DNA of 64,000 nt from contig LT629302.1 of NCBI GenBank assembly GCA_900104375.1, positions 3,578,480 to 3,642,479 on the forward strand, written 5' to 3'. The notes below the pieces were generated by a model. It did no database searches, was not told the DNA's origin, and saw only the letters and a list, made by a program, of their open reading frames with translations. Below, piece by piece: positions 1 to 64,000 of this stretch. The DNA is from Flavobacteriaceae bacterium MAR_2010_188 (GTDB lineage: Bacteria > Bacteroidota > Bacteroidia > Flavobacteriales > Flavobacteriaceae). Both the position numbers and the translations under genes were made by a program. The number at the start of each line of letters is the position of its first letter. The first letter of the stretch is position 1.

Positions 1-619
1 TCTTTAGCTCAAAATCCATCCGTTCTCTTTCAATCTTAAAATTATTTAAATCGAATCTCATCCCTTTAAAGAATTGGCTATTGGCCATTAGCTTCTGCAT
101 TTCCTGATAGATAGGAGGGGAGAGCGTGTCTAATTGATAGGTTGCCAAAGTATACGGATCAGGAACATCGACCGTATATTTTACCGATGCGGTTTTCTTC
201 TCGTCATTTTCGGTAAATTTGGAGGAAGCGATGCTATAGAAAAAGCCTCGGTTCTCTAATCTATTCAATAACAGTTCTTCAACTTGGTAAGGCTCAACAT
301 CCGACTGATAAACCGGTTCTTCACCTAACTGTTTATAAAGCCAACGATTGATGAAACCTGGTTTTACTTTTTGATTTTTATAATAATAATATAGACCGGG
401 CTGCATTCCTAAAAAGGAAGTGTTAGGTTCAGGTCTAAGCGTGGTTTCTAAAACACTTTTTAACCGATCCTTATCTTCGACGACTGTATCAGAAACAATT
501 TCTATTTCTGCACCGGTATAAAGTCTTTCACCTTCTGGAATATATTTGGTTATACTGCAAGAAAAGAGTATGAGCCCAAGAACAAAAAACAATAAACATT
601 TGTAAAAACTTTTAGGCAT
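1..619 (-). CDS. tamL: TamL-like outer-membrane assembly lipoprotein (BamA/TamA family), 5' part only
   Basis: About 206 N-terminal codons are present and the gene runs off the left edge. The start ATG is at 619 and gives MPKSFYKCLLFFVLGLILFSC, a lipoprotein signal with lipobox LFSC around residue 21. The mature part begins ITKYIPEGERLYTG and continues as soluble sequence that fits the POTRA region of the Omp85 family; the expected C-terminal barrel lies outside the window. In Bacteroidota the TamA partner of TamB is commonly a lipoprotein called TamL, and this gene starts only 11 bases after the tamB stop, so co-transcription is likely. The inferred role is outer-membrane protein or lipid assembly with TamB. 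Identification rests on the lipobox, the N-terminal sequence and the tamB linkage; the barrel was not seen. Confidence 0.8.
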   Translation of the reverse strand, partial: MPKSFYKCLLFFVLGLILFSCSITKYIPEGERLYTGAEIEIVSDTVVEDKDRLKSVLETTLRPEPNTSFLGMQPGLYYYYKNQKVKPGFINRWLYKQLGEEPVYQSDVEPYQVEELLLNRLENRGFFYSIASSKFTENDEKKTASVKYTVDVPDPYTLATYQLDTLSPPIYQEMQKLMANSQFFKGMRFDLNNFKIERERMDFELK

Positions 620-630
620 TCTTATAGTTG

Positions 631-3600
631 TTAATTACCATCTGCAGGATTATCATTATTCTCGGCTTTTTGCGCTTGGTCTTTTTCATTGAGCTTTTGT
701 TCTGCCTCTTTTACTTCTTCCGCAATTTTCTTTTCTTCTTCGGTCTTCGATTTTACCAAGGCGTCCCAAAGCTCATTAAATTGATTGAATTCTTGGGTGA
801 ATATTAAAGCAATTCCGCTTACAATGGTCTGCCCATCGATAACGTTTTCAAATTCATTTCTTCTAAAACCTTTAACTCTATATCGGCCATCGTTAGTTAA
901 GATATATTCCACACTTACATTTCCTATTAACGGCGTAGATTCGCCAGTAGGGCTGGTGCCTTGAACATCGACTTCACTACCAACCCGCACAATGACTTTA
1001 TCATCGAAAAGTTTTTTCTGGGCTGCAATATCTAATTGGGTTCTTTCCTGTGGCGATTCTCCTTGGTAGTCGGTGAAGGTATCTAAGTTGAAATCTAATT
1101 CTATTCCGCTTTCACCTAGTAATTTATCTGAAAATACATTTAATTGATCAGAGAGGGCATCATTTAAGTTGTCTCTGGCAATAGAAGCAAAACCGCCTCG
1201 GCTACCGTCACTTCCAGATTCTGGATAGAATTTATTTAACACTAATAAAGAAAATACTTGACGGTTTAATTCACCCTCTTGTGAATTAATCTCTTGTACT
1301 CGCCCAAATACCTGTCCGCCTATTGCACCTTGCTCATCTTCTGGCATATCTAAAGCAAAGGAAATTTTTGGTGCAGTTAATTCTCCATCAACGTTAAGAT
1401 AAACATAGAATGGAAGAACTTGCTTAAATCTATTTCTGTTTTCTGGTGCAAGAGATGAGGTTCCTGCAGCCATTAGACCGGAAGCAGAGGTTTCAATTTT
1501 GTATATGGCAGTAATATCCAAATCAGCATCAAAAGGATCTCCAGACCAACGGATTTTGCTACCATCTGCTAATTCAAATGTTCTGTTTACCAGATTGTAC
1601 AAATGCATTTCATAATGTCCACCGGTAATATTATAGGTTCCGGCCAAGGTCATGGTACCATTTGGAAACATGTTAAAATTGAATTCGCCTTCGCCTTCAA
1701 CTTTAAAATTATCTCCAGTTTCTTTATCCAATACAATCGTTATCGCCGCGCCTTGCTCAACCGTAAAATAAGTTGAAAGGTCAAAACCTTTTATAGTGCC
1801 AACTTGTTCTTCTGAGCGAGTAAGAATTGCATCAGGATTTTCTTTATTTACAAAAATCACGATACCATCGCGTTGCTCTAAATTTACGGTGGCAGCGGGC
1901 ATCACATAAGTTACGTCAGTATCTTTTAAGACTTTTGCGCTACCTTGGATAATCGGAATCTGTAAATCGCCGGTAATCTTAAAGTCAGCATCGAAAGTGG
2001 CAAGTCCGTAAAAAAGGTCGTTATCTTCTTCGGTCGCGTTAAGGGCTTCAAAATGGTCTGCAGATAAGCTTAAGTCGAAAGTTGGATTGATAAAAGATTC
2101 AGTACCAATCTTACCTGAGGCTACCAATTCATTTTCGTTAGAATCTTTAAAGGTGAAATTGTTCATGCTAATTCCACTGTTATCAACTTCAATTTTTTCA
2201 TTTGGAAGGGTGAAAGGTGCATTTAACATTGCAACGGTAAAATCTGCATCCTTAAAGATTAGAGAACCATTGTAATCTGGCTCTAATAAAGTCCCGTTTA
2301 ATTTGAAGCCTCCACTAAAACTACCATCCCCATCTTTAATCTGTCCTTGCGAAAATCCTTCTAGGGCAGCCATTTTAACTTCATTGATCCTTAAGTCTAA
2401 ATCGATCTTTGCTTCATTGCCATCGGCTATATAATCTCCGACAAGATCCAAATCCACTGCACCACCTGCGATATCCAGATTAAATGCATAGTTGTTATTT
2501 CCTAATTCGTTTCCGTTCATTTGGAGGGTGCCCATATCCACGTCCAGAAAACTCAACTCCTTAATCACCAAATCTGCCAGGATTCCGGTATCGGTAAAAG
2601 GTTTTTCAAAAACAATATCCCCGTTGAGGTTTCCGGTTGCAAGAACCTCGTTAGGATTTAGGTAATTAAGAAATTCCGACAACTTAAAATTATAGAAATC
2701 AATTCCAACGTGATCAACATCAAAGCCCGGAAGATTATCAGAGATAATTACTGATTGTTGCTCGCGGCTAAATTCGAACTGATTAAAAGTTAGCTTATCT
2801 CCCAAATAATGCATCTCATTTTCTGGTGGTACAATCCATTTTTGTTTATTCAGGATTAGACTATCCGGTACGACATGAAGTCGTAAATCGTCCCTATTTC
2901 CGGTCACTTCGGAACGGATGTGTATCAACGGGTCGTTATCATGAAAGGCCGTAAAATCTAGGGTCATTTCGTTATCTACCTGGTTTCCGGAGATTATTGT
3001 TTTCTGAATCGATAATGGACCACCGTTAATTTCATTAAAATTAAGGTCGAAGACAAATTTGTCCTTATCGGTATTCATATTAAACCTCAGACTATCAATT
3101 TCTATACTGCTATAATTTATATGTGGAGCAGAGATAGCGGCCGTGAGCTTGCGTTCCTTTTGACGAAAATCCATATCTATATTCATCGTGTCTAAATCGG
3201 TAAGATTCACAAAGAACACTTCGCTCAAAATGGGTGCTTGCGCAATCCTACCTTTTAATTTCACATTAACGGGATTTTCGATGGTGTCTGCAATGATAAC
3301 ATCCCGATAAAAATAACTATAGATATGTTGTTGCAGGGCAGTAGAAAATGTTTGCGGATCGGTGTTAGATTGAAGGTTAAAATCTATCAATTTATTCTTT
3401 ACGTTTACCGAGGTTGTATCAGCTCTAACATGCGCCATAGCATTAATGTCTCCCAACAAATACGTTTTATCATCATAAACCACGACGCCGTCATCGACTG
3501 AAGCCTTAAAGTCGTAGCTAGTTAAGTTGCCTTTAAAATCTGCAACCAAGGTAAAACCGGTTCTTATATCTCTTCTAGAAAAACCTAGACCTTGTAAATC

Positions 3601-5757
3601 GGCCCCGACCAGATTAAGTTTTATTTGCGCTTCTGGTGCAATAGAATCCAAAATCACATAAGATTCCAAGTCGAGATTTAAGTTTTGATCCTTGTATTTA
3701 GAGGATACAATACCCTTCCCATTTTTTATAGAACCGTTGATTTTTAAATCTTTTATGGCATAAGAATTCAGTTGAAAACTATCAATTACCGCTTCTACCT
3801 CTGCATCTAGATGATTAATGTCAGTACCTTGACCTTTTGCATTTAGGGTAACACTGATGGGGCCAAGCTGTTCGTTATTCAAAAATTCTTGAAGTTGAAA
3901 TTGTTTAATCTGCACGTTACCATCGAAAGCAATATCGTTACCAGACCTAAACGTTCCATCGATGCTGGCAACACCTTGAGAAGTGTTGATATTCATTGAT
4001 GTATTTATTGAGGTTGGCGAACCACTGATACTTCCTTTAGCGGTTATTTCTTTTGGCAGATTAATCCCCATACCTGTAGTATCCACAAATTGTACAATAT
4101 CACTTTCTATCGTTTTCGCATATAAATTTGGTATATTGAAGCTAATTCTGTCAGGATCCATCGCACTTTCGATGCTCCCCGAGGCTGAAATCTGGGTGGT
4201 ATTCCCCCAATTTACAGTGGCATTGCTAAGATTTATAGAAGACATATAGCCAGAAGCATTGATGCTTCCTGTCAATGGTTTCTTCGCAAAACTTAGCATA
4301 TAAGGATTTTTACGGAGCTCAGGTTGAAATTTAAAAATCTCGTTGACGTCAAATCTAAATCGGTCGATGTTGGCATCGATTTTAGATTCTTCAGGTTTTT
4401 CAATTAAAGCGTTTAAGGAAGGATATTCCATAGAGAGATTACCATTCACAAAATTTCCGTTGAAGACTAAATCTAGTCCATCAACATTTAGATTGGTGTC
4501 ATCGATTTTGGCATTAACTGCGAACCGTGAAAGATTAATACCAGAAATCTCATTAAAAGTGGCAGAAGAGAGATTTAGAGTTGCAGAATTATCGCCAATC
4601 CTAAATTCTTTTGCCTGTAAATCCAGGTCAGTTAAAGCGAAGGCGTTAGGATTAAAGGCATTTTCACTCGGTTCTGCATCGCCGACCAAATAAGTGAAAG
4701 AGTTATTGGTGAAATCGATATTTTTCAGGGATAATCTTATGGCTGGCCAACTGAATTGTTGGATATCCTGTTTAACTTCATCCGTTACCTTTTCTAAGGC
4801 CTCGGTCACCGCATTGACTTCGGTTTCGGTGTGGATCAGGATTTCGGAATTCTTTAAAGTCGCAGTATCGATTATAAAAGAACTTTCAACCAAATTAATT
4901 TCCGGAATCTCTGCGTAAAGTTCGTCGAGGTCTAGCTCTACCAACATCCGCTCGGTATTGGATTCAAAATTTAGATATACATTTTTAAGATCCACCGTTT
5001 CCACCGAGAATTTTGGCAGAGGAACTTCTTCTTCCGAAACGTACAGAGGTGGCTTTTGAAGGATATTTATCTTGGCATCGGTAATTTTTAGTTCAGATGC
5101 AGCGAAGGTCATGGTTTCTAGATCGGTTTCCTCCATATTAAGTTGAAGGTCTTGGGCGATGTATCGACTTTGAATACCGGTTACGTCATCATTATAAACA
5201 ACGTCGATATTCTTTAATCTAAAATCTCCTAGGATGATCTTCTGGCTAGCAGTAGAATCGGCAGGGGTCGCAACCGCAGTAGAATCGGTTGTGGCAAACG
5301 CATCGGCTAAAAACTGAAAGTTAAAACCGTTGATGGTGTCTTTTCGGATAAAATTTGCTCGAAGGCCATCTAGGTCAATGGCATCAATAACAATATCCTT
5401 TCCCTTTATTATTGGCCCAAAGGGTATGTCGGCCTCCATTTCTTTTACGTAAACAAGGGTATCGCCTTTTTTGTCTTCTAAGTACAGGCCTTCTAAAGCA
5501 ATATCTCCGGCGAAAGTAACAAAGAGACTTTCTACCTCTACTTTAGTATTTGTTTCGTTGGAAATATAAGAAACAACCTTATTTACAATGATATCTTGGC
5601 CCCAAGGACTTCTGATGAATAAAATAAGTAAAACGAAAAAGATAAGTATCCCTAAAAAAATCCGACCAAGTATACGTAAAGATTTGGGGATTTTGGAGCG
5701 ACTTTTCTTTTTACTATCGTCTTTTTTTTTTTCTTCGTTCACGATATGGAGGTACAA
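631..5757 (-). CDS. tamB: TamB-like translocation and assembly module protein (DUF490)
   Basis: A 1708-residue protein with a lysine-rich cytoplasmic start, one membrane anchor at about residues 28-46 (ILGRIFLGILIFFVLLILFI) and then a very long beta-rich periplasmic region. The C-terminal 400 or so residues carry the TamB/DUF490 pattern (for example FNFNMFPNGTMTLAGTYNITG, then the stretch before FGRVQEINSQEG). TamB proteins form a groove-like bridge between the inner and outer membranes and work with an Omp85 partner, here the gene directly downstream. The tail ends in a charged Lys/Glu-rich helix. Length is at the upper end for the family but usual for Bacteroidota. ATG at 5757 is used; a GTG five codons later is an alternative start. 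Confidence 0.9.
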   Translation of the reverse strand: MYLHIVNEEKKKDDSKKKSRSKIPKSLRILGRIFLGILIFFVLLILFIRSPWGQDIIVNKVVSYISNETNTKVEVESLFVTFAGDIALEGLYLEDKKGDTLVYVKEMEADIPFGPIIKGKDIVIDAIDLDGLRANFIRKDTINGFNFQFLADAFATTDSTAVATPADSTASQKIILGDFRLKNIDVVYNDDVTGIQSRYIAQDLQLNMEETDLETMTFAASELKITDAKINILQKPPLYVSEEEVPLPKFSVETVDLKNVYLNFESNTERMLVELDLDELYAEIPEINLVESSFIIDTATLKNSEILIHTETEVNAVTEALEKVTDEVKQDIQQFSWPAIRLSLKNIDFTNNSFTYLVGDAEPSENAFNPNAFALTDLDLQAKEFRIGDNSATLNLSSATFNEISGINLSRFAVNAKIDDTNLNVDGLDLVFNGNFVNGNLSMEYPSLNALIEKPEESKIDANIDRFRFDVNEIFKFQPELRKNPYMLSFAKKPLTGSINASGYMSSINLSNATVNWGNTTQISASGSIESAMDPDRISFNIPNLYAKTIESDIVQFVDTTGMGINLPKEITAKGSISGSPTSINTSMNINTSQGVASIDGTFRSGNDIAFDGNVQIKQFQLQEFLNNEQLGPISVTLNAKGQGTDINHLDAEVEAVIDSFQLNSYAIKDLKINGSIKNGKGIVSSKYKDQNLNLDLESYVILDSIAPEAQIKLNLVGADLQGLGFSRRDIRTGFTLVADFKGNLTSYDFKASVDDGVVVYDDKTYLLGDINAMAHVRADTTSVNVKNKLIDFNLQSNTDPQTFSTALQQHIYSYFYRDVIIADTIENPVNVKLKGRIAQAPILSEVFFVNLTDLDTMNIDMDFRQKERKLTAAISAPHINYSSIEIDSLRFNMNTDKDKFVFDLNFNEINGGPLSIQKTIISGNQVDNEMTLDFTAFHDNDPLIHIRSEVTGNRDDLRLHVVPDSLILNKQKWIVPPENEMHYLGDKLTFNQFEFSREQQSVIISDNLPGFDVDHVGIDFYNFKLSEFLNYLNPNEVLATGNLNGDIVFEKPFTDTGILADLVIKELSFLDVDMGTLQMNGNELGNNNYAFNLDIAGGAVDLDLVGDYIADGNEAKIDLDLRINEVKMAALEGFSQGQIKDGDGSFSGGFKLNGTLLEPDYNGSLIFKDADFTVAMLNAPFTLPNEKIEVDNSGISMNNFTFKDSNENELVASGKIGTESFINPTFDLSLSADHFEALNATEEDNDLFYGLATFDADFKITGDLQIPIIQGSAKVLKDTDVTYVMPAATVNLEQRDGIVIFVNKENPDAILTRSEEQVGTIKGFDLSTYFTVEQGAAITIVLDKETGDNFKVEGEGEFNFNMFPNGTMTLAGTYNITGGHYEMHLYNLVNRTFELADGSKIRWSGDPFDADLDITAIYKIETSASGLMAAGTSSLAPENRNRFKQVLPFYVYLNVDGELTAPKISFALDMPEDEQGAIGGQVFGRVQEINSQEGELNRQVFSLLVLNKFYPESGSDGSRGGFASIARDNLNDALSDQLNVFSDKLLGESGIELDFNLDTFTDYQGESPQERTQLDIAAQKKLFDDKVIVRVGSEVDVQGTSPTGESTPLIGNVSVEYILTNDGRYRVKGFRRNEFENVIDGQTIVSGIALIFTQEFNQFNELWDALVKSKTEEEKKIAEEVKEAEQKLNEKDQAQKAENNDNPADGN

Positions 5758-5999
5758 TTTTCAAATTTATTACAAATTATCAATCAGTATTAACTTATTA
5801 GGGATTTTATTTGAAGGCAAAAATCTCAATATTAAATGATTGATATTGTATAATTTTTGGGAGGTTTATATATTTGAAAAAAAATTGATATTTCTTCTGT
5901 TCTATTAATAGAAGACTATATTCACCTATAAGTATATTGTTGTTTAGGCAATTAGACTTACTAATTAAAGTAGCGTGAAATAATTTAAAACTAAAACCT

Positions 6000-6518
6000 A
6001 TGCTGAGAAAAGAAAATAATGAAAAAGAAGTTGTTTTTGAGCTTACCTATTGCTCGCTCGCAAAGTCTGGCGTTACCCAAAAAACACTTGAGCAAATCCT
6101 AAGAGAAGCTAGAGAATTTAACGGCGATAATAAAATTACTGGTTGCCTACTTTATCATGAAGGAGAATTTGTTCAGATTTTGGAAGGGGAGAAAGAAACA
6201 GTAAAAAAACTTTACCAAAGAATATGTAATGATGCGAGGCATACTGATATAAGCCTTTTGTCAGAAGGAATTAAGGACAGCCGTTTTTTTGATAATTGGG
6301 ATATGGCTTTTTCTGAATTAGCTGATCTGGAAGCACATATTATTGATAAGAAATATTTCGAAAAGAATTTAATACTCCTTTCCGAAATGGTTTTAAAACC
6401 AACACGAACCGCCCGAATATTTTGGTCTAAGGTGCGTCTAATTATGGAAAAGAGTAGGGGTACCGGTAAGGAATCCCCAATCTGCGCATTTTTTTTAGGC
6501 TCACCTACGTCGAATTAG
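6000..6518 (+). CDS. BLUF-domain blue-light photoreceptor (short type)
   Basis: A 172-residue protein whose first ~110 residues are a BLUF (FAD-binding blue-light sensor) domain. The flavin-site residues can be placed by spacing: Tyr17 (in LTYCS), Asn41, Gln59 (in FVQILEG), Trp100 and Met102 (NWDMAF). These have the same mutual distances as Tyr21, Asn45, Gln63, Trp104 and Met106 of AppA. The remaining ~60 residues are a short, mostly helical tail with no recognisable output domain, so signalling is probably by protein-protein contact. It is a single gene divergent from tamB and ended by a hairpin terminator at 6527-6560. No partner such as an EAL or MerR protein is nearby. The last residues (ICAFFLGSPTSN) look unconstrained. 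Confidence 0.93.
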   Translation: MLRKENNEKEVVFELTYCSLAKSGVTQKTLEQILREAREFNGDNKITGCLLYHEGEFVQILEGEKETVKKLYQRICNDARHTDISLLSEGIKDSRFFDNWDMAFSELADLEAHIIDKKYFEKNLILLSEMVLKPTRTARIFWSKVRLIMEKSRGTGKESPICAFFLGSPTSN

Positions 6519-6526
6519 AATCTTAA

Positions 6527-6560
6527 AAAAAATCCCAATCAAAGATCGGGATTTTTTTTG
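6527..6560 (+). terminator. Rho-independent terminator after the BLUF gene
   Basis: AATCCC (6531-6536) pairs with GGGATT (6548-6553) around an 11-base loop containing AATC/GATC, followed by a run of T. A nearly identical copy stands at 7161-7189 behind tRNA-Phe. Confidence 0.8.
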
Positions 6561-6594
6561 TGGAATCTCATTGAGCTATTTTGCTTGGTTATTA

Positions 6595-6912
6595 TTAATT
6601 GATTCTATTTTTTGGAAATTCTATTTTAATTTGATCTCCCGTATCAAGTAGATCCAGTTCTGCAGCCTTAAATATTTTATAGGCCTTGAATTGAGCTGCG
6701 AAATCTTCCTTAATTATATTATCCTTAAATGTTATAAAATCTTTCTGACCATTGGGATACATCTCGAGTATAAATTGATCTCCTTTATGCATGCCACTTC
6801 TGTAGCGCTTGTAATAGCTCCAAGCTTCATAATTTATAAAGTATGGAATATTAGAAAGGACTAAGTAAGGGTCTAATGCGTACTTCTCACAATATTTAAG
6901 AAACCGTTCCAT
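6595..6912 (-). CDS. Hypothetical protein, 105 aa
   Basis: Not recognised. The 105-residue product (MERFLKYCEKYALDPYLVLSNI...) has no signal peptide or membrane segment, is rich in aromatic residues (several Tyr and Phe in the first half), and ends with a short Lys/Ile-rich stretch. It converges with the BLUF gene across the shared terminator region. The composition looks protein-like rather than a shadow frame and no competing long frame exists on the other strand, but no domain supports it. It could be a genuine accessory gene or a chance frame. Confidence 0.45.
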   Translation of the reverse strand: MERFLKYCEKYALDPYLVLSNIPYFINYEAWSYYKRYRSGMHKGDQFILEMYPNGQKDFITFKDNIIKEDFAAQFKAYKIFKAAELDLLDTGDQIKIEFPKNRIN

Positions 6913-7160
6913 AATTACTATTGCGCTATAGGTCCATCTTCTATATTTTTATTTAGTGGACTTAAAAAGTATCTTTAGCCTAGGTTGTAATAAATGACAT
7001 AGCCAGATTATACTATCATCAGAAGATTTACTTATAGCTTCTTGGAATTTTTATACTTTAAATTTTAATTTCCAAATTATAAATTTCAACTGATTCTGCG
7101 CAACTGTATTGCTTGATTTTTTTGAAGTAAAACATATAAAGATAATGTGCCATAAAACAA

Positions 7161-7189
7161 AAAATCCCAATCAAAGATCGGGATTTTTT
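7161..7189 (-). terminator. Terminator behind tRNA-Phe
   Basis: Read on the minus strand, a stem of AATCCC/GGGATT type lies three bases after the tRNA-Phe discriminator base and is followed by a run of T. It shares about 26 consecutive bases with the hairpin at 6531-6557. Confidence 0.75.
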
Positions 7190-7191
7190 CG

Positions 7192-7264
7192 TGGTGCCTC
7201 CAGGAATCGAACCAGGGACACATGGATTTTCAGTCCATTGCTCTACCAACTGAGCTAAGGCACC
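7192..7264 (-). tRNA. tRNA-Phe (GAA)
   Basis: The minus strand folds as a complete 73-base cloverleaf: acceptor GGTGCCT/AGGCACC with discriminator A, D arm with GCTC/GAGC, anticodon loop CTGAAAA giving anticodon GAA, and T arm CCTGG-TTCGATT-CCTGG. CCA is not encoded. A truncated copy of the same gene lies upstream at 7359-7411, and the recognisable promoter stands in front of that broken copy, not directly in front of this one. Confidence 0.96.
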
Positions 7265-7307
7265 AATAATATTTTAATTTCTCACTTCATCCTTGCTATC
7301 CCATCGA

Positions 7308-7358
7308 ATGCCGACGCTTCGGTCGGCATCCAGACATCCGCTTCGCGGTTCGTCTGGG
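7308..7358. repeat. Two adjacent REP-like hairpins inserted behind a broken tRNA-Phe copy
   Basis: Hairpin one pairs ATGCCGAC (7308-7315) with GTCGGCAT (7322-7329). Hairpin two pairs CCAGAC (7330-7335) with GTCTGG (7352-7357), with inner CCGC/GCGG. GC content is far above the surroundings. They begin exactly where the truncated tRNA-Phe copy loses homology, so they probably inserted into its T arm. Confidence 0.7.
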
Positions 7359-7411
7359 CCAGGGACACATGGATTTTCAGTCCATTGCTCTACCAACTGA
7401 GCTAAGGCACC
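7359..7411 (-). pseudogene. Truncated tRNA-Phe copy (5' 53 bases)
   Basis: On the minus strand this is identical to the intact tRNA-Phe from the first acceptor base through the 5' strand of the T stem (...GTGTCCCTGG). It then switches to the palindromes at 7308-7358. The T loop, 3' T stem and 3' acceptor strand are missing, so it cannot form a tRNA. It lies between the promoter at 7439-7470 and the intact copy, so its partial transcript would form a leader of the functional tRNA. Confidence 0.85.
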
Positions 7412-7438
7412 ATTCACTGAGTAGTGAATTAGAGGCTG

Positions 7439-7470
7439 CAAATATAACGGCATTTTTAATATTCGCAAAA
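7439..7470 (-). promoter_or_regulatory. Bacteroidota-type promoter for the tRNA-Phe locus
   Basis: On the minus strand the -33 element TTTG (7469-7466) is followed after 19 bases by TATATTTG (7446-7439), a full match to the TAnnTTTG -7 element used by the Bacteroidota primary sigma factor. The broken tRNA-Phe copy begins about 28 bases downstream. Confidence 0.65.
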
Positions 7471-7517
7471 GGAATAGTTAAAAAATTGGTTTTGTAAATT
7501 TGTGGAATACTTTTTAT

Positions 7518-8246
7518 ATGACTGTCGCTATAGATATCGGTAATTCATTGGTCAAAATTGGGATATTTGATAAGGGGAAAATCCATGAGACCAAAAAATT
7601 TAATATGTCAAAATTTGAAGATGCTATCTCATTAATTTTAAATGACTTTCCTCAAATCAGGCTCGGAATCATTTCTTCTGTTGGTAATTTAGATGATGAT
7701 TCATTGGCCAGTTTAAAGTCGAAAATAAATCTATTAATCTTAAATTCTTCTACTAAATTACCCTTCAAAAATAATTATAAAACACCTAATACATTGGGAG
7801 TGGATCGCGTAGCGCTGGTGGCGGCAGCCGTAAATAAATTTCCAGATAGAAATGTTCTTATAATAGATGCTGGCACTTGCATCACTTACGATTTTGTAGA
7901 TAGGGATTCTATTTATCATGGTGGAGCTATTTCTCCAGGGGTAAGATTACGATATCAGTCATTGCATAATTATACCGCTAAACTGCCGTTATTAGAAAAT
8001 GAAGTTCCGGTAAATATCATAGGTGGTAATACAGAAGAATCCATACATTCTGGGGTTGTTCTTGGCGTGGTGATGGAAATTGATGCAGCGATTGATAACT
8101 ACACAAAACAATTTTCAGATTTAACAGTTATTTTAACAGGCGGAGACTGCAATTTCTTGTCAAACCAATTAAAAAATAGCATATTTGCCAACTCAAATTT
8201 CCTCTTAGAGGGTCTTAACCACATATTGGAATATAATACTCACTAA
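7518..8246 (+). CDS. coaX: Type III pantothenate kinase
   Basis: Catalyses ATP-dependent phosphorylation of pantothenate, the first step of coenzyme A synthesis. The 242-residue product has the ASKHA fold signatures: MTVAIDIGNS at the N-terminus (phosphate 1), the central DRVALVAAA and IIDAGTCITYDF (phosphate 2), GGAISPG, and LTGGD near the end. The start at 7518 is chosen because MTVAIDIGN matches the family start; an in-frame upstream codon at 7500 would add six residues. A TAAATTTG at 7495-7502 could be a -7 promoter element. The stop overlaps the next start by one base (TAATG), so this is the first gene of a translationally coupled run. Confidence 0.95.
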   Translation: MTVAIDIGNSLVKIGIFDKGKIHETKKFNMSKFEDAISLILNDFPQIRLGIISSVGNLDDDSLASLKSKINLLILNSSTKLPFKNNYKTPNTLGVDRVALVAAAVNKFPDRNVLIIDAGTCITYDFVDRDSIYHGGAISPGVRLRYQSLHNYTAKLPLLENEVPVNIIGGNTEESIHSGVVLGVVMEIDAAIDNYTKQFSDLTVILTGGDCNFLSNQLKNSIFANSNFLLEGLNHILEYNTH

Positions 8247-9556
8247 TGGTCAAAAAACTTCTCGTAGTTTTAATCTGCGCGCTATCGCTTCAAATTAATG
8301 CTCAAGATAAAGCCGCCTCGCCCTATTCATTTTATGGTATCGGTACTTTAAAATTTAAAGGAACGGTGGAAAACAGAAGTATGGGTGGTCTTAGCATCTT
8401 TACAGATAGTATTCACCTTAACCTTAGAAATCCTGCTTCTTATGTATCTCCAAACCTAAAAGTATTTAATGAAGAGAGCAGGCCGGTAAAATTTTCTGTT
8501 GGTGGTTCCAATAATAGCTTAACCTTAAAGGGTGAGAACTCAGAGACCAAGGCAAATACTACTACATTTAATTATGTCGCTTTTTCATTCCCGATTGGTC
8601 GTTTCGGTGCGGGTTTTGGACTTTTACCATATACCGCAGTTGGCTATAAACTAGAATCCGATAATAACAATGATGATTTGGTAGATAATCGTTATCAAGG
8701 TGAAGGAGGGCTTAATAAGGCATTTATTGGTCTGGGTTATATGATTACTGATAATTTGAGTATTGGGGTAGACGTTAGTTACAATTTTGGTAACACCCAA
8801 AATAATTCTATCGGTTTTCTTTATGATGACAATGGTGATTTGATACAATATCAGACCTTAGAGCAGAATCGATCCGATTTAAGTGGCATCAATACAAATT
8901 TTGGTCTTACTTATAAGACTATGATTAACGAGAAACTGCAGCTTACTAGCTCAGTAACGTATGCGCCAAAGAGCAACTTAAAATCTAATAATACTAGAAC
9001 CTTTTCTACGGTTATTTATAACCAAACCTCTGGGCAGTCAGTGACAGTCAATACAGTTGATGGTAACCTAGAGGAACAAAATTTGAAATCTACTGATTTA
9101 TCATTACCTTCACGGCTTGCCTTTGGAGGAGGATTAGGTAAACCAAGAAAGTGGTTTGTTGGAGCAGAATATACTTTAACAAACACAAGTGAATTTTCAA
9201 ACCCCATAATTGCAATAGAAGATGCAAATTTCGTCAATGCATCAGGTTTTGCAGTTGGTGGTTTTTTTATTCCTGACTACAATTCATTTTCAAGTTATTG
9301 GAAGAGAGTCACATATCGGTCAGGGGTTCATTTTGAGAACACAGGTTTAAATATTAAGGGGGAAGACATAAATGAGTTTGGCATGTCTTTTGGAGTTGGG
9401 TTACCAGTTGGTGGTTTTTTCTCTAATGCGAATGTAGGATTAGAATTCGGAAAACGAGGAACGACAAACCAAAACCTAATCCAAGAAAATTTTGTAAACC
9501 TGCAGATCAGCCTATCCTTAAATGATAGATGGTTCCAGAAACTTAAATATAAATAA
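8246..9556 (+). CDS. Outer-membrane beta-barrel protein (putative porin/transporter)
   Basis: A 436-residue protein with signal peptide (MVKKLLVVLICALSLQINAQ, cleavage after NAQ) and a mature part beginning SPYSFYGIGTLKFKGTVENRSMGG. This start pattern is typical of flavobacterial barrel proteins distantly like FadL/PorV. Alternating strands with Gly and aromatic ends run to the C-terminus, as expected for an outer-membrane barrel. It overlaps coaX by one base and precedes a TPR protein and lptC, an arrangement common in Flavobacteriaceae. The substrate is unknown; lipid or hydrophobic transport is only a guess from the fold and the lptC neighbour. Confidence 0.75.
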   Translation: MVKKLLVVLICALSLQINAQDKAASPYSFYGIGTLKFKGTVENRSMGGLSIFTDSIHLNLRNPASYVSPNLKVFNEESRPVKFSVGGSNNSLTLKGENSETKANTTTFNYVAFSFPIGRFGAGFGLLPYTAVGYKLESDNNNDDLVDNRYQGEGGLNKAFIGLGYMITDNLSIGVDVSYNFGNTQNNSIGFLYDDNGDLIQYQTLEQNRSDLSGINTNFGLTYKTMINEKLQLTSSVTYAPKSNLKSNNTRTFSTVIYNQTSGQSVTVNTVDGNLEEQNLKSTDLSLPSRLAFGGGLGKPRKWFVGAEYTLTNTSEFSNPIIAIEDANFVNASGFAVGGFFIPDYNSFSSYWKRVTYRSGVHFENTGLNIKGEDINEFGMSFGVGLPVGGFFSNANVGLEFGKRGTTNQNLIQENFVNLQISLSLNDRWFQKLKYK

Positions 9557-9571
9557 GAAAATTAATCTATT

Positions 9572-10954
9572 ATGAAGACGAGAATTACATTAGTATTTGC
9601 GGCATTGTTCTTATCATTCAATATGAGTTTTGCTCAGCAAGATGAAGAGAGCATGACGAATCTTACCATCTTTACCGACTATTACAAGAGTAAAAAATAT
9701 GACGAGGCATATGAGCCTTGGATGAAGGTGAGAACCAAATCTCCAAAGTTTAACCGAGCGATCTATGCTTACGGGGAAACCATCCTTAAACATAAAATCG
9801 ATAATTCTACTGGAGCTGAGAAAAAAGCTTATATAGAAGATTTGATGAAATTGTACGATGAGTCTCTACAATATTATCCTTCAAATTATTCAGTTGGAAG
9901 TATTGCAGGCGACAAGCTGAATATCATGTATGATAATAAGGATGACTTAAAAACAACTCCTAAGCAACTTTTTGAAGCTGGTGATAAGGGCTATAAAGAC
10001 GATTTGCAAAATTTTACAAATCCTAGAGCATTATATATTTACTTCTCTTCCATGGTTGACATGCATGCCGCTGGTCAAGCAGAGATTCAACAAGTGTTCG
10101 ATAAATATGATGATGTATCAGATAAAATCGAAACTGAAGTTGAAAAGGTAACCGAAGACCTTAACAAGTTAGTTGAGAAAGAAGATGCTGGTACTAAACT
10201 ATCTTCTAAGGAAGAAGGTTATAAGAGACAATATGAAAGTTATTTAGAGAACTATGATAAAATCGGTGGAAGTATCGATTCTAAACTGGGACAACTTGCA
10301 AACTGTGAGAACCTGATTCCTCTTTACCAGAAAAACTTTGAGCAGTTCAAGAATGATGCAGTATGGTTGAAGCGTGCGGTAAGCAGAATGTACAATAAAG
10401 AATGTACTGATGACCCATTATATACCAAGATGGTAAAGGCTTATGATGAAACTGATCCTTCTGCAGATACTAAATATTTCGTTGCAACATTATTGTTCAA
10501 ACAAAATAAAGATAAAGAAGCTCAGGATTACTTAAATCAATCTTACGACCTACAAACTGATAAATTCAAAAAAGGAAAATTAGCGAAAAGAATTGCTAAT
10601 AGTCTTAAAGGTAAAGGTCAATTCGGAGCTGCGAGACGTTATTATCAAGAAGCTTTAAAATTAAATCCTTCTGACGGTAGCCCACACCTTTCAATTGCTG
10701 GAATGTATGCGAGTAGTGCAAATAGCTGTGGAGATAGTAACTTCAACAAAAGAGCTGTGTTCTGGTTAGCTGCACAAGAAGCTGCTAAAGCAGGTAGAGT
10801 AGATGGAAATTTAAAGTCTGCTTCAAGCCAAAGTGTGACAAGTTACAATGCAAAAGCACCTCAGAGAAGTGAAATTTTCCAAGAAGGTAATCAAGGAAAA
10901 ACAATACAGATTGGATGTTGGATTGGGATGAGTGTTACTGTCCCAACTCTATAA
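9572..10954 (+). CDS. Tetratricopeptide-repeat periplasmic protein
   Basis: A 460-residue protein with signal peptide (MKTRITLVFAALFLSFNMSFAQ), then helical repeats. A TPR-like pair is visible around residues 310-375 (FVATLLFKQNKDKEAQDYLNQSY, AARRYYQEALKLNPSDGSPHLSIAGMY), and a charged, coiled-coil-like stretch lies at about residues 165-235. TPR proteins act as scaffolds; no enzymatic motif is seen. It is the third gene of the coaX run, and its stop shares one base with the lptC start. A perfect palindrome with T run lies 28 bases after its stop, inside lptC, so transcription of this gene may partly end there. Confidence 0.8.
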   Translation: MKTRITLVFAALFLSFNMSFAQQDEESMTNLTIFTDYYKSKKYDEAYEPWMKVRTKSPKFNRAIYAYGETILKHKIDNSTGAEKKAYIEDLMKLYDESLQYYPSNYSVGSIAGDKLNIMYDNKDDLKTTPKQLFEAGDKGYKDDLQNFTNPRALYIYFSSMVDMHAAGQAEIQQVFDKYDDVSDKIETEVEKVTEDLNKLVEKEDAGTKLSSKEEGYKRQYESYLENYDKIGGSIDSKLGQLANCENLIPLYQKNFEQFKNDAVWLKRAVSRMYNKECTDDPLYTKMVKAYDETDPSADTKYFVATLLFKQNKDKEAQDYLNQSYDLQTDKFKKGKLAKRIANSLKGKGQFGAARRYYQEALKLNPSDGSPHLSIAGMYASSANSCGDSNFNKRAVFWLAAQEAAKAGRVDGNLKSASSQSVTSYNAKAPQRSEIFQEGNQGKTIQIGCWIGMSVTVPTL

Positions 10955-11511
10955 TGCCAATTATAAATAGAGACATAATAGTAAGCATGGTCACAACAAT
11001 TGTTGTGACCATGCTTTTTTCTTGTAAAAACAATTTTAAGGAAGTGCAAAAAATGGGTATTCTTCAAAATGAACCTATTAGTGAAGCACACGGCATCAAT
11101 CTTAAATTTACCGATTCTGGCAAAATAACGGCCAACCTTAAAAGTCCCAAGATGCTAGATTATAGCAATAGGGATTTCCCTTTTTCAGAATTTCCGGATG
11201 GTGTGAATCTTACTTTGTATGACGACAATAAGAATCAGAATATTATTGTAGCAGATTATGCCATTGTTTATGATGAAACTCATCTCATAGATTTACAGGG
11301 AAATGTTATAATCAGTACGCCGGCTAAGGATTCTATCTTCGCTGACCAATTATACTACGACCAAAAGAACGAATGGATCTTTACCAACAAACCAGTAAGG
11401 ATGATTTCTAATGGGAATACTAGCAAAGGAAATATTCTAGATACTAACAGAAACTTCTATCCATTTCAGCTTTTAGAATCCAGTGCGACCATTTACGTCA
11501 AAGAGGAATAA
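10954..11511 (+). CDS. lptC: LptC-like lipoprotein of the LPS export machinery
   Basis: A 185-residue protein with the LptC/OstA-like beta-jellyroll pattern: MGILQNEPISEAHGINLKFTDSGKI, then YAIVYDETHLIDLQGNVIIST and DQLYYDQKNEWIFTNKPV. LptC links the inner-membrane LptBFG ABC transporter to the periplasmic bridge that carries lipopolysaccharide. The start at 10954 (MPIINRD) overlaps the previous stop by one base. The N-terminus VTMLFSC looks like a lipobox, so the protein may be a lipoprotein rather than anchored by a transmembrane helix. The codons for this signal region are built on a 34-bp perfect palindrome (10983-11016). Confidence 0.85.
   Translation: MPIINRDIIVSMVTTIVVTMLFSCKNNFKEVQKMGILQNEPISEAHGINLKFTDSGKITANLKSPKMLDYSNRDFPFSEFPDGVNLTLYDDNKNQNIIVADYAIVYDETHLIDLQGNVIISTPAKDSIFADQLYYDQKNEWIFTNKPVRMISNGNTSKGNILDTNRNFYPFQLLESSATIYVKEE
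10983..11020 (+). terminator. Perfect palindrome with T run inside the 5' end of lptC
   Basis: The arm AAGCATGGTCACAACAA (10983-10999) is followed directly by its exact reverse complement (11000-11016) and then TTTT. In RNA it would form a stem of about 15 bp with an AAUU loop, the shape of an intrinsic terminator or attenuator. It begins 29 bases after the lptC start and encodes part of the signal sequence. Confidence 0.65.
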
Positions 11512-11554
11512 TTAATTATCTTTACTCACACTTTCAACCAAAGCTCATAATTGA

Positions 11555-11761
11555 ATGAAATTATTGCAATTTTTTCAGTACGCCTATCTAATCTTTGCGG
11601 TCCTTTTTATTTACGACGGCATCGCTAATTTTAATGAAGGCAACCGTGCTTGGATTTCTTTTGCACTGGCTGCTTTGGCAATCTTTATGTTCTTTTTCAG
11701 AAAAAGATACAGAGAGAAGTTCGAGGCACGTCGAAGAGAGCGCGAAGAATCCAATAAGTAA
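11555..11761 (+). CDS. Small membrane protein, 68 aa
   Basis: Not assigned to a function. The 68 residues contain two hydrophobic helices (about 5-24 and 31-48) followed by a very basic cytoplasmic tail (RKRYREKFEARRREREE). It lies 43 bases after lptC and five bases before the CNNM gene, so it is probably co-transcribed and translated with them. Flavobacteria often have a small gene at this position. Position and composition support a real gene; the role is open. Confidence 0.75.
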   Translation: MKLLQFFQYAYLIFAVLFIYDGIANFNEGNRAWISFALAALAIFMFFFRKRYREKFEARRREREESNK

Positions 11762-11766
11762 GATTA

Positions 11767-13056
11767 ATGGATAGCAATTTGCTGATAGTTATTTTAATGT
11801 TGGTTCTTTCTGCATTTTTTAGCGGTATGGAAATCGCATACATTTCTTCAAACAAAATTCATATTGAAATTGAGAAGAAAAAAAATGATTTTCTGGCTAA
11901 AATCCTTTCAAAACTTACGGTAAAACCTTCCAAGTTTATTGCTACCATGCTAATTGGGAACAACATTGCATTGGTTGTTTATGGTTTTATGATGGGAGAT
12001 ATGCTTATGGCTTGGTTTCAATCTATGTTGCCGACCGATTATCCTTTCTTCCATTATATTTTAGTCGATTTAAGTTTGCTTACCCAGACAATAATTTCAA
12101 CTATTATCATATTGATTACCGCGGAATTTTTGCCAAAAGTGTTCTTTCAGATTTATGCCAATTACATTCTTAAAATATTTGCAGTACCAGCCTATATGTT
12201 CTACCTATTATTTTCGGTGGTTTCGGATTTTGTTATTTGGATTTCTGATAACATCCTTCGCATTTTCTTTAAAACCGAAGGCGAAGACGTAGAGCTGGTT
12301 TTGACCAAAGTAGAACTTGGTAATTACATCAGTGAGCAGATGGAGTCTGTAGAAGAACATGATGAAGTCGATAGTGAGATTCAGATTTTTCAAAATGCGC
12401 TAGAATTTTCTGAAGTTAAATCCCGTGAGGTTATGGTGCCCCGTACCGAGATTATCGCGGTAGAAGTGAATGATTCGGTAAAGAATATCGCCAATCTTTT
12501 TATCGCTTCTGGCCTATCCAAAATATTGGTCTACAAAGATTCAATCGACGATTTACTGGGATATATTCATTCTTTTGAATTATTCAAAAAGCCAAAAACT
12601 ATAAAGGAAATCACCTTGCCAGTTCTTTATGTTCCTGAAACGATGCTCGCCAAGGATGTCTTGAATATGCTAACCAAACGCAGGATGAGTATGGCGGTTG
12701 TAATCGACGAATACGGCGGTACTGCAGGTATCATGACCATAGAGGATATTGTAGAAGAACTTTTTGGCGAAATTGAAGACGAGCACGATTCTATTGAATT
12801 AATCGAGATGAAAATCGACGAATTCAATTTTAAATTTTCATCGCGACTAGAGGTCGATTACGTAAACGAAAATTATAAACTCGATTTACCGATTGGCGAA
12901 AATTACGAAACTTTGGGTGGCCTAATTTTAAATCAGACCGAGGGCATTCCTGAAGAAAAAGAACAAATTTTAATAGAAAACTTTCTCTTTACAATTCTCG
13001 AGGTTTCTTCAACCAAAATCGAGGTTGTTTCCTTAAAAATACTGAAGGACGACTAA
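11767..13056 (+). CDS. CNNM/CBS-domain hemolysin-family membrane protein
   Basis: A 429-residue protein with an N-terminal CNNM transmembrane domain (three to four helices up to about residue 165; signature FSGMEIAYISSN near residue 20). A CBS pair follows at about residues 200-335 (SREVMVPRTEIIAV, RMSMAVVIDEYGGTAGIMTIEDIVEELFGEIEDEHD), and a CorC_HlyC domain sits at the end (SRLEVDYVNE... YETLGGLIL). Relatives include magnesium/cobalt efflux proteins and the gliding-associated GldE; the exact member cannot be decided here. It sits between a small membrane protein and ppiD in a conserved flavobacterial order. Confidence 0.88.
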   Translation: MDSNLLIVILMLVLSAFFSGMEIAYISSNKIHIEIEKKKNDFLAKILSKLTVKPSKFIATMLIGNNIALVVYGFMMGDMLMAWFQSMLPTDYPFFHYILVDLSLLTQTIISTIIILITAEFLPKVFFQIYANYILKIFAVPAYMFYLLFSVVSDFVIWISDNILRIFFKTEGEDVELVLTKVELGNYISEQMESVEEHDEVDSEIQIFQNALEFSEVKSREVMVPRTEIIAVEVNDSVKNIANLFIASGLSKILVYKDSIDDLLGYIHSFELFKKPKTIKEITLPVLYVPETMLAKDVLNMLTKRRMSMAVVIDEYGGTAGIMTIEDIVEELFGEIEDEHDSIELIEMKIDEFNFKFSSRLEVDYVNENYKLDLPIGENYETLGGLILNQTEGIPEEKEQILIENFLFTILEVSSTKIEVVSLKILKDD

Positions 13057-13152
13057 TCGCCAATCTCCTAATAAAAGGTGTCAATTGGTTTTTTTTTATA
13101 ATTATAAAATGGTATTTTCGCGCACTTATATTTCATAAACAACACTTATAAA

Positions 13153-15303
13153 ATGGCAGTTTTAAATAAAATTAGACAGCGTTCTTTTTTCTTGATCGTG
13201 ATAATTGCATTGGCATTATTCTCCTTTGTACTTGCGGATCTGTTTAAAAATAGTGATGCTCTAACTGGTGGTTCACAAGATGTAATCGCTTCTGTTAATG
13301 GTAACGATATTGATCGAGTTGATTTTATGAATAGGGTCGAAACCGTGCAAAGAAGTTTGGGACCTAACGCTACTTCTACTCAGGCAATGAACAGGGTTTA
13401 TGACGAAAAAATCAGGGAATCAATTCTTTCCGAGCATTCCGATAACTTAGGAATTACTATAGAACAGGCATACATCAACGATATGTTGAGACAGTCTATG
13501 GCGACTTATCCAGAATTTCAAAATGAAGCAGGGATGTTTGACCCTGCAAAATTACAGGAGTTTATCGCAAATCTTGAAGCAATTAAACCTCAGCCAGCAC
13601 AGTTAGGTAACTTTATGATGACCTGGAACGATTGGTTAAATTTTGAGCAAAACCTAATGAAATCTGCGAAAGAGCAGGTATATCTCAATCTCGTAAAAGC
13701 TGGAGCAAATGCAACGTTATCCGAGGCTCAACTCGATTACATGATGGAGAATGAAACAATTGATGTTAAATACGTTCAAATTCCTTATACAACTATTTCT
13801 GATAGTTTAGTCGAAGTTTCAAAGGATGAAATGAACGACTATATCGAAAAACATAAAGCAGATTACGAGTCTGAAGCTTCTAGAAATTTAAATTTCGTAG
13901 AATTTGTTGAAGAACCAACAATGGAAGATGAAGAAGAAGTTAAGGCAAACCTTCAAAGTATGCTTAACAATCGTGTTGAATATAATCCTGCTACCAAGCG
14001 TAACGATTCAATAAAAGGCTTTAAAGACACTCAAAACAATGCAGAATTTGTAAGCATGAATTCTTCGACCCGTTATAGTGATACCTTCATATTTAAAACA
14101 GCATTGCCTTCACAATATCAGGATACTATCTACAATCTTAACGTAGGCGAAGTATTTGGTCCATACAAAAATGGTGGTTTTTATAACTTAACCAAGTTGG
14201 TAGATACCAAAATGATTCCTGATTCGGCTAAAGTTAGACATATATTAATCCCGTTTGTTGGTGCAACTAGAGTCGATCCTACTGTTACTGCAACAGATGT
14301 CGAAGCTAAATCTCAGGCAGACAGTATTTTGGGAGTTTTAAAAACCAATAGAAAGAAATTCGTTGAACTATTAGATCTTTCTTCTGATAAAGTGAGCAAC
14401 GAAAAAGAAGGTGTTATAGAATTCTCGTATAACGACAGTTACGCACCAGAGTTTAAAGCGTTTTCTTTTGAAAATAATATAGGTGATATCGATGTGGTTA
14501 AAACATCTTTTGGATATCATATTATAGAAATCCTTTCTCAAACTGGAAAAGCCAAAGCAGTCAAGATTGCTACCGTTTCCCAAGAAGTAGAACCTTCTGA
14601 AAGAACAGTTGATGAAGTTTATAATAGAGCTTCTAAATTCGAAAGTGCCGTGCAAGATGAGGTCTTTCAAGATGTAGCGGCAAAAAATAACTATGAAGTA
14701 AGAACCATCAACAATGTAAAAGAACTTCAAGAAAGTCTACCCGGATTAGGAAACAACCGTGCGATTGTCCGTTGGGCTTTTGAAGATGGAACAAACGTGG
14801 GGGATTTTAAAAGATTTTCAATCCCAACTGGTGGTTATGCAATTGTACAAGTAGTTAAAATCAGCAAGGAAGGCTTGATGAGCCCCGAAGATTTACCGAC
14901 TAACATCGTACAAGAAATCAGAAATAAGAAAAAGGCTGAAATAATCCGTAAAAAGATTACCGGTAATACCGTTGACGAAATAGCTGCAAGTCAAAATGTA
15001 ACTGTACAAACATCTACTGCAGTTAATATGAAGACTCCAACCTTATTGGGAGCTGGCGAAGAACCGATGGTGGTTGGTTATGCTTTTGGACTAAAACAAG
15101 GGCAAACTTCTAAATTGATCAACGGAAATAAAGGAGTTTATATGATTGAAGTTACTCAAAGAACAGAAGCTCCTAAATTAGACAACTATCAAGCTGTGAT
15201 GAAGCGTTTAAGCAATACCAAAACTGGTGTTTCTCAAAATAAAGCTTACGACGCACTAAAAGCTGCTGCGGACATAGAAGATAACAGAGCGAGATTTTAC
15301 TAG
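13153..15303 (+). CDS. ppiD: Peptidyl-prolyl isomerase, PpiD/SurA type
   Basis: A 716-residue periplasmic folding factor anchored by one N-terminal helix (residues 11-29, FFLIVIIALALFSFVLADLF). A SurA/PpiD N-terminal chaperone region (ASVNGNDIDRVDFMNRVE...) spans about residues 40-200. A parvulin-type rotamase domain lies at about residues 350-465 (AKVRHILIPFVG ... FEFSFENNIGD-like segment ... TSFGYHIIEIL). A second, degenerate parvulin-like region may follow. It helps outer-membrane and secreted proteins fold. It is separated from the upstream gene by 96 bases, so it may have its own promoter, and is closed by the terminator at 15324-15354. Confidence 0.88.
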   Translation: MAVLNKIRQRSFFLIVIIALALFSFVLADLFKNSDALTGGSQDVIASVNGNDIDRVDFMNRVETVQRSLGPNATSTQAMNRVYDEKIRESILSEHSDNLGITIEQAYINDMLRQSMATYPEFQNEAGMFDPAKLQEFIANLEAIKPQPAQLGNFMMTWNDWLNFEQNLMKSAKEQVYLNLVKAGANATLSEAQLDYMMENETIDVKYVQIPYTTISDSLVEVSKDEMNDYIEKHKADYESEASRNLNFVEFVEEPTMEDEEEVKANLQSMLNNRVEYNPATKRNDSIKGFKDTQNNAEFVSMNSSTRYSDTFIFKTALPSQYQDTIYNLNVGEVFGPYKNGGFYNLTKLVDTKMIPDSAKVRHILIPFVGATRVDPTVTATDVEAKSQADSILGVLKTNRKKFVELLDLSSDKVSNEKEGVIEFSYNDSYAPEFKAFSFENNIGDIDVVKTSFGYHIIEILSQTGKAKAVKIATVSQEVEPSERTVDEVYNRASKFESAVQDEVFQDVAAKNNYEVRTINNVKELQESLPGLGNNRAIVRWAFEDGTNVGDFKRFSIPTGGYAIVQVVKISKEGLMSPEDLPTNIVQEIRNKKKAEIIRKKITGNTVDEIAASQNVTVQTSTAVNMKTPTLLGAGEEPMVVGYAFGLKQGQTSKLINGNKGVYMIEVTQRTEAPKLDNYQAVMKRLSNTKTGVSQNKAYDALKAAADIEDNRARFY

Positions 15304-15323
15304 GATTAAAATCTTCATAAATA

Positions 15324-15354
15324 AAAAAAGCACTGCATAACGCGGTGCTTTTTT
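15324..15354. terminator. Bidirectional terminator between convergent ppiD and the GHMP kinase gene
   Basis: AAAGCAC.GC pairs with GCGGTGCTTT around a short loop (CATAAC region). A-rich and T-rich tails on both sides can serve both converging genes. Confidence 0.85.
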
Positions 15355-15374
15355 ATTTTGCTGAATTTGCTAAT

Positions 15375-16283
15375 TTATAGCACCATTTTAATATATGGTA
15401 TCACGGTGTCATAACCTTTATTTTTGAAATAGTCCGATGGGTCTGAATGGCTAGCGGCCAGAACAAAATCACCACCCCAAGCTCCAAGACTTTTTATGGC
15501 TCCTTTAAAGTCGTCGAACAATTCTTCTTTCACTGGTTTTAATCTTATTAAACTTGATATAAGATTTTCATGAGCGGTTATTAGCGTAGAGAATTCTTCG
15601 AGGGAAGTGGATGCAAGTATTAGTTGAGTAAGACTGTTCAAGGCTTCTAGCTCTTTTTCAACTGAATCGTTCAAAGCTTTGTATTGGGATATTCCGTCCC
15701 TACTGTTTTGTTTTTTATTTAAATAAACAAAATATAGCTCCTCTTTAAAAGTAGGGTTAAAATCAACTTTAGAAATTTCAGCGTGTCCATTTTTAAGTGA
15801 ATATAATATCGGCATCCTAGAACCCGCGCAAGCAATGTCATACCCACTACCGCCAAAAGTTTTATCTAACAGCTTAAAGGCGTCTACATTTGCCCAGTTA
15901 GCGATATTATTGATGAGGGTAGAAGAAGTGCCGAGACCCCAGTATCTAGGGAACGATAAGTTGCTTTTTACATCGTAGCCTATTCCAGAATTTAAAAAAT
16001 CAGGATTTAATTTATAAGCTTGGTGCAATATGGACTTAAGTCTAGTTTCGATTTCGTTGGAAGACGAATTCTTTCCAGATATAACATCGCTTATTTTTAA
16101 TTCCATACTGAACCAACTCTTTGATTCATGGTCTAAACTTTCCCAACTAATGGTTGGTTTATCAGTTTTAGAAACTGAAAGCGATTGTCCGAACTTAGTT
16201 GGTACGGCCAAGGCTAAACCCCCATCTAGCACGAGATATTCACCGGTGAGGAGCAATTTACCATTGCTATAAAATTCAGACAT
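15375..16283 (-). CDS. GHMP-family small-molecule kinase (GYDIA type), mevalonate pathway candidate
   Basis: A 302-residue GHMP kinase: N-terminal NGKLLLTGEYLVLDGG, ATP loop RYWGLGTSSTLINNIA at about residue 113, and the diagnostic GGSGYDIACAGS at about residue 143 that gives this Bacteroidota subgroup its name. A third motif (GAWGGDFVLAAS) lies near the C-terminus. GHMP kinases phosphorylate small metabolites. The one-base overlap with the HMG-CoA reductase gene upstream suggests a mevalonate or phosphomevalonate kinase role in isoprenoid synthesis, but the exact substrate cannot be read from sequence. Confidence 0.85.
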   Translation of the reverse strand: MSEFYSNGKLLLTGEYLVLDGGLALAVPTKFGQSLSVSKTDKPTISWESLDHESKSWFSMELKISDVISGKNSSSNEIETRLKSILHQAYKLNPDFLNSGIGYDVKSNLSFPRYWGLGTSSTLINNIANWANVDAFKLLDKTFGGSGYDIACAGSRMPILYSLKNGHAEISKVDFNPTFKEELYFVYLNKKQNSRDGISQYKALNDSVEKELEALNSLTQLILASTSLEEFSTLITAHENLISSLIRLKPVKEELFDDFKGAIKSLGAWGGDFVLAASHSDPSDYFKNKGYDTVIPYIKMVL

Positions 16284-17596
16284 TATTTTCTAATCGTTTC
16301 AAGAGCTTCAGAAACTGCGGTATGCGTGACCGTTTTTGTTTTAAAGTCTTCGATCAAAGCCTTCTTTTCGGTTTCTGTTGCGCCAAATCGGTTGAGGATA
16401 TTCAATAGATGCATTTTCATATGACCTTTTTGAATTCCGGTGGTTACTAATGATTTTACAGCGCCAAAGTTTTGTGCTAGACCAACCACCGCAACAATTT
16501 TCATCAATTCTTTGGCAGTAGGATTATCTAGAATCTGAAGACATACCTTTACCAAAGGATGAATATTAGTCAGTCCGCCAACCGTCCCTAAGGCTAATGG
16601 TATTTCTATGGAAAATGTAAAGCGTTCATTATCTAAGCTAGCATGGGTGAGACTTTTATATTGTCCATCCTTAGATGCAAAGGCCTGTATACCGGCTTCA
16701 ACGGAACGAAAGTCGTTGCCGGTCGCCAAAACCACAGCATCAATTCCGTTCATGATGCCTTTGTTATGAGTGACCGCACGGTATGGTTCTACTTCGGCAA
16801 TTTTTACCGCATCTATAAATTTTGAAACAAAATCCTTTCCGCTAAAATTATTGTCGTCTAGTTCTTTAATATCACAACTTACACTTGCCTTTACCAAACA
16901 ATTTGGGGTGTAATTAGAAAGAATGCTCATAATCACCTCCAGCTTGTTGTCTTTTTCACTGAAGTTTTTATAAGCAATAAATTCTCGCTTTAAAATCTCA
17001 GCAAACTGTTCGAGGCAGCTATTAATAAAATTAGCGCCCATTGCATCCTGCGTTTCAAATGTGGCGTGCAACTGATAGTAATCCTTAAGTCGGTCGGTCT
17101 TATCGCGCAGCTCAATATCCAAAATACCTCCGCCACGTTTTACCATAGAAGAAGTTATAGCAAGTGTGTCGTCGTAAAACTTCGATTTTATCTGATTAAA
17201 AAATGTTATAAGTTCATTGCCATCTCCATCAAAACGAAAATGCACTTGTCCTATTTTTACGGTTGAAATTACTTCAGCTTTAAATCCGCCTCGGGTAGAC
17301 CAGAACTTTGCCGCTTTACTTGCCGCTGCCACTACCGAACTTTCCTCAATTACCATTGGGACGGCATAAGGCTTCCCGTTAATTACAAAGTTTGGGGCAA
17401 TCCCGAGAGGCAAGTAGAAATTAGATATGGTATTCTCTATAAATTCGTCATGAAGCTTCTGGAGTTTTTCATCCGGGTTCCAATATTGTTTTAGAATTGA
17501 TTTTGCCTCTTCGGAGTCGGATAGATAATTGTTAAGTAACCAATCGATTTTTTCGGATTTGGTCAATTTGGAGAACCCAGAAACTATTTTGTTCAT
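16283..17596 (-). CDS. mvaA: Hydroxymethylglutaryl-CoA reductase, class II-like
   Basis: A 437-residue enzyme that interconverts HMG-CoA and mevalonate. Recognisable motifs: VIEESSVVAAASKAAKFW at about residue 82 (substrate-site glutamate), ATFETQDAMGANFIN near 183 (cofactor site region), THNKGIMNGIDAV near 270 (catalytic Lys), and PLALGTVGGLTNIHP near 338. Length and motifs match the bacterial class II enzymes, which despite the name 'degradative' serve isoprenoid synthesis in many Bacteroidota. It is the first gene of a two-gene minus-strand operon with the GHMP kinase; the stop and start overlap by one base. Confidence 0.93.
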   Translation of the reverse strand: MNKIVSGFSKLTKSEKIDWLLNNYLSDSEEAKSILKQYWNPDEKLQKLHDEFIENTISNFYLPLGIAPNFVINGKPYAVPMVIEESSVVAAASKAAKFWSTRGGFKAEVISTVKIGQVHFRFDGDGNELITFFNQIKSKFYDDTLAITSSMVKRGGGILDIELRDKTDRLKDYYQLHATFETQDAMGANFINSCLEQFAEILKREFIAYKNFSEKDNKLEVIMSILSNYTPNCLVKASVSCDIKELDDNNFSGKDFVSKFIDAVKIAEVEPYRAVTHNKGIMNGIDAVVLATGNDFRSVEAGIQAFASKDGQYKSLTHASLDNERFTFSIEIPLALGTVGGLTNIHPLVKVCLQILDNPTAKELMKIVAVVGLAQNFGAVKSLVTTGIQKGHMKMHLLNILNRFGATETEKKALIEDFKTKTVTHTAVSEALETIRK

Positions 17597-17615
17597 GCAG
17601 AAAAACTTATCTAAA

Positions 17616-17623
17616 CAAAGATA
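17616..17623 (-). promoter_or_regulatory. Possible -7 promoter element for mvaA
   Basis: The minus strand reads TATCTTTG, a match to TAnnTTTG, 20 bases before the mvaA start. No clear TTTG is found at the -33 distance, so support is partial. Confidence 0.3.
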
Positions 17624-17746
17624 CCAATCTTCAAACGATAAATTTTTACGGCTTATCTAATATTGCTGTATTTGTGAATAATAGTTAAGAATTATTGCAT
17701 TATTTTTAGTAAACTTGACAACATTTTAAGAAAAATCCCTATCCCT

Positions 17747-19960
17747 GTGAAATTATCGAAAGTCTCTCTGTTGTTCATTTTTTTCATTTCGATTTTAACT
17801 GCCCAAAATAAACAAATAACCATTGACCAACTTTGGGACGGAACCTTTTCTACCAAAGGTCTGTATTCACTGCATTCCATGTCTAATGGGAAGCAATATG
17901 CGGTATTAAATAAAGATGGCAATTCTACTACAATCGATATTTATGATTATAAAACATTAAAAAAATCGAACACACTTTTAAATTCTGAAGAAATCGATGG
18001 AATAAAAGGTTTTTCGGATTATACCTTGAGCGAGGATGAGCAAAAAATATTACTTGCCACGGAAGTTGAGTATATTTTTAGAAGGTCTAAAATCGGGGTC
18101 TATTACGTTTATGATTTAAAGTCTAAAACCTTAGAAAAGATTTCTGATAAGAAAATTATAGAACCTTCATTTTCCGCCGACGGTTCTAAGGTAGCTTATG
18201 GTTTTGAGAACAATCTTTATATTAAGAATCTTTCCGATGGCGAAACGCTCCAGATTACTGAAGACGGTAAAAAGAACGAAATCATTAATGGAATAACGGA
18301 CTGGGTTTATGAGGAAGAATTTTCTTTTGTAAAGGCTTATGAATGGAATGCCGATGGCAGTAAAATAGGTTTTCTTCAATTTGATGAAACAGAAGTTCCT
18401 GAATTTTCGATGGATAAATATGGTATCGAACTATATCAGGTTCAAGAGGTTTTTAAATATCCGAAGGCGGGTGAAAAAAACTCAGAAGTTTCGCTTCATA
18501 TCTATGATTTAGAATCTAGGAAGATTGAAGATATTCAATTTAAAAAATCTTATACCGATTTTTATATCCCCAGAATAAAGTGGACCAATGACCCGAAAAT
18601 ATTGAGTGTTCAAGTACTTAATCGCCACCAAAACAATCTTGATCTTTGGATGGTCAATGCATCTGATTCTTCTTCACAACAAGTATTATCTGAAACCGAT
18701 AAGGCTTATATCGATGTTACCGATAACCTCACTTTTTTAAAGGATAATAGTTTTATCTGGACTTCTGAGCAAGATGGTTACAATCATATTTATCATTATT
18801 CTAAGGATGGAAAGTTATTAAACCAAATTACAAAGGGTGATTGGGAAGTCACAAATTATTACGGATTTGATGAAGATGCAAAAAGGATTTATTATCAGTC
18901 CGTAGAAAATGGTTCTATAAACAGGGACATTTATTCGATTGCTTTAAATGGGAACAAAAAAATAAGATTAAGTACGGAAGAAGGAACTAATGATGCATCT
19001 TTCAGTAATGATTTTTCTTATTATATCAATACTTTTTCTAATGCTTCAACTCCCACGACCTATACTTTGAATGATTCCAAAGACGGGAAACAATTAAAAG
19101 TTATAGAGGATAATCAAGGGATTAAAAACAAGTTAACGGATTTTGAAATTCCAGAAAAAGAGTTTTCTACAATAAAGGTAAATGGCAATGACCTAAATAT
19201 GTGGATGATTAAACCAAAGGATTTTGATGATTCTAAGGTCTATCCATTGTTGATGTTTCAATATTCTGGTCCAGGTTCCCAGCAAGTTGCAAATACCTGG
19301 AATTCTACCAATGATTATTGGTTTTATATGTTAGCAGATAAAGGCTATATCATTGCGACGGTAGATGGAAGAGGAACCGGTTTTAAAGGAGCTGATTTCA
19401 AAAAGGTTACCCAGAACGAGTTGGGGAAATACGAAGTTGAAGACCAAATAGAAGCGGCTAAAACATTAGGCGAACGTTCTTATATCGATAAAGAAAGAAT
19501 TGGTATATGGGGTTGGAGCTACGGTGGCTTTATGAGCAGCAATGCAATATTTAAAGGAAATGATGTGTTTAAAATGGCGATAGCGGTTGCACCCGTAACT
19601 AGCTGGAGATTTTATGACAGTGTTTATACAGAACGTTATATGACCACACCTCAAGAAAATCCGTCTGGTTACGACGAAAATTCGCCTTTGAGCCATGTCG
19701 ATAAATTAAAAGGTGATTTTCTTTTGATTCATGGGTCTGCGGATGATAATGTTCACGTACAGAATAGCATGCGATTAATTGAAGCTTTGATACAAGCAGA
19801 TAAAGATTTTGATTGGTTGATTTTCCCGGATAAAAGTCACGGAATCAGCGGTGGTAACACCCGAAACTTTCTTTATAATAAAATGACGAACTTTCTAGAT
19901 GAAAAATTGGGTGATAAAATTCAGGATTCTCGCTTAAATACCCATAAAGGACAAAGATAA
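17747..19960 (+). CDS. Dipeptidyl peptidase IV-type serine peptidase (S9B)
   Basis: A 737-residue secreted or periplasmic peptidase that releases N-terminal dipeptides, typically X-Pro. The signal peptide ends near LTAQ (residue 21). An N-terminal beta-propeller (about residues 40-480) carries the substrate-binding Glu pair region (DWVYEEEFSF). The C-terminal alpha/beta-hydrolase domain has the nucleophile motif GWSYGG, the Asp in SADDNVH and the His in DKSHGI. The start is a GTG at 17747. Two POT peptide transporters follow within 50 bases, so this is the extracytoplasmic first step of a peptide-uptake module. Confidence 0.93.
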   Translation: MKLSKVSLLFIFFISILTAQNKQITIDQLWDGTFSTKGLYSLHSMSNGKQYAVLNKDGNSTTIDIYDYKTLKKSNTLLNSEEIDGIKGFSDYTLSEDEQKILLATEVEYIFRRSKIGVYYVYDLKSKTLEKISDKKIIEPSFSADGSKVAYGFENNLYIKNLSDGETLQITEDGKKNEIINGITDWVYEEEFSFVKAYEWNADGSKIGFLQFDETEVPEFSMDKYGIELYQVQEVFKYPKAGEKNSEVSLHIYDLESRKIEDIQFKKSYTDFYIPRIKWTNDPKILSVQVLNRHQNNLDLWMVNASDSSSQQVLSETDKAYIDVTDNLTFLKDNSFIWTSEQDGYNHIYHYSKDGKLLNQITKGDWEVTNYYGFDEDAKRIYYQSVENGSINRDIYSIALNGNKKIRLSTEEGTNDASFSNDFSYYINTFSNASTPTTYTLNDSKDGKQLKVIEDNQGIKNKLTDFEIPEKEFSTIKVNGNDLNMWMIKPKDFDDSKVYPLLMFQYSGPGSQQVANTWNSTNDYWFYMLADKGYIIATVDGRGTGFKGADFKKVTQNELGKYEVEDQIEAAKTLGERSYIDKERIGIWGWSYGGFMSSNAIFKGNDVFKMAIAVAPVTSWRFYDSVYTERYMTTPQENPSGYDENSPLSHVDKLKGDFLLIHGSADDNVHVQNSMRLIEALIQADKDFDWLIFPDKSHGISGGNTRNFLYNKMTNFLDEKLGDKIQDSRLNTHKGQR

Positions 19961-19995
19961 AACGAACACAAACTAACTAAATTTAAATACAATTA

Positions 19996-21399
19996 ATGGC
20001 AACTACATCAGTCTATTCTAAACAAAAGGAACTTTTTGGACATCCGGTGGGATTATACATCCTGTTTTTCACCGAGATGTGGGAGCGTTTCTCATATTAC
20101 GGTATGCGCGCTATTCTTGTACTTTACTTAGTGGCTCAATCAAATGGAGATAATCCTGGTTTAGGATGGGATAATGGAGAAGCGCTCTCTCTTTACGGTT
20201 GGTATACCATGCTGGTTTATGTGGCATCAATTCCTGGTGGATGGATTGCCGATAAATTTTTAGGACAAAAGAAATCAGTGCTTTATGGAGGTATTTTATT
20301 AGTACTGGGTCACGGAATTTTATCAGTCGAAGAAATGTGGGCTTTCTATACTGGGCTTGGACTTATCATAGCAGGTGTTGGAATGTTAAAACCAAATATT
20401 TCTACGATGGTTGGAGGACTTTACCGCCCTGGAGACATTAGAAGGGACAAAGGTTTTACAATTTTTTATATTGGAATTAATGTGGGTGCGTTTTTATCAA
20501 GTTTAATTGTGGGATATGTAGGTGAAGTACATGGCTGGCATTATGGATTTGGTCTTGCCGCGATTGGTATGGCTTTAGGATTAATTCAATATTTAGTTGG
20601 TCAAAAACATCTTAAATATGTTGGTAATTATAGTGGTAGTTCTCTAGATGAAGAAGAGAGAGCGGCAATGAAAAGGCCATTGAACAAAATTGAAAAGGAT
20701 AGAATTGTTGTTCTTTTTATCTCGTTTTTATTGGTGATAGTATTTTGGGGAGCCTTTGAGCAAGCCGGGGGATTAATGAATATTTATGCCATGGACAATA
20801 CTGACAGGATGTTAATGGGGTGGGAAGTGCCTGCCTCTTGGTTTCAGGCTTTAAATGCGATGTTCATTATCTTCTTAGGAACATCTGTAGCAGCATATTG
20901 GGCGAAGCGAAAATTAAAAGGAAAATTGTCTACGTCATTGTTCAAAATGATTATGGGTCTAATCATCATGGGTACAGGATTCTTCTTTATGACGGCCGCT
21001 GCTGCACAATTTAATTCCCAAGGAGAATCGGCAATGTATTGGTTAGTTCTTGCATATTTATTCCATACGGTTGGTGAATTATGTATTTCTCCTGTCGCAC
21101 TTTCTTATATAACCAAGTTGGCGCCTTTAAAATATGCTTCCTTAATGATGGGTGTTTACTTCGCAATGACTGGATTTGGTAATAAAGTTGCCGGACTTCT
21201 TGGTGAAGCTTCAGAAAACCTTGGGGAGTATACCATCTTTACGGGGATTGCTATTTTCTGTGTGATTTTCGGTTTACTTGTATTGGTCTTCAGGAAAAAA
21301 CTAGAAAATTTAACCCACGGTGCAGAGGATAATGAACGGGATTTAAGTATTCCAGAACAAGAAGGCTATGAATTGGCGGACGAGAATATCGCTAAATAA
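19996..21399 (+). CDS. POT/PTR2 family proton-coupled peptide transporter (first copy)
   Basis: A 467-residue major-facilitator protein of the peptide transporter (POT) family. The N-terminal TEMWERFSYYGMRA carries the ExxER proton-coupling motif; the PTR2 signature FTIFYIGINVGAF is near residue 160; FWGAFEQAGG is near residue 250. About 12-14 transmembrane helices. It imports di- and tripeptides with protons. It lies 35 bases after the dipeptidyl peptidase gene and 11 bases before a second POT gene, so all three are probably co-transcribed. Its C-terminal tail is short and acidic. Confidence 0.93.
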   Translation: MATTSVYSKQKELFGHPVGLYILFFTEMWERFSYYGMRAILVLYLVAQSNGDNPGLGWDNGEALSLYGWYTMLVYVASIPGGWIADKFLGQKKSVLYGGILLVLGHGILSVEEMWAFYTGLGLIIAGVGMLKPNISTMVGGLYRPGDIRRDKGFTIFYIGINVGAFLSSLIVGYVGEVHGWHYGFGLAAIGMALGLIQYLVGQKHLKYVGNYSGSSLDEEERAAMKRPLNKIEKDRIVVLFISFLLVIVFWGAFEQAGGLMNIYAMDNTDRMLMGWEVPASWFQALNAMFIIFLGTSVAAYWAKRKLKGKLSTSLFKMIMGLIIMGTGFFFMTAAAAQFNSQGESAMYWLVLAYLFHTVGELCISPVALSYITKLAPLKYASLMMGVYFAMTGFGNKVAGLLGEASENLGEYTIFTGIAIFCVIFGLLVLVFRKKLENLTHGAEDNERDLSIPEQEGYELADENIAK

Positions 21400-21410
21400 T
21401 TTCATTTTTT

Positions 21411-23150
21411 ATGGCAAATTCTACCGACCAGTATTTTAAAAATCCTGTTATAGGTCATCCTGCGGGTCTTTTCGTATTATTTTTTACGGAGATGTGGGAA
21501 CGCTTTTCTTATTATGGAATGCGGGCCCTATTAGTACTCTTTCTTACTTCTTCATTGTTCGATGAAGGCTGGGCTTGGCCAAGGGAACACGCGCTTTCTC
21601 TATACGGGACATACACATCTCTAGTTTATCTTACTCCAATATTAGGAGGATACATCGCAGATAAGATTATCGGCTATAGAAGAGCAGTCGTAATTGGAGC
21701 GCTAATAATGACTCTGGGGCATGCTGCCATGACGGTAGAAACCCATTTGTCCCTTTATGTTGGATTATTGCTTTTGGTAATTGGTAACGGATTTTTTAAG
21801 CCAACTATGACCTCTATTATATCTCAAATGTACGAGCATCATCCCGAGAAAAAGGATGGAGCTTACACGATTTACTATATGGGTGTTAACGCAGGGGCGT
21901 TTCTCGGTATACTATTGTGCGGTTATTTGGGCGAGCAGTGGGGCTGGGGCTGGGGATTTGGTCTTGCTGGTATTTTTATGTTCTTCGGAATGTTGCAATT
22001 CTATTTTTCCCAAGGAATTTTTGTTGATATAGGCCTTAAACCCAACAAAGAAACCGATGAACCTTTTGTTGAAACGACCAAAGACCGTCTAAACCCCTTT
22101 ACCACGGTAGATAAGATCTTTATTGTAATTAGTGCAGTCATTGGTCTTGTTTGGATCATCAACGATCCGGTTTCAAAAATTGGTGGATCAAATCTTTTCG
22201 ACTTTAGCGTTGGCTCTTTAGACGGAGCAACATTCTCTATATTATTTGCATTGGGATTATTTATCATTTTACTGGTATCGAGAATCATTAGATACTCGCC
22301 AGTAGTAAGAGATAAAATGATAGCAGTTTCTATTTTTGCCTTTTTTACCGTTTTCTTTTGGGCGGCTTTTGAGCAGGCTGGGGGTTCAATGACTATTTTC
22401 GCGAATGATTACACCGACCGAATTTTAGAAGGTAGTGCAGCTAATATTTTTAGAACGGCTAACACCTTAATTACTATTATCCCATTGGCCGTAATAACCT
22501 GGGTTCTCTGGAAATTATTTCAGCAAACTTTTAAGAAATATGCATTGGCTAACGTCTTATTGGGTTTTAGCTTTCTAATTATCTGGGCATTGGTCATTAC
22601 CATGCTATATCAACAATATTCTGCCGAATCTCCAGAAGTTCCGGCATCTTGGTTTAGCGTACTTAACTCACTATTCATTATCATTTTTGCGCCATTATTT
22701 TCTAAGCTATGGGAAAGTAAATACAATCCCAGCGGTGCCGTAAAATATGGAATCGGTTTGATTCTCTTAGGTATAGGATTTCTTGCTTTAGCTTATGGAT
22801 CATCTGATATTCCGCAAGGGGCCAAAGTTGCCGCGGTTAGCATGATTTGGCTAATCTTCGCCTACTTCTTCCATACTATGGGTGAGCTTTGCTTATCACC
22901 GGTCGGTCTTTCTTATGTTAGTAAACTTGTTCCGGGTAGGATGATTGCCATGATGTTCGGTATTTGGTATTTAGCTATTGCAATCGGTAATAAACTAGCA
23001 GGAAGCACAGGCGGAATGATTGATAAGGTTACGGCAGAGTATTCCCTTTCAACCTTTTTTATGCTATTCTTTGCAATCCCGGCAGCAGCAGGCGTGCTGG
23101 TAATATTGTTGAATCCCTTGATGAAGAAATTAATGCACGGAATTAGATAA
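21411..23150 (+). CDS. POT/PTR2 family proton-coupled peptide transporter (second copy)
   Basis: A 579-residue paralogue of the preceding gene with the same motifs (TEMWERFSYYGMRA near residue 28, YTIYYMGVNAGAFLG near 160, FFWAAFEQAGGSMT near 310) but about 110 residues longer. The extra length lies in the central part, where additional hydrophobic segments are present (around residues 230-300 and 370-400). It probably has a different peptide preference. It ends the peptidase-transporter run. About 180 bases without a gene follow before the next gene. Confidence 0.93.
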   Translation: MANSTDQYFKNPVIGHPAGLFVLFFTEMWERFSYYGMRALLVLFLTSSLFDEGWAWPREHALSLYGTYTSLVYLTPILGGYIADKIIGYRRAVVIGALIMTLGHAAMTVETHLSLYVGLLLLVIGNGFFKPTMTSIISQMYEHHPEKKDGAYTIYYMGVNAGAFLGILLCGYLGEQWGWGWGFGLAGIFMFFGMLQFYFSQGIFVDIGLKPNKETDEPFVETTKDRLNPFTTVDKIFIVISAVIGLVWIINDPVSKIGGSNLFDFSVGSLDGATFSILFALGLFIILLVSRIIRYSPVVRDKMIAVSIFAFFTVFFWAAFEQAGGSMTIFANDYTDRILEGSAANIFRTANTLITIIPLAVITWVLWKLFQQTFKKYALANVLLGFSFLIIWALVITMLYQQYSAESPEVPASWFSVLNSLFIIIFAPLFSKLWESKYNPSGAVKYGIGLILLGIGFLALAYGSSDIPQGAKVAAVSMIWLIFAYFFHTMGELCLSPVGLSYVSKLVPGRMIAMMFGIWYLAIAIGNKLAGSTGGMIDKVTAEYSLSTFFMLFFAIPAAAGVLVILLNPLMKKLMHGIR

Positions 23151-23329
23151 AGTTGAATTGATTTCGATTTCTTCAAATTACGTTGACCTATTGAGGGTTA
23201 CCATTAAACGAAAAAATTTATAAGTCTTTCGGCGATTTATTATCTTCGAATCTGAATTTAAGCTTGTTTTTGGAACACCTTTTGAGTAAGACTAAAAAGA
23301 TTATATCAATCCTAAAAAAATAAAAAGCA

Positions 23330-23878
23330 ATGAAAAATATAGTACTAATCACCTTTCTTGGTTTGTTCTCTATAGGGATTCAAGCCCAAGAAATTAAATG
23401 GGTTTCACTGAATGAAGCCTTGCAACTTCAAAAGAAAGAACCACGAAAAATCTTTATGGATGTCTATACAAATTGGTGTGGACCTTGTAAGATGTTAGAT
23501 AAAAACACGTTTCATAATAAAGACGTAGTCGATTATGTCAATAAAAATTATTACGCCGTAAAATTTGATGCTGAAGGAAATTCTACCATTAAGTACGATG
23601 GAAAAACCTTTTCTAATCCTAATTATAATCCAGATTTAGTAAATAAACGAAATGGGGTTCATGATTTAACGATGTATCTAAAGATTGGTGCCTATCCTTC
23701 GATGGTATTTTTTAATGAAGAGTCACAAGTTTTGACGGCTATTAAAGGATATCAAAATCCACAGCAACTAGAATTGTATCTTAAGTTGTTTAAAAATAAT
23801 GATCATAAGGATTTAAAAACTCAAGAAGATTTTAATGCTTATTTCACGGCATTTACTCCAACTTTTAAAGGAGAATAA
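23330..23878 (+). CDS. Periplasmic thioredoxin-like protein (WCGPC)
   Basis: A 182-residue thioredoxin-fold protein with signal peptide (cleavage after QAQ, residue 20) and the active site WCGPC at residues 49-53. The cis-proline is in GAYPSM at about residue 125. Between them lies a Bacteroidota-type insertion with the segment KRNGVHDLTMYLKI. Likely a periplasmic thiol-disulfide reductase; the partner is unknown. It converges with comEC with one base between the stops. Confidence 0.87.
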   Translation: MKNIVLITFLGLFSIGIQAQEIKWVSLNEALQLQKKEPRKIFMDVYTNWCGPCKMLDKNTFHNKDVVDYVNKNYYAVKFDAEGNSTIKYDGKTFSNPNYNPDLVNKRNGVHDLTMYLKIGAYPSMVFFNEESQVLTAIKGYQNPQQLELYLKLFKNNDHKDLKTQEDFNAYFTAFTPTFKGE

Positions 23879-23879
23879 A

Positions 23880-25904
23880 TTATTCATCTAAAATAAAAGC
23901 TCCCTTTTCTGCAGTATTATGAAAAGGGATTTTTTTATTCTCACAACTTGCCTTCCAACGATTTACATAACTCTTATAATTACTACCATCGGCAATAATA
24001 AGCTCTGGTAAAATTGAATCCGTCAACCTTTCTAAGTTTATTTTCGGCGAGTTCGATAGCAGCAGTATTTTTGGACTAAATGAGGTGTTATACACGCCGA
24101 TACTATCTATTACTAGAATTGTTTTGTTATTAAAGTTGAAAACATTCGGCATTACTTCAAAATTGATTTCCTCAACAGAGTTCTGAATTTTATAATCCCG
24201 AAGAAAAGGTGATTTCATATCAATTTTTTCAAAGTTGGTAAAAACGGTCATTTCCTCATTTTGCAATCTGGCCAGATAAGTTTCTCCTACTTTATGAAAT
24301 ACAATCAGTTTTCTTTCCGCACTAAGTTTTGAGGCGATTTCAGTAATCTGAAAAACCACTATTGTACCTAAAAACACTATTAGGCTTCTAGTATTCTTCA
24401 AATTAATTAATGCAGTCATCGCGATAATTAGAAGATAGGCTGCAACCAATTCATAACCGTTAAAGGATATATCCTTAAGTACAAATTCTTCATGGCCTGC
24501 TACCCACGCTACAATGCCATTCATTGACCTTATAAGAAATGAGAATGTTTGAAGGAGAAATTCGGGCAGAATACTAATTAAGGACAAAATAATAACCAGA
24601 ACCCCTAAACCCAGTATGACTCCTAGAAACGGAATGATGAGCAGATTGGAAAGAAAGAACAACCCTGGAAATTGATGAAAATAAAATAGACTTATTGGCA
24701 AAACGCCTATCTGTGCAGCGATGGTAACCGAAAGAAGCTCCCAAAAATAATTTGGCACTTTCCACTTAAATTCAAATAGCGCATATATTTTAGGTTGAAA
24801 AACTACTATACTGATCAATGCCAAATAACTGAGCTGAAATCCTACATCAAAGAGAAACATTGGTTTTGCCAATAATAGAAATAACATAGAAACGGCCAAT
24901 GTGTTATAAATATTGACTGCCCGTTTAAGATTTAAACCAATCGAAATAATGCTAAACATCGTGACCGCTCGAGTGACCGAAGCTGAAAATCCTGCAATCA
25001 GTGCAAATGACCACAAAAGGATAAGAATAATTATGACTTTGGCCGTTTTGCCGTATTTGACACTTTCCAAAGGCTTAAGTAAAAACTGAAATATTAGAAG
25101 TAAAATTCCGATATGAAGGCCCGAAACTGCGAGAATATGGATGACCCCAGCGTTGATGTAAGAGTTGTAAACTTCGGTGCTAATATCTTCGCGTTGTCCC
25201 AGTAATAATGCGTTAATGATGGCGAGTTCACTCTCGTTAATATCATATTTTCTTAAGGCTGAATTTATCTTTGCTCTTATACCTGCCGCAAATCCAGAAA
25301 ATGTTGTTGATTTGGTTTTTAACCGGACAATTTCGGACGAAGTCACAAATGTTTGCTGATAGATAGATTGGTTTGCGAGATACTTCTTATAGTTGAATTG
25401 TCCGGGATTCAGCGGCGGTTTTACGTCTTCGAGAGTAGAATTTATTGCAATGACATCGTCAATTTTAAGATTTGTTAGAGTTGAATCTATTTTGATGTTT
25501 ATCAGGATCTGACCATGAACTTCTTTTTCATTTAAATTGAATATTTCAGCAATAAAGCGTTGTTGGGAAAAGCTCGGCTTTAGCTTTTTTGAAATTTTCG
25601 CAACTAATAAAGGAGAATCATCTCTTTTATATTCTAAGTTAGTGTAGTGACTTTTTGAAATCGTCTCATCGTGAATCTGGTATACGATGGTACCTAAACT
25701 TATAGATATCAGAATAATCAAGATTCCAAATACAGAAACTTTAGTTGTCCCAATTCGGCTGAAAATCAGAACTATAATAAGCATGAAAAATATCGAGAAG
25801 AAAATCGTGAGAAGACTTAAAGGTATGGAGACATAATGGCCCAAAAGAATACCGATAATCAGAAAGAAAGTAATCTTGATGAGAGGAAAATCCAATAACT
25901 TCAT
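23880..25904 (-). CDS. comEC: ComEC/Rec2-family DNA-uptake channel protein
   Basis: A 674-residue polytopic membrane protein. N-terminal helices and a DUF4131-type beta domain (LLVAKISKKLKPSFSQQRF) are followed by the Competence domain with the conserved segment INALLLGQREDIS...YINAGVIHILAVSGLHIGIL at about residues 225-265 and further helices to about residue 515. The final ~150 residues are soluble but lack the HxHxDH motif of the metallo-beta-lactamase domain found in Bacillus ComEC; this shorter type is usual in Flavobacteriia. It would conduct single-stranded DNA across the inner membrane during transformation. Last gene of the surE-to-comEC run. Confidence 0.87.
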   Translation of the reverse strand: MKLLDFPLIKITFFLIIGILLGHYVSIPLSLLTIFFSIFFMLIIVLIFSRIGTTKVSVFGILIILISISLGTIVYQIHDETISKSHYTNLEYKRDDSPLLVAKISKKLKPSFSQQRFIAEIFNLNEKEVHGQILINIKIDSTLTNLKIDDVIAINSTLEDVKPPLNPGQFNYKKYLANQSIYQQTFVTSSEIVRLKTKSTTFSGFAAGIRAKINSALRKYDINESELAIINALLLGQREDISTEVYNSYINAGVIHILAVSGLHIGILLLIFQFLLKPLESVKYGKTAKVIIILILLWSFALIAGFSASVTRAVTMFSIISIGLNLKRAVNIYNTLAVSMLFLLLAKPMFLFDVGFQLSYLALISIVVFQPKIYALFEFKWKVPNYFWELLSVTIAAQIGVLPISLFYFHQFPGLFFLSNLLIIPFLGVILGLGVLVIILSLISILPEFLLQTFSFLIRSMNGIVAWVAGHEEFVLKDISFNGYELVAAYLLIIAMTALINLKNTRSLIVFLGTIVVFQITEIASKLSAERKLIVFHKVGETYLARLQNEEMTVFTNFEKIDMKSPFLRDYKIQNSVEEINFEVMPNVFNFNNKTILVIDSIGVYNTSFSPKILLLSNSPKINLERLTDSILPELIIADGSNYKSYVNRWKASCENKKIPFHNTAEKGAFILDE

Positions 25905-25971
25905 TATCGAAGTTAATAAAAAAGGTAATACATTACCTACTTTATTTAATTCCCTTTAATAGTGAAAGTTG

Positions 25972-26487
25972 TTAGGGATGCGAACTATTTAAAACCCTAC
26001 GTGCTTGAACAAAAGCAAAGTACCAATATTTGTCGTCTAAGGTAGAGGTCATAACTCCCTTGCTGCTGGTAGAATGAATAAACTCAACATAACCGGGACG
26101 GGCATTGGTGACCAGAGCCACATGATTTACTTTTCTGCTATTTCTTTGGGTGGCAAAAAACATTAAATCCCCCGGCTGAACTTCCTTTAAATCTATCCAC
26201 TGTCCCGAAGACGCCATTTCACTAGAACTTCTAGGTAGATATATATCCTCTTTCTCGAAAGCGGTCGTGATAAGACCAGAGCAATCCATTCCTTTTTTAG
26301 TAGTGCCTCCATATTTATAGCGAACTCCATCGAATTCCTTGGCATTTTCGACCACATCTAAAGCGACTGGATTTACATCGTAAATTTTATAACTCATTGA
26401 TGGTTTTTTGGTTGCAATCTTCATTTGGCGTGAAGAACCACAACTCGAAAGAAAGATAATCAGTAATAGAAAGATTAGGGACCGCAT
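25972..26487 (-). CDS. NlpC/P60 (C40) cell-wall peptidase lipoprotein
   Basis: A 171-residue protein with lipobox (FLSSCGSSR, Cys16). The NlpC/P60 domain has the catalytic Cys in KGMDCSGLITTAF, the His in VNHVALVTN, and PGDLMFF between them. These enzymes cut gamma-D-glutamyl-diaminopimelate bonds in peptidoglycan peptides, so it probably acts on stem peptides in the periplasm. It is 68 bases upstream of comEC and 72 bases downstream of lpxB on the same strand. Confidence 0.9.
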   Translation of the reverse strand: MRSLIFLLLIIFLSSCGSSRQMKIATKKPSMSYKIYDVNPVALDVVENAKEFDGVRYKYGGTTKKGMDCSGLITTAFEKEDIYLPRSSSEMASSGQWIDLKEVQPGDLMFFATQRNSRKVNHVALVTNARPGYVEFIHSTSSKGVMTSTLDDKYWYFAFVQARRVLNSSHP

Positions 26488-26558
26488 ATAACTTTGGTTT
26501 GCTCTAAAAATATCAAAATCAATTACAGAACGTTCTGTTACCCTATAAAATTATAAAC

Positions 26559-27680
26559 TTAGTTATCAGCAATCAAGTCTTCGTAGATTAATTGGGCTGT
26601 TTTATCGCTAGCGCCTTTACCACCAAGCTTTTGTTCTAGCTCAAAATATTCTAAAAACATTTTTTCCCTCTTGGGCTTTTCTAAGATCTTCTGAAGTTCA
26701 ATTTTGAGATTTTTTGTGTTTAATTCATCTTGAATCAATTCTTTTACAACTTCTCGGTCCATGATAAGATTGACCAGTGATATATATTGAAGATTTACGA
26801 TGCGTTTTCCAATCTGATAAGATAGCCAGCTTCCCTTATAGCAAACTACTTGGGGAACCTTGAAGAGACCAGTTTCTAAGGTCGCTGTTCCCGATGTTAC
26901 TAATGCCGCGTAAGATAAACTCAGCAAATCATAAGTCTTGTTGCTCACAAAAGATACGTTTTGCTGGTTGGTAAATTGCGAATAAAATTGTTTCTCTTGT
27001 CCTGGCGCACCCGCAATAATGAACTGATAATTTTCAAAATCTTTTACGACGCTTAGCATAATGCTCAGCATTTTCTTGATTTCTTGCTTTCGGCTTCCAG
27101 GAAGAAGAGCAATTATTGGCTTATCACTTAATTCATGTTTTGCCTTAAATTCATACATACCCCTTTGCTTTCTGTTAGCAATTGCATCTAACAAAGGGTG
27201 ACCTACAAATATTGCAGGGAAATTATGCTTGTCTTGATAGTACTTTTCTTCAAAAGGAAGTATAACGTACATCTTATCAATATCGCGTTTAATGGAATGG
27301 ATTCTATTTTCTTTCCACGCCCAGATTTGAGGCGACACGTAATAATAATTTTTAAAACCTTTTTCCTTGGCCCATTTGGCTATCCTAAGATTAAAGCCGG
27401 GATAATCTATATAGATAATACAATCTGGATTATACTCTAAAATATCCTTTTTGCAAAAAGCCAGATTTTTAGTTATGGTCCTAATATTCATAGCGACTTC
27501 TAGGAAACCCATAAAAGCCAAATCCCTATAATGTTTTACGATATCTCCCTCAACTGCCTGCATAAGGTCTCCGCCCCAAAATCTAAATTCGGCTTCAACA
27601 TCTTCTTTCTGAAGTGCTCGCATAAGATTGGATCCATGAAGATCTCCTGAAGCTTCTCCGGCAATTAGATAGTACTTCAT
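26559..27680 (-). CDS. lpxB: Lipid-A-disaccharide synthase
   Basis: A 373-residue GT19 glycosyltransferase that joins UDP-diacylglucosamine and lipid X to make the lipid A disaccharide. Seen motifs: YYLIAGEASGDLHGSNLMRAL at the N-terminus, FWGGD, IYIDYPGFNLRIAKWAK near residue 95, LPGSRKQEI near 195, and SGTATLET near 265. Length fits the family. It is flanked by a small membrane protein and an NlpC/P60 gene in a minus-strand run beginning with surE. Confidence 0.95.
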   Translation of the reverse strand: MKYYLIAGEASGDLHGSNLMRALQKEDVEAEFRFWGGDLMQAVEGDIVKHYRDLAFMGFLEVAMNIRTITKNLAFCKKDILEYNPDCIIYIDYPGFNLRIAKWAKEKGFKNYYYVSPQIWAWKENRIHSIKRDIDKMYVILPFEEKYYQDKHNFPAIFVGHPLLDAIANRKQRGMYEFKAKHELSDKPIIALLPGSRKQEIKKMLSIMLSVVKDFENYQFIIAGAPGQEKQFYSQFTNQQNVSFVSNKTYDLLSLSYAALVTSGTATLETGLFKVPQVVCYKGSWLSYQIGKRIVNLQYISLVNLIMDREVVKELIQDELNTKNLKIELQKILEKPKREKMFLEYFELEQKLGGKGASDKTAQLIYEDLIADN

Positions 27681-27692
27681 TTATAAAGTATT

Positions 27693-27977
27693 TTACACAT
27701 AGTTGATTAAAAAGGTTCCTATCGCCACAAAAACAGTCGCTAGAATAACGCCTCTAGCTTTGTAATCCTGTTTGTTTCTTATAAAATAGAAAAATACCAG
27801 TAAGTTAAATACAGCACCAATACTCACTAGTTTTCCTAAAAAATCATCGGCTTTAGCCTGTTGTAAGGAAGTTATGATGTCGCTGTTAGAACTAAATATT
27901 AGGGTTGCTAATAGAACACCAATTGCATTTGCAATAAGTCCGATGGTAAACCCTATCAATAAATGTTTTTTGATCAT
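27693..27977 (-). CDS. Small three-helix membrane protein, 94 aa
   Basis: Unassigned. MIKKHLLIGFTIGLIANAIG begins a first helix; two more hydrophobic helices follow (about 52-66 and 75-93). The start is taken at 27977 because it forms an ATGA overlap with the surE stop, a mark of translational coupling; an in-frame ATG four codons earlier also exists. It lies 12 bases before lpxB. Real gene status is supported by the tight packing; the function is unknown, perhaps related to envelope lipids by position only. Confidence 0.75.
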   Translation of the reverse strand: MIKKHLLIGFTIGLIANAIGVLLATLIFSSNSDIITSLQQAKADDFLGKLVSIGAVFNLLVFFYFIRNKQDYKARGVILATVFVAIGTFLINYV

Positions 27978-28747
27978 TTTAAATTCCAACTATTTAAATC
28001 TTGTATATAATAGTGGGCGGTCATATCAAATTGAACCGGAACCACCGAAACATAATTATTTTCTAGTGCCCACTCGTCAGTATCTTCTCCACCATCGAGA
28101 TTAACGAACTTACCGGTCAGCCAGTAATATTCACGGCCTTGTGGGTTGACCCGTTTATCAAATTCTTCTTCCCAATTTGCCCGTGCTTGTCTGCAAACTT
28201 TGATTCCTTTAATATCCTTTTTAGCACCTTTTGGAATATTAACGTTCAAGACCATGCCCTCGGGCATTTTGTTTTCTAGTGCTTGTATAACAATTTCCTT
28301 AGCAAATTTGGCAGCTGCTTTAAAATCGGCGTTATAGCTATAATCTAAAAGTGAAAAGCCAATCGCTGGGATGCCTTCAATCCCAGCTTCTAAAGCGGCA
28401 CTCATGGTACCAGAATAGATGACATTAATAGAAGAATTAGACCCGTGGTTAATCCCGGATACAACAATGTCTGGCCGTCTTTTAAGAATTTGTTTAATGG
28501 CAAGCTTAACGCAATCTGCTGGAGTACCAGAACAACTATACTCCAATTCTTTTTCATTCTTCAATTTAAGTTGTTCTACAAAAATGGTAGAATTAATAGT
28601 GATGGCATGTCCCATCCCGCTTTGTGGGCTGTCGGGTGCAACCACCACAACTTCACCCAAATCTTTCATTGCAGAAATCAAAGCACGAATTCCCGGTGCG
28701 GTAATCCCATCGTCATTGGTAACTAAAATCAAAGGTTTTTTTGCCAT
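27974..28747 (-). CDS. surE: 5'/3'-nucleotidase SurE
   Basis: A 257-residue metal-dependent phosphatase acting on nucleoside monophosphates. The N-terminal ILVTNDDGITAPGI supplies the metal-binding Asp-Asp pair. PDSPQSGMGHAIT (residues ~38-50), the Ser in YSCSGTPADCV and SGINHGSNSSINVIYSGTMSAALEA complete the family pattern. First gene of the leftward run surE, membrane protein, lpxB, NlpC/P60, comEC. It is divergent from the tail-specific protease gene, with about 200 bases between. Confidence 0.96.
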   Translation of the reverse strand: MAKKPLILVTNDDGITAPGIRALISAMKDLGEVVVVAPDSPQSGMGHAITINSTIFVEQLKLKNEKELEYSCSGTPADCVKLAIKQILKRRPDIVVSGINHGSNSSINVIYSGTMSAALEAGIEGIPAIGFSLLDYSYNADFKAAAKFAKEIVIQALENKMPEGMVLNVNIPKGAKKDIKGIKVCRQARANWEEEFDKRVNPQGREYYWLTGKFVNLDGGEDTDEWALENNYVSVVPVQFDMTAHYYIQDLNSWNLK

Positions 28748-28951
28748 TTAGCATTTGGGTTTAAAGTCGGTAAAAATAAGCATTTAGGGCTGAACCCTTG
28801 TAATTTGAGGTTTAACAAAATATTAGTAGCAGCCATTTTTAGTGGCACGATTTTTTCTTTTACTTTAGTCAAATATAAAATTTGTATACTTACGTCCCAA
28901 TTCCACTGATTCAGTGATTTTCAGAACCATTGTTCAGATAAAAAAAGATTT

Positions 28952-31141
28952 ATGATCAGAATTATGAGAACCAATTATAAAATAATGTTAGTGGCCCTTC
29001 TACTAGCATTTGCATCATGTAGTTTCACCGCCAAACAAGATCAAGACCCAGATCCAGAAAAGGATAAGCTTCTCGTTCAGTTAATCACCTATGTTTTAGA
29101 GCAGAGCCATTTTAGTCCTAAGGCCTTAAATGACGAGTTTTCTAAAAATGTCTACAAGGATTATTTTAAACAATTAGATCCTTTCAAAAGATATTTTTAT
29201 CAATCGGACATTGATGAGTTTAAGAAATATGAGTTAGAAATCGATGACCAAATCAAGGATTTTGACTTTACTTTTTTCAACTTAACTCATGAAAGATTTT
29301 TACAGAGGATGAAGGAATCAGAAGACCTATATAAGGAAATCTTAGCTCAGCCTTTCGACTTTGCGGTTGCAGAGGAATTTAATGCAGATTATGAAGACTT
29401 GACTTACGTGACTTCTAAAAAGGAGATGAAAGAAAGATGGAGACAACAACTTAAATTCTCTACTATTGCCAATTACGATGATTTGTTGAAATCTAATAAT
29501 GAATTGGCTTTAGAAGGTGTAAAAGAATCTACCGATAAAGATTTAGGTACCGCTGAGGGGAAAATCGTTAAATCTCCAGCCCAACTAGAGGAAGATGCAA
29601 GAAATGCAACTTTACGTTCTTTAGAGGAGCTTTATGATTTTATAGACGAGCGTGAACGCAAGGATTGGTTTGCGGTTTATATCAACGCTATTGTTGAAGA
29701 ATTTGACCCACATACTTTTTACTTCGCACCACAGGATAAAGAAAGATTCGATGTAGAAATGTCAGGTAATTTTGAAGGTATTGGTGCAAGACTTCAGAAA
29801 AAAATGGATGCGGTTACGGTTAATGAAATCATTAGCGGTGGACCAGCATGGAGACAAAATGAATTAGAAGTTGGAGACCAAATCCTTAAAGTTAGACAAG
29901 AGGATGAAGAAAAACCTGTGTCTATCGTAGGGATGAGGTTAGATGATGCTATTAAATTTATAAAAGGACCAAAAGGAACTAAAGTTACTTTAACATTAAA
30001 GAAAGTAGATGGAACCATTGAAGATTTAACCATTACTAGAGATATAGTTGAGCTTGAAGAAACCTATGCAAAATCATCTACCGTTATAAAGGATGATAAG
30101 AAATTCGGGTTAATAAACTTACCTCGGTTTTACGTAGATTTTCAAGATTATAATAAAAGAAATGCTGCTTCTGATGTTAAGCAAGAAATCGAAAGATTGA
30201 AGAAAGAAGGAATTGAAGGTCTAATTATAGACTTAAGAAATAATGGCGGAGGGTCGTTGCAGACCGTTGTGGATATGGCGGGTCTTTTTATTGAAGAAGG
30301 ACCGATTGTACAGGTTAAATCTGCAGGAGCAGAAAAAGAAGTATTTCGTGATACCGATAAGTCAATAGCTTGGGACGGACCAATGGTTGTTTTGGTAAAT
30401 GAATTGTCTGCTTCAGCTTCAGAGATTTTAGCTGCAGCCCTTCAAGATTACAAAAGAGCAATAGTTATTGGTAGCGAGCAAACTTATGGAAAGGGTACAG
30501 TACAAAATGTACTTGATTTAAACCGTTTGGTTAGATCTAATACTAATGGTGATATGGGAGCACTAAAGTTCACAACTCAAAAGTTTTATAGAATCAATGG
30601 TGGTTCTACTCAACTTGAAGGTGTAAAAAGTGATGTAGTAGTCCCGGACCGATATACTTATATAGGTATTGGCGAGAAAAATGAAGAATTTCCAATGGCT
30701 TGGGATGAAATTGGTCCGGTCGATTTTACTCCATGGGAAAACTATTATGACTATGAATCTACCATTTCTAGGAGTAAGGCAAGAATGGCGAGTAACGAAC
30801 AATTAAAGTTGATTGATGATAATGCCAAGTGGATAAATACCATTCGAGAAAGAGATATGTATTCTTTAAAATACGATGATTATAAGGCAGATTTGGAAAA
30901 GAACGAAGCTGCTGCTAAAAAATTCGATAAGCTTTCAGAATATAATACAAACCTTTCTTTTGAATCTTTACCGTACGAATTGGATTTGATGAAAAAAGAT
31001 TCTGTATTGGAAGAGAAGAGAGTAAGATGGCACAAGTCTTTAAGTAGCGACGTCTATATTGAAGAAGCACTTAATGTCCTTAATGACCTTAAGATGACTT
31101 ATAAAATTAAAAACAAAGTTGCTACCTCTGTAAAAGATTAA
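28952..31141 (+). CDS. prc: Carboxy-terminal (tail-specific) processing protease, S41, lipoprotein
   Basis: A 729-residue Prc/Tsp-type periplasmic protease. The N-terminus carries a lipobox (LLLAFASCS). A helical N-terminal domain precedes a PDZ domain at about residues 270-355 (GNFEGIGARLQKKMDAVTV...GPAWRQNELEVGDQILKV). The S41 catalytic core follows with IDLRNNGGGSLQ, the nucleophile Ser in NELSASASEILAAALQDYKRA, and GKGTVQ (catalytic Lys) at about residue 515. A C-terminal DUF3340-like helical domain ends the protein. It degrades or trims proteins from their C-terminus. ATG at 28952 is used; an ATG four codons later is possible. Eight bases separate it from the permease gene. Confidence 0.94.
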   Translation: MIRIMRTNYKIMLVALLLAFASCSFTAKQDQDPDPEKDKLLVQLITYVLEQSHFSPKALNDEFSKNVYKDYFKQLDPFKRYFYQSDIDEFKKYELEIDDQIKDFDFTFFNLTHERFLQRMKESEDLYKEILAQPFDFAVAEEFNADYEDLTYVTSKKEMKERWRQQLKFSTIANYDDLLKSNNELALEGVKESTDKDLGTAEGKIVKSPAQLEEDARNATLRSLEELYDFIDERERKDWFAVYINAIVEEFDPHTFYFAPQDKERFDVEMSGNFEGIGARLQKKMDAVTVNEIISGGPAWRQNELEVGDQILKVRQEDEEKPVSIVGMRLDDAIKFIKGPKGTKVTLTLKKVDGTIEDLTITRDIVELEETYAKSSTVIKDDKKFGLINLPRFYVDFQDYNKRNAASDVKQEIERLKKEGIEGLIIDLRNNGGGSLQTVVDMAGLFIEEGPIVQVKSAGAEKEVFRDTDKSIAWDGPMVVLVNELSASASEILAAALQDYKRAIVIGSEQTYGKGTVQNVLDLNRLVRSNTNGDMGALKFTTQKFYRINGGSTQLEGVKSDVVVPDRYTYIGIGEKNEEFPMAWDEIGPVDFTPWENYYDYESTISRSKARMASNEQLKLIDDNAKWINTIRERDMYSLKYDDYKADLEKNEAAAKKFDKLSEYNTNLSFESLPYELDLMKKDSVLEEKRVRWHKSLSSDVYIEEALNVLNDLKMTYKIKNKVATSVKD

Positions 31142-31148
31142 GTTACAA

Positions 31149-32240
31149 ATGAGTAGAAGTAACTCATTAAGCAAATTAGCGCTCCAAAAGTTTAAGAAAA
31201 ACTTTTGGAGCGTTTTTAGTTTATACCTTATAGTTGCGATTGGTTTACTCTCCCTGTTTGCTTATACCTTTGCGCCAGATGATTCCAAAAATGCGAATCA
31301 AATGCATCTGTCGATTCATTCTAAAAAGCCTGGTTTTAAGGTTTTGATGCTCACCATTCCATCGGGAATCATTGATGATCAGTCTTTTTTATCCAAAGAA
31401 TTTACGGGTAGCGCAAATACCGATAATGAAATACCAATCACTTCTTATAAAATCAAAAATGATTCTCTTTACTATGTAGAATATGCATCCGATGGATTAA
31501 TTGGTCTTGAGAAATCCCTTGCTTTATCTTCTGTTGAACATGATGACCTGAGCAGTATAGTTAAAGAACGTACCTTTTGGATGGGTACGGATAAATACGG
31601 ACGTGATTTGTTAAGTCGGATTTTAGTGGGGTCACGAATTTCATTTTCAATCGGGTTTATAGCGGTTTTAATATCTCTCATCATCGGTATTTTTATGGGA
31701 AGCATTGCCGGTTACTACGGAGGAAAAATAGATGCGTTAATAATGTGGGTCATCAACGTTACCTGGTCAATACCAACGCTATTGTTGGTAATTGCTATTA
31801 CCCTAGCGCTAGGGAAGGGCTTTTGGCAAGTATTTATTGCGGTTGGCCTAACAATGTGGGTAGAAGTGGCAAGGGTAGTACGCGGACAGATTATAAGTGT
31901 TAAGGAAATGCAATATGTTACCGCAGCTCGAGCGCTAGGTTTTAATGATTTTAGGATAATTACCAGGCATATCCTTCCGAATATTATGGCACCGTTAATT
32001 GTTATTTCTGCGGCCAATTTTGCGGCGGCAATCTTAATTGAAAGCGGACTGAGCTTTCTGGGTATCGGGGCGCAGCCACCAATGGCAAGTTGGGGAGCGA
32101 TGATAAAAGATCATTACAATTACATCATCCTAGGGAAGCCATATTTAGCACTGATACCAGGAATTTGTATTATGGTTTTGGTAATGTCCTTTATGTTAAT
32201 AGGAAATGCTTTAAGGGATGCATTAGATGTGAAGAATTAA
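31149..32240 (+). CDS. OppC/DppC-like ABC transporter permease
   Basis: A 363-residue permease with one N-terminal helix (about 22-42), a periplasmic insert of about 100 residues, and a BPD_transp_1 domain of five helices from about residue 160. HWMGTDKYGRDLLSRI-like sequence (FWMGTDKYGRDLLSRILVGSR) and the EAA loop (EMQYVTAARALGFNDFRIITRHILPN) are characteristic of OppC/DppC. The substrate is presumably peptides or similar solutes. No OppB, ATPase or binding-protein gene is adjacent, so it must pair with subunits encoded elsewhere. It is probably co-transcribed with the protease. Confidence 0.85.
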   Translation: MSRSNSLSKLALQKFKKNFWSVFSLYLIVAIGLLSLFAYTFAPDDSKNANQMHLSIHSKKPGFKVLMLTIPSGIIDDQSFLSKEFTGSANTDNEIPITSYKIKNDSLYYVEYASDGLIGLEKSLALSSVEHDDLSSIVKERTFWMGTDKYGRDLLSRILVGSRISFSIGFIAVLISLIIGIFMGSIAGYYGGKIDALIMWVINVTWSIPTLLLVIAITLALGKGFWQVFIAVGLTMWVEVARVVRGQIISVKEMQYVTAARALGFNDFRIITRHILPNIMAPLIVISAANFAAAILIESGLSFLGIGAQPPMASWGAMIKDHYNYIILGKPYLALIPGICIMVLVMSFMLIGNALRDALDVKN

Positions 32241-32253
32241 GCATTAAAATTAA

Positions 32254-35200
32254 TTATTGCTTGTATTTAAATTTATCTAGGGTAGCCTTCTCCTTAATAT
32301 CCTGCAGCTTTATAACTTTTACGGTCTTTGTTTCATTTTTTAAGCCATAATTCTTATAAACCGTATATTTTAGATAGTTGGGATTGATGGATGGTTCTTC
32401 GTTAAGTGCTTCAATATTGATGATCCATTCTCCGGGTTCTTCGTCATCGATGATGTAAGATTCGGTCATATATCCATTTTTGACTTCGTCCAATAGTCTT
32501 TCAGCATTTTCAAATTTGGTGTGTGAGCATTTGTAGAACTTTTTTTGTGGGTTTACGAACTGTAGCTCGAACTCTGCAGTTGGGTCGTTCCACTCAAAGA
32601 CCAAGCGCAGGTCCTGTTTAAAATTCGCGGCCAACAATTCTGATGGTAAATCCTGAAAGTCCACACTACTTTTATGAAACGCTAAAAGATGTCTCATTTC
32701 ATCAACAATAAGTTGTTGAAATCCGCTAAAATCTATTCCAGGAATGCTATTGCTCAGCATCTCTTTATATAACTGCATTGATTTTTGATAACTAGCGGTT
32801 ACCTTATAGATATTCGCCAAATCTAGATAGGATTGCGCTTCATTTGGCCGTAGATTAGCAATACGTTCATAAATCAATCTGGCGGTGTCAAGATGTTCTG
32901 ATTCTTCAAGTTTAAAAGCCAAAGTCCTTAAGGCCTTGGTATTCTCATCCGCAAAGGCTGCAATATTACTGAGCACTACATAGGAATAATCATTATTCCA
33001 CTTTTTAAAATAATCAGAAACTTCTACATAATATTCAACGCTTTGAGGAGTGTTCTCTTTCTGATTGTGATAAATCTGCTTTGCCTCTTCAAAGTTTTTT
33101 GCCGCATTTAGTTGAATTAGGTAAGAAGTTTTAATCCCGACATTATCAATTGAAGGTATTCCGTTATCTATATAATCATTTCCCTTTGCTAAAGCTGAAT
33201 TTTCGGTCTTTTTAGGCTTTGTGTCCTTAGCTTGCGCTGTTGCTTCGGTTCTCATCTCAATTACCCCATAAGCAGCTGCCCCGCCGTAGCGGTTGGTGCC
33301 AGCTACCGATTTTATAGCTTTTACACTAACTATCGTCTTAAAATCTATCGGTGGAAGGTGATCTAACCCATCGATTTGATGATATGGCATATCATCTATA
33401 ACTATAAGCGGATTCGGATCTGTATACTTTCCAGTTGTACTCATAACATTAATCAAGAAGCTATAACGTTTACTCGTGCCGGCGCCAGAAATCATAACAC
33501 CGGGAAGCCTGCCAATAATGTCATCGTATGTTATATCCCCAGCGGCAAAATCATCTTGGGTCAGTTCACTTGAGCTGAACCCTACAGCATCGACATTTTT
33601 TTCACCATAAGGGGTCATTGTGGTAACCACTTCTTTTTTAGTCTTACCGTAAAGAGTTACCTCATTTAACTGAGTTGAATTTGGAGCAAGCTTAATAGTA
33701 ATGTCCGAAAAATTAGAAAGCTTCAATTCTTTTTTCCACATCCCCAAGGCATCGACCATAAGAATATCTCCTGCTGATGCATTGATTCTAAAATTGCCCA
33801 AGCTATCGCTCTTGGTCTCTTTGTAACTGTCCTTAACTTTAATGGAGGCGTACGGAATCGACAATGAATCCCCTACAATTCTACCTTTTATTAGTGTCTC
33901 TTCTGGTTCTTTTTCGTCATAAGAGATGTCGTCTTTGAATTCATTAAGCATCATTTCTAAACCTTTGTTTACTGAGGTTTCACTCAGATTAATGTAGTGT
34001 CCGTCACCATAAAAACTCGCGGTTTGCAGTTGGTTGTGATTGGCTTTGGGTATAGAATTAATGGCAAATGTTGGCAGATATACCGTCTGTTCTAATGGCT
34101 CTAAAATAGTTTCAGCATTAGAAAAAAGAAGGGCGGCGTCTGGCTTAGAATCGTTCGTCTTTAAAATGTCGGCAAAATCTGCTTCGCCGTCGTATTTCGT
34201 GTTTTCCAAATAATCAATGACCCCGTCATAATTAGCAGTGGTTAGAAAAAAGTCGTGGGTATCTAAAATCACGGTGGTGAACTTTATGATTTTCACATTA
34301 ACCTTTTTTAATTCCTTTAAATATTTTTCTAGAAGGTCTAATTCTTTTTTAATGTCGCGATCCTTATTTTGCATTGATAATGAAGCATCCCAATAAATTG
34401 TTATGTTTTTGGGAGCAATCCGGGTTTGCGGAATAACTTTTCCATTAGTGCTAGGATAAGAGGTCTTCAACTTCATCGCGATACCAATCTGTGGAAAGCG
34501 TTCCCAATTATCCTGATTTGAAAGTCGGCTGAAAGAATTCGTTTTATAGTCTGAGCCTCCAATTTCAAAATCTATAAATCGCCCGTGAACCTTAATCAAT
34601 TCTAAGGAAACAACGATATCGTTATCTACATAAATATTGTATGGTTCTAGATTTACAGTCTCAATTCCTGATGCGCTTTTGATGGTGTGATAAATATTCT
34701 GGGTCAGTAGATTTTTACCCGGAAAGCCATTCTTATATTCATAAACATTCACCCGCGCCTCAATGCCAGACGAATTATTCTTTACCATATAGAATCTTAA
34801 CTCGTGCAGTTTGGTCTTTTCCTTGTCTATGGAAAATTTGGTTGCGATTTCTCCTCCCAAAGCTTCAGGGTTTAGCCAATAGGCAACCCTGTTGTGATTG
34901 AGCTTTAATGTTCCAAGCTCATTTTCCTTTCTTAGATCATTTTTAATTACGACTTCATCTAAATCGTAAGGCGCTGGTTCAAGGAAGAAGTCCTTTTCTT
35001 GGGCAACGGAAGCAAAAAAACTTGAAGCTTGTATTCTAACTGTATTGTATCCAATATAGGATATTTGCAGAATCGAGCTATTGCTGATTTTAGTAAGGTC
35101 AAATTTGAGTTCGAACCTTCCATTTTCATCGGATACGGTTCCCACACTTTCGTTTAAAAAACCAATGTTTACAAATGGGAGTGAAGCTTTGGTGTCCGCA

Positions 35201-35298
35201 TCATAAATATTTCCGTTGAGGGTTACAACATTCTGGGAAATCAAAGCAATGGACTGCAATAAACAAAACAATAGAATTAATCGGATCTTAAATGACAT
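32254..35298 (-). CDS. Large secreted protein: carboxypeptidase-like repeats, VWA-like region, TonB-receptor plug, TPR; no barrel
   Basis: A product of about 1014 residues (start MSFKIRLILLF at 35298 chosen for its signal peptide; an upstream ATG would add 14 residues). Order: CarboxypepD_reg-like domain (VTLNGNIYDADTKASLPFVNIGF), a region with CNA/Rhs-type beta sequence, a von Willebrand A-like stretch (ITIYWDASLSMQNKDRD ... VKIIKFTTVIL), a second CarboxypepD_reg-like domain (LIKGRIVGDSLSIPYASIKV), a receptor plug domain (DITYDDIIGRLPGVMISG ... NPLIVIDDMPYHQ), then TPR-like helices and a C-terminal beta domain. SusC-type receptors have carboxypeptidase-like and plug domains, but here no 22-strand barrel follows. 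The function is unknown; it may be an envelope scaffold. Confidence 0.7.
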   Translation of the reverse strand: MSFKIRLILLFCLLQSIALISQNVVTLNGNIYDADTKASLPFVNIGFLNESVGTVSDENGRFELKFDLTKISNSSILQISYIGYNTVRIQASSFFASVAQEKDFFLEPAPYDLDEVVIKNDLRKENELGTLKLNHNRVAYWLNPEALGGEIATKFSIDKEKTKLHELRFYMVKNNSSGIEARVNVYEYKNGFPGKNLLTQNIYHTIKSASGIETVNLEPYNIYVDNDIVVSLELIKVHGRFIDFEIGGSDYKTNSFSRLSNQDNWERFPQIGIAMKLKTSYPSTNGKVIPQTRIAPKNITIYWDASLSMQNKDRDIKKELDLLEKYLKELKKVNVKIIKFTTVILDTHDFFLTTANYDGVIDYLENTKYDGEADFADILKTNDSKPDAALLFSNAETILEPLEQTVYLPTFAINSIPKANHNQLQTASFYGDGHYINLSETSVNKGLEMMLNEFKDDISYDEKEPEETLIKGRIVGDSLSIPYASIKVKDSYKETKSDSLGNFRINASAGDILMVDALGMWKKELKLSNFSDITIKLAPNSTQLNEVTLYGKTKKEVVTTMTPYGEKNVDAVGFSSSELTQDDFAAGDITYDDIIGRLPGVMISGAGTSKRYSFLINVMSTTGKYTDPNPLIVIDDMPYHQIDGLDHLPPIDFKTIVSVKAIKSVAGTNRYGGAAAYGVIEMRTEATAQAKDTKPKKTENSALAKGNDYIDNGIPSIDNVGIKTSYLIQLNAAKNFEEAKQIYHNQKENTPQSVEYYVEVSDYFKKWNNDYSYVVLSNIAAFADENTKALRTLAFKLEESEHLDTARLIYERIANLRPNEAQSYLDLANIYKVTASYQKSMQLYKEMLSNSIPGIDFSGFQQLIVDEMRHLLAFHKSSVDFQDLPSELLAANFKQDLRLVFEWNDPTAEFELQFVNPQKKFYKCSHTKFENAERLLDEVKNGYMTESYIIDDEEPGEWIINIEALNEEPSINPNYLKYTVYKNYGLKNETKTVKVIKLQDIKEKATLDKFKYKQ

Positions 35299-35660
35299 AC
35301 CTGATAAATTATAAAAGGCTAAAATCTTTCTGCCCTCCAAACGATTGAAAAGAAAGAATATTTCAGAAATTTTAGTTAGTTAATCGCCTGATACTATATA
35401 GTCCATTAAGTTAGGACTTTTTCTTAGAAAAAAGGAGTATTCTTACAAATCTAAATTTAAAGTATAGGAAATGTAATTGTTATCATCGATAAACTGTGCA
35501 GATTGTGGCAATGAATTCTAAAGCGTCTCGCATTTGCCCAGGAGCGGAAATAGGAGCAAGTTTTGTCCGTCAATTTCAATTCTCTTGATTTAGAAAAACG
35601 TTCACTTTATAAAAAACCAGCTCGCGCGAAAGTGTAGTGTTAGCAGAGATTCTAGATTTC
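35299..35660. other. Intergenic stretch without recognisable gene
   Basis: About 360 bases between the GAF gene and the large plug-domain gene. No open frame of credible composition, tRNA, REP-like palindrome or convincing promoter was found. Confidence 0.6.
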
Positions 35661-36182
35661 CTAATTTTTAAGAGTTCTCCTTGCTTCGTTTGCCAACAGT
35701 CTAGACTGAAGTTTCAAATCCATTTGGTCCATTACAATGCGTGAAAGTTGATATAACATAGAAGATTCTCGTCCAGTTAACGTTCTCGGATATTTGTCAA
35801 TAATGCACAGTGTGCCTAAATTATATCCGCGTAACGATTTTAACGGCGCCGCTGCATAAAATTGCAATCCCAATAATCCTGCGACTAAAGGGTTTGACAT
35901 GGTGCGAGGGTCTTTTCTTGCATCTTCAACAATATATACATCATCGGATAAAATAGCGGAACAACATAATCCTTCAGCCTTAGGAATTTGTTGCTCGTCA
36001 ATACCATAAGTAGATTTAAACCATATTCTATCATGATCTACAAGAGTAATTATTGCGACTGGGACATTAAATATTTTAGATGTTAGTGATGTAATCTCAT
36101 CAAAAGCTCCATCAATTGGAGTATCAAGAATTTCATACTTCAGTAATTCTTCTAATCTTTTAGTTTCGTTATATTTTTTCAT
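35661..36182 (-). CDS. Stand-alone GAF-domain protein
   Basis: A 173-residue protein that is almost entirely one GAF domain: an N-terminal helix (KRLEELLKYEILDTPIDGAFDEITSLTSKIFNVPVAIITLVDHDRIWFKSTYG), then EGLCCSAILSDDVYIVEDARKDPRT, and LGTLCIIDKYPRTLT near residue 125. This is the common 'DTP...D..T..A..IF..P.A.I.L.D..R.WFKS' form found in front of histidine kinases and cyclases, but here no catalytic domain follows. It may be a free-standing sensor that binds a small ligand or be redox-active through the CC pair. The partner is unknown. Confidence 0.85.
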   Translation of the reverse strand: MKKYNETKRLEELLKYEILDTPIDGAFDEITSLTSKIFNVPVAIITLVDHDRIWFKSTYGIDEQQIPKAEGLCCSAILSDDVYIVEDARKDPRTMSNPLVAGLLGLQFYAAAPLKSLRGYNLGTLCIIDKYPRTLTGRESSMLYQLSRIVMDQMDLKLQSRLLANEARRTLKN

Positions 36183-36258
36183 AAGTAGTTATATAAAAAA
36201 AAATCTTGTTCAATGCCATGACTTTGCGAATCTGTGCTAACTAGGTTATAAATGTAAT

Positions 36259-36876
36259 CTATAATTTTTTGCTCAATTTTTTTATTTCCTCATTGGTGTC
36301 TGCGATAAAATTCAGGACTTCATCCTTGCCAAGATTTTTTGTAGCAGAAGTAATAAAATAGTTTGGAAGCTGTTCCCATGTTTTGAGGAGTTCTTCTTTG
36401 TAGGCTTCTATATTTCTTTCTATAACTGCTGGCTTCAATTTGTCTGCTTTTGTAAAAACGATTGAAAAAGGTAAGTCGTTTTCCCCTAGATATTCCATAA
36501 ACTCCATATCGATTTTTTGAGGTTCATGACGAATGTCTATCAATACAAATGCAGAGATTAGCTGCTGTCGCTTTTTAAAATACTCGGTGATAAATTTTTG
36601 AAAGGTACGTTTTGCACTTTTAGAAACCTTGGCATATCCATAACCAGGTAAATCTACCAAATACCAATTTTTGTTTATCAGAAAATGATTGATTAACTGC
36701 GTTTTCCCAGGTTTCCCAGAGGTTTTAGCCAAGTTCTTATGATTAGTAATCATATTGATCAAAGACGATTTACCAACATTGCTTCGACCTATAAAAGCAT
36801 ATTCTGGCAGTATATCCTTAGGACACCTCGAAACATCGGAATTACTAATTAAGAATTCGGCGGTTTTAACAATCAT
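36259..36876 (-). CDS. engB: Ribosome-biogenesis GTPase EngB/YsxC/YihA
   Basis: A 205-residue GTP-binding protein needed for large-subunit ribosome assembly. P-loop GRSNVGKSSLINMI at residues ~31-44, switch region LVDLPGYGYAKVSK, specificity motif FTKADKL and the terminal SATKNLG are all present. Length and order are typical. It lies downstream of an alpha/beta hydrolase gene on the same strand, but the two are separated by a repeat-rich 213-base spacer. Confidence 0.95.
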   Translation of the reverse strand: MIVKTAEFLISNSDVSRCPKDILPEYAFIGRSNVGKSSLINMITNHKNLAKTSGKPGKTQLINHFLINKNWYLVDLPGYGYAKVSKSAKRTFQKFITEYFKKRQQLISAFVLIDIRHEPQKIDMEFMEYLGENDLPFSIVFTKADKLKPAVIERNIEAYKEELLKTWEQLPNYFITSATKNLGKDEVLNFIADTNEEIKKLSKKL

Positions 36877-36911
36877 AGTTTAAAGAGAAAAAAATTAAGA
36901 TTAAGAACAAA

Positions 36912-36931
36912 CCTGCCTGCCGGCAGGCAGG
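36912..36931. repeat. Solitary 20-bp REP-like palindrome
   Basis: CCTGCCTGCCGGCAGGCAGG is a perfect 20-bp palindrome in an AT-rich spacer. The same 20 bases end each of the three GIY-YIG units near tRNA-Arg (54859, 55220, 55581), but here no nuclease gene is attached. Confidence 0.85.
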
Positions 36932-37001
36932 GAACAAAGACTTCTGGCTTATTAGTTCTGAGTTATGAGTGAGTTATGGAAGGTAGAAATTCTATTTTTC
37001 G

Positions 37002-37086
37002 AACAACCAAAAACCAAAAACCAAAAACCAAAAACCAAAAACCAACAACCAACAACCAACAACCAACAACCAACAACCAACAACAA
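37002..37086. repeat. Heptanucleotide tandem repeat (AACCAAA)n(AACCAAC)n
   Basis: About 85 bases built of a 7-bp unit: roughly five AACCAAA copies followed by about six AACCAAC copies, ending four bases before the stop of the hydrolase gene. A shorter array of the same AACCAAA unit precedes murG at 47119-47147. Confidence 0.9.
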
Positions 37087-37089
37087 AAT

Positions 37090-37857
37090 TCAAAAACCTC
37101 TCATCTTCAACCATTCATGAAGAATAGAATTAAATTCTTCAGGATGTTCCATCATTGCCGCATGTCCGCATTTATCGATCCAATAAAGGTCAGAATCAGG
37201 AAGAAGCTCATGGAATTCTTCTGCAACATCTGGTGGAGTTACATTATCGTTTTTACCCCAGATTATACAAACCGGAGTATTCATTTTAGTAAGATCTTTG
37301 GCCATATTATGTCTAATGGCGCTTTTTGCAATAGCTAGTGTCCTAATTAGTTTGTGACGGTCATTAACAGTTTCATAAACTTCATCAACTATTTCTTTAG
37401 TGGCAATCGCTGGGTCATAGAAAACATTTTCAGCCTTTTCTTTTATAAGCTCATAATCGCTACGTCTTGGATAACTGCCGCCCATGCCGCTTTCATACAA
37501 ACCAGAACTACCGGTAATTATGAGAGCCTTAACCACCTCTGGATATAATTTTGTATGATAAAGTCCAATATGGCCGCCCAAAGAATTCCCCAATAAAATA
37601 ACCTGCTTTAAATCTTTAAACCGGATAAAGCGATTTAAATATTTAGCAAATGTTTTTACGTTGGTCTGTAACAGGGATTTAGTGTAAATAGGTAGAACCG
37701 GCACGATAACCTTGTAGCCATTAGAGCTAAAATGGTCGGTAACAGAATCGAAGTTACTGAGCCCGCCCATAAGGCCATGCAAGACAACAATTGGAGTGCC
37801 TTCACCAACTTCAATATATCTAAAGCCTTTCTCTTCCTTAATACTGTATGCCATCAA
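37090..37857 (-). CDS. Alpha/beta-hydrolase
   Basis: A 255-residue soluble alpha/beta-hydrolase with oxyanion segment VVLHGLMGG (about residue 25), nucleophile elbow LLGNSLGGHIGL (Ser at about residue 92), acid-region WGKNDNVTP (about residue 200) and catalytic His in DKCGHAAMMEHPEEF (about residue 232). The substrate is not predictable. It is the first gene of a minus-strand pair with engB. ATG at 37857 or the adjacent second ATG at 37854 can be the start. It is divergent from the mraZ operon. Confidence 0.9.
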   Translation of the reverse strand: MMAYSIKEEKGFRYIEVGEGTPIVVLHGLMGGLSNFDSVTDHFSSNGYKVIVPVLPIYTKSLLQTNVKTFAKYLNRFIRFKDLKQVILLGNSLGGHIGLYHTKLYPEVVKALIITGSSGLYESGMGGSYPRRSDYELIKEKAENVFYDPAIATKEIVDEVYETVNDRHKLIRTLAIAKSAIRHNMAKDLTKMNTPVCIIWGKNDNVTPPDVAEEFHELLPDSDLYWIDKCGHAAMMEHPEEFNSILHEWLKMRGF

Positions 37858-38072
37858 AGTTTTGGTGTTGGTATGGAAACAAATATAGGTATTTCAAATA
37901 TAAATAGTCCAATATAAAATTTTGTTTAGGCCAACCGAGACTACAATTTTAGTACAATTTGAAAGTGAAGAATTGCACCAAAATATTAATCGAAATAGCT
38001 CTAGAATTTTTAATCTGAATTAAAAGAGTTAGAGACTTGATAATGCGCTTTATCGAAAAATTATCAACAAAG

Positions 38073-38097
38073 TGGTAAAATGTGGTAAAATGTGGTA
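38073..38097 (+). promoter_or_regulatory. Probable MraZ operator: three TGGTA boxes at 10-bp spacing
   Basis: TGGTA occurs at 38073, 38083 and 38093, each separated by five bases, 51 bases before the mraZ start. MraZ proteins studied in other bacteria bind direct TGGGN-like repeats with five-base spacers upstream of their own gene, so this array fits autoregulation of the division operon. Confidence 0.7.
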
Positions 38098-38147
38098 TAT
38101 TTTTCAATATATTTGAAACGAACCCGTTCAATATTCAGGAAATCACA

Positions 38148-38615
38148 TTGAATTCATTAATAGGAACATACGAATGTAAGGTCGATGCCAAGGGGCGTTT
38201 AATGCTTCCTGCTGCACTTAAAAATCAGCTTACACCTGTTCTTCAAAACGGATTTGTACTTAAGCGGGCGGTGTTTCAACCTTGTTTAGAATTATATCCA
38301 ATGGCCGAGTGGGAAACCCTCATGGAAAAAGTGAATAAGCTAAACAGGTTCAACAAAAAGAATAACGATTTTATACGAAGATTCACTGCTGGAGTTAAAA
38401 TGGTGGAGGTAGATGCTTCTGGAAGATTACTGATACCAAAGGACTTAGTGAACTTCTCTGATATAACCAAGGAAGCCGTTTTGGCAGCTGCAGTGAACAT
38501 TGTAGAGATTTGGGATAAGGCTAAATATGAGAAGGCAATCGACGATGCCACTGGCGATTTTGCCGATTTGGCTGAAGAAGTAATGGGACAAGATGATAAC
38601 GATGGAATATCATAA
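38148..38615 (+). CDS. mraZ: Transcriptional regulator MraZ
   Basis: A 155-residue protein of two tandem SpoVT-AbrB-like domains, each with the family signature: DAKGRLMLPAALK at about residue 13 and DASGRLLIPKDLV at about residue 89. A TTG at 38148 is chosen as start (NSLIGTYECKVDAKGR follows), because family members begin just before this segment; no ATG is available nearby. MraZ is a DNA-binding repressor or activator of the division and wall cluster, and the direct repeats at 38073-38097 are its likely site. The 3' end overlaps rsmH by 14 bases. Confidence 0.93.
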   Translation: MNSLIGTYECKVDAKGRLMLPAALKNQLTPVLQNGFVLKRAVFQPCLELYPMAEWETLMEKVNKLNRFNKKNNDFIRRFTAGVKMVEVDASGRLLIPKDLVNFSDITKEAVLAAAVNIVEIWDKAKYEKAIDDATGDFADLAEEVMGQDDNDGIS

Positions 38616-39498
38616 CCCAGTCTTGCTCAAAGAAAGCGTCGACGGCCTCGATATCAAAAAAAACGGCACCTATGTAGACGTCACTTTTGGCGGCGGCGGT
38701 CATAGTAAGGAAATATTAAAACGTTTAGGGGAAGAAGGACTGTTGATCGCTTTTGATCAAGACAAGGATTCCTTGGAAAATGAAATTGACGATGAACGTT
38801 TCATCTTAATAAATGAAAACTTTAGGTATATCAAGCGGTTTCTAAAATTTTACAAGATTGAAAAGGTAGATGGAATTCTTGCGGATTTTGGTGTTTCATC
38901 CCACCAATTCGATGTTCCTGAAAGAGGATTTTCTACCCGGTTTGATTCTGATTTGGATATGAGGATGAATCAGACGGATAAAGTTTCGGCCTTTGAAATC
39001 ATTAATAATTATGACGAAGCGCAGTTAACTGCAATCCTGAAAAATTATGGAGAGCTAAGACAATCACCAGCAATGGCAAGGGCAATAGTTCACTCAAGAA
39101 AAGAGCAACCGATAAAAACGAGCGGGCAGTTAAAGAATGTGTTGGCCAAGTTTTTAAACCATAAGCAAGAGAATAAGGTGTTGGCGCAAATCTATCAAGC
39201 GATACGGATTGAAGTAAACCAAGAAATACAAGCGCTAAAGGAATTTCTTCAGCAAACAGAAGAAATCCTTGCTGAAGGAGGCCGATTGAGCTGTATTTCT
39301 TATCACTCTTTAGAAGATCGGTTGGTTAAAAGATTTATTAGAAACGGAATGTTTGAAGGTGAACCAGAGCGCGATATGTACGGGAATTTTGAAGTTCCAT
39401 TTAAAAAGGTTGTCAACTTATTGGTGCCTTCAAAGGAAGAAATTAGGCAGAATAGCCGCGCTAGAAGTGCAAAGCTTAGGATTGCAGAACGCATATAA
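38602..39498 (+). CDS. rsmH: 16S rRNA (cytosine1402-N4)-methyltransferase
   Basis: A 298-residue SAM-dependent methyltransferase acting on 16S rRNA C1402. It begins MEYHNPVLLKESVDGL, with SAM motif VDVTFGGGGHSKEIL, then ILADFGVSSHQFDVPERGFSTRFDSDLDMRMN and SYHSLEDRLVKRF, all typical. ATG at 38602 fits the family start; an ATG three codons upstream also exists. Overlaps mraZ and is followed 12 bases later by ftsL. Confidence 0.96.
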   Translation: MEYHNPVLLKESVDGLDIKKNGTYVDVTFGGGGHSKEILKRLGEEGLLIAFDQDKDSLENEIDDERFILINENFRYIKRFLKFYKIEKVDGILADFGVSSHQFDVPERGFSTRFDSDLDMRMNQTDKVSAFEIINNYDEAQLTAILKNYGELRQSPAMARAIVHSRKEQPIKTSGQLKNVLAKFLNHKQENKVLAQIYQAIRIEVNQEIQALKEFLQQTEEILAEGGRLSCISYHSLEDRLVKRFIRNGMFEGEPERDMYGNFEVPFKKVVNLLVPSKEEIRQNSRARSAKLRIAERI

Positions 39499-39510
39499 GA
39501 AATCTTAGAA

Positions 39511-39828
39511 ATGAAAAATAGTTTTTATGGCATTCTAAAAGGGAAATTTTTGATCAGCGATGACTCCTTTAAGAACTGGCGGATTATCATTTTCATTTCA
39601 ACCTTAGCGATAATCATGATTGCTAGCTCCCATAGCGCCGATAAAAAAGTACACCAGATTGCGCGATTGAGCAATGAAGTAAAAGAGTTGAACTCCATGT
39701 TCGCGGAAAGACGTTCAAAATTAATGAGATTAAAAATGGAGTCGAATATAGAAAACAAAATGGGTGAGAAAGGATTGGTTATTTCTAGCGTTCCACCGAA
39801 AAAAATAATAGTGAAGTCCCAAGATTGA
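39511..39828 (+). CDS. ftsL: FtsL-like divisome membrane protein
   Basis: A 105-residue bitopic protein: cytoplasmic N-terminus of about 25 residues, one membrane helix (IIIFISTLAIIMIASS), then a periplasmic coiled coil (VHQIARLSNEVKELNSMFAERRSKLMRLKMES) and a short C-terminal tail. Primary sequence is poorly conserved in FtsL; identification rests on the topology, coiled coil, size and position between rsmH and the penicillin-binding protein. FtsL works with FtsB and FtsQ to activate septal wall synthesis. Confidence 0.9.
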   Translation: MKNSFYGILKGKFLISDDSFKNWRIIIFISTLAIIMIASSHSADKKVHQIARLSNEVKELNSMFAERRSKLMRLKMESNIENKMGEKGLVISSVPPKKIIVKSQD

Positions 39829-39831
39829 CAA

Positions 39832-41829
39832 ATGGCAGTAACCGAAAAAAACATATTGAACAGATTGTACTTTGTATCTGGCTGCATGTTTATTTTTATG
39901 GGAGCTGTAATCTTCAAACTCATTACCATTCAATATGTTGAAGGTGATAAGTACCGAGAGCTAGCGGAAAATCGTACCGTAAAGGAAATGACAATTCCTG
40001 CCAACCGCGGTAATTTATATTCTTCCGATGGAAGTCTTTTGGCCACTTCAATCCCTAAATACGATATACGGTTTGATGCCTTAACGCCAACCAATACAAC
40101 TTTTGAAAAATACGTGGTGGCCTTGAGTGATTCGCTTGCAAAATTCTACAGCAAGAACTCAACCGAATTCCAAAATAAACTTAGAAAATCGAGGACCAAT
40201 AAGAACCGCTACGTCCTAATTGCAAGAAATCTGAGCTATAGTGAATACACTAGGATTAGAAATTTTCCACTGCTTAATCTGGGTGCTTTTAAAGGGGGTC
40301 TTATCGTAGAGCAAACAACTAAAAGAGAACATCCAATGGGCGGTATTGCCCAAAGAACTATTGGTTATGAAAGGACCGATGAAGAAGGAAATGTTACCCG
40401 ACCAGGGATTGACGGTGCATTTGGCAGCAAATATCTCCGCGGCACAGATGGAAAACGATTAAAACAAAAAATCGGTCAAGGTCAATGGAAGCCAATTGCC
40501 GACTACAATGAAATTGAGCCAAAAAATGGTCTGGATGTCTACACCACTTTAGATGTGAATATTCAAGATATCGCTCACCATTCATTATTAGGTCAGTTAG
40601 AATATTATGAAGCAGAGCACGGCTGCGTAATTGTAATGGAAGTGAAAACGGGAGAAATTAAAGCAATTTCAAACTTAGGTCGGAACAGTGAAGGTTTTTA
40701 TTACGAAAGATTGAACTATGCAGTTGGAGAAAGCCACGAACCAGGTTCTACCTTTAAAGTAATGGCTTTGGCTGCTGCTTTGGAAGATAATGTGATTGAT
40801 ACTTCCACTATTGTGGATACAAAATTAGGTTCAAAACGATTTTACGGCAGAACCATAAGCGATTCAAGAGGCCATGGTAAAATTTCGGCCGCCAGAGCTC
40901 TAGAGGTTTCCTCCAACATTGGTTTGGCGACGATTATTGATGAACATTACTCCTCTCAACCCGAAAAATTCCTAAATCATTTTAAGAAATGGAGGCTCGA
41001 CCAGCCTTTAGGGATATCTATTATCGGGGAAGGGAAACCTGATATTCCTGGTCCCGGTCATAAAAAATGGAGCCGAAACGCGCTGCCCTCAATGGCCTAT
41101 GGTTATAACTTGGAATTGACCCCGCTTCAAACGCTTACGTTTTACAATGCCATCGCTAACGATGGTGAAATGGTGAAACCTCGATTTATTGAGGCTGTAA
41201 AAGAGTTTGATGATGATATCGAAACCTTTGAGAAAGAAGTGATGATTAAAAAAATCCTTTCAGACAAAACCCTGGGAGAGATTCAGGAAATTCTTAAAAA
41301 TGTGGTTAAAAGTGGAACTGGAAAATCTCTCTATTCCAAAACATTCTCAATGGCTGGCAAGACTGGCACAGCAAGAGTAGAATATTGGATGGATGATTGG
41401 AGCGAAAACAAGCGCTATATCTCTTCATTTGCGGGATATTTCCCTGCAGAAAACCCAAAATATTCTTGCATCGTTGTAATCCATAAGCCTAGTACAAAGA
41501 AAGGTTTTTATGGGGCTGATGTTTCCGGTCCAGTCTTTAAAAGAATAGCCCAAAAAATATTTACAGATACACCGATAACAGATGAAGTGGCAGAACTTGA
41601 TTTCAAACACTTAATGGTCGATTCTGACTACGAGAAGTACTATGAGAATTCTCAAAATTTTAAAAAGGTAATGCCCAATGTTAAGGGAATGCCTATGATG
41701 GATGCACTTTCATTATTAGAGAATTTAGGGCTCGATGTTAGGTCCGAAGGGGTTGGTTTAGTAAAAAATCAATCCATACAAGAAGGACAAAAAATATCTA
41801 AACATCAAGAAGTAGTATTGGGTATATGA
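39832..41829 (+). CDS. ftsI: Division-specific penicillin-binding protein (FtsI/PBP3 type) with PASTA domain
   Basis: A 665-residue class B transpeptidase. One N-terminal membrane helix (about residues 12-32), dimerisation domain, then the transpeptidase with SxxK in PGSTFKVMA (about residue 304), SxN in VSSNIGLA and KTGTA (about residue 506). A C-terminal PASTA domain (PNVKGMPMMDALSLLENLGLDV) ends the protein, which is common in Bacteroidota FtsI but absent in E. coli. It cross-links septal peptidoglycan. It is three bases after ftsL and overlaps murE by ATGA. Confidence 0.95.
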   Translation: MAVTEKNILNRLYFVSGCMFIFMGAVIFKLITIQYVEGDKYRELAENRTVKEMTIPANRGNLYSSDGSLLATSIPKYDIRFDALTPTNTTFEKYVVALSDSLAKFYSKNSTEFQNKLRKSRTNKNRYVLIARNLSYSEYTRIRNFPLLNLGAFKGGLIVEQTTKREHPMGGIAQRTIGYERTDEEGNVTRPGIDGAFGSKYLRGTDGKRLKQKIGQGQWKPIADYNEIEPKNGLDVYTTLDVNIQDIAHHSLLGQLEYYEAEHGCVIVMEVKTGEIKAISNLGRNSEGFYYERLNYAVGESHEPGSTFKVMALAAALEDNVIDTSTIVDTKLGSKRFYGRTISDSRGHGKISAARALEVSSNIGLATIIDEHYSSQPEKFLNHFKKWRLDQPLGISIIGEGKPDIPGPGHKKWSRNALPSMAYGYNLELTPLQTLTFYNAIANDGEMVKPRFIEAVKEFDDDIETFEKEVMIKKILSDKTLGEIQEILKNVVKSGTGKSLYSKTFSMAGKTGTARVEYWMDDWSENKRYISSFAGYFPAENPKYSCIVVIHKPSTKKGFYGADVSGPVFKRIAQKIFTDTPITDEVAELDFKHLMVDSDYEKYYENSQNFKKVMPNVKGMPMMDALSLLENLGLDVRSEGVGLVKNQSIQEGQKISKHQEVVLGI

Positions 41830-43292
41830 CGCACTTACTAAAAGACATACTATACAAGGTCACTTTAAATTCTGTAATCGGGAATACAAATATCACCATC
41901 GATAAAATCACCTTCGATTCTAGAAAGGTTACCGAAAATGATGTTTTTGTCGCAATTAATGGCACCGAAGTTAATGGTCATGAATTTATCGCAACTGCAA
42001 TTGATAAAGGTGCTATTTGTATTGTTTGCGAGGTTTTACCAGAAATCAAGGTTGAAGGTGTTACCTATATAGAAGTTGATAATAGCCAGAAAGCATTAGC
42101 CGTAATGGCTGCCAATTTTTATGGAAACCCATCTGAAAATTTTCAGTTAATAGGTGTTACCGGAACAAATGGGAAAACCACGGTTGCAACCTTGCTTTAC
42201 AAATTATTTAAAAAAGCTGGCTATAAAGTCGGATTGCTATCCACGGTAACCATTTTGGTGGATAATAAAGTTTATAAAGCTACCCATACAACCCCAGATT
42301 CATTGACCATCAATCAATATTTAAGGGAAATGAACGATGAGGGTGTAGAATTCTGCTTTATGGAAGTCAGTTCTCACGGAATTGATCAACATAGAACTAC
42401 TTCATTAAGATTTGTTGGCGGTATTTACACCAATCTTTCTCACGACCATCTCGATTATCATTCAACGTTTGCAGAATATAGAGATGTCAAAAAAAGCTTT
42501 TTTGACAATTTGCCAGCTTCATCTTTTGCTCTAGTAAATACTGACGACAGAAATGGCGTGGTAATGCTTCAAAATACAAAGGCAAAGAAATTTACTTATG
42601 CACTTAAAACTTATGCTGATTACCGAGCTCAGGTTTTAGAAAATCAATTTGCAGGGCTATTATTAAAGATTAATGGTCAGGAAGTTTGGTCGAGATTGAT
42701 AGGCAACTTCAATGCTTACAACGTTTTGGCAATCTATGCAACAGCGGACCTTTTAGGATTAGACCAACACGAGATACTTCGCTATATCAGTGAACTGGAT
42801 AGCGTAAGTGGAAGGTTTCAGTATATTATTTCAGATGAAAAAATTACTGCAATAGTAGATTATGCACATACCCCTGATGCATTAAAAAATGTATTGGAGA
42901 CCATCAATAATATCCGCACTAAAAATGAAGAACTGATTACGGTAGTCGGCTGTGGCGGAAACCGGGATAAAACTAAGCGACCAAAGATGGCGCATATTGC
43001 TTCAAGCTTAAGTACTAAGGCAATATTTACCAGCGATAATCCTCGAAATGAAAAAGCAGAAACCATCATAGAAGAAATGGAAAAAGGGGTAGAGCCTCAA
43101 AATTTTAAGAAAGTGGTTTCCATTACCGATAGACAGCAAGCTATAAGAACGGCTTGCCAATTGGCAAACCCAAACGACATCATCCTTATTGCCGGAAAAG
43201 GACATGAAACCTATCAAGAAATCAACGGAGTAAAAACTGAATTCGACGATTTTAAAATGGTCAAGGAAATATTAAAACAATTACAGAAATAA
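41826..43292 (+). CDS. murE: UDP-MurNAc-L-Ala-D-Glu: meso-diaminopimelate ligase
   Basis: A 488-residue Mur ligase with ATP loop [14 protein letters not shown] (about residue 109), the carbamylated-lysine region and the substrate motif DNPRNE at about residue 405. The DNPR sequence marks ligases that add meso-diaminopimelate rather than lysine, which agrees with the Gram-negative wall and with the C40 peptidase nearby. The ATGA overlap with ftsI shows translational coupling; mraY begins two bases after the stop. Confidence 0.95.
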
Positions 43293-43293
43293 A

Positions 43294-44526
43294 ATGCTGT
43301 ATTACCTATTTGAGTATTTAGAGAAACATTATCAGTTGCCTGGAGCAGGGGTATTTCAATATATCTCGTTTCGTGCGGCGATGGGTATCATTTTCTCACT
43401 CTTGATTTCCACAATTTTTGGACGTAAGATAATTACGTTTTTACAGAAAAAACAGGTTGGGGAGTCTATCCGTGATCTAGGACTTCAAGGTCAGGTAGAA
43501 AAAGCAGGAACTCCAACAATGGGTGGTCTGATTATCATTATTGCCACGCTAATTCCGGTTTTAATGTTCTCCAAACTAGATAACATTTATATTATTATGC
43601 TCCTGGTTACTTTAATCTGGATGGGGCTGATTGGTTTTATAGATGATTATATTAAGGTCTTTAAAAAGAACAAACAAGGTTTAAGCGGAAAGTTTAAAGT
43701 TCTTGGTCAAGTTGGTCTAGGAATTTTTGTGGGAGGGGTTATGTATTATCACGGCGATGTAACTATTAAAGAAGAAAGAGTTAATCCCATTGAAGCTAAC
43801 GGGGCGATAACCGATACCTCAATCCGTGAATTTACACCAGAAGAAAAGTCATTAAAGACCACCATACCTTTTGTAAAAAATAATGAGTTCGATTACTCTA
43901 GCCTTATTTCATGGGCGGGAGATGACTACAAGGATTTTGCCTGGCTCATTTTTATCCCGATTGTAATTTTTATAATTACCGCAGTTTCTAATGGCGCGAA
44001 CCTTACCGATGGCATCGATGGTTTGGCAGCCGGAAGCTCGGCGATAATAGTCATTGTTTTGGCACTTTTCGCGTGGATATCTGGAAACTTTATTTTCTCA
44101 GATTATCTCAATGTGATGTTTATTCCGCGGCTCGGCGAAGTGGTAATATTTATCGCGGCTTTTATTGGAGCATTGATCGGATTTCTTTGGTATAACACTT
44201 ATCCGGCCCAAGTATTTATGGGAGATACCGGTAGTCTTACTATTGGTGGAGTTATCGCAGTGATTGCAATTGCGGTTAGAAAGGAATTGCTTATTCCATT
44301 ATTGTGCGGAATCTTTTTCGCTGAGTCCTTATCGGTCATTTTGCAGGTAAGCTACTTTAAATATACTCGAAAAAAATTTGGTGAAGGCAGAAGGATTTTC
44401 AAGATGAGTCCCTTACATCACCATTATCAAAAAACAGGATACCACGAAAGTAAAATAGTCACCAGATTTTGGATTGTTGGGATTTTTCTAGCGGTTCTAA
44501 CAGTTATAACCTTGAAGTTGAGGTAG
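43294..44526 (+). CDS. mraY: Phospho-MurNAc-pentapeptide transferase
   Basis: A 410-residue membrane enzyme that makes lipid I. Motifs: [13 protein letters not shown] (about residue 70), [22 protein letters not shown] with the Asp-Asp pair, [17 protein letters not shown] (about 235), and [21 protein letters not shown] with the His cluster near the C-terminus. Compared with the E. coli protein there is an extra soluble segment of about 50 residues at about 150-205 between helices, a feature shared by Bacteroidota MraY proteins. About ten helices. Confidence 0.96.
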
Positions 44527-44528
44527 AA

Positions 44529-45866
44529 ATGGCGAAGGAAAAATTAGTGATTCTTGGAGCGGGAGAGAGTGGAGTTGGGTCGGCTTTACTCGGTAAAATA
44601 GCAGGATTTGATGTCTTTGTTTCGGACATAGGAGAAATCAAGGAGAAATATAGGGACGTTCTTAAAAATAATGGGATTGAGTTTGAAGAAAAAATCCATT
44701 CGGAAGAAAGGATTCTTAAAGCTGATTTAATAGTGAAAAGCCCGGGAATTCCAGAAAAAGTGGAGCTGATAAAAAAGCTTCGATGGGAAGGAATACCCAT
44801 GATTTCTGAAATAGAGTTTGCTTCGATTTATACGGATGCAACAATTGTGGGAATCACCGGAAGCAACGGCAAAACCACAACGGCATCGTTAACCTATCAT
44901 CTATTAAAAAATGATTTGGATGTTGGCCTGGCCGGAAACATCGGCGACAGTTTTGCTAAGCAGATTTTAGAGCATGATTATAAGAATTATGTTTTGGAAA
45001 TAAGCAGTTTTCAACTAGATGATATTATGGATTTTCACCCGCATATCGCAGTGATAACCAACATTACGCCCGACCATTTAGATCGGTACGATTACAAATT
45101 TGAAAACTATATAGCCTCAAAATTTAGAATCGTTGAAAATCAGACCAAGGATGATTATCTCATTTATGATGGAGATGATGAAGTCATAGAAAAATGGCTT
45201 TCAAAAAATAAAATAAAATCTAGGCTGCTGCCTTTCTCTCTGAAAAAAACCTATGAGAACGGTGCCTATCTAGAAAATGAAGAAATAACAATAACTATTG
45301 ATAACAACAAAATATCTATGCTTACAAGCAGTTTAAAATTACAGGGAAATCACAATGTTAAAAATGCAATGGCTGCCTCAACCGTTGCTCACCTTTTAAA
45401 AATCAGAAAACAAACGATTAGAGAAAGTTTAGAAAGTTTTCAAGGAGTAGAACACAGGCTAGAACATGTTGTTAAAATCAATAAAGTTCAATATATAAAC
45501 GATAGCAAGGCAACTAACGTTAATTCTACTTACTACGCATTAGAAAGTATGGATACTCCAACGGTTTGGATTGTTGGCGGTGAAGATAAAGGCAATGATT
45601 ACCGAGAACTTTATCAATTTGTAAACGAAAAAGTTAAAGCGATAATATGTCTAGGGGTGGACAATGCTAAGTTGTTTGAGAATTTTGGAAATATGGTTGA
45701 TGTAATCATAGAAACCCAATACATGAGCGAAGCAGTTAAAATCGCTTATAAAGTGGCCGAAGCAGGAGATACGGTTTTATTATCGCCTGCCTGTGCAAGT
45801 TTCGATTTATTCGAAAACTACGAAGACAGGGGAAGACAATTTAAGCAAGCTGTAAGAAACTTATAA
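44529..45866 (+). CDS. murD: UDP-MurNAc-L-alanine: D-glutamate ligase
   Basis: A 445-residue Mur ligase with N-terminal Rossmann segment KLVILGAGESGVGSALL, ATP loop GITGSNGKTTTASL (about residue 110), ITPDHLDRY and C-terminal SPACASFDLFENYEDRGRQF, which is diagnostic for MurD. ATG at 44529 is chosen because it places the Rossmann loop at the usual distance and lies two bases after the mraY stop; longer in-frame readings would begin inside mraY. Confidence 0.96.
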   Translation: MAKEKLVILGAGESGVGSALLGKIAGFDVFVSDIGEIKEKYRDVLKNNGIEFEEKIHSEERILKADLIVKSPGIPEKVELIKKLRWEGIPMISEIEFASIYTDATIVGITGSNGKTTTASLTYHLLKNDLDVGLAGNIGDSFAKQILEHDYKNYVLEISSFQLDDIMDFHPHIAVITNITPDHLDRYDYKFENYIASKFRIVENQTKDDYLIYDGDDEVIEKWLSKNKIKSRLLPFSLKKTYENGAYLENEEITITIDNNKISMLTSSLKLQGNHNVKNAMAASTVAHLLKIRKQTIRESLESFQGVEHRLEHVVKINKVQYINDSKATNVNSTYYALESMDTPTVWIVGGEDKGNDYRELYQFVNEKVKAIICLGVDNAKLFENFGNMVDVIIETQYMSEAVKIAYKVAEAGDTVLLSPACASFDLFENYEDRGRQFKQAVRNL

Positions 45867-45878
45867 AAAAGGACAAGT

Positions 45879-47072
45879 TTGAAAGAGATTTTCAGCAATT
45901 TAAAAGGAGATAAGCTAATCTGGGCAATAGCAGCCCTATTGGCCATATTTTCTTTTTTACCTGTTTATAGTGCGGCTAGTAATTTGGCGAATCTCGGCGG
46001 TAATAGCAATACCTTTTCATTTTTCTTAAAGCACTTTATGCATTTGGTTCTAGGTTTTGCGATAATGTATGGAGTGCATCGTGTTCCATATAGATATTTC
46101 AGAGGATTATCAATCGTAATGGTACCTATCGTTGTGGTGCTTTTGGTAGTAACCTTGTTGCAGGGAACAACTATTGAAGGAGCAAATGCCAGTAGATGGA
46201 TTCAGATTCCTGGGGTGGGTATGTCTTTTCAGACATCAACTTTGGCGTTTGTGGTATTAATGGTCTATGTTTCGCGTTACCTCTCCAAGATTAAGGATAA
46301 GGAAATCCGATTTGTAGATTCAATTCTACCCTTGTGGATTCCAGTGTTTTTTGTTTTAATCCTAATTCTGCCGGCCAATTTCTCTACCACCGCAATTATG
46401 TTCTTAATGGTGATGACGCTTGCCTTTATAGGTGGTTATCCTATTAAATATTTATTAGTGATTATCTGTACAGGTATCGTAGCGCTAGCTTTGTTTGTGT
46501 TGACGGCAAAATCGTTCCCAGAAGTGATGCCTAACAGAGTTGATACCTGGATCAGTAGAGTTGAAAGTTTTAGTAATGGAGGAGATTCTGATGCAACCTA
46601 TCAAATTGAAAAGGCAAAAATTGCCATTGCGTCTGGTGGAATTCAAGGGGTAGGACCGGGGAAAAGTATACAGAAAAACTTTCTTCCTCAGTCTTCTTCA
46701 GATTTCATATTCGCCATAATCATTGAAGAGTATGGACTCATAGGAGGTGTAATTCTTCTCATGCTATATTCTTGGTTGTTGTTCAGGATCGTGATTGTTT
46801 CCCAAAAATCGGAAACCGTTTTTGGCAAACTTCTGGTTTTAGGAGTAGGCTTGCCAATTATTGCGCAAGCTTTGATAAATATGGCAGTTGCGGTGGAATT
46901 ATTCCCGGTTACGGGGCAGACATTACCATTAATAAGTAGCGGAGGAACATCGATTTGGATGACCTGCCTAGCGATGGGAATTATACTCAGTGTTAGCGCC
47001 AAACGCGAGGAAATAATGGAGCGAGAATTTTTTGAAGACAATCCGCTTGAAATACTGAGCGAAGCGATTTAG
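45879..47072 (+). CDS. ftsW: SEDS-family peptidoglycan polymerase FtsW
   Basis: A 397-residue protein of about ten helices from the shape-elongation-division-sporulation family, which polymerises lipid II with its cognate class B PBP (ftsI above). Seen: ASRWIQIPGVGMSFQTSTLA, the periplasmic loop with SFSNGGDSDATYQIEKAKIAIASGG, and LPLISSGGTSIWMTCLAMGIIL. It starts with TTG at 45879 (KEIFSNLKGDKLIWA follows), since no ATG precedes the first helix. An 81-base spacer with degenerate repeats separates it from murG. Confidence 0.94.
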   Translation: MKEIFSNLKGDKLIWAIAALLAIFSFLPVYSAASNLANLGGNSNTFSFFLKHFMHLVLGFAIMYGVHRVPYRYFRGLSIVMVPIVVVLLVVTLLQGTTIEGANASRWIQIPGVGMSFQTSTLAFVVLMVYVSRYLSKIKDKEIRFVDSILPLWIPVFFVLILILPANFSTTAIMFLMVMTLAFIGGYPIKYLLVIICTGIVALALFVLTAKSFPEVMPNRVDTWISRVESFSNGGDSDATYQIEKAKIAIASGGIQGVGPGKSIQKNFLPQSSSDFIFAIIIEEYGLIGGVILLMLYSWLLFRIVIVSQKSETVFGKLLVLGVGLPIIAQALINMAVAVELFPVTGQTLPLISSGGTSIWMTCLAMGIILSVSAKREEIMEREFFEDNPLEILSEAI

Positions 47073-47118
47073 AATAGAGTACCTAGAACCAAGAACAGAG
47101 AAAACAGAATATATTTTA

Positions 47119-47147
47119 AACCAAAAACCAAAAACCAAAAACCAAAA
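47119..47147. repeat. Short AACCAAA heptamer array in the ftsW-murG spacer
   Basis: Four copies of the 7-bp unit seen also at 37002-37086, ending only seven bases before the murG start codon, where a ribosome-binding region would lie. Confidence 0.85.
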
Positions 47148-47153
47148 ATAAAA

Positions 47154-48257
47154 TTGGATAGAAAAAAATCATATCGATTTATTTTAAGCGGCGGAGGCAC
47201 CGGAGGACATATCTATCCGGCTTTGGCAATTGCTGACGAATTAAAGGATCGGTTTCCCAATGCTAAATTTCTGTTTGTTGGCGCAAAGGATAGAATGGAA
47301 ATGGAAAAGGTTCCAAGTGCTGGCTACGAGATCGAAGGTCTTTGGATTTCTGGGATACGTCGAAAATTAACCATGTCTAACCTAAAATTTCCATTGAAGT
47401 TGGTGAGTAGTCTGGTTAGGTCTAAACAAATTATTAAGTCATTTAAACCAGATGTTGCGATTGGTACCGGGGGTTTTGCGAGCGGTCCGCTATTATATGC
47501 GGCAGCTTCGGCAGGAGTTCCGTGTTTGATTCAAGAGCAGAATTCGTTTCCTGGAATCACCAATAAGATTTTGGCAAAACAAGTCGATAAAGTTTGTGTT
47601 GCTTATAAAGGTTTGGAGAAATTTTTTCCGGCTGATAAAATTAAATTGACCGGAAACCCAATTAGGAAGGACCTGTTGTTTATCGATTCTAAAACGGTGA
47701 AGGCAAAGGACGATTTCAAATTAAAACATGGTAAACATACTTTGCTAGTCTTAGGTGGAAGCCTTGGAGCGAGGAATATTAATAGACTCATCGAAGAAAA
47801 TCTTCAGTTTTTTAAAAAGGAGAACGTACAGCTCATTTGGCAATGTGGTAAACTCTATTATCAAGATTATCGAAAATATGATCAGATGGAATCTGTGCAA
47901 GTGCATGAGTTTTTAAACAATATGGATATGGCTTACGCTGCCGCAGATATAATCATTTCTAGAGCCGGCGCGAGTTCCGTTTCTGAACTTTGCGTGGTCG
48001 GTAAGCCTGTGATTTTTATACCATCCCCAAATGTGGCCGAAGATCATCAGACAAAAAATGCAATGGCCATTGTAAATGAAGATTCGGCTCTGATTATTAA
48101 GGAAGATGAGTTGGAAGCGAAGTTTAAGGAAACGGTAACGAGTTTGGTAAATAGTAGTAGCAAGCAAAAAGAACTCGGAGAAAACATTAAGAAATTAGCG
48201 ATGATAAATGCCACTAAGGATATCGTCGACGAAATCGAGAAATTAATAAAACAATAA
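47154..48257 (+). CDS. murG: UDP-GlcNAc: lipid I N-acetylglucosaminyltransferase
   Basis: A 367-residue GT28 enzyme that converts lipid I to lipid II at the inner face of the membrane. The N-terminal loop [53 protein letters not shown] and [36 protein letters not shown] are typical. The start must be the TTG at 47154, because no ATG occurs before the glycine-rich loop in this frame. The heptamer array directly upstream makes the translation start unusual. Confidence 0.95.
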
Positions 48258-48325
48258 CAAGAAAATTGATCAGTAAATTTCCAAATAATACAAGTTATAA
48301 AACTCTTCTAGAAGAGGGTTTAAGC

Positions 48326-49672
48326 ATGTCTAAATGGAAGACTTTTTATTTTCTGGGTATTGGTGGAATCGGGATGAGTGCCTTGGCAAGATATTTTGTG
48401 CATTTGGATAAACAAGTGCTTGGATACGATAAAACCCCAACGGGATTAATTTCGAATTTGAAAAAATTAGGTATTGAAGTGAATTTTGAAGATTCTAAAG
48501 ATTCGATTGATGAATCTAAAATAAATCCACAAGATACCATGGTGGTTTACACACCAGCTATTCCAAAAGATAGCGTGCAACTTGAATATTTTAGGGAACA
48601 TGGATTTACCATGCTTAAGAGATCTGAAATATTGGGTCTCATTACCAGAAATACGACCTGTTTTGCGGTTGCAGGGACCCATGGTAAAACGACCACTTCT
48701 GCGATTCTTGGTCATTTGCTGTATGAATGCAATGTTCCAATGACCGCATTTTTAGGTGGAATAAGTCAAAATTATAATTCAAATTTTATCTATAAAGGTA
48801 CAGAGGTAACAGTAGTAGAAGCGGATGAATACGACAGATCATTTCTGACGCTTTCGCCCGATTTTGCCTGTATAACTTCCATGGATGCTGATCACTTGGA
48901 TATCTATGGAGACCATCAACATCTTGTAGAATCTTTTGAGGATTTTTCACGCTGCCTTAAGCTTAATGGGAAGATGTTCGTTAAGACCGGTTTGCCTATC
49001 GAAGGCATAACCTATGGTGTAGAAGATCATTCCGACTATACCGCTACCGATGTAAAAATTATCAACGGGGCTTATCATTTCAATTTAAAAACTCCTAACG
49101 GATTATATAAAGATTTTCAATTTAACCTACCTGGTAGACATAATTTGTCGAATGCAATAATTGCCTTAGCGATGACTGTAGAGTATGGTTGCCCTCACGA
49201 CCAGCTCGCTAAGGCTATCGCATCCTTTAAAGGTGTTGAGCGCCGCTTTAATTATCACATTAAGACCGATGATTTGGTTTTTATAGATGATTATGCCCAT
49301 CACCCAACCGAGATCAATGCAGTGCACAATGCGATAAAGGAAATGTATCCATATAAAAAAAATGTAGTCGTTTTTCAGCCACATCTGTTTAGTAGAACCA
49401 AGGATTTTGCTGATGATTTTGCAAAAGAACTTTCAAGGTTCGACGCCATTCTTTTGTTGGATATATATCCGGCGAGAGAGAAGCCAATGCCAGGAATAAC
49501 CTCCGAATGGCTGATGTCGAAAATTCAAAATCCTAATAAAAAGCTTATTAATAAACAACAAATCGTAAAAGAGCTAAAAAGTTTAAAGCATGATGTTGTG
49601 GTAACATTGGGAGCTGGTGATATTGGCGAAGAAATCAATACAGTACGGGAAGGGCTTAGTCATGAAAATTAA
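48326..49672 (+). CDS. murC: UDP-MurNAc: L-alanine ligase
   Basis: A 448-residue Mur ligase that adds the first amino acid to UDP-MurNAc. N-terminal FYFLGIGGIGMSALARYF, ATP loop AVAGTHGKTTTSAIL, VEADEYDRSFLTLSPDFA and DDYAHHPTEINA are diagnostic of MurC. ATG at 48326 is preferred, with a purine-rich GAAGAGGG upstream; an in-frame TTG at 48266 would add 20 unconserved residues. The 3' end overlaps ftsQ by 11 bases. Confidence 0.96.
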   Translation: MSKWKTFYFLGIGGIGMSALARYFVHLDKQVLGYDKTPTGLISNLKKLGIEVNFEDSKDSIDESKINPQDTMVVYTPAIPKDSVQLEYFREHGFTMLKRSEILGLITRNTTCFAVAGTHGKTTTSAILGHLLYECNVPMTAFLGGISQNYNSNFIYKGTEVTVVEADEYDRSFLTLSPDFACITSMDADHLDIYGDHQHLVESFEDFSRCLKLNGKMFVKTGLPIEGITYGVEDHSDYTATDVKIINGAYHFNLKTPNGLYKDFQFNLPGRHNLSNAIIALAMTVEYGCPHDQLAKAIASFKGVERRFNYHIKTDDLVFIDDYAHHPTEINAVHNAIKEMYPYKKNVVVFQPHLFSRTKDFADDFAKELSRFDAILLLDIYPAREKPMPGITSEWLMSKIQNPNKKLINKQQIVKELKSLKHDVVVTLGAGDIGEEINTVREGLSHEN

Positions 49673-50381
49673 TTATAATTATTTAAAAATTATTGCATTG
49701 TGCCTAGTGGTTGCAGGTCTTTACGCGTTTTCTACGGTTAGGAACGTTACCCGCATGGCGAGTGTACCCGATATCGTTTTCACTGGTGATGACAACCTTT
49801 TCATCACAGAAGAAAATGTTAGTAAATTGTTAATACAAAATCAAGATGGCACTTTAATTAAGCCTAAAGAAATTATAGATTTGAACGAATTGGAGTCTGC
49901 CCTGAATTCGAGTCCGATGATTAAAAACGCTCAGGTTTATATGAGTGTGGATGGAAAGATAACTGCTGAAATAGAGCAGAAAAAGCCTATTGCAAGGGTT
50001 AGTACAAATGCTTCTTATTACATAGACGATGAAGGTTCCTACATGCCTTTATCGGATAATTATTCAGCGCGAGTGCCACTTGTTACCGGTTTTGTTTACA
50101 AAAATGATCTAACTAATCTCTATAAAATCTCTAAACGCGTGCAAGAAGATGAATTTTTATTGAAGCACGTGGTACAAATTCAACAGAACGAAGATCAAAC
50201 CATTGATCTAAGGTTCCGGTTGCATGATTTTATCATTCGTTTAGGGTCATTGGATTTTCTGGATAAGAAGATCAACAATCTAAAAGCTTTCTATCAAAAA
50301 ACATTAAAAGACAGTACGCTAGATAATTATAGCGCACTTAATTTAAAATTTGATAATCAGGTAATAGCTACCAAAAAATAA
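49662..50381 (+). CDS. ftsQ: Divisome protein FtsQ
   Basis: A 239-residue bitopic membrane protein with one N-terminal helix (KIIALCLVVAGLYAFS) and a periplasmic region in the POTRA-beta arrangement of FtsQ/DivIB (VPDIVFTGDDNLFITEENVSKLLIQ, then ITAEIEQKKPIARVS, and the late segment FRLHDFIIRLGSLDFLDKKINNLKAFYQK). Sequence conservation is low; position between murC and ftsA settles it. The start ATG at 49662 lies inside the murC end. It recruits FtsL/FtsB to the septum. Confidence 0.93.
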   Translation: MKINYNYLKIIALCLVVAGLYAFSTVRNVTRMASVPDIVFTGDDNLFITEENVSKLLIQNQDGTLIKPKEIIDLNELESALNSSPMIKNAQVYMSVDGKITAEIEQKKPIARVSTNASYYIDDEGSYMPLSDNYSARVPLVTGFVYKNDLTNLYKISKRVQEDEFLLKHVVQIQQNEDQTIDLRFRLHDFIIRLGSLDFLDKKINNLKAFYQKTLKDSTLDNYSALNLKFDNQVIATKK

Positions 50382-50384
50382 AGG

Positions 50385-51719
50385 ATGGAAAACCAGAAAA
50401 TTTCAGTTGGACTGGATATTGGAACTACCAAGATTGTAGCCATGATCGGCAGAAAAAATGATTATGGCAAGGCCGAAATACTCGGTATTGGTAGGTCTAA
50501 AAGTTTGGGTGTGCACAGGGGTGTGGTAAATAACATTACCCAGACCATACAATCCATTCAACAAGCGGTGATTGAAGCAGAAGAAGAGGCAGGAGTTAAA
50601 ATTGAAGAAGTTACAGTAGGTATTGCTGGGCAACATATAAGAAGTTTACAACATAGCGATTATATAACCAGAAATAATTCGGATCAAGTTATCGATGAAG
50701 ATGATATTGAACGCTTGATCAATCAGGTTCATAAATTAGTCATGTTGCCGGGTGAAGAGATTATTCATGTTTTGCCTCAAGAATATAAAGTTGATGGGCA
50801 ATCTGAAATCAAAGAACCGATCGGAATGTACGGGGGTCGTTTAGAAGCCAATTTCCACGTGGTTGTTGGTCAAGTTTCTTCAATCAGGAATATAGGAAGA
50901 TGCGTTAAGAGCGCTGGCTTAGAGTTAGGCGGCATTACTTTGGAACCATTAGCATCTGCAAATGCAGTTTTGAGCCAAGAAGAAAAAGAAGCCGGTGTCG
51001 CATTGATTGATATTGGAGGTGGGACCACTGATTTAGCAGTTTTTAAAGATGGAATCATTCGTCATACCGCGGTAATACCTTTCGGTGGAAACGTGGTTAC
51101 TGAAGACATTAAGGAAGGCTGTTCTATTATAGAAAAGCAGGCAGAATTATTGAAGATTAAATTCGGGTCAGCTTGGCCAGGAGAAAATAAGGATAATGAA
51201 ATCGTTTCGATTCCTGGATTAAGAGGAAGAGAACCAAAAGAAATCACCTTAAAAAATCTTTCAAAAATCATTCATGCTCGTGTAGTAGAAATAGTTGAGC
51301 AAGTGTATGTTGAGATTAAAAATTACGGGCACGAAGAACAAAAGAAGAAATTAATTGCTGGTATAGTACTCACAGGTGGCGGAAGCCAACTAAAGCACTT
51401 AAAGCAGTTAGTAGAGTACATTACAGGGATGGATACCAGGATTGGTTACCCAAATGAGCATCTTGCTGGCGACAGCGATGCCGACGTTGCAAGCCCTCTC
51501 TATGCAACAGCGGTAGGATTGGTAATGGACGGTTTAAAGCGACAAGAACGCAGAAGAATCGAAAAAGAAACACAAGCTCAAATCGAGGAAATCGCAGAAG
51601 CAAATGAAGCAATGGATGTACCAATTGCAGAGCAAGTCGTTACCCCTAAACCTGAGAGAAAAACATTTTTAGACAAATTAACAGAGCGCGTTAAGGATTT
51701 TTTAGACAACGCCGAATAA
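50385..51719 (+). CDS. ftsA: Actin-like divisome anchor FtsA
   Basis: A 444-residue actin-fold ATPase that anchors FtsZ to the membrane. Motifs: VGLDIGTTKIVAMIG (phosphate 1), the SHS2-1C subdomain (EITVGIAGQHIRSLQHSDYI-like, EEVTVGIAGQHIRSLQ), VALIDIGGGTTDLAVF (phosphate 2), GIVLTGGGSQLKHLKQL (adenosine loop), and a C-terminal amphipathic helix (TFLDKLTERVKDFLDN) that targets the membrane. Three bases after ftsQ and 47 before ftsZ. Confidence 0.97.
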   Translation: MENQKISVGLDIGTTKIVAMIGRKNDYGKAEILGIGRSKSLGVHRGVVNNITQTIQSIQQAVIEAEEEAGVKIEEVTVGIAGQHIRSLQHSDYITRNNSDQVIDEDDIERLINQVHKLVMLPGEEIIHVLPQEYKVDGQSEIKEPIGMYGGRLEANFHVVVGQVSSIRNIGRCVKSAGLELGGITLEPLASANAVLSQEEKEAGVALIDIGGGTTDLAVFKDGIIRHTAVIPFGGNVVTEDIKEGCSIIEKQAELLKIKFGSAWPGENKDNEIVSIPGLRGREPKEITLKNLSKIIHARVVEIVEQVYVEIKNYGHEEQKKKLIAGIVLTGGGSQLKHLKQLVEYITGMDTRIGYPNEHLAGDSDADVASPLYATAVGLVMDGLKRQERRRIEKETQAQIEEIAEANEAMDVPIAEQVVTPKPERKTFLDKLTERVKDFLDNAE

Positions 51720-51766
51720 AAGATTAAAGAGACAATTAATACATAATCCAGTAAAGAACTAAGTTT

Positions 51767-53695
51767 ATGAGCAAAAACATTGAATTTGGGAATATAACCT
51801 TCGATTTACCAAAGAATCAGTCAAATGTCATTAAAGTGATCGGTGTTGGCGGTGGCGGTAGCAATGCTATTAACCACATGTTTCAACAAGGTATCAAGGG
51901 AGTAGATTTTGTAATCTGCAATACTGATGCCCAGGCATTACAAAATAGTGGGGTGCCTAATAAAATACAATTAGGTGTTAATCTAACCGAGGGACTTGGC
52001 GCTGGAGCGAATCCTGAAGTTGGTGAACAGGCGGCTTTGGAGAGTTTAGAAGACATCAGAAGGATGTTGGATACCAATACCAAAATGATTTTCATCACCG
52101 CTGGTATGGGGGGAGGTACCGGAACAGGTGCGGCTCCTATCATTGCGAAAATGGCGAAGGAATTAGATGTATTAACGGTCGGAATTGTAACGATGCCATT
52201 TCAGTTTGAAGGTAAAACTAGAAATGAACAAGCTCAAAAAGGAATTGAGAAATTAAGGTCTCATGTCGATTCTTTAGTGGTCATAAACAATAATAAATTA
52301 CGTGAGGTTTACGGTAACCTTGGCTTTAAAGCTGGATTTTCTAAAGCAGACGAAGTTCTTGCTACCGCTTCAAGGGGAATTGCTGAAGTAATAACCCATC
52401 ATTATACCCAAAACATCGATTTACGTGATGCTAAGACTGTTTTAAGTAACAGTGGTACTGCTATAATGGGTTCTGCAACCGCATCTGGTAAGACTAGGGC
52501 GCAAGAGGCAATTATGAAAGCTCTGGATTCACCTTTATTAAATGACAACAAAATCACTGGCGCTAAAAACGTCTTATTGCTCATAGTTTCTGGTTCCCAA
52601 GAAATAACCATCGATGAGATTGGTGAAATTAACGATCACATTCAAGGTGAAGCTGGTCACAGTGCAAACATTATTATGGGTGTTGGCGAAGATGCAGATT
52701 TACAAGAATCCATTGCTGTAACCATTATTGCAACAGGTTTTGATATTGACCAACAATATGAAATTTCTAATACCGAAGCAAAAAGGGTAATCCATGATTT
52801 GGTTGAAGACCATAAGGAAGATACGGTGGTTAAGGATTCTGATCCGGCGATTATAACTCCAGATATTATTTTCGAAAAAAAGGAAGAACCTAAAAAGCCA
52901 GAAGTTGTAAGACATGTGCTTATTGAAGATGAAGAGATAGAAAAGCCAAAGGCACACATTCATGACACCTTGATCAAGACTACTGAAATGATTAGGAATA
53001 TGCACGTGGTTTATGACGAAGTTTTAGATCATGTTGTGGCTGAAGAAGAAGAATTCAACATTACAACTTTTACTAAAATAGAAGAGCCGACTAAGGAAGT
53101 AGATTCCGATGAAGAGCAAATCACATTGACCTTTGATCTTCCATTGAGCAATAAAAATAATCAGTCTGAGGATAAGAATAACGAAAACAAAATATTATTC
53201 AGCTTAGACGACGATTTAAGGAATCTTAGGGTCAATGATTACACGGAAATAATTCCTGTAACCGAAGCAAATGAAAAAGGTGAGACAAGGTATACGCTAG
53301 AAGATACCGTAAGTTTTGAATCTTCTATCAACAAAAAATCATCCGACGTAAAGGTTGAAGAAGAAATAGTTTTTGAGAAAAAGACTTACGAAAGAAAAGA
53401 AAGACAACATACACAGGAAGAAGAAATAGATCCTATGAACACTCCAATATCCGAACTTCTTAAAGAAAGAGCAGATGAGAGAAGACGTAAGATGAAAGAT
53501 TTTAACTATAAATTCAACAGTGCAAAAATTGATGAAATTGAAAAAGTCCCAGCATATAAAAGGCAAGGTGTGAATTTGGAAGTTGGTCAACATTCTTCCG
53601 AAATAAACGCTTCTAGAATGTCGGTTAGCAAAGATGATAACAATGACGTTCAGTTAAGGAGCAATAATTCATTTTTACACGATAACGTAGATTAA
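51767..53695 (+). CDS. ftsZ: Cell-division tubulin FtsZ
   Basis: A 642-residue protein. The GTPase core (about residues 1-320) has VIGVGGGGSNAIN, the tubulin signature GMGGGTGTGAAPIIAKMAKEL and the catalytic-loop region NIDLRDAKTVL. An unusually long acidic linker of about 280 residues follows, as in other Bacteroidota, and the protein ends with a short conserved tail (VQLRSNNSFLHDNVD) that probably binds FtsA. It polymerises into the Z ring. Last gene of the cluster, with a strong terminator 36 bases after the stop. Confidence 0.97.
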   Translation: MSKNIEFGNITFDLPKNQSNVIKVIGVGGGGSNAINHMFQQGIKGVDFVICNTDAQALQNSGVPNKIQLGVNLTEGLGAGANPEVGEQAALESLEDIRRMLDTNTKMIFITAGMGGGTGTGAAPIIAKMAKELDVLTVGIVTMPFQFEGKTRNEQAQKGIEKLRSHVDSLVVINNNKLREVYGNLGFKAGFSKADEVLATASRGIAEVITHHYTQNIDLRDAKTVLSNSGTAIMGSATASGKTRAQEAIMKALDSPLLNDNKITGAKNVLLLIVSGSQEITIDEIGEINDHIQGEAGHSANIIMGVGEDADLQESIAVTIIATGFDIDQQYEISNTEAKRVIHDLVEDHKEDTVVKDSDPAIITPDIIFEKKEEPKKPEVVRHVLIEDEEIEKPKAHIHDTLIKTTEMIRNMHVVYDEVLDHVVAEEEEFNITTFTKIEEPTKEVDSDEEQITLTFDLPLSNKNNQSEDKNNENKILFSLDDDLRNLRVNDYTEIIPVTEANEKGETRYTLEDTVSFESSINKKSSDVKVEEEIVFEKKTYERKERQHTQEEEIDPMNTPISELLKERADERRRKMKDFNYKFNSAKIDEIEKVPAYKRQGVNLEVGQHSSEINASRMSVSKDDNNDVQLRSNNSFLHDNVD

Positions 53696-53730
53696 TAGCA
53701 AATTTAGTTTAGTGTTTCACACTGTTGTTA

Positions 53731-53766
53731 AACCCAAAGGATTTTATTCCTTTGGGTTTTTCTTTT
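53731..53766 (+). terminator. Terminator of the division/cell-wall operon
   Basis: AACCCAAAGGA pairs with TCCTTTGGGTT around a short loop and is followed by TTTTCTTTTT. It closes the mraZ-ftsZ run. Confidence 0.92.
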
Positions 53767-53892
53767 TATAAAGATATTTATTGGCTAATTTTCTATAGAT
53801 CCGATTACTGGTAATATGATTCATTCCATCGTAGGCCTGAACTTTATTTACAGTCACTCTACTATCAACTATCTAATTATTATATGTCGCAT

Positions 53893-53917
53893 GTCAGGCT
53901 GAGCGGAGTCGAAGGCT
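53893..53917. repeat. Single short GC-rich intergenic repeat (GCTGAGCGGAGTCGAAGGC type)
   Basis: GTCAGGCTGAGCGGAGTCGA and the following GGCT stand out from the AT-rich spacer. I recognise this as a common intergenic repeat of flavobacterial genomes; only one copy occurs in this window. Confidence 0.5.
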
Positions 53918-53992
53918 AAACTCACCTCTTTTTTGCTTCTTCTCTTCTCTCTATTCCTCTTAATGTTTATCTTCGCAAAAAATTTAGCACCA

Positions 53993-54442
53993 ATGAGTTT
54001 GCAAACTAAGGTTATGGATGCCATGAAAACGGCGATGAAGGAGAAAAATCAAATGGCGCTTTCGTCGTTGAGAGCTATTAAATCTGAAATTCTTTTAGCA
54101 CAGACTGCGTCTGGCGAGAAGCAGGATTTATCGGAAGATGATGAGATTAAATTGCTTTCTAAATTGGTTAAGCAGCGTAAGGACAGTGCGGCAATTTATT
54201 TAGAACAAGATAGAAAGGATCTTGCTGAACCAGAACTAGAACAAGCTGAGATTATAAGTCAATTTCTCCCGGCCCAATTGTCGGAAGACGAAATTGAAAA
54301 AGTTGTTGTGGAAAGCATTGCAGCCACCGGAGCAGATGGAATGAAAGATATGGGCAAAGTAATGGGTATCGTAAGTCAAAAACTTGCGGGACAAGCTGAC
54401 GGTAAAACTATCTCCAGTATCGTAAAGAAAAAATTAGCGTAA
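53993..54442 (+). CDS. GatB/YqeY-domain protein
   Basis: A 149-residue YqeY-like protein (MSLQTKVMDAMKTAMKEKNQMALSSLRAIKSEILLAQ ... KLVKQRKDSAAIYLEQ-type ... QFLPAQLSEDEIEKVV ... GKVMGIVSQKLAGQADGKTISSIVKK). It resembles the tRNA-binding tail domain of the GatB amidotransferase subunit; its role is uncertain but linked to tRNA-dependent amidation by homology. The start at 53993 is taken because MSLQTKV is the family start; the extra upstream frame is hydrophobic and unconserved. It follows ftsZ in many flavobacteria. tRNA-Arg lies 43 bases downstream. Confidence 0.93.
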   Translation: MSLQTKVMDAMKTAMKEKNQMALSSLRAIKSEILLAQTASGEKQDLSEDDEIKLLSKLVKQRKDSAAIYLEQDRKDLAEPELEQAEIISQFLPAQLSEDEIEKVVVESIAATGADGMKDMGKVMGIVSQKLAGQADGKTISSIVKKKLA

Positions 54443-54461
54443 GTCAATGACTTACTAAGAG

Positions 54462-54481
54462 ATTCCTACTTTCGCAGGAAT
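54462..54481. repeat. REP-like hairpin directly before tRNA-Arg
   Basis: ATTCCTAC-TTTC-GCAGGAAT (one A/C mismatch) ends four bases before the tRNA. A related hairpin with the same TTTC loop is at 57682-57697. Confidence 0.6.
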
Positions 54482-54485
54482 AAAT

Positions 54486-54559
54486 GGCCTCGTGGCGCAA
54501 CTGAATAGCGCATCAGATTTCGGCTCTGAGGGTTGGGGGTTTGAATCCCTCCGGGGTCA
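54486..54559 (+). tRNA. tRNA-Arg (UCG)
   Basis: A 74-base cloverleaf: acceptor GGCCTCG/CGGGGTC with discriminator A, D stem GCGC/GCGC, anticodon stem TCAGA/TCTGA around loop TTTCGGC giving anticodon TCG, and T stem GGGGG/CCCTC with loop TTTGAAT. CCA is not encoded. Everything from the first base of the anticodon loop (54518) onward is also the first part of a 361-bp tandem repeat, so the functional 3' half is supplied by the repeat element. Confidence 0.95.
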
Positions 54560-54606
54560 CAAAGGAAATGGTTCTGCTTCACGCAGGACCATTTATCGTT
54601 TTATAT

Positions 54607-54849
54607 ATGTACTATGCTTACGTCATTAAAAGCCTTAAGGATGGAAGGTTTTACAAAGGAATTACCAACAGTCTCGACAGGCGAATTGAGCAGCATAACC
54701 TTGGCGAAAACAAATCTACCAAAGGTTTCATTCCTTGGAAATTATATTATTACGAAATATTTGATACAAGGATTGAAGCGAGGTCACGTGAGAGGTTCTT
54801 CAAATCTGGATATGGAAGAGAATTTCTAACTAAAATCAAAGAAGAATAG
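54607..54849 (+). CDS. GIY-YIG nuclease, unit 1
   Basis: An 80-residue single-domain GIY-YIG endonuclease. MYYAYVIKSLKDGRFYKGIT holds the two-strand GIY (Y5) and YIG (Y16-K17-G18) motifs; DRRIEQHN supplies the conserved Arg26 and His30/Asn31, and EARSRERFFKSGYGREFL carries the catalytic Glu (E62) and the Lys-Ser-Gly segment. ATG at 54607 is the natural start; a longer reading from 54541 would begin inside the tRNA. Stand-alone GIY-YIG proteins of this size are related to Slx1/YhbQ. No DNA-binding domain is attached. The context suggests a role in cutting tRNA genes or mobilising the unit, which is inference. Confidence 0.88.
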   Translation: MYYAYVIKSLKDGRFYKGITNSLDRRIEQHNLGENKSTKGFIPWKLYYYEIFDTRIEARSRERFFKSGYGREFLTKIKEE

Positions 54850-54858
54850 CTAATCAGA

Positions 54859-54878
54859 CCTGCCTGCCGGCAGGCAGG
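54859..54878. repeat. 20-bp palindrome closing unit 1
   Basis: CCTGCCTGCCGGCAGGCAGG, nine bases after the nuclease stop and immediately before the next tRNA 3' part. Identical to 36912-36931. Confidence 0.9.
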
Positions 54879-54921
54879 TTTCGGCTCTGAGGGTTGGGGG
54901 TTTGAATCCCTCCGGGGTCAC
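54879..54921 (+). pseudogene. Orphan tRNA-Arg 3' half, copy 2
   Basis: 43 bases identical to the tRNA-Arg from the first anticodon-loop base through the discriminator plus one base. No 5' half precedes it; the 20-bp palindrome does. Confidence 0.9.
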
Positions 54922-54967
54922 AAAGGAAATGGTTCTGCTTCACGCAGGACCATTTATCGTTTTATAT

Positions 54968-55210
54968 ATGTACTATGCTTACGTCATAAAAAGCCTTAAA
55001 GATGGAAGGCTTTACAAAGGAATTACCGACAATCTCGACAGGCGAATTGAGCGGCATAACCTTGGCGAAAACAAATCTACCAAAGGTTTCATTCCTTGGA
55101 AATTATATTATTACGAAATATTTGATACAAGGATTGAAGCGAGGTCACGTGAGAGGTTCTTCAAATCTGGATATGGAAGAGAATTTCTAACTAAAATCAA
55201 AGAAGAATAG
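54968..55210 (+). CDS. GIY-YIG nuclease, unit 2
   Basis: Same 80-residue GIY-YIG domain as unit 1, with four amino-acid changes (F15L, N21D, S22N, Q29R) and all active-site residues kept (Y5, Y16, R26, H30, E62). The reading frame is intact. Base changes include both silent and replacement substitutions, so the copies have begun to diverge without loss of coding potential. It starts 46 bases after an orphan tRNA-Arg 3' part and ends nine bases before the 20-bp palindrome, exactly as in the other units. Confidence 0.87.
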   Translation: MYYAYVIKSLKDGRLYKGITDNLDRRIERHNLGENKSTKGFIPWKLYYYEIFDTRIEARSRERFFKSGYGREFLTKIKEE

Positions 55211-55219
55211 CTAATCAGA

Positions 55220-55239
55220 CCTGCCTGCCGGCAGGCAGG
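55220..55239. repeat. 20-bp palindrome closing unit 2
   Basis: Same perfect palindrome and same position relative to the nuclease stop as in unit 1. Confidence 0.9.
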
Positions 55240-55282
55240 TTTCGGCTCTGAGGGTTGGGGGTTTGAATCCCGTCGCGGTCAC
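55240..55282 (+). pseudogene. Orphan tRNA 3' half, copy 3, with altered T-arm and acceptor
   Basis: Matches the other copies up to TTTGAATCCC, then reads GTCGCGGTCAC instead of TCCGGGGTCAC. These three changes break pairing with the resident tRNA-Arg 5' acceptor and T stem, yet would pair with an acceptor of GACCGCG type. This copy may therefore derive from a different tRNA gene. Confidence 0.8.
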
Positions 55283-55328
55283 AAAGGAAATGGTTCTGCT
55301 TCACGCAGGACCATTTATCGTTTTATAT

Positions 55329-55571
55329 ATGTACTATGCTTACGTCATAAAAAGCCTTAAAGATGGAAGGCTTTACAAAGGAATTACCGACAATCTCGAC
55401 AGGCGAATTGAGCAGCATAACCTTGGCGAAAACAAATCTACCAAAGGTTTCATTCCTTGGAAATTATATTATTACGAAATATTTGATACAAGGATTGAAG
55501 CGAGGTCACGTGAGAGGTTTTTCAAATCTGGATATGGAAGAGAATTTCTAACTAAAATCAAAGAAGAATAG
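55329..55571 (+). CDS. GIY-YIG nuclease, unit 3
   Basis: Third 80-residue GIY-YIG nuclease. It shares L15, D21 and N22 with unit 2 and Q29 with unit 1, plus one silent change in the RFF codons. The active-site pattern (Y5, Y16, G18, R26, H30, E62) is complete. Units 2 and 3 are each other's closest relatives, so the newest copying event probably involved them. The gene is followed by the palindrome, the final tRNA 3' part and the strong terminator at 55652. Confidence 0.87.
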   Translation: MYYAYVIKSLKDGRLYKGITDNLDRRIEQHNLGENKSTKGFIPWKLYYYEIFDTRIEARSRERFFKSGYGREFLTKIKEE

Positions 55572-55580
55572 CTAATCAGA

Positions 55581-55600
55581 CCTGCCTGCCGGCAGGCAGG
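55581..55600. repeat. 20-bp palindrome closing unit 3
   Basis: Same perfect palindrome, directly before the last tRNA-Arg 3' part. Confidence 0.9.
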
Positions 55601-55643
55601 TTTCGGCTCTGAGGGTTGGGGGTTTGAATCCCTCCGGGGTCAC
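55601..55643 (+). pseudogene. Terminal orphan tRNA-Arg 3' half (probable original 3' end)
   Basis: Identical to the tRNA-Arg 3' part but followed by TACAAGC rather than AAAGGAAATGG, so the element-specific hairpin is absent here. A canonical terminator follows eight bases later. This is most simply the original 3' end of the tRNA gene before insertion. Confidence 0.85.
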
Positions 55644-55651
55644 TACAAGCG

Positions 55652-55681
55652 AAAAGTCTGCACGAGAGTGCAGACTTTTTT
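55652..55681 (+). terminator. Terminator after the tRNA-Arg/GIY-YIG array
   Basis: AAAAGTCTGCAC pairs with GTGCAGACTTTT around a GAGA loop, followed by further T. Probably the ancestral tRNA-Arg terminator. Confidence 0.93.
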
Positions 55682-55991
55682 AATTCAAACGGCGGTAAAA
55701 GCCCATGCTTTTATAAATCGATTGAATTAAAAAAGCAGATCGCTTAAAGCGATGTGGACTTTTATTTTTAATTTTCTAGCAAATCAACGGTTGAAAATCA
55801 TCTGCTCTTCAAATTAATAGAAATCCTCCGCTGCAACTATTTAGGATTAATGGAAAGAATTCGCATATTTCATATCCATTAATCTACACTTCATCTAAAT
55901 TCATTTAAAAGTTAAAGGACTGAGATTCATATTCAATACCTTTAGTCAACTATTACTCAATCCCTCAGTCATTTATTAAAATTAAACTATC
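55682..55991. other. Intergenic stretch with no gene seen
   Basis: About 310 bases. It holds a short hairpin (GATCGCTTAAAGCGAT, 55739-55754) and other AT-rich partial inverted repeats near 55693-55740. No credible coding frame, tRNA or promoter was recognised. Confidence 0.55.
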
Positions 55992-56843
55992 GTGAGCTTT
56001 CTCATACCCACAATCGAACATTCCATTGGAGAGAAAATTGTACTCGTTGCATTTTTTTCAATCTTTATTGGGCTTATGATATACATCTCTTTAAAGATTG
56101 CCGAAATGAGCTATGCCATGAGGCACCGTCGTCCGGCATATATCCATTTTCCTTTCTTCCTAAGGCAACTTAATACCAATCAAAAAGCCATTTTAAATAA
56201 TGAGTTTCCTTTTTACAGGAAATTGAAAACTAAGCACAAGCGTTATTTTGAACACAGAGTGGTGTCCTTTATAAGGGATAAGGATTTTATTGGTAGGGAA
56301 GGTCTTCAGATTACCGATGAAATGAAAATATTAATCTCTGCAACTGCGGTCATGGTGACCTTTGGGTTTCGTGATTTTTATATTGGCCTGATCAACAAAA
56401 TATTCATTTACCCGGCTCAGTTCTACTCTAAGGCGAACAACTCTTATCATAAAGGTGAATTTAATCCCCGTCTACAAACTCTAGTCCTCTCTTGGAAGCA
56501 TTTTAGGAAGGGATTTGAAATAAAAGACGACAATGTAAACCTCGGCATTCATGAATTTGCCCACGCCGTGCACATGAACAGCATTAAAGAAAGGGATATT
56601 AGCTCAACCATTTTCTCGGATTCTTTTAAGGAAATGACCGAACTGCTTACTGAAAAGAAGGAGTTGCGAGAAGAATTGATCGCTTCAAATTACTTTCGAA
56701 ACTACGCCTATACCAACCAGTTTGAGTTTCTTGCGGTAATCATTGAATCCTTTATAGAAACACCAGAAGAATTTCAATCCCAATTTCCAGAAATCTATAG
56801 TAAGACCAAGCAGATGCTCAATTTTAATTTTGCTGGTTACTAG
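55992..56843 (+). CDS. Membrane-anchored zinc peptidase, MtfA/M90 family
   Basis: A 283-residue protein with an N-terminal helix (residues 15-36, KIVLVAFFSIFIGLMIYISLKI) and an MtfA-like zinc-peptidase domain. GIHEFAHAVHM at about residue 192 gives the HExxH motif, and the third ligand is probably the Glu in FLAVIIESF near residue 255. In E. coli MtfA regulates the Mlc repressor and has peptidase activity; the Bacteroidota proteins add the membrane anchor. It starts with GTG at 55992. The 3' end overlaps that of the convergent rpe by 20 bases. Confidence 0.87.
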   Translation: MSFLIPTIEHSIGEKIVLVAFFSIFIGLMIYISLKIAEMSYAMRHRRPAYIHFPFFLRQLNTNQKAILNNEFPFYRKLKTKHKRYFEHRVVSFIRDKDFIGREGLQITDEMKILISATAVMVTFGFRDFYIGLINKIFIYPAQFYSKANNSYHKGEFNPRLQTLVLSWKHFRKGFEIKDDNVNLGIHEFAHAVHMNSIKERDISSTIFSDSFKEMTELLTEKKELREELIASNYFRNYAYTNQFEFLAVIIESFIETPEEFQSQFPEIYSKTKQMLNFNFAGY

Positions 56844-57504
56844 TTTCTAGTGTAAGTTTTTTTAAGTTTGAAATCGTTTGTGAAGGGTCATCGCTGGCAA
56901 AAACAAAACTACCAGCGACAAGTACATCTGCCCCCAACTCTAAAAGCTTTTCAGCGTTTTTATCAGTAACTCCGCCATCGATTTCAATCAGCGCATCAGA
57001 ACCTTTAGAAACAATTAATGCCTTAAGTTCACTAAGCTTCGGATAAGTGTTTTCGATAAAACTCTGGCCTCCAAATCCTGGATTAACACTCATTAGGCAA
57101 ACCATATCTATATCATTGATAACATCCGCTAAAAGTGTAATTGAAGTGTGTGGATTAATTGCGACTGCCGCTTGCATTCCTTCAGATTTAATAGCTTGTA
57201 TAGTGCTGTGAAGATGGGGACAGGCTTCGTAATGCACAGTGAGTATATTTGCACCGAGTTGGGCAAATTTTGTGATATACCGTTCTGGTTGTACAATCAT
57301 TAGATGAACATCTAAGGGCTTCTTGCTATAATGCTTAATGGCCTTGAGAACGGGCATACCAAAAGAGATATTTGGTACAAATACACCATCCATAATATCT
57401 ATGTGAAGCCAATCCGCGTCGCTTTGGTTTACCATTTCAATATCCTTTTGTAGGTTGGCGAAATCTCCTGCAAGTATAGATGGGGCAATAAGTTTAGACT
57501 TCAT
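56824..57504 (-). CDS. rpe: Ribulose-phosphate 3-epimerase
   Basis: A 226-residue TIM-barrel enzyme interconverting ribulose-5-phosphate and xylulose-5-phosphate in the pentose phosphate pathway. Motifs: APSILAGDFANL at the N-terminus, WLHIDIMDGVFVPNISFG (metal-binding His and Asp), DVHLMI, MSVNPGFGGQSFI and EIDGGV near the end with the active-site Asp. ATG at 57504 (MKSKLIAPSIL) is preferred over an upstream ATG eight codons earlier. It lies downstream of rpoD with two hairpins between. Confidence 0.96.
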   Translation of the reverse strand: MKSKLIAPSILAGDFANLQKDIEMVNQSDADWLHIDIMDGVFVPNISFGMPVLKAIKHYSKKPLDVHLMIVQPERYITKFAQLGANILTVHYEACPHLHSTIQAIKSEGMQAAVAINPHTSITLLADVINDIDMVCLMSVNPGFGGQSFIENTYPKLSELKALIVSKGSDALIEIDGGVTDKNAEKLLELGADVLVAGSFVFASDDPSQTISNLKKLTLETSNQQN

Positions 57505-57621
57505 AATGAGCGATCTCAGTTTATGCAAAAGTAAATAAATTTGAAGCTTCTGCTCGGAAGGAACGAGATATAATTTGGAAACTTAAAATAAATAGAGAGA
57601 TTTGGAAGTTATATAAAATAT

Positions 57622-57648
57622 GAACCTCCGGTAATCAGCCGGAGGTTC
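57622..57648. terminator. Hairpin between rpoD and rpe
   Basis: GAACCTCCGG pairs perfectly with CCGGAGGTTC around a 7-base loop. The T run is weak on either strand, so it may be a processing or partial terminator signal. Confidence 0.45.
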
Positions 57649-57668
57649 TATCATCAATCAAAAAACGA

Positions 57669-57705
57669 ACAGTTATGAGAATCCCACTTTCGTGGGACTA
57701 ACTGT
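57669..57705. repeat. REP-like cruciform downstream of rpoD
   Basis: The inner hairpin TCCCAC-TTTC-GTGGGA (57682-57697) is nested in an outer ACAGTT/AACTGT pair. The inner part matches the form of 54462-54481. It may also serve to end rpoD transcription. Confidence 0.55.
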
Positions 57706-57741
57706 TTGTTGTCGTAATTTTGTCGTAATTTTTTAAAATTA

Positions 57742-58605
57742 CTAACCTAAATAAGTCTTTAATATTTTGCTTCTAGAAGTATGTTTTAGTCTTCTAATTG
57801 CTTTTTCTTTTATTTGTCTTACTCTTTCTCTAGTTAAATCAAATGTTTCGCCGATTTCTTCAAGAGTCATAGGATGTTGGTTACCAAGTCCAAAATATAA
57901 ACGGATTACGTCTGCTTCTCTAGGGGTCAATGTTTCTAACGCTCTTTCAATTTCAGTTCTAAGAGATTCATGTAATAAGTCTCTATCTGGATTTGGTGAT
58001 TCACCACTACGAAGTACATCGTAAAGGTTAGAATCTTCACCTTCAACTAAAGGAGCATCCATCGATACGTGACGGCCAGAGTTCTTCATAGACTCCTTAA
58101 CGTCATTAATCGTCATATCCAACTCTTTCGCTATTTCTTCGGCACTTGGCGGACGCTCATGACTTTGCTCTAAAAATGCAAAAGTCTTATTGATTTTGTT
58201 AATAGATCCAATCTTGTTAAGAGGTAATCTCACAATACGAGACTGCTCTGCCAATGCTTGTAAAATAGACTGACGAATCCACCATACCGCATAAGAAATG
58301 AATTTGAAACCTCTAGTTTCATCAAACCTTTGTGCAGCTTTGATTAGACCTAGGTTGCCTTCATTGATTAAATCTGGTAAGGTTAAACCTTGGTTTTGAT
58401 ATTGTTTTGCAACAGATACCACGAAACGTAAATTGGCTTTTGTCAGTTTTTCTAAAGCGAGTTGGTCACCAGCTTTAATTCGCTGTGCCAATTCTACTTC
58501 TTCATCTGCTGTGATCAGATCAACTTTGCCAATTTCCTGTAGGTATTTGTCTAAGGATGCAGTTTCCCTGTTGGTAACCTGCTTTGTAATTTTTAGCTGT
58601 CTCAT
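57742..58605 (-). CDS. rpoD: Primary sigma factor RpoD (Bacteroidota type)
   Basis: A 287-residue group 1 sigma factor. Region 1.2 ([26 protein letters not shown]) opens the protein with no region 1.1, as in Bacteroidota primary sigma factors. Regions 2.1-2.4 follow ([53 protein letters not shown]), then region 3 and region 4.2 ([30 protein letters not shown]). It directs RNA polymerase to TTTG/TAnnTTTG promoters such as that at 7439-7470. In this genome it is separated from pnp by an accessory island. Confidence 0.96.
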
Positions 58606-58696
58606 TTAATTTTCTTAGATATAAAGGTGAAAAATTATAGTTGCTATGTAGTTATACGTAACAAACTCTAAAAAAGTTACAAAACGACAAAAAAAA

Positions 58697-59071
58697 TTAA
58701 ATCTTTATTGGATTTTTATCATTTAGGTTGATATCATCAAGCATTTCATTGGTAAACTTGTAATGACCTCTTGTGGTAATCAATCTAAATCTCTGTGATC
58801 TCATAGTGCTAATGGTGTTTAAGAATAACCATTTAGACTTTAATAATTTTGGCATTGAAGACTTTAAACTAATATCGAAGATATGTTTTCTTCCCTCTTT
58901 TTCTGCCACGATATCTGGTGTTATAGTAATATCGCTACCTTTTTTTGCGTACGATTTTGGAGTTTCGTAGCCCTCAACATCTGCTTTGATGTTTTCGAAT
59001 CCGTGTTGCTTTAAATAGTCTACTGACGTATTTAAAAAGTCTGAATATTTCTCTTTGTCTGTATAAATCAT
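58697..59071 (-). CDS. Conserved-looking hypothetical protein, 124 aa
   Basis: No family is assigned with certainty. The 124 residues form an alpha/beta pattern: a helix (YSDFLNTSVDYLKQHGF), a polar segment with GSDITITPDIVAEKEGRKHIFDISLKS, then a helix and LITTRGHYKFTNEMLDDINL. The D...D-x-S-x-K arrangement is faintly like a restriction-endonuclease-like core, but the match is weak and I do not claim nuclease activity. It sits upstream of rpoD on the same strand, before the accessory island. The ending is short and charged. Confidence 0.7.
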   Translation of the reverse strand: MIYTDKEKYSDFLNTSVDYLKQHGFENIKADVEGYETPKSYAKKGSDITITPDIVAEKEGRKHIFDISLKSSMPKLLKSKWLFLNTISTMRSQRFRLITTRGHYKFTNEMLDDINLNDKNPIKI

Positions 59072-59216
59072 AACCTATAATTTAACATTTAAATCCGTAA
59101 AAGCAATTATAAGCCGTTGTTTAACAATTATTTGTGTATATCTAGGGGTTTTTCCTTACAATTTGATAGGAATTGAGTGTTTCCCAATAAATTTTAGAAT
59201 GTGTTTAAGACATAAT

Positions 59217-59250
59217 TAAAAAACCCCGTAAGATATCTTTCGGGGTTTTT
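59217..59250. terminator. Bidirectional terminator beside the pnp remnant
   Basis: AAAACCCCG pairs with CGGGGTTTT around an AT-rich loop, with A and T runs outside on both strands. It lies 20 bases beyond the end of the pnp remnant and may be the ancestral pnp terminator. Confidence 0.9.
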
Positions 59251-59270
59251 GCTTATATGGTATAGAAAAC

Positions 59271-59447
59271 TTAATCTCTATCTTCTCTTGGTTTTCTGTC
59301 ACCACAATTATCATCTCGTCTACGATCTACTCCACCACGGCTATCGCGGCCTCGGACCCCTTGATCCGCGATTATCGCGTCCGCCACTACTACTGCTATC
59401 ACGATTGTTATCTCTTGGTGGTCTTTCAGTGTATCCTTCAGGTTTGT
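59271..59447 (-). pseudogene. Remnant copy of the pnp 3' end (RG/RD-rich tail)
   Basis: The minus strand reads [20 protein letters not shown]..., then after a frameshift [25 protein letters not shown] and a stop. The intact pnp at 62787 ends [20 protein letters not shown] ... [20 protein letters not shown]. Both ends of the fragment are nearly identical to the intact gene at base level, while the middle has diverged. Homology stops at about 59447, where a T9SS cargo remnant begins. Confidence 0.9.
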
Positions 59448-59477
59448 CCAACAAAACTTTATGGGATATTTTGATTT

Positions 59478-59896
59478 CTATTCTAAAACTAAACGTTTTG
59501 ATATACTGCCTTCTTTATTGCTCAATTTTACAAGATATAAACCGGATTGTAAACAAATTAAATCAAGTTCTAGGGTGTCTTCATTACTTTTTAAATTCGC
59601 TGTGTAAACTCCTTGTCGCAATGTATCATTAATAAAAACAGAATTTCAAATCGCATGGTGCAGATATACAAGACCTGTAGATGGATTGGGGTATAGTGTG
59701 AAATTGTCGTCCAAAAACTCTGTAGCGCTTAACGAACAACTCCGTCTCCATCCATAGTTTTGCATGTTCCTGAATTCCAGTTAAACGCATCGTTCTATGA
59801 ATGCCCATCACCACCGCGTGTCCGAGTTCTTATTTCAGCAAAAGCGAATTGCTGCAAGAAAAGAAACCCATTAAAAAGTGAGCAAAATCTTTTCAT
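59478..59896 (-). pseudogene. Degraded T9SS cargo gene with type A sorting domain
   Basis: The minus strand starts at ATG 59896 with a signal-like segment (MKRFCSLFNGFLFLQQFAFA), then passes through several stops and a frameshift. It ends in a recognisable type A C-terminal sorting domain (FTLYPNPSTGLVYL, an in-frame TGA, then LQSGLYLVKLSNKEGSISKR, stop at 59478). The YPNPSTG and final LYLVKL..KRLVLE patterns are characteristic of proteins exported by the Bacteroidota type IX system. The middle keeps short pieces such as NDAFNWNSGTC and TMDGDG. Too many lesions for a functional product. Confidence 0.85.
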
Positions 59897-60029
59897 AACG
59901 AAATTTTTAATAGTGATTTAAATAATACTTTTTTAGTAAAGCAAATCCACCTGGTGTTTTACTCCAGTTTTTAAAGATAAAGCATCTCTGTCTTTCTTAT
60001 GATCGGAATCAATACATTATTCATCCTTC

Positions 60030-60776
60030 TCATTGTGCTTCAAGCGTAAAGGAAAAAGGTAAATTATAATACCCGTATAACTCAGCAGTAGCATTATTGC
60101 GTAAAGCAGCCACATTTGAGTATAGCGAACAAGCACCTACCGGAGTTATTGTCCAAATATCAGGATTGATACTTGTTCTTGTGACAACTGCAAAAGCAGT
60201 TGGACTATCACTCACATCCTCAAGTCCTTTATGAAAACTCACTCTCCATGCCGTTGTGCTGTTGGAAATGCCATTACCAATATAAATACATTCGGTGGCA
60301 GGATTTCCGTTCACTCCGAGATTCTGAAGTGGAATAAATGGGCTGGTGCCAAATACTGATCCTCCTGTCGAGAAATGGTAGTTCTCGCTAGTGCTTGGAT
60401 CAGGCCGGTAAGTATTACCGTCAACAGGATTATTAAAATTGTAATTCACCCATCTTGTTACTTTAGCATTTTTAACTTTTGACGGAGGAGCAAAAGTATT
60501 AAAGGCAAATGTTCCAGATTGATCAAGTATTGCTTGGACATAATCTATGCCATTAAAATAATCCCCTTTACCATCGCTTGTAATATTATTCCCCTCAGCA
60601 TCATTGACTGTCACTTTTAACGAAATCACAGCAAGGGCGTTAGGTTTCCCACCTCTTAAATTAGCCGTAGCAATTTTCTCTGAATCAGATTCTGTCACAT
60701 TACTAACATCTTCTTTGCTACAGGATAGAACTATTGTTGTTAGCAACAATACATTCAAAATAAAATTTGTTTTCAT
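60030..60776 (-). CDS. Lipoprotein of unknown function, 248 aa
   Basis: Not recognised beyond being a lipoprotein: MKTNFILNVLLLTTIVLSCSKED has a clear lipobox (LSCS, Cys at about residue 19). The mature part is polar and beta-rich with many Asn, Thr and Gly (for example VISLKVTVNDAEGNNITSDGKGDYFNGIDYVQAIL, YRPDPSTSENYHFSTGGSVFG, ECIYIGNGISNSTTAWRVSFHKG) and ends in SFTLEAQ. The start at 60776 is chosen for the signal; an upstream ATG would add nine residues. It lies in the accessory island, divergent from a LuxR-type regulator with about 230 bases between. Confidence 0.8.
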   Translation of the reverse strand: MKTNFILNVLLLTTIVLSCSKEDVSNVTESDSEKIATANLRGGKPNALAVISLKVTVNDAEGNNITSDGKGDYFNGIDYVQAILDQSGTFAFNTFAPPSKVKNAKVTRWVNYNFNNPVDGNTYRPDPSTSENYHFSTGGSVFGTSPFIPLQNLGVNGNPATECIYIGNGISNSTTAWRVSFHKGLEDVSDSPTAFAVVTRTSINPDIWTITPVGACSLYSNVAALRNNATAELYGYYNLPFSFTLEAQ

Positions 60777-61007
60777 TATATAATTCTTCAAGGTTAATAA
60801 CAAAGTAAACGTAAAACATAATTTTGCATAAAAAAATACACATTACTGGGTAATTTTTTTCACATAATCGTTCAACCATTCAGTTTGTCGATTTATATCC
60901 TTTTGAGTATTAGCGACAGATAACAATTTCATATCTAAAATAAATGTACCTAAACCTATACTGAATTTTTGACTACTTTTAGTTAACTTCTATCAACACA
61001 ATGGATT

Positions 61008-61784
61008 ATGGAATCTGGTATCGATAAGCTCTATCAAGTTTTTAAGTCTCAGAACACAATTCTTATACCGGTTGAGACCATTAAAGTCAATGAAATAGTG
61101 GAACAAATTTCCTCATTGTTTGCTGCAGGTTCTTTTTACTATTTTATATTTAATTTGGTAACAATGGAGTTTGATTATGTTAGTGAAGGTACGCGGCCTC
61201 TTTTAGGGATTGAGCCAGGTGATTATACGTTTATGAAACTTCTTAAGCGGATGCATCCGGAAGACCAAGAACTGATGATTTTAAAGGAATCAACTTTTTT
61301 GAACCAAATGTTAAATATCACTCCTAGAGAAGATATTACAAAATACAAAACCGTTTATTTAATGCGGCTTAAGAGCAAAGACGGTGCCTATAAAACCTAT
61401 TTACAGCAAGTGACAGCACTCATAATCTCCGAGGATGGCAAAATTCAACAAACAATGGGTGTACATACCGATGTCCACTATTTAAAAATACCATTTGATC
61501 ATAGAATATCTTTTATACCTACAGATTCCAAATTACAATCCTATTATTTTGAGTCTTTAAATAATGAATATGTCTTAAGCAGTGGACTTTCAGATAAATT
61601 TACAAAGCGTGAACAAGAAATTATCAAGTTGTTGGGTCAGGGAAAAAGAGCAGATGAAATAGCTGATATACTCTATATTTCCAAGGTTACGGTCAATACG
61701 CACAAGAAGAATATTTTAAGAAAATCAAATTCCAAAAATTCAACAGAACTGATGGTTAAATGTTTGAGGGATGGTTTTATTTAA
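61008..61784 (+). CDS. PAS-LuxR family transcriptional regulator
   Basis: A 258-residue protein. A PAS fold is likely at about residues 40-160 (FYYFIFNLVTMEFDYVSEGTRPLLGIEPGDYTFMKLLKRMHPEDQELM ... RLKSKDGAYKTYLQQVTAL ... GVHTDVHYLK). A LuxR-type helix-turn-helix follows at about residues 195-255 (FTKREQEIIKLLGQGKRADEIADILYISKVTVNTHKKNILRKSNSKNSTEL). It is probably a ligand- or redox-responsive regulator. It is divergent from the island lipoprotein gene, its closest candidate target. The 3' end overlaps the hydrolase remnant by eight bases. Confidence 0.9.
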   Translation: MESGIDKLYQVFKSQNTILIPVETIKVNEIVEQISSLFAAGSFYYFIFNLVTMEFDYVSEGTRPLLGIEPGDYTFMKLLKRMHPEDQELMILKESTFLNQMLNITPREDITKYKTVYLMRLKSKDGAYKTYLQQVTALIISEDGKIQQTMGVHTDVHYLKIPFDHRISFIPTDSKLQSYYFESLNNEYVLSSGLSDKFTKREQEIIKLLGQGKRADEIADILYISKVTVNTHKKNILRKSNSKNSTELMVKCLRDGFI

Positions 61785-62332
61785 AGACGGTATCTGCAAT
61801 TCTCTTTATTGTTTTTGTGAACTCTTCAGGTTTTTCTAAACTGGGATAATGTCCACAATCCTCAAAACGAATAAGCTTACAAGTTCCTTTAGATTTATTC
61901 ACCGCTTCCAACAAGTAGTTTGTAATTCAAATATCGTGCGACCCGGCAATAATAAATTTAGGAATTTTAAGTTTGGTGAAAATTTCAAACTGATTTGACC
62001 AATTGTTTTCGGTAAGATCCCTGACCAATGCATTTCTAACTTGAGGATTTGTTTCTTTATAGGACTTAATTAAACTATCAACTAATTTTTTGTCAAATAC
62101 CAGTTTATTGGCAGCCGTTTCAATTTCAGGATCGGTGGCACTTTCTGAAACATATATTTGCAATTCAGACACAGGCATAAGAGCTTTTTCAAAAATCAAA
62201 GGTCTTTTTAGAGGTGGTGTTCCAAAAACAACCAATCCCTTCAATATTGGTATTTTTTCTGAAACCTCAATACCAATATGCCCACCACCGGAATTGCCAG
62301 CGATTAAAGTATCGTCATCAATTCGGTTTAAA
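61777..62332 (-). pseudogene. Alpha/beta-hydrolase remnant: 5'-truncated with in-frame TGA
   Basis: The minus-strand frame reads LLNRIDDDTLIAGNSGGGHIGIEVSEKI (nucleophile elbow GNSGGG), then KGLVVFGTPPL, IPKFIIAGSHDI, a TGA at about 61927, and continues in the same frame as ITNYLLEAVNKSKGTCKLIRFEDCGHYPSLEKPEEF (catalytic His) to a stop at 61777. The N-terminal third, including the oxyanion loop, is missing; homology is cut at about 62332 where a barrel-gene remnant begins. The single stop plus the truncation argue for a dead gene. Confidence 0.8.
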
Positions 62333-62549
62333 AGAGATCACTACAATCAATTTAAAATTAGGAGCCAAATTGGGACGAACTTTTTATTTTAGATTCGAAA
62401 TTGGACATGGTTTTGGAGATATTCCAGACCATTTTTTTGTAAGTAATGATTCGGGAGAAAATACTTATGAAGATATGCCGGATATTCCAAGCCTCTCCAC
62501 TTCAGGAATTCCCGTGAACATCTTTGGAGTTGGTTTGGCGCTTTTTTAG
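62333..62549 (+). pseudogene. C-terminal remnant of an outer-membrane barrel protein
   Basis: The plus frame gives EITTINLKLGAKLGRTFYFRFEIGHGFGDIPDHFF ... PSLSTSGIPVNIFGVGLALF and a stop at 62549. Alternating hydrophobic residues and the terminal aromatic/Leu-Phe ending resemble the last strands of an outer-membrane barrel. No start or signal peptide belongs to it; it is joined abruptly to the hydrolase remnant at about 62332. The identity of the parent is unknown. Confidence 0.6.
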
Positions 62550-62721
62550 AATGTGAAGTTCACTAATCACAATTTGAAAAATTTTGGCAATTAAAAATTA
62601 TGGAAAAAAGTCCTAAATTTTATCTAAAATCTGGTAATTATGGCTATTATAATATTGTTTGACCTAATTTGAATCAACAATGAATCGTTTTTGAATCTTA
62701 ATTGATACTTTATTCCAAGAA

Positions 62722-62762
62722 CAAAAAAAAACCTCACAGGTCTTTGAGATCTGTGAGGTTTG
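62722..62762 (-). terminator. Terminator of pnp
   Basis: ACCTCACAG pairs with CTGTGAGGT around a GTCTTTGAGAT loop. On the minus strand it is followed by a run of nine or ten T, 25 bases after the pnp stop. Confidence 0.92.
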
Positions 62763-62786
62763 CAATTTAAAAGGTTTGAAATAGAA

Positions 62787-64000
62787 TCAATCGTCCTTTC
62801 TATCTTCTCTTGGTTTTCTGTCACCACGATTATCATCTCGTCTACGATCACCACCGCCACGACTATCGCGTCCACGGTTGTCTCTAGAACCACCACGGCT
62901 ATCACGACTGTCACGACCTCCGCCACGACTGTCACGGTTGTTATCTCTTGGTGGTCTTTCAGTATATCCTTCAGGTTTTGGCAAAACTGCCTTTCTTGAA
63001 ACTTTCTCTTTTCTAGTTCTAGAATCGATACCAAAGTATTTCACCTCAAAAACATCGCCCATGTTTACCACATCACTAACGTTTTCTGTTCTTTCCCAAG
63101 CAAGTTCCGAAACGTGAAGTAATACTTCATTTCCTGGAGCGTCTAAGTATTCAACAACAGCACCAAAATCAAGCATTTTTATTACTTTGACCTTGTAGAT
63201 GTCATTAACTACTGGTTTAAACGTAATCGAATCGATTTTCGCCAATACTTGGTCGATACCTTCTTGATTAGTACCTAAGATTTCAACAATACCTTCTTCC
63301 GTTACCGGATCTTCGTTGATTACGATTGTAGTCTTGGTTACTTTTTGTAATTCTTGAATCACTTTTCCACCTGGTCCAATCAATGCTCCGATAAATTCAT
63401 TTGGAATAGTTACAGTCACCATTTTTGGCGCATGTGCCTTAACATCGGCATTCGGCTTGGCGATTGTCTCAGTTAATTTCTTCAAGATATGAAGACGACC
63501 ATCTCTTGCTTGCTTAAGTGCCTTAACCATAATTTCATAGGAAAGTCCTTTGATCTTAATGTCCATTTGGCAAGCAGTGATACCATCTTCGGTACCAGTT
63601 ACTTTAAAGTCCATATCTCCTAAGTGATCTTCGTCACCAAGAATATCAGAAAGAACCGCGTATTTTCCGGTTTTTGCATCAGAAATCAATCCCATTGCAA
63701 TACCAGAAACTGGTTTTTTAAGTTGAACACCAGCATCCATCAAAGCCATAGTTCCTGAACAAACAGTTGCCATCGAAGATGAACCGTTACTTTCTAAAAC
63801 TTCACTTACAACTCTTACAGTATAAGGACAGTCCGCTGGAATTTGATTTTTTAAAGCTCTTTGAGCTAAGTTACCATGTCCAATCTCTCTTCTAGAAGTT
63901 CCTCTAATCGGTCTCGCTTCACCTGTAGAAAAAGGAGGGAAGTTATAATGAAGATAAAAAGTTTCTTCACCTTCAAACGATGGCATATCAATTTGGTTTG
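62787..64000 (-). CDS. pnp: Polyribonucleotide nucleotidyltransferase (PNPase), C-terminal part
   Basis: About 404 C-terminal codons; the N-terminal RNase PH domain lies beyond the right edge. Present are the second RNase PH-like domain ([44 protein letters not shown] ... SGIAMGLI ... [32 protein letters not shown]), a KH domain ([22 protein letters not shown]), an S1 domain ([20 protein letters not shown]-type ... [15 protein letters not shown]), and a tail of about 55 residues rich in Arg, Asp, Gly and Ser repeats. PNPase degrades RNA phosphorolytically in the degradosome. A broken second copy of its tail lies at 59271-59447. Confidence 0.96.

Follow-up and report, generated by a model that had tools for sequence, protein, structure and literature searches.

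Tandem units of a small GIY-YIG nuclease gene and a partial tRNA-Arg copy, a probable minimal selfish element in a Flavobacteriaceae bacterium

Introduction

Integrative elements that use tRNA attachment sites duplicate the 3′ part of the tRNA gene and thereby restore the tRNA, and REP/REPIN sequences are dispersed short palindromes associated with RAYT transposases, the products of a small nuclease-like gene. Mobile ORFs that carry a replacement end for the gene they enter are described from mitochondria, in Glomus atp6, atp9, cox2 and nad3 and in Allomyces atp6. In the excerpted text of that report, an endonuclease (GIY-YIG in atp9) enters a conserved gene, a duplicate end restores reading and the native end persists as a remnant, the carried ends being judged foreign by the authors (PMC3630166). 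Phages T4 and T6 encode SegB, according to excerpts of two further reports a free-standing GIY-YIG homing endonuclease that lies in a tRNA cluster and has its cut sites within tRNA genes (PMC2988022, PMC13096335).

Here we describe an array in a 64,000-nt stretch of Flavobacteriaceae bacterium MAR_2010_188 (contig LT629302.1), hereafter the window, in which all coordinates are given. In our view the array probably contains a minimal selfish element three times in tandem, each time as a small GIY-YIG gene with an incomplete duplicate of the tRNA gene that it targets. Like the fungal mobile ORFs, the element combines an endonuclease ORF, a duplicated end of the target gene and a native remnant. 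The fungal ORFs occupy mitochondrial protein genes, whereas the present units and their relatives occupy bacterial tRNA genes, encode a small nuclease (80 residues in the array), duplicate 5′ or 3′ parts and, unlike the fungal ORFs, show hairpin inserts, tandem stacks and a spread over several phyla. As far as the excerpted accounts go, SegB shares with them a GIY-YIG gene beside tRNA genes, tandem amplification and the lack of an intron, but it sits between phage tRNA genes and no carried tRNA fragment is described for it there. Mobile introns that travel with a second copy of the target's 5′ part resemble the commoner layout reported below, but no intron was found here. Unlike integrative elements, the array has no integrase ORF, its unit is about 0.36 kb and most of its relatives duplicate the 5′ part; and where the RAYT gene of REP/REPIN systems encodes a Y1 (HUH) transposase, the gene here is GIY-YIG and the palindrome lies inside a broken tRNA copy. 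Among the matches listed from the open-access literature, no title or abstract opening described such an element.

Results

The array lies between a YqeY gene (53993..54442; Pfam YqeY, 9.6e-44), its upstream neighbour and the locus marker in relatives, and a peptidase M90 gene on the other side. All features given here with coordinates are on the + strand, except the palindromes, to which no strand is assigned. An intact tRNA-Arg(tcg) gene, which would be the rebuilt target, occupies 54486..54560 and is the sole complete tRNA-Arg found by ARAGORN (Rfam RF00005, 55.9 bits). Behind it, at 54566..54594, stands a hairpin followed by a T-rich stretch (−17.2 kcal/mol, z −3.95), present in every unit and probably the tRNA terminator. 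Three units are stacked 3′ of this single tRNA at a spacing of 361/361, units 2 and 3 being 98% and 97% identical to unit 1 over 300 nt. Each holds one open reading frame of 80 codons plus stop (54607..54849, 54968..55210 and 55329..55571); the unit 3 protein, near-identical to that of unit 1, matches Pfam PF01541 at 1.2e-15. A 20-bp palindrome, P (CCTGCCTGCCGGCAGGCAGG in unit 1), located by repeat search and alignment, follows at 54859..54878, 55220..55239 and 55581..55600, and behind each palindrome the alignment places tRNA positions 33–75: at 54879..54921, at 55240..55282 with three substitutions, and at 55601..55643, the closing copy. The array thus holds four tRNA 3′ pieces, the first being part of the intact tRNA, and an inverted repeat forms a terminator-like hairpin at its end (55652..55679). 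An earlier note on this DNA had reported the near-identical 361-bp units, the hairpin behind the tRNA, an intact 80-codon GIY-YIG gene and a 20-bp palindrome in each unit, and a fourth tRNA 3′ part before a terminator, and our analysis agreed on all of these.

The broken tRNA copy is longer than the note had supposed. Alignment of the last unit's remnant runs from about position 18 to 75, broken between 32 and 33 by the palindrome, and the same bases can be read in unit 1, where positions ~18–32 (13/15 bases by eye) lie at 54844..54858; the ORF stop codon therefore falls in tRNA-like bases. The note had put the start of the remnant at the first anticodon-loop base, which is right for the post-palindrome part (33–75) and not for the remnant as a whole. 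Because the remnant extends upstream of the palindrome, to about position 11–29 in loci of the window-type layout, insertion at the anticodon loop was not borne out; the palindrome instead sits within the broken copy, at the anticodon stem/loop boundary.

In line with the note, the ORF list, read by eye, contained no integrase or transposase ORF in the array, with otherwise only short overlapping frames, and Rfam detected no intron, its matches being the tRNA and one sRNA far below cut-off. An integrase-borne tRNA-targeting element was rejected on the first count, and a group I intron on the second, the tRNA being complete. Nor does the array fit an insertion sequence: it has no transposase-sized ORF, and inverted ends were seen only in a sister class of the element (see below). 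By eye, no terminal repeats were seen in the tRNA class.

The Pfam GIY-YIG domain spans residues 1–71 of the 80-residue protein, which is shorter than SegB, and no other Pfam family matched. As the domain covers nearly the whole protein, sequence specificity is hard to explain. Residues Y5, Y16, G18, R26, T38, P43, E62 and K66 are invariant in 32 aligned relatives and, by reading, present in all three units. The note had stressed that active-site residues are kept although the copies have diverged; the residues are indeed kept, but ORF pairs within the array differ by only 2–6 nucleotides, so that conservation among these copies carries little weight by itself. Across other genomes, dN/dS had a median of 0.13 and a maximum of 0.23 (36 non-independent pairs with protein identity over 72% and dS 0.1–2, some from the sister class), and it is this evidence, rather than the array, that indicates purifying selection on the nuclease. 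Sequence comparison likewise indicates that copies both occur in tandem and decay: among nine genomes of one genus (g14), two had a full-length frame, two had shortened frames and in five none was found. The element shares with free-standing GIY-YIG homing endonucleases a catalytic domain with conserved residues, presence or absence at a site among relatives, and purifying selection with decayed copies elsewhere; the separate DNA-binding region expected of a homing endonuclease was not found by Pfam.

Comparison indicated that, at its cognate tRNA gene, the element is present in some genomes and missing from relatives. Among 17 YqeY–tRNA-Arg(tcg) loci, 16 were empty and the window locus was the occupied one, and at one locus in 12 genomes of genus g32, ten were empty, one had 1 unit and one had 3 units; the empty sites and the variation in unit number that the note had proposed to look for were thus both found. 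In two occupied genomes (G032 and G415), the intact tRNA has the same sequence as in 7/10 empty relatives. In contrast to classical homing, the target thus seems to survive occupation, and immunity is hard to account for; both count against the homing reading. This identity also speaks against loss of the target sequence in the occupied allele, where the recognition site may include the flanks. The acceptor stems of tRNA-Arg genes at 26 occupied sites did not differ from those at 16 empty ones; they carried no foreign half-tRNA signal, in a tRNA perhaps too conserved to tell.

The association with tRNA genes extends well beyond this locus. From among the matches listed, we picked 127 loci by nuclease similarity alone; in the row-wise analysis, one locus without a domain match (L170) and two duplicates (L122, L173) were left out. 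Among these listed matches, a tRNA gene was present in the fetched DNA at 108/127 loci, on the same strand in 108/108 and within 100 bp at 97. A broken tRNA copy, with a fragment score above all 60 shuffles, was found at 94 of the 107 testable loci among the matches listed, usually interrupted by a hairpin insert. The earlier note had seen the element as replacing the 3′ half of a tRNA; this would hold for the window-type layout, but most relatives (92/108 among the matches listed) have the mirror-image layout (type B), where the nuclease gene comes first and the intact tRNA follows downstream. At the 19/127 loci without a tRNA in the fetched DNA, again among the matches listed, eight belonged to the sister class in protein genes, and the others were contig ends, had tRNA pieces only, or showed no tRNA link (L009, L010 and a few more). 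A second set of 80 named loci gave a tRNA within 200 bp at 66, on the same strand in 66/66, and at 60/66 a tRNA fragment outscored all 60 shuffles; by their titles these records, mostly metagenome-assembled genomes, span Bacteroidota, candidate-phyla-radiation bacteria and Omnitrophota. Across both sets, sequence analysis indicates that a tRNA gene adjoining the nuclease is a complete one on the same strand, and that beyond the nuclease gene there is mostly a truncated copy, often broken by a hairpin.

Nuclease lineages follow tRNA type more than phylum. On a first tree of 124 rows (rows under 55 residues left out), tRNA type changed 20 times in 104 rows, tRNA-less rows being excluded from the count, against a lowest value of 59 in 300 shuffles. 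A cross-phylum tree of 92 rows, built from the 66/80 named loci whose tRNA lay within 200 bp together with 26/124 first-tree rows hand-picked to span tRNA types, required 31 changes of tRNA type (lowest of 200 shuffles, 58), and phylum was unclustered on it (13 changes versus a shuffled mean of 13.5). Three Leu elements of candidate phyla joined the Bacteroidota Leu elements with support 94/98. Exceptions were the Adlerbacteria Leu element (L232), which was placed among Bacteroidota Arg elements, and the Asn elements of candidate phyla, which stood apart from those of Bacteroidota.

Discussion

The array is best read as a homing-type, nuclease-only selfish element that would rebuild the tRNA it interrupts and stack. 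The nuclease would cut or nick an unoccupied tRNA gene of its own type, and element-bearing DNA would repair the break, bringing in the nuclease gene and a spare tRNA part; the tRNA would then read through intact, with the old part left behind as a remnant. Since rebuilding can leave the tRNA sequence unchanged, the target would survive and units could stack, by further insertion or by unequal crossing-over between the tRNA repeats. The palindrome, the least certain step, probably silences the remnant or blocks it as a target or recombination partner. The earlier note's proposal of a nuclease-only unit of less than 400 bp at tRNA genes, carrying a replacement tRNA part and stacking, survives in this reading.

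That similar units recur next to numerous tRNA genes in distantly related bacteria points to a minimal type of mobile element that has drawn little attention. More tentatively, and as a possibility that we would not yet back, these may be a separate mobile class common to Bacteroidota, candidate-phyla-radiation bacteria and Omnitrophota, possibly among the smallest with their own enzyme (~0.3–0.36 kb): a bare GIY-YIG nuclease together with a piece of the target gene and a conserved hairpin inserted at tRNA helix boundaries, crossing phyla tRNA type by tRNA type, rebuilding the gene it breaks and keeping its own target, with a sister class doing likewise within NAD-epimerase genes, at their nucleotide-binding motif, and a nuclease that may recognize DNA hairpins rather than sequence. 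If the selfish-element reading is correct, a single small nuclease domain suffices for a mobile element, given a spare piece of its target, and such economy extends to bacterial chromosomes, beyond fungal mitochondria or phages. It would give a testable account of how essential tRNA genes can harbour selfish DNA, with the gene left intact and the target reusable, and would explain small GIY-YIG genes of unknown role near tRNA genes together with the tRNA fragments nearby. For study, the elements would also supply a natural series of nucleases linked to tRNA type.

A structure-driven, transposition-like process is an unlikely alternative. Here an SLX1-related nuclease would recognize hairpins (tRNA arms, the palindrome) in single-stranded or cruciform DNA and move units by nicking and recombination, with no double-strand-break homing at a fixed sequence. 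The closest solved relatives by sequence are indeed UPF0213 and SLX1 proteins, and 88/109 inserts lie at tRNA helix boundaries versus 31% expected by position, the loci sharing ancestry and hence not being independent. The palindrome is also dispersed in genomes and goes with nuclease presence (27/36 versus 35/163 genomes; Fisher 2e-9), a partly circular test in that arrays contain the palindrome, and one that assumes all 199 palindrome-surveyed genomes to be among the 397 searched for the nuclease. Twenty palindrome stretches were taken by choice from among the matches listed. Of the dispersed palindromes, 6/33 adjoined a perfect hairpin versus 3.8% per control site, the six being three tandem pairs only; the other 27/33 had no such neighbour, which speaks against this alternative. 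The sister class has a 285–286 bp core with inverted ends, but the tRNA class showed no terminal repeats by eye, and the close correspondence with tRNA type is better explained by specificity for a sequence or locus. A 14-base core of the palindrome was absent from the open-access papers searched.

Local tandem duplication of a tRNA region with a chance small nuclease gene, and no mobility, is very improbable. The near-identical window units do share long direct repeats that permit unequal crossing-over, which may explain copy number within the array; as sole cause it is contradicted by the same loci being empty elsewhere and by the same anatomy at many tRNA types, in many genera and in several phyla. 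The earlier note would have accepted such a duplication had relatives shown one unit count, no empty sites and no copies at other loci; in fact unit number varies at one locus, empty sites are common and copies stand at many other tRNA genes. Comparably improbable is an RNA-level, toxin–antitoxin-like system in which the cognate tRNA would be the substrate of the nuclease and its broken copy a decoy or guide. The match of nuclease lineages to tRNA type and the structured inserts of the broken copies would suit it, but the sister lineage has the same layout in protein-coding NAD-epimerase genes, the solved relatives include structure-specific endonucleases, and some shortened ORFs adjoin intact tRNA genes. 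A host-recruited device amplifying or maintaining tRNA dosage, with a parallel in SegB, also GIY-YIG, which by its excerpted account amplifies a tRNA-Tyr locus in tandem (PMC13096335), is hardly credible: at the loci read a second complete tRNA was never found, which means that stacking contributes nothing but broken pieces, 265/397 genomes searched are without a near relative (E ≤ 1e-8), and some copies have decayed.

Carriage by plasmids or phages found no support: searches with the window nuclease at E ≤ 1e-8 in 72,556 plasmid records and at E ≤ 1e-6 in 50,697 phage records gave no match and so pointed to no vector. Two IMG/VR contigs carry a relative, one without a tRNA (L259) and one adjoining a tRNA-Arg without a significant fragment (L258). 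Elsewhere in its own genome, MAR_2010_188 carries tandem pairs at tRNA-His and tRNA-Pro and a single copy at tRNA-Leu.

Nuclease units and broken tRNA copies at tRNA-Arg

Behind an intact tRNA-Arg(tcg) gene at 54486-54560, which forms the left end of the array and is its only intact tRNA, stand three 361-bp units, 97–98% alike over 300 nt, confirming the earlier note's observation of three near-identical GIY-YIG units. Each carries a hairpin, an open 80-codon GIY-YIG gene, a 20-bp palindrome and tRNA positions 33-75, and the neighbours of the array are YqeY and a peptidase M90 gene. The first reading of the array holds in outline but not in placing the insertion point at the anticodon loop: with the tRNA re-aligned to the end of the last unit, the tRNA copy begins at about position 18, and the palindrome splits it between 32 and 33, where the anticodon stem passes into the loop. 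Because of this re-alignment, we describe the unit as a nuclease gene plus a hairpin-broken tRNA copy, here called a tRNA element. Three sites set the second broken tRNA piece (55240-55282) apart from the other two, although the remainder of its unit is nearly unchanged. Separately, CTGAGCGGAGTCGAAG occurs once in the window, at 53899-53914 between an FtsZ-like ORF and YqeY, and resembles a dispersed repeat.

Protein searches of the same genome located seven more GIY-YIG places: a tandem pair at tRNA-His with hairpins and short tRNA 3' ends, a second such pair upstream of tRNA-Pro, where the 5' tRNA pieces are degenerate, a single place at tRNA-Leu, and two genes amid other dispersed repeats at loci lacking a tRNA gene (L009 1420-1638 and L010 1492-1707).

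Recurrence and layout at tRNA genes

Nuclease matches (E ≤ 1e-8) were present in 132 of 397 genomes of the family. We read 130 loci (6 from the window's own genome including the array, 44 fetched by search and 80 from the matches listed) and kept 127, dropping one without a domain match and two duplicates. The nuclease, which the earlier note had proposed to seek together with the 20-bp palindrome beside other tRNA genes, recurred widely: the fetched DNA held a tRNA gene at 108 of the 127 loci, on the strand of the nuclease in 108/108, and a tRNA fragment beat all 60 shuffles at 94 of 107 testable loci. The tRNA lay within 100 bp of the nuclease at 97 of the 127 loci and within 200 bp at 106, and rough arithmetic (~45 genes in 3.5 Mb) gives a random place a chance of about 1% of lying so near. 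Inserts of 12–60 bp interrupted the fragment at 83 of the 94 loci where it was significant, and at 75 of those 83 an insert had a better fold than 47 or more of its 50 shuffles. More than one domain match on one strand occurred at 27 of the 127 loci, a few of them a single frame split by a stop, with a maximum of eight. At L150 (genome G186, eight units) and L176 (G148, one unit), the tRNA part starts with the anticodon loop, no 5' half being seen before it, and resembles an initiator-type tRNA's 3' half.

Classified by the position of the intact tRNA, 15 of 108 loci had the window's layout (type A: intact tRNA, nuclease, then the broken 3' part where found); five tRNA-Asn loci and one tRNA-Val locus among them had no significant fragment. 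Type B (92/108) runs from a broken 5' part, typically positions 1-22, hairpin, then 23 to ~28-38, through the nuclease to the intact tRNA; one further locus had units on either side. Of 109 inserts, 88 fell at tRNA helix boundaries, where position alone would put 31%, an excess inflated by shared descent; most lay behind positions 22/23 and 8/9.

Occupied and empty sites

Relatives do contain empty sites at the YqeY locus, and unit counts differ among genomes of genus g32, as the earlier note's mobile element required. A YqeY match occurred in 29 genomes, of which 17 had tRNA-Arg(tcg) in the fetched DNA; the window's locus alone was occupied (tblastn, four queries, 1e-3), and that of G001, a genome of the same genus, was empty. 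Two of 12 genomes of genus g32 carried type B elements, with one and three units, and no nuclease was found at the locus in the other ten. The occupied g32 loci had flanks that looked, by eye, like the flanks of empty relatives; the intact tRNA had the same sequence in both occupied and 7 of 10 empty genomes. At tRNA-Ala in genus g14, two of nine genomes (G406 and G418) had a full-length nuclease frame, two had shortened frames (G256, 63 residues without an ATG; G014, 39 residues), and five gave no nuclease match and had tail-like sequence beside tRNA-Ala, judged by eye. The nuclease overlaps tRNA-Ala in G406 and G418 (L331 and L332), since their frames, ending ...LGM, enter the gene and take their stop codon from tRNA bases 8-10. 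Across 36 non-independent pairs, the nuclease ORF had a median dN/dS between genomes of 0.13 (maximum 0.23).

Elements beyond the family

For the best 80 loci among the matches listed in a scan of named genomes, 66 had a tRNA within 200 bp, on the same strand in 66/66 (56 type B and 10 type A), and nine of the other 14 had a contig end no more than 400 bp away. A significant fragment, above all 60 shuffles, was present at 60 of the 66, and the exact 20-bp palindrome stood next to the nuclease at 25; a 20- or 19-bp form occurred anywhere in the locus at 35 of the best 80. By record title, hosts include Bacteroidota of several orders, candidate-phyla-radiation bacteria (among them Paceibacter, Kuenen-, Adler-, Roizman-, Giovannoni- and Gracilibacteria) and Omnitrophota, mostly in metagenome-assembled genomes where contigs may be misbinned, though several contigs have considerable length (L220, 179 kb; L248, 296 kb). 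Of 13 loci near a tRNA in candidate phyla and Omnitrophota, 11 had a significant fragment. The palindrome CCTGCCTGCCGGCAGGCAGG behind tRNA-Asn position 20-22 in one Parcubacteria and one Roizmanbacteria record exactly matches the palindrome found in tRNA-Arg fragments of Bacteroidota.

Judged from sequence trees, nuclease lineages follow tRNA type more than phylum, with exceptions. tRNA type took 20 changes on a first tree of 104 rows (at least 59 in 300 label shuffles) and 31 on a cross-phylum tree of 92 rows (lowest of 200 shuffles, 58), where phylum was unclustered (13 changes against a shuffled mean of 13.5); both trees used 75–77 columns, with many forks open and bootstrap not settled. 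Leu elements of Paceibacter, Kuenenbacteria and Gracilibacteria grouped with Bacteroidota Leu elements (support 94/98). Exceptions are the Adlerbacteria Leu element, grouping with Bacteroidota Arg elements, and the candidate-phyla Asn elements, which fall apart from those of Bacteroidota.

One sister clade without tRNA follows the same logic in NAD-epimerase genes (L077, L078, L080, L154, L155 and L166; Pfam PF01370 for L078 and L154). Here, a 5' gene fragment ending ...GGAGF precedes a 285-bp core around the nuclease, and the epimerase gene then starts afresh, duplicating the 5' gene part at a GGAGF|IG motif. Inverted ends (ACCCRTGAAAT ... ATTTCAYAGGT) flank the nuclease, the right one not found by pattern in L154. 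Two relatives of 286 bp, L081 and L142, sit within a different gene, whose reading picks up again after the element; no restoration was seen there. Searching with the L078 nuclease (E ≤ 1e-18) matched 12 of 397 genomes, one match (G157) being a tRNA-Ala element.

Probable mechanism and parallels

We infer that a double-strand break or nick in an unoccupied tRNA gene would be repaired from element-bearing DNA, inserting the nuclease gene plus a spare tRNA part. Against classical homing stand a rebuilt tRNA that can retain the empty-site sequence and a nuclease without a visible DNA-binding domain; these observations would explain the stacking of units, because the target is never lost. In their light the nuclease may recognise structure, as the solved proteins nearest to it in sequence are UPF0213 and SLX1.

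Fungal mitochondrial mobile ORFs bring a replacement gene end (PMC3630166), Tremella introns bring duplicated 5' ends (PMC7315562), and phage SegB, a GIY-YIG enzyme in a tRNA cluster, drives tandem amplification (PMC2988022, PMC13096335). A tRNA gene of a bacterial chromosome with a hairpin-broken copy distinguishes the present element from all three. No description of it appeared among the open-access papers listed; we file the tRNA element with nuclease-driven elements that bring along a spare end of their target, as a variant with fair odds of meriting a class to itself.

Dispersed palindromes

The 20-bp palindrome is dispersed in genomes and associated with the nuclease, which was present in 27 of 36 palindrome genomes versus 35 of 163 others, a partly circular comparison. 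Three of its 14 copies in the window's own genome lie within the tRNA-Arg array; the others are at 36912-36931 of the window and at ten more places (L011-L020), that of L019 apparently inside another dispersed repeat. Tandem palindromes spaced 108–112 bp occur at L017/L018 and at L300 and L303 of genome G202, where they adjoin tRNA-3'-end-like sequence and the short stretch read contains no nuclease; these tandem palindromes are possibly non-autonomous derivatives.
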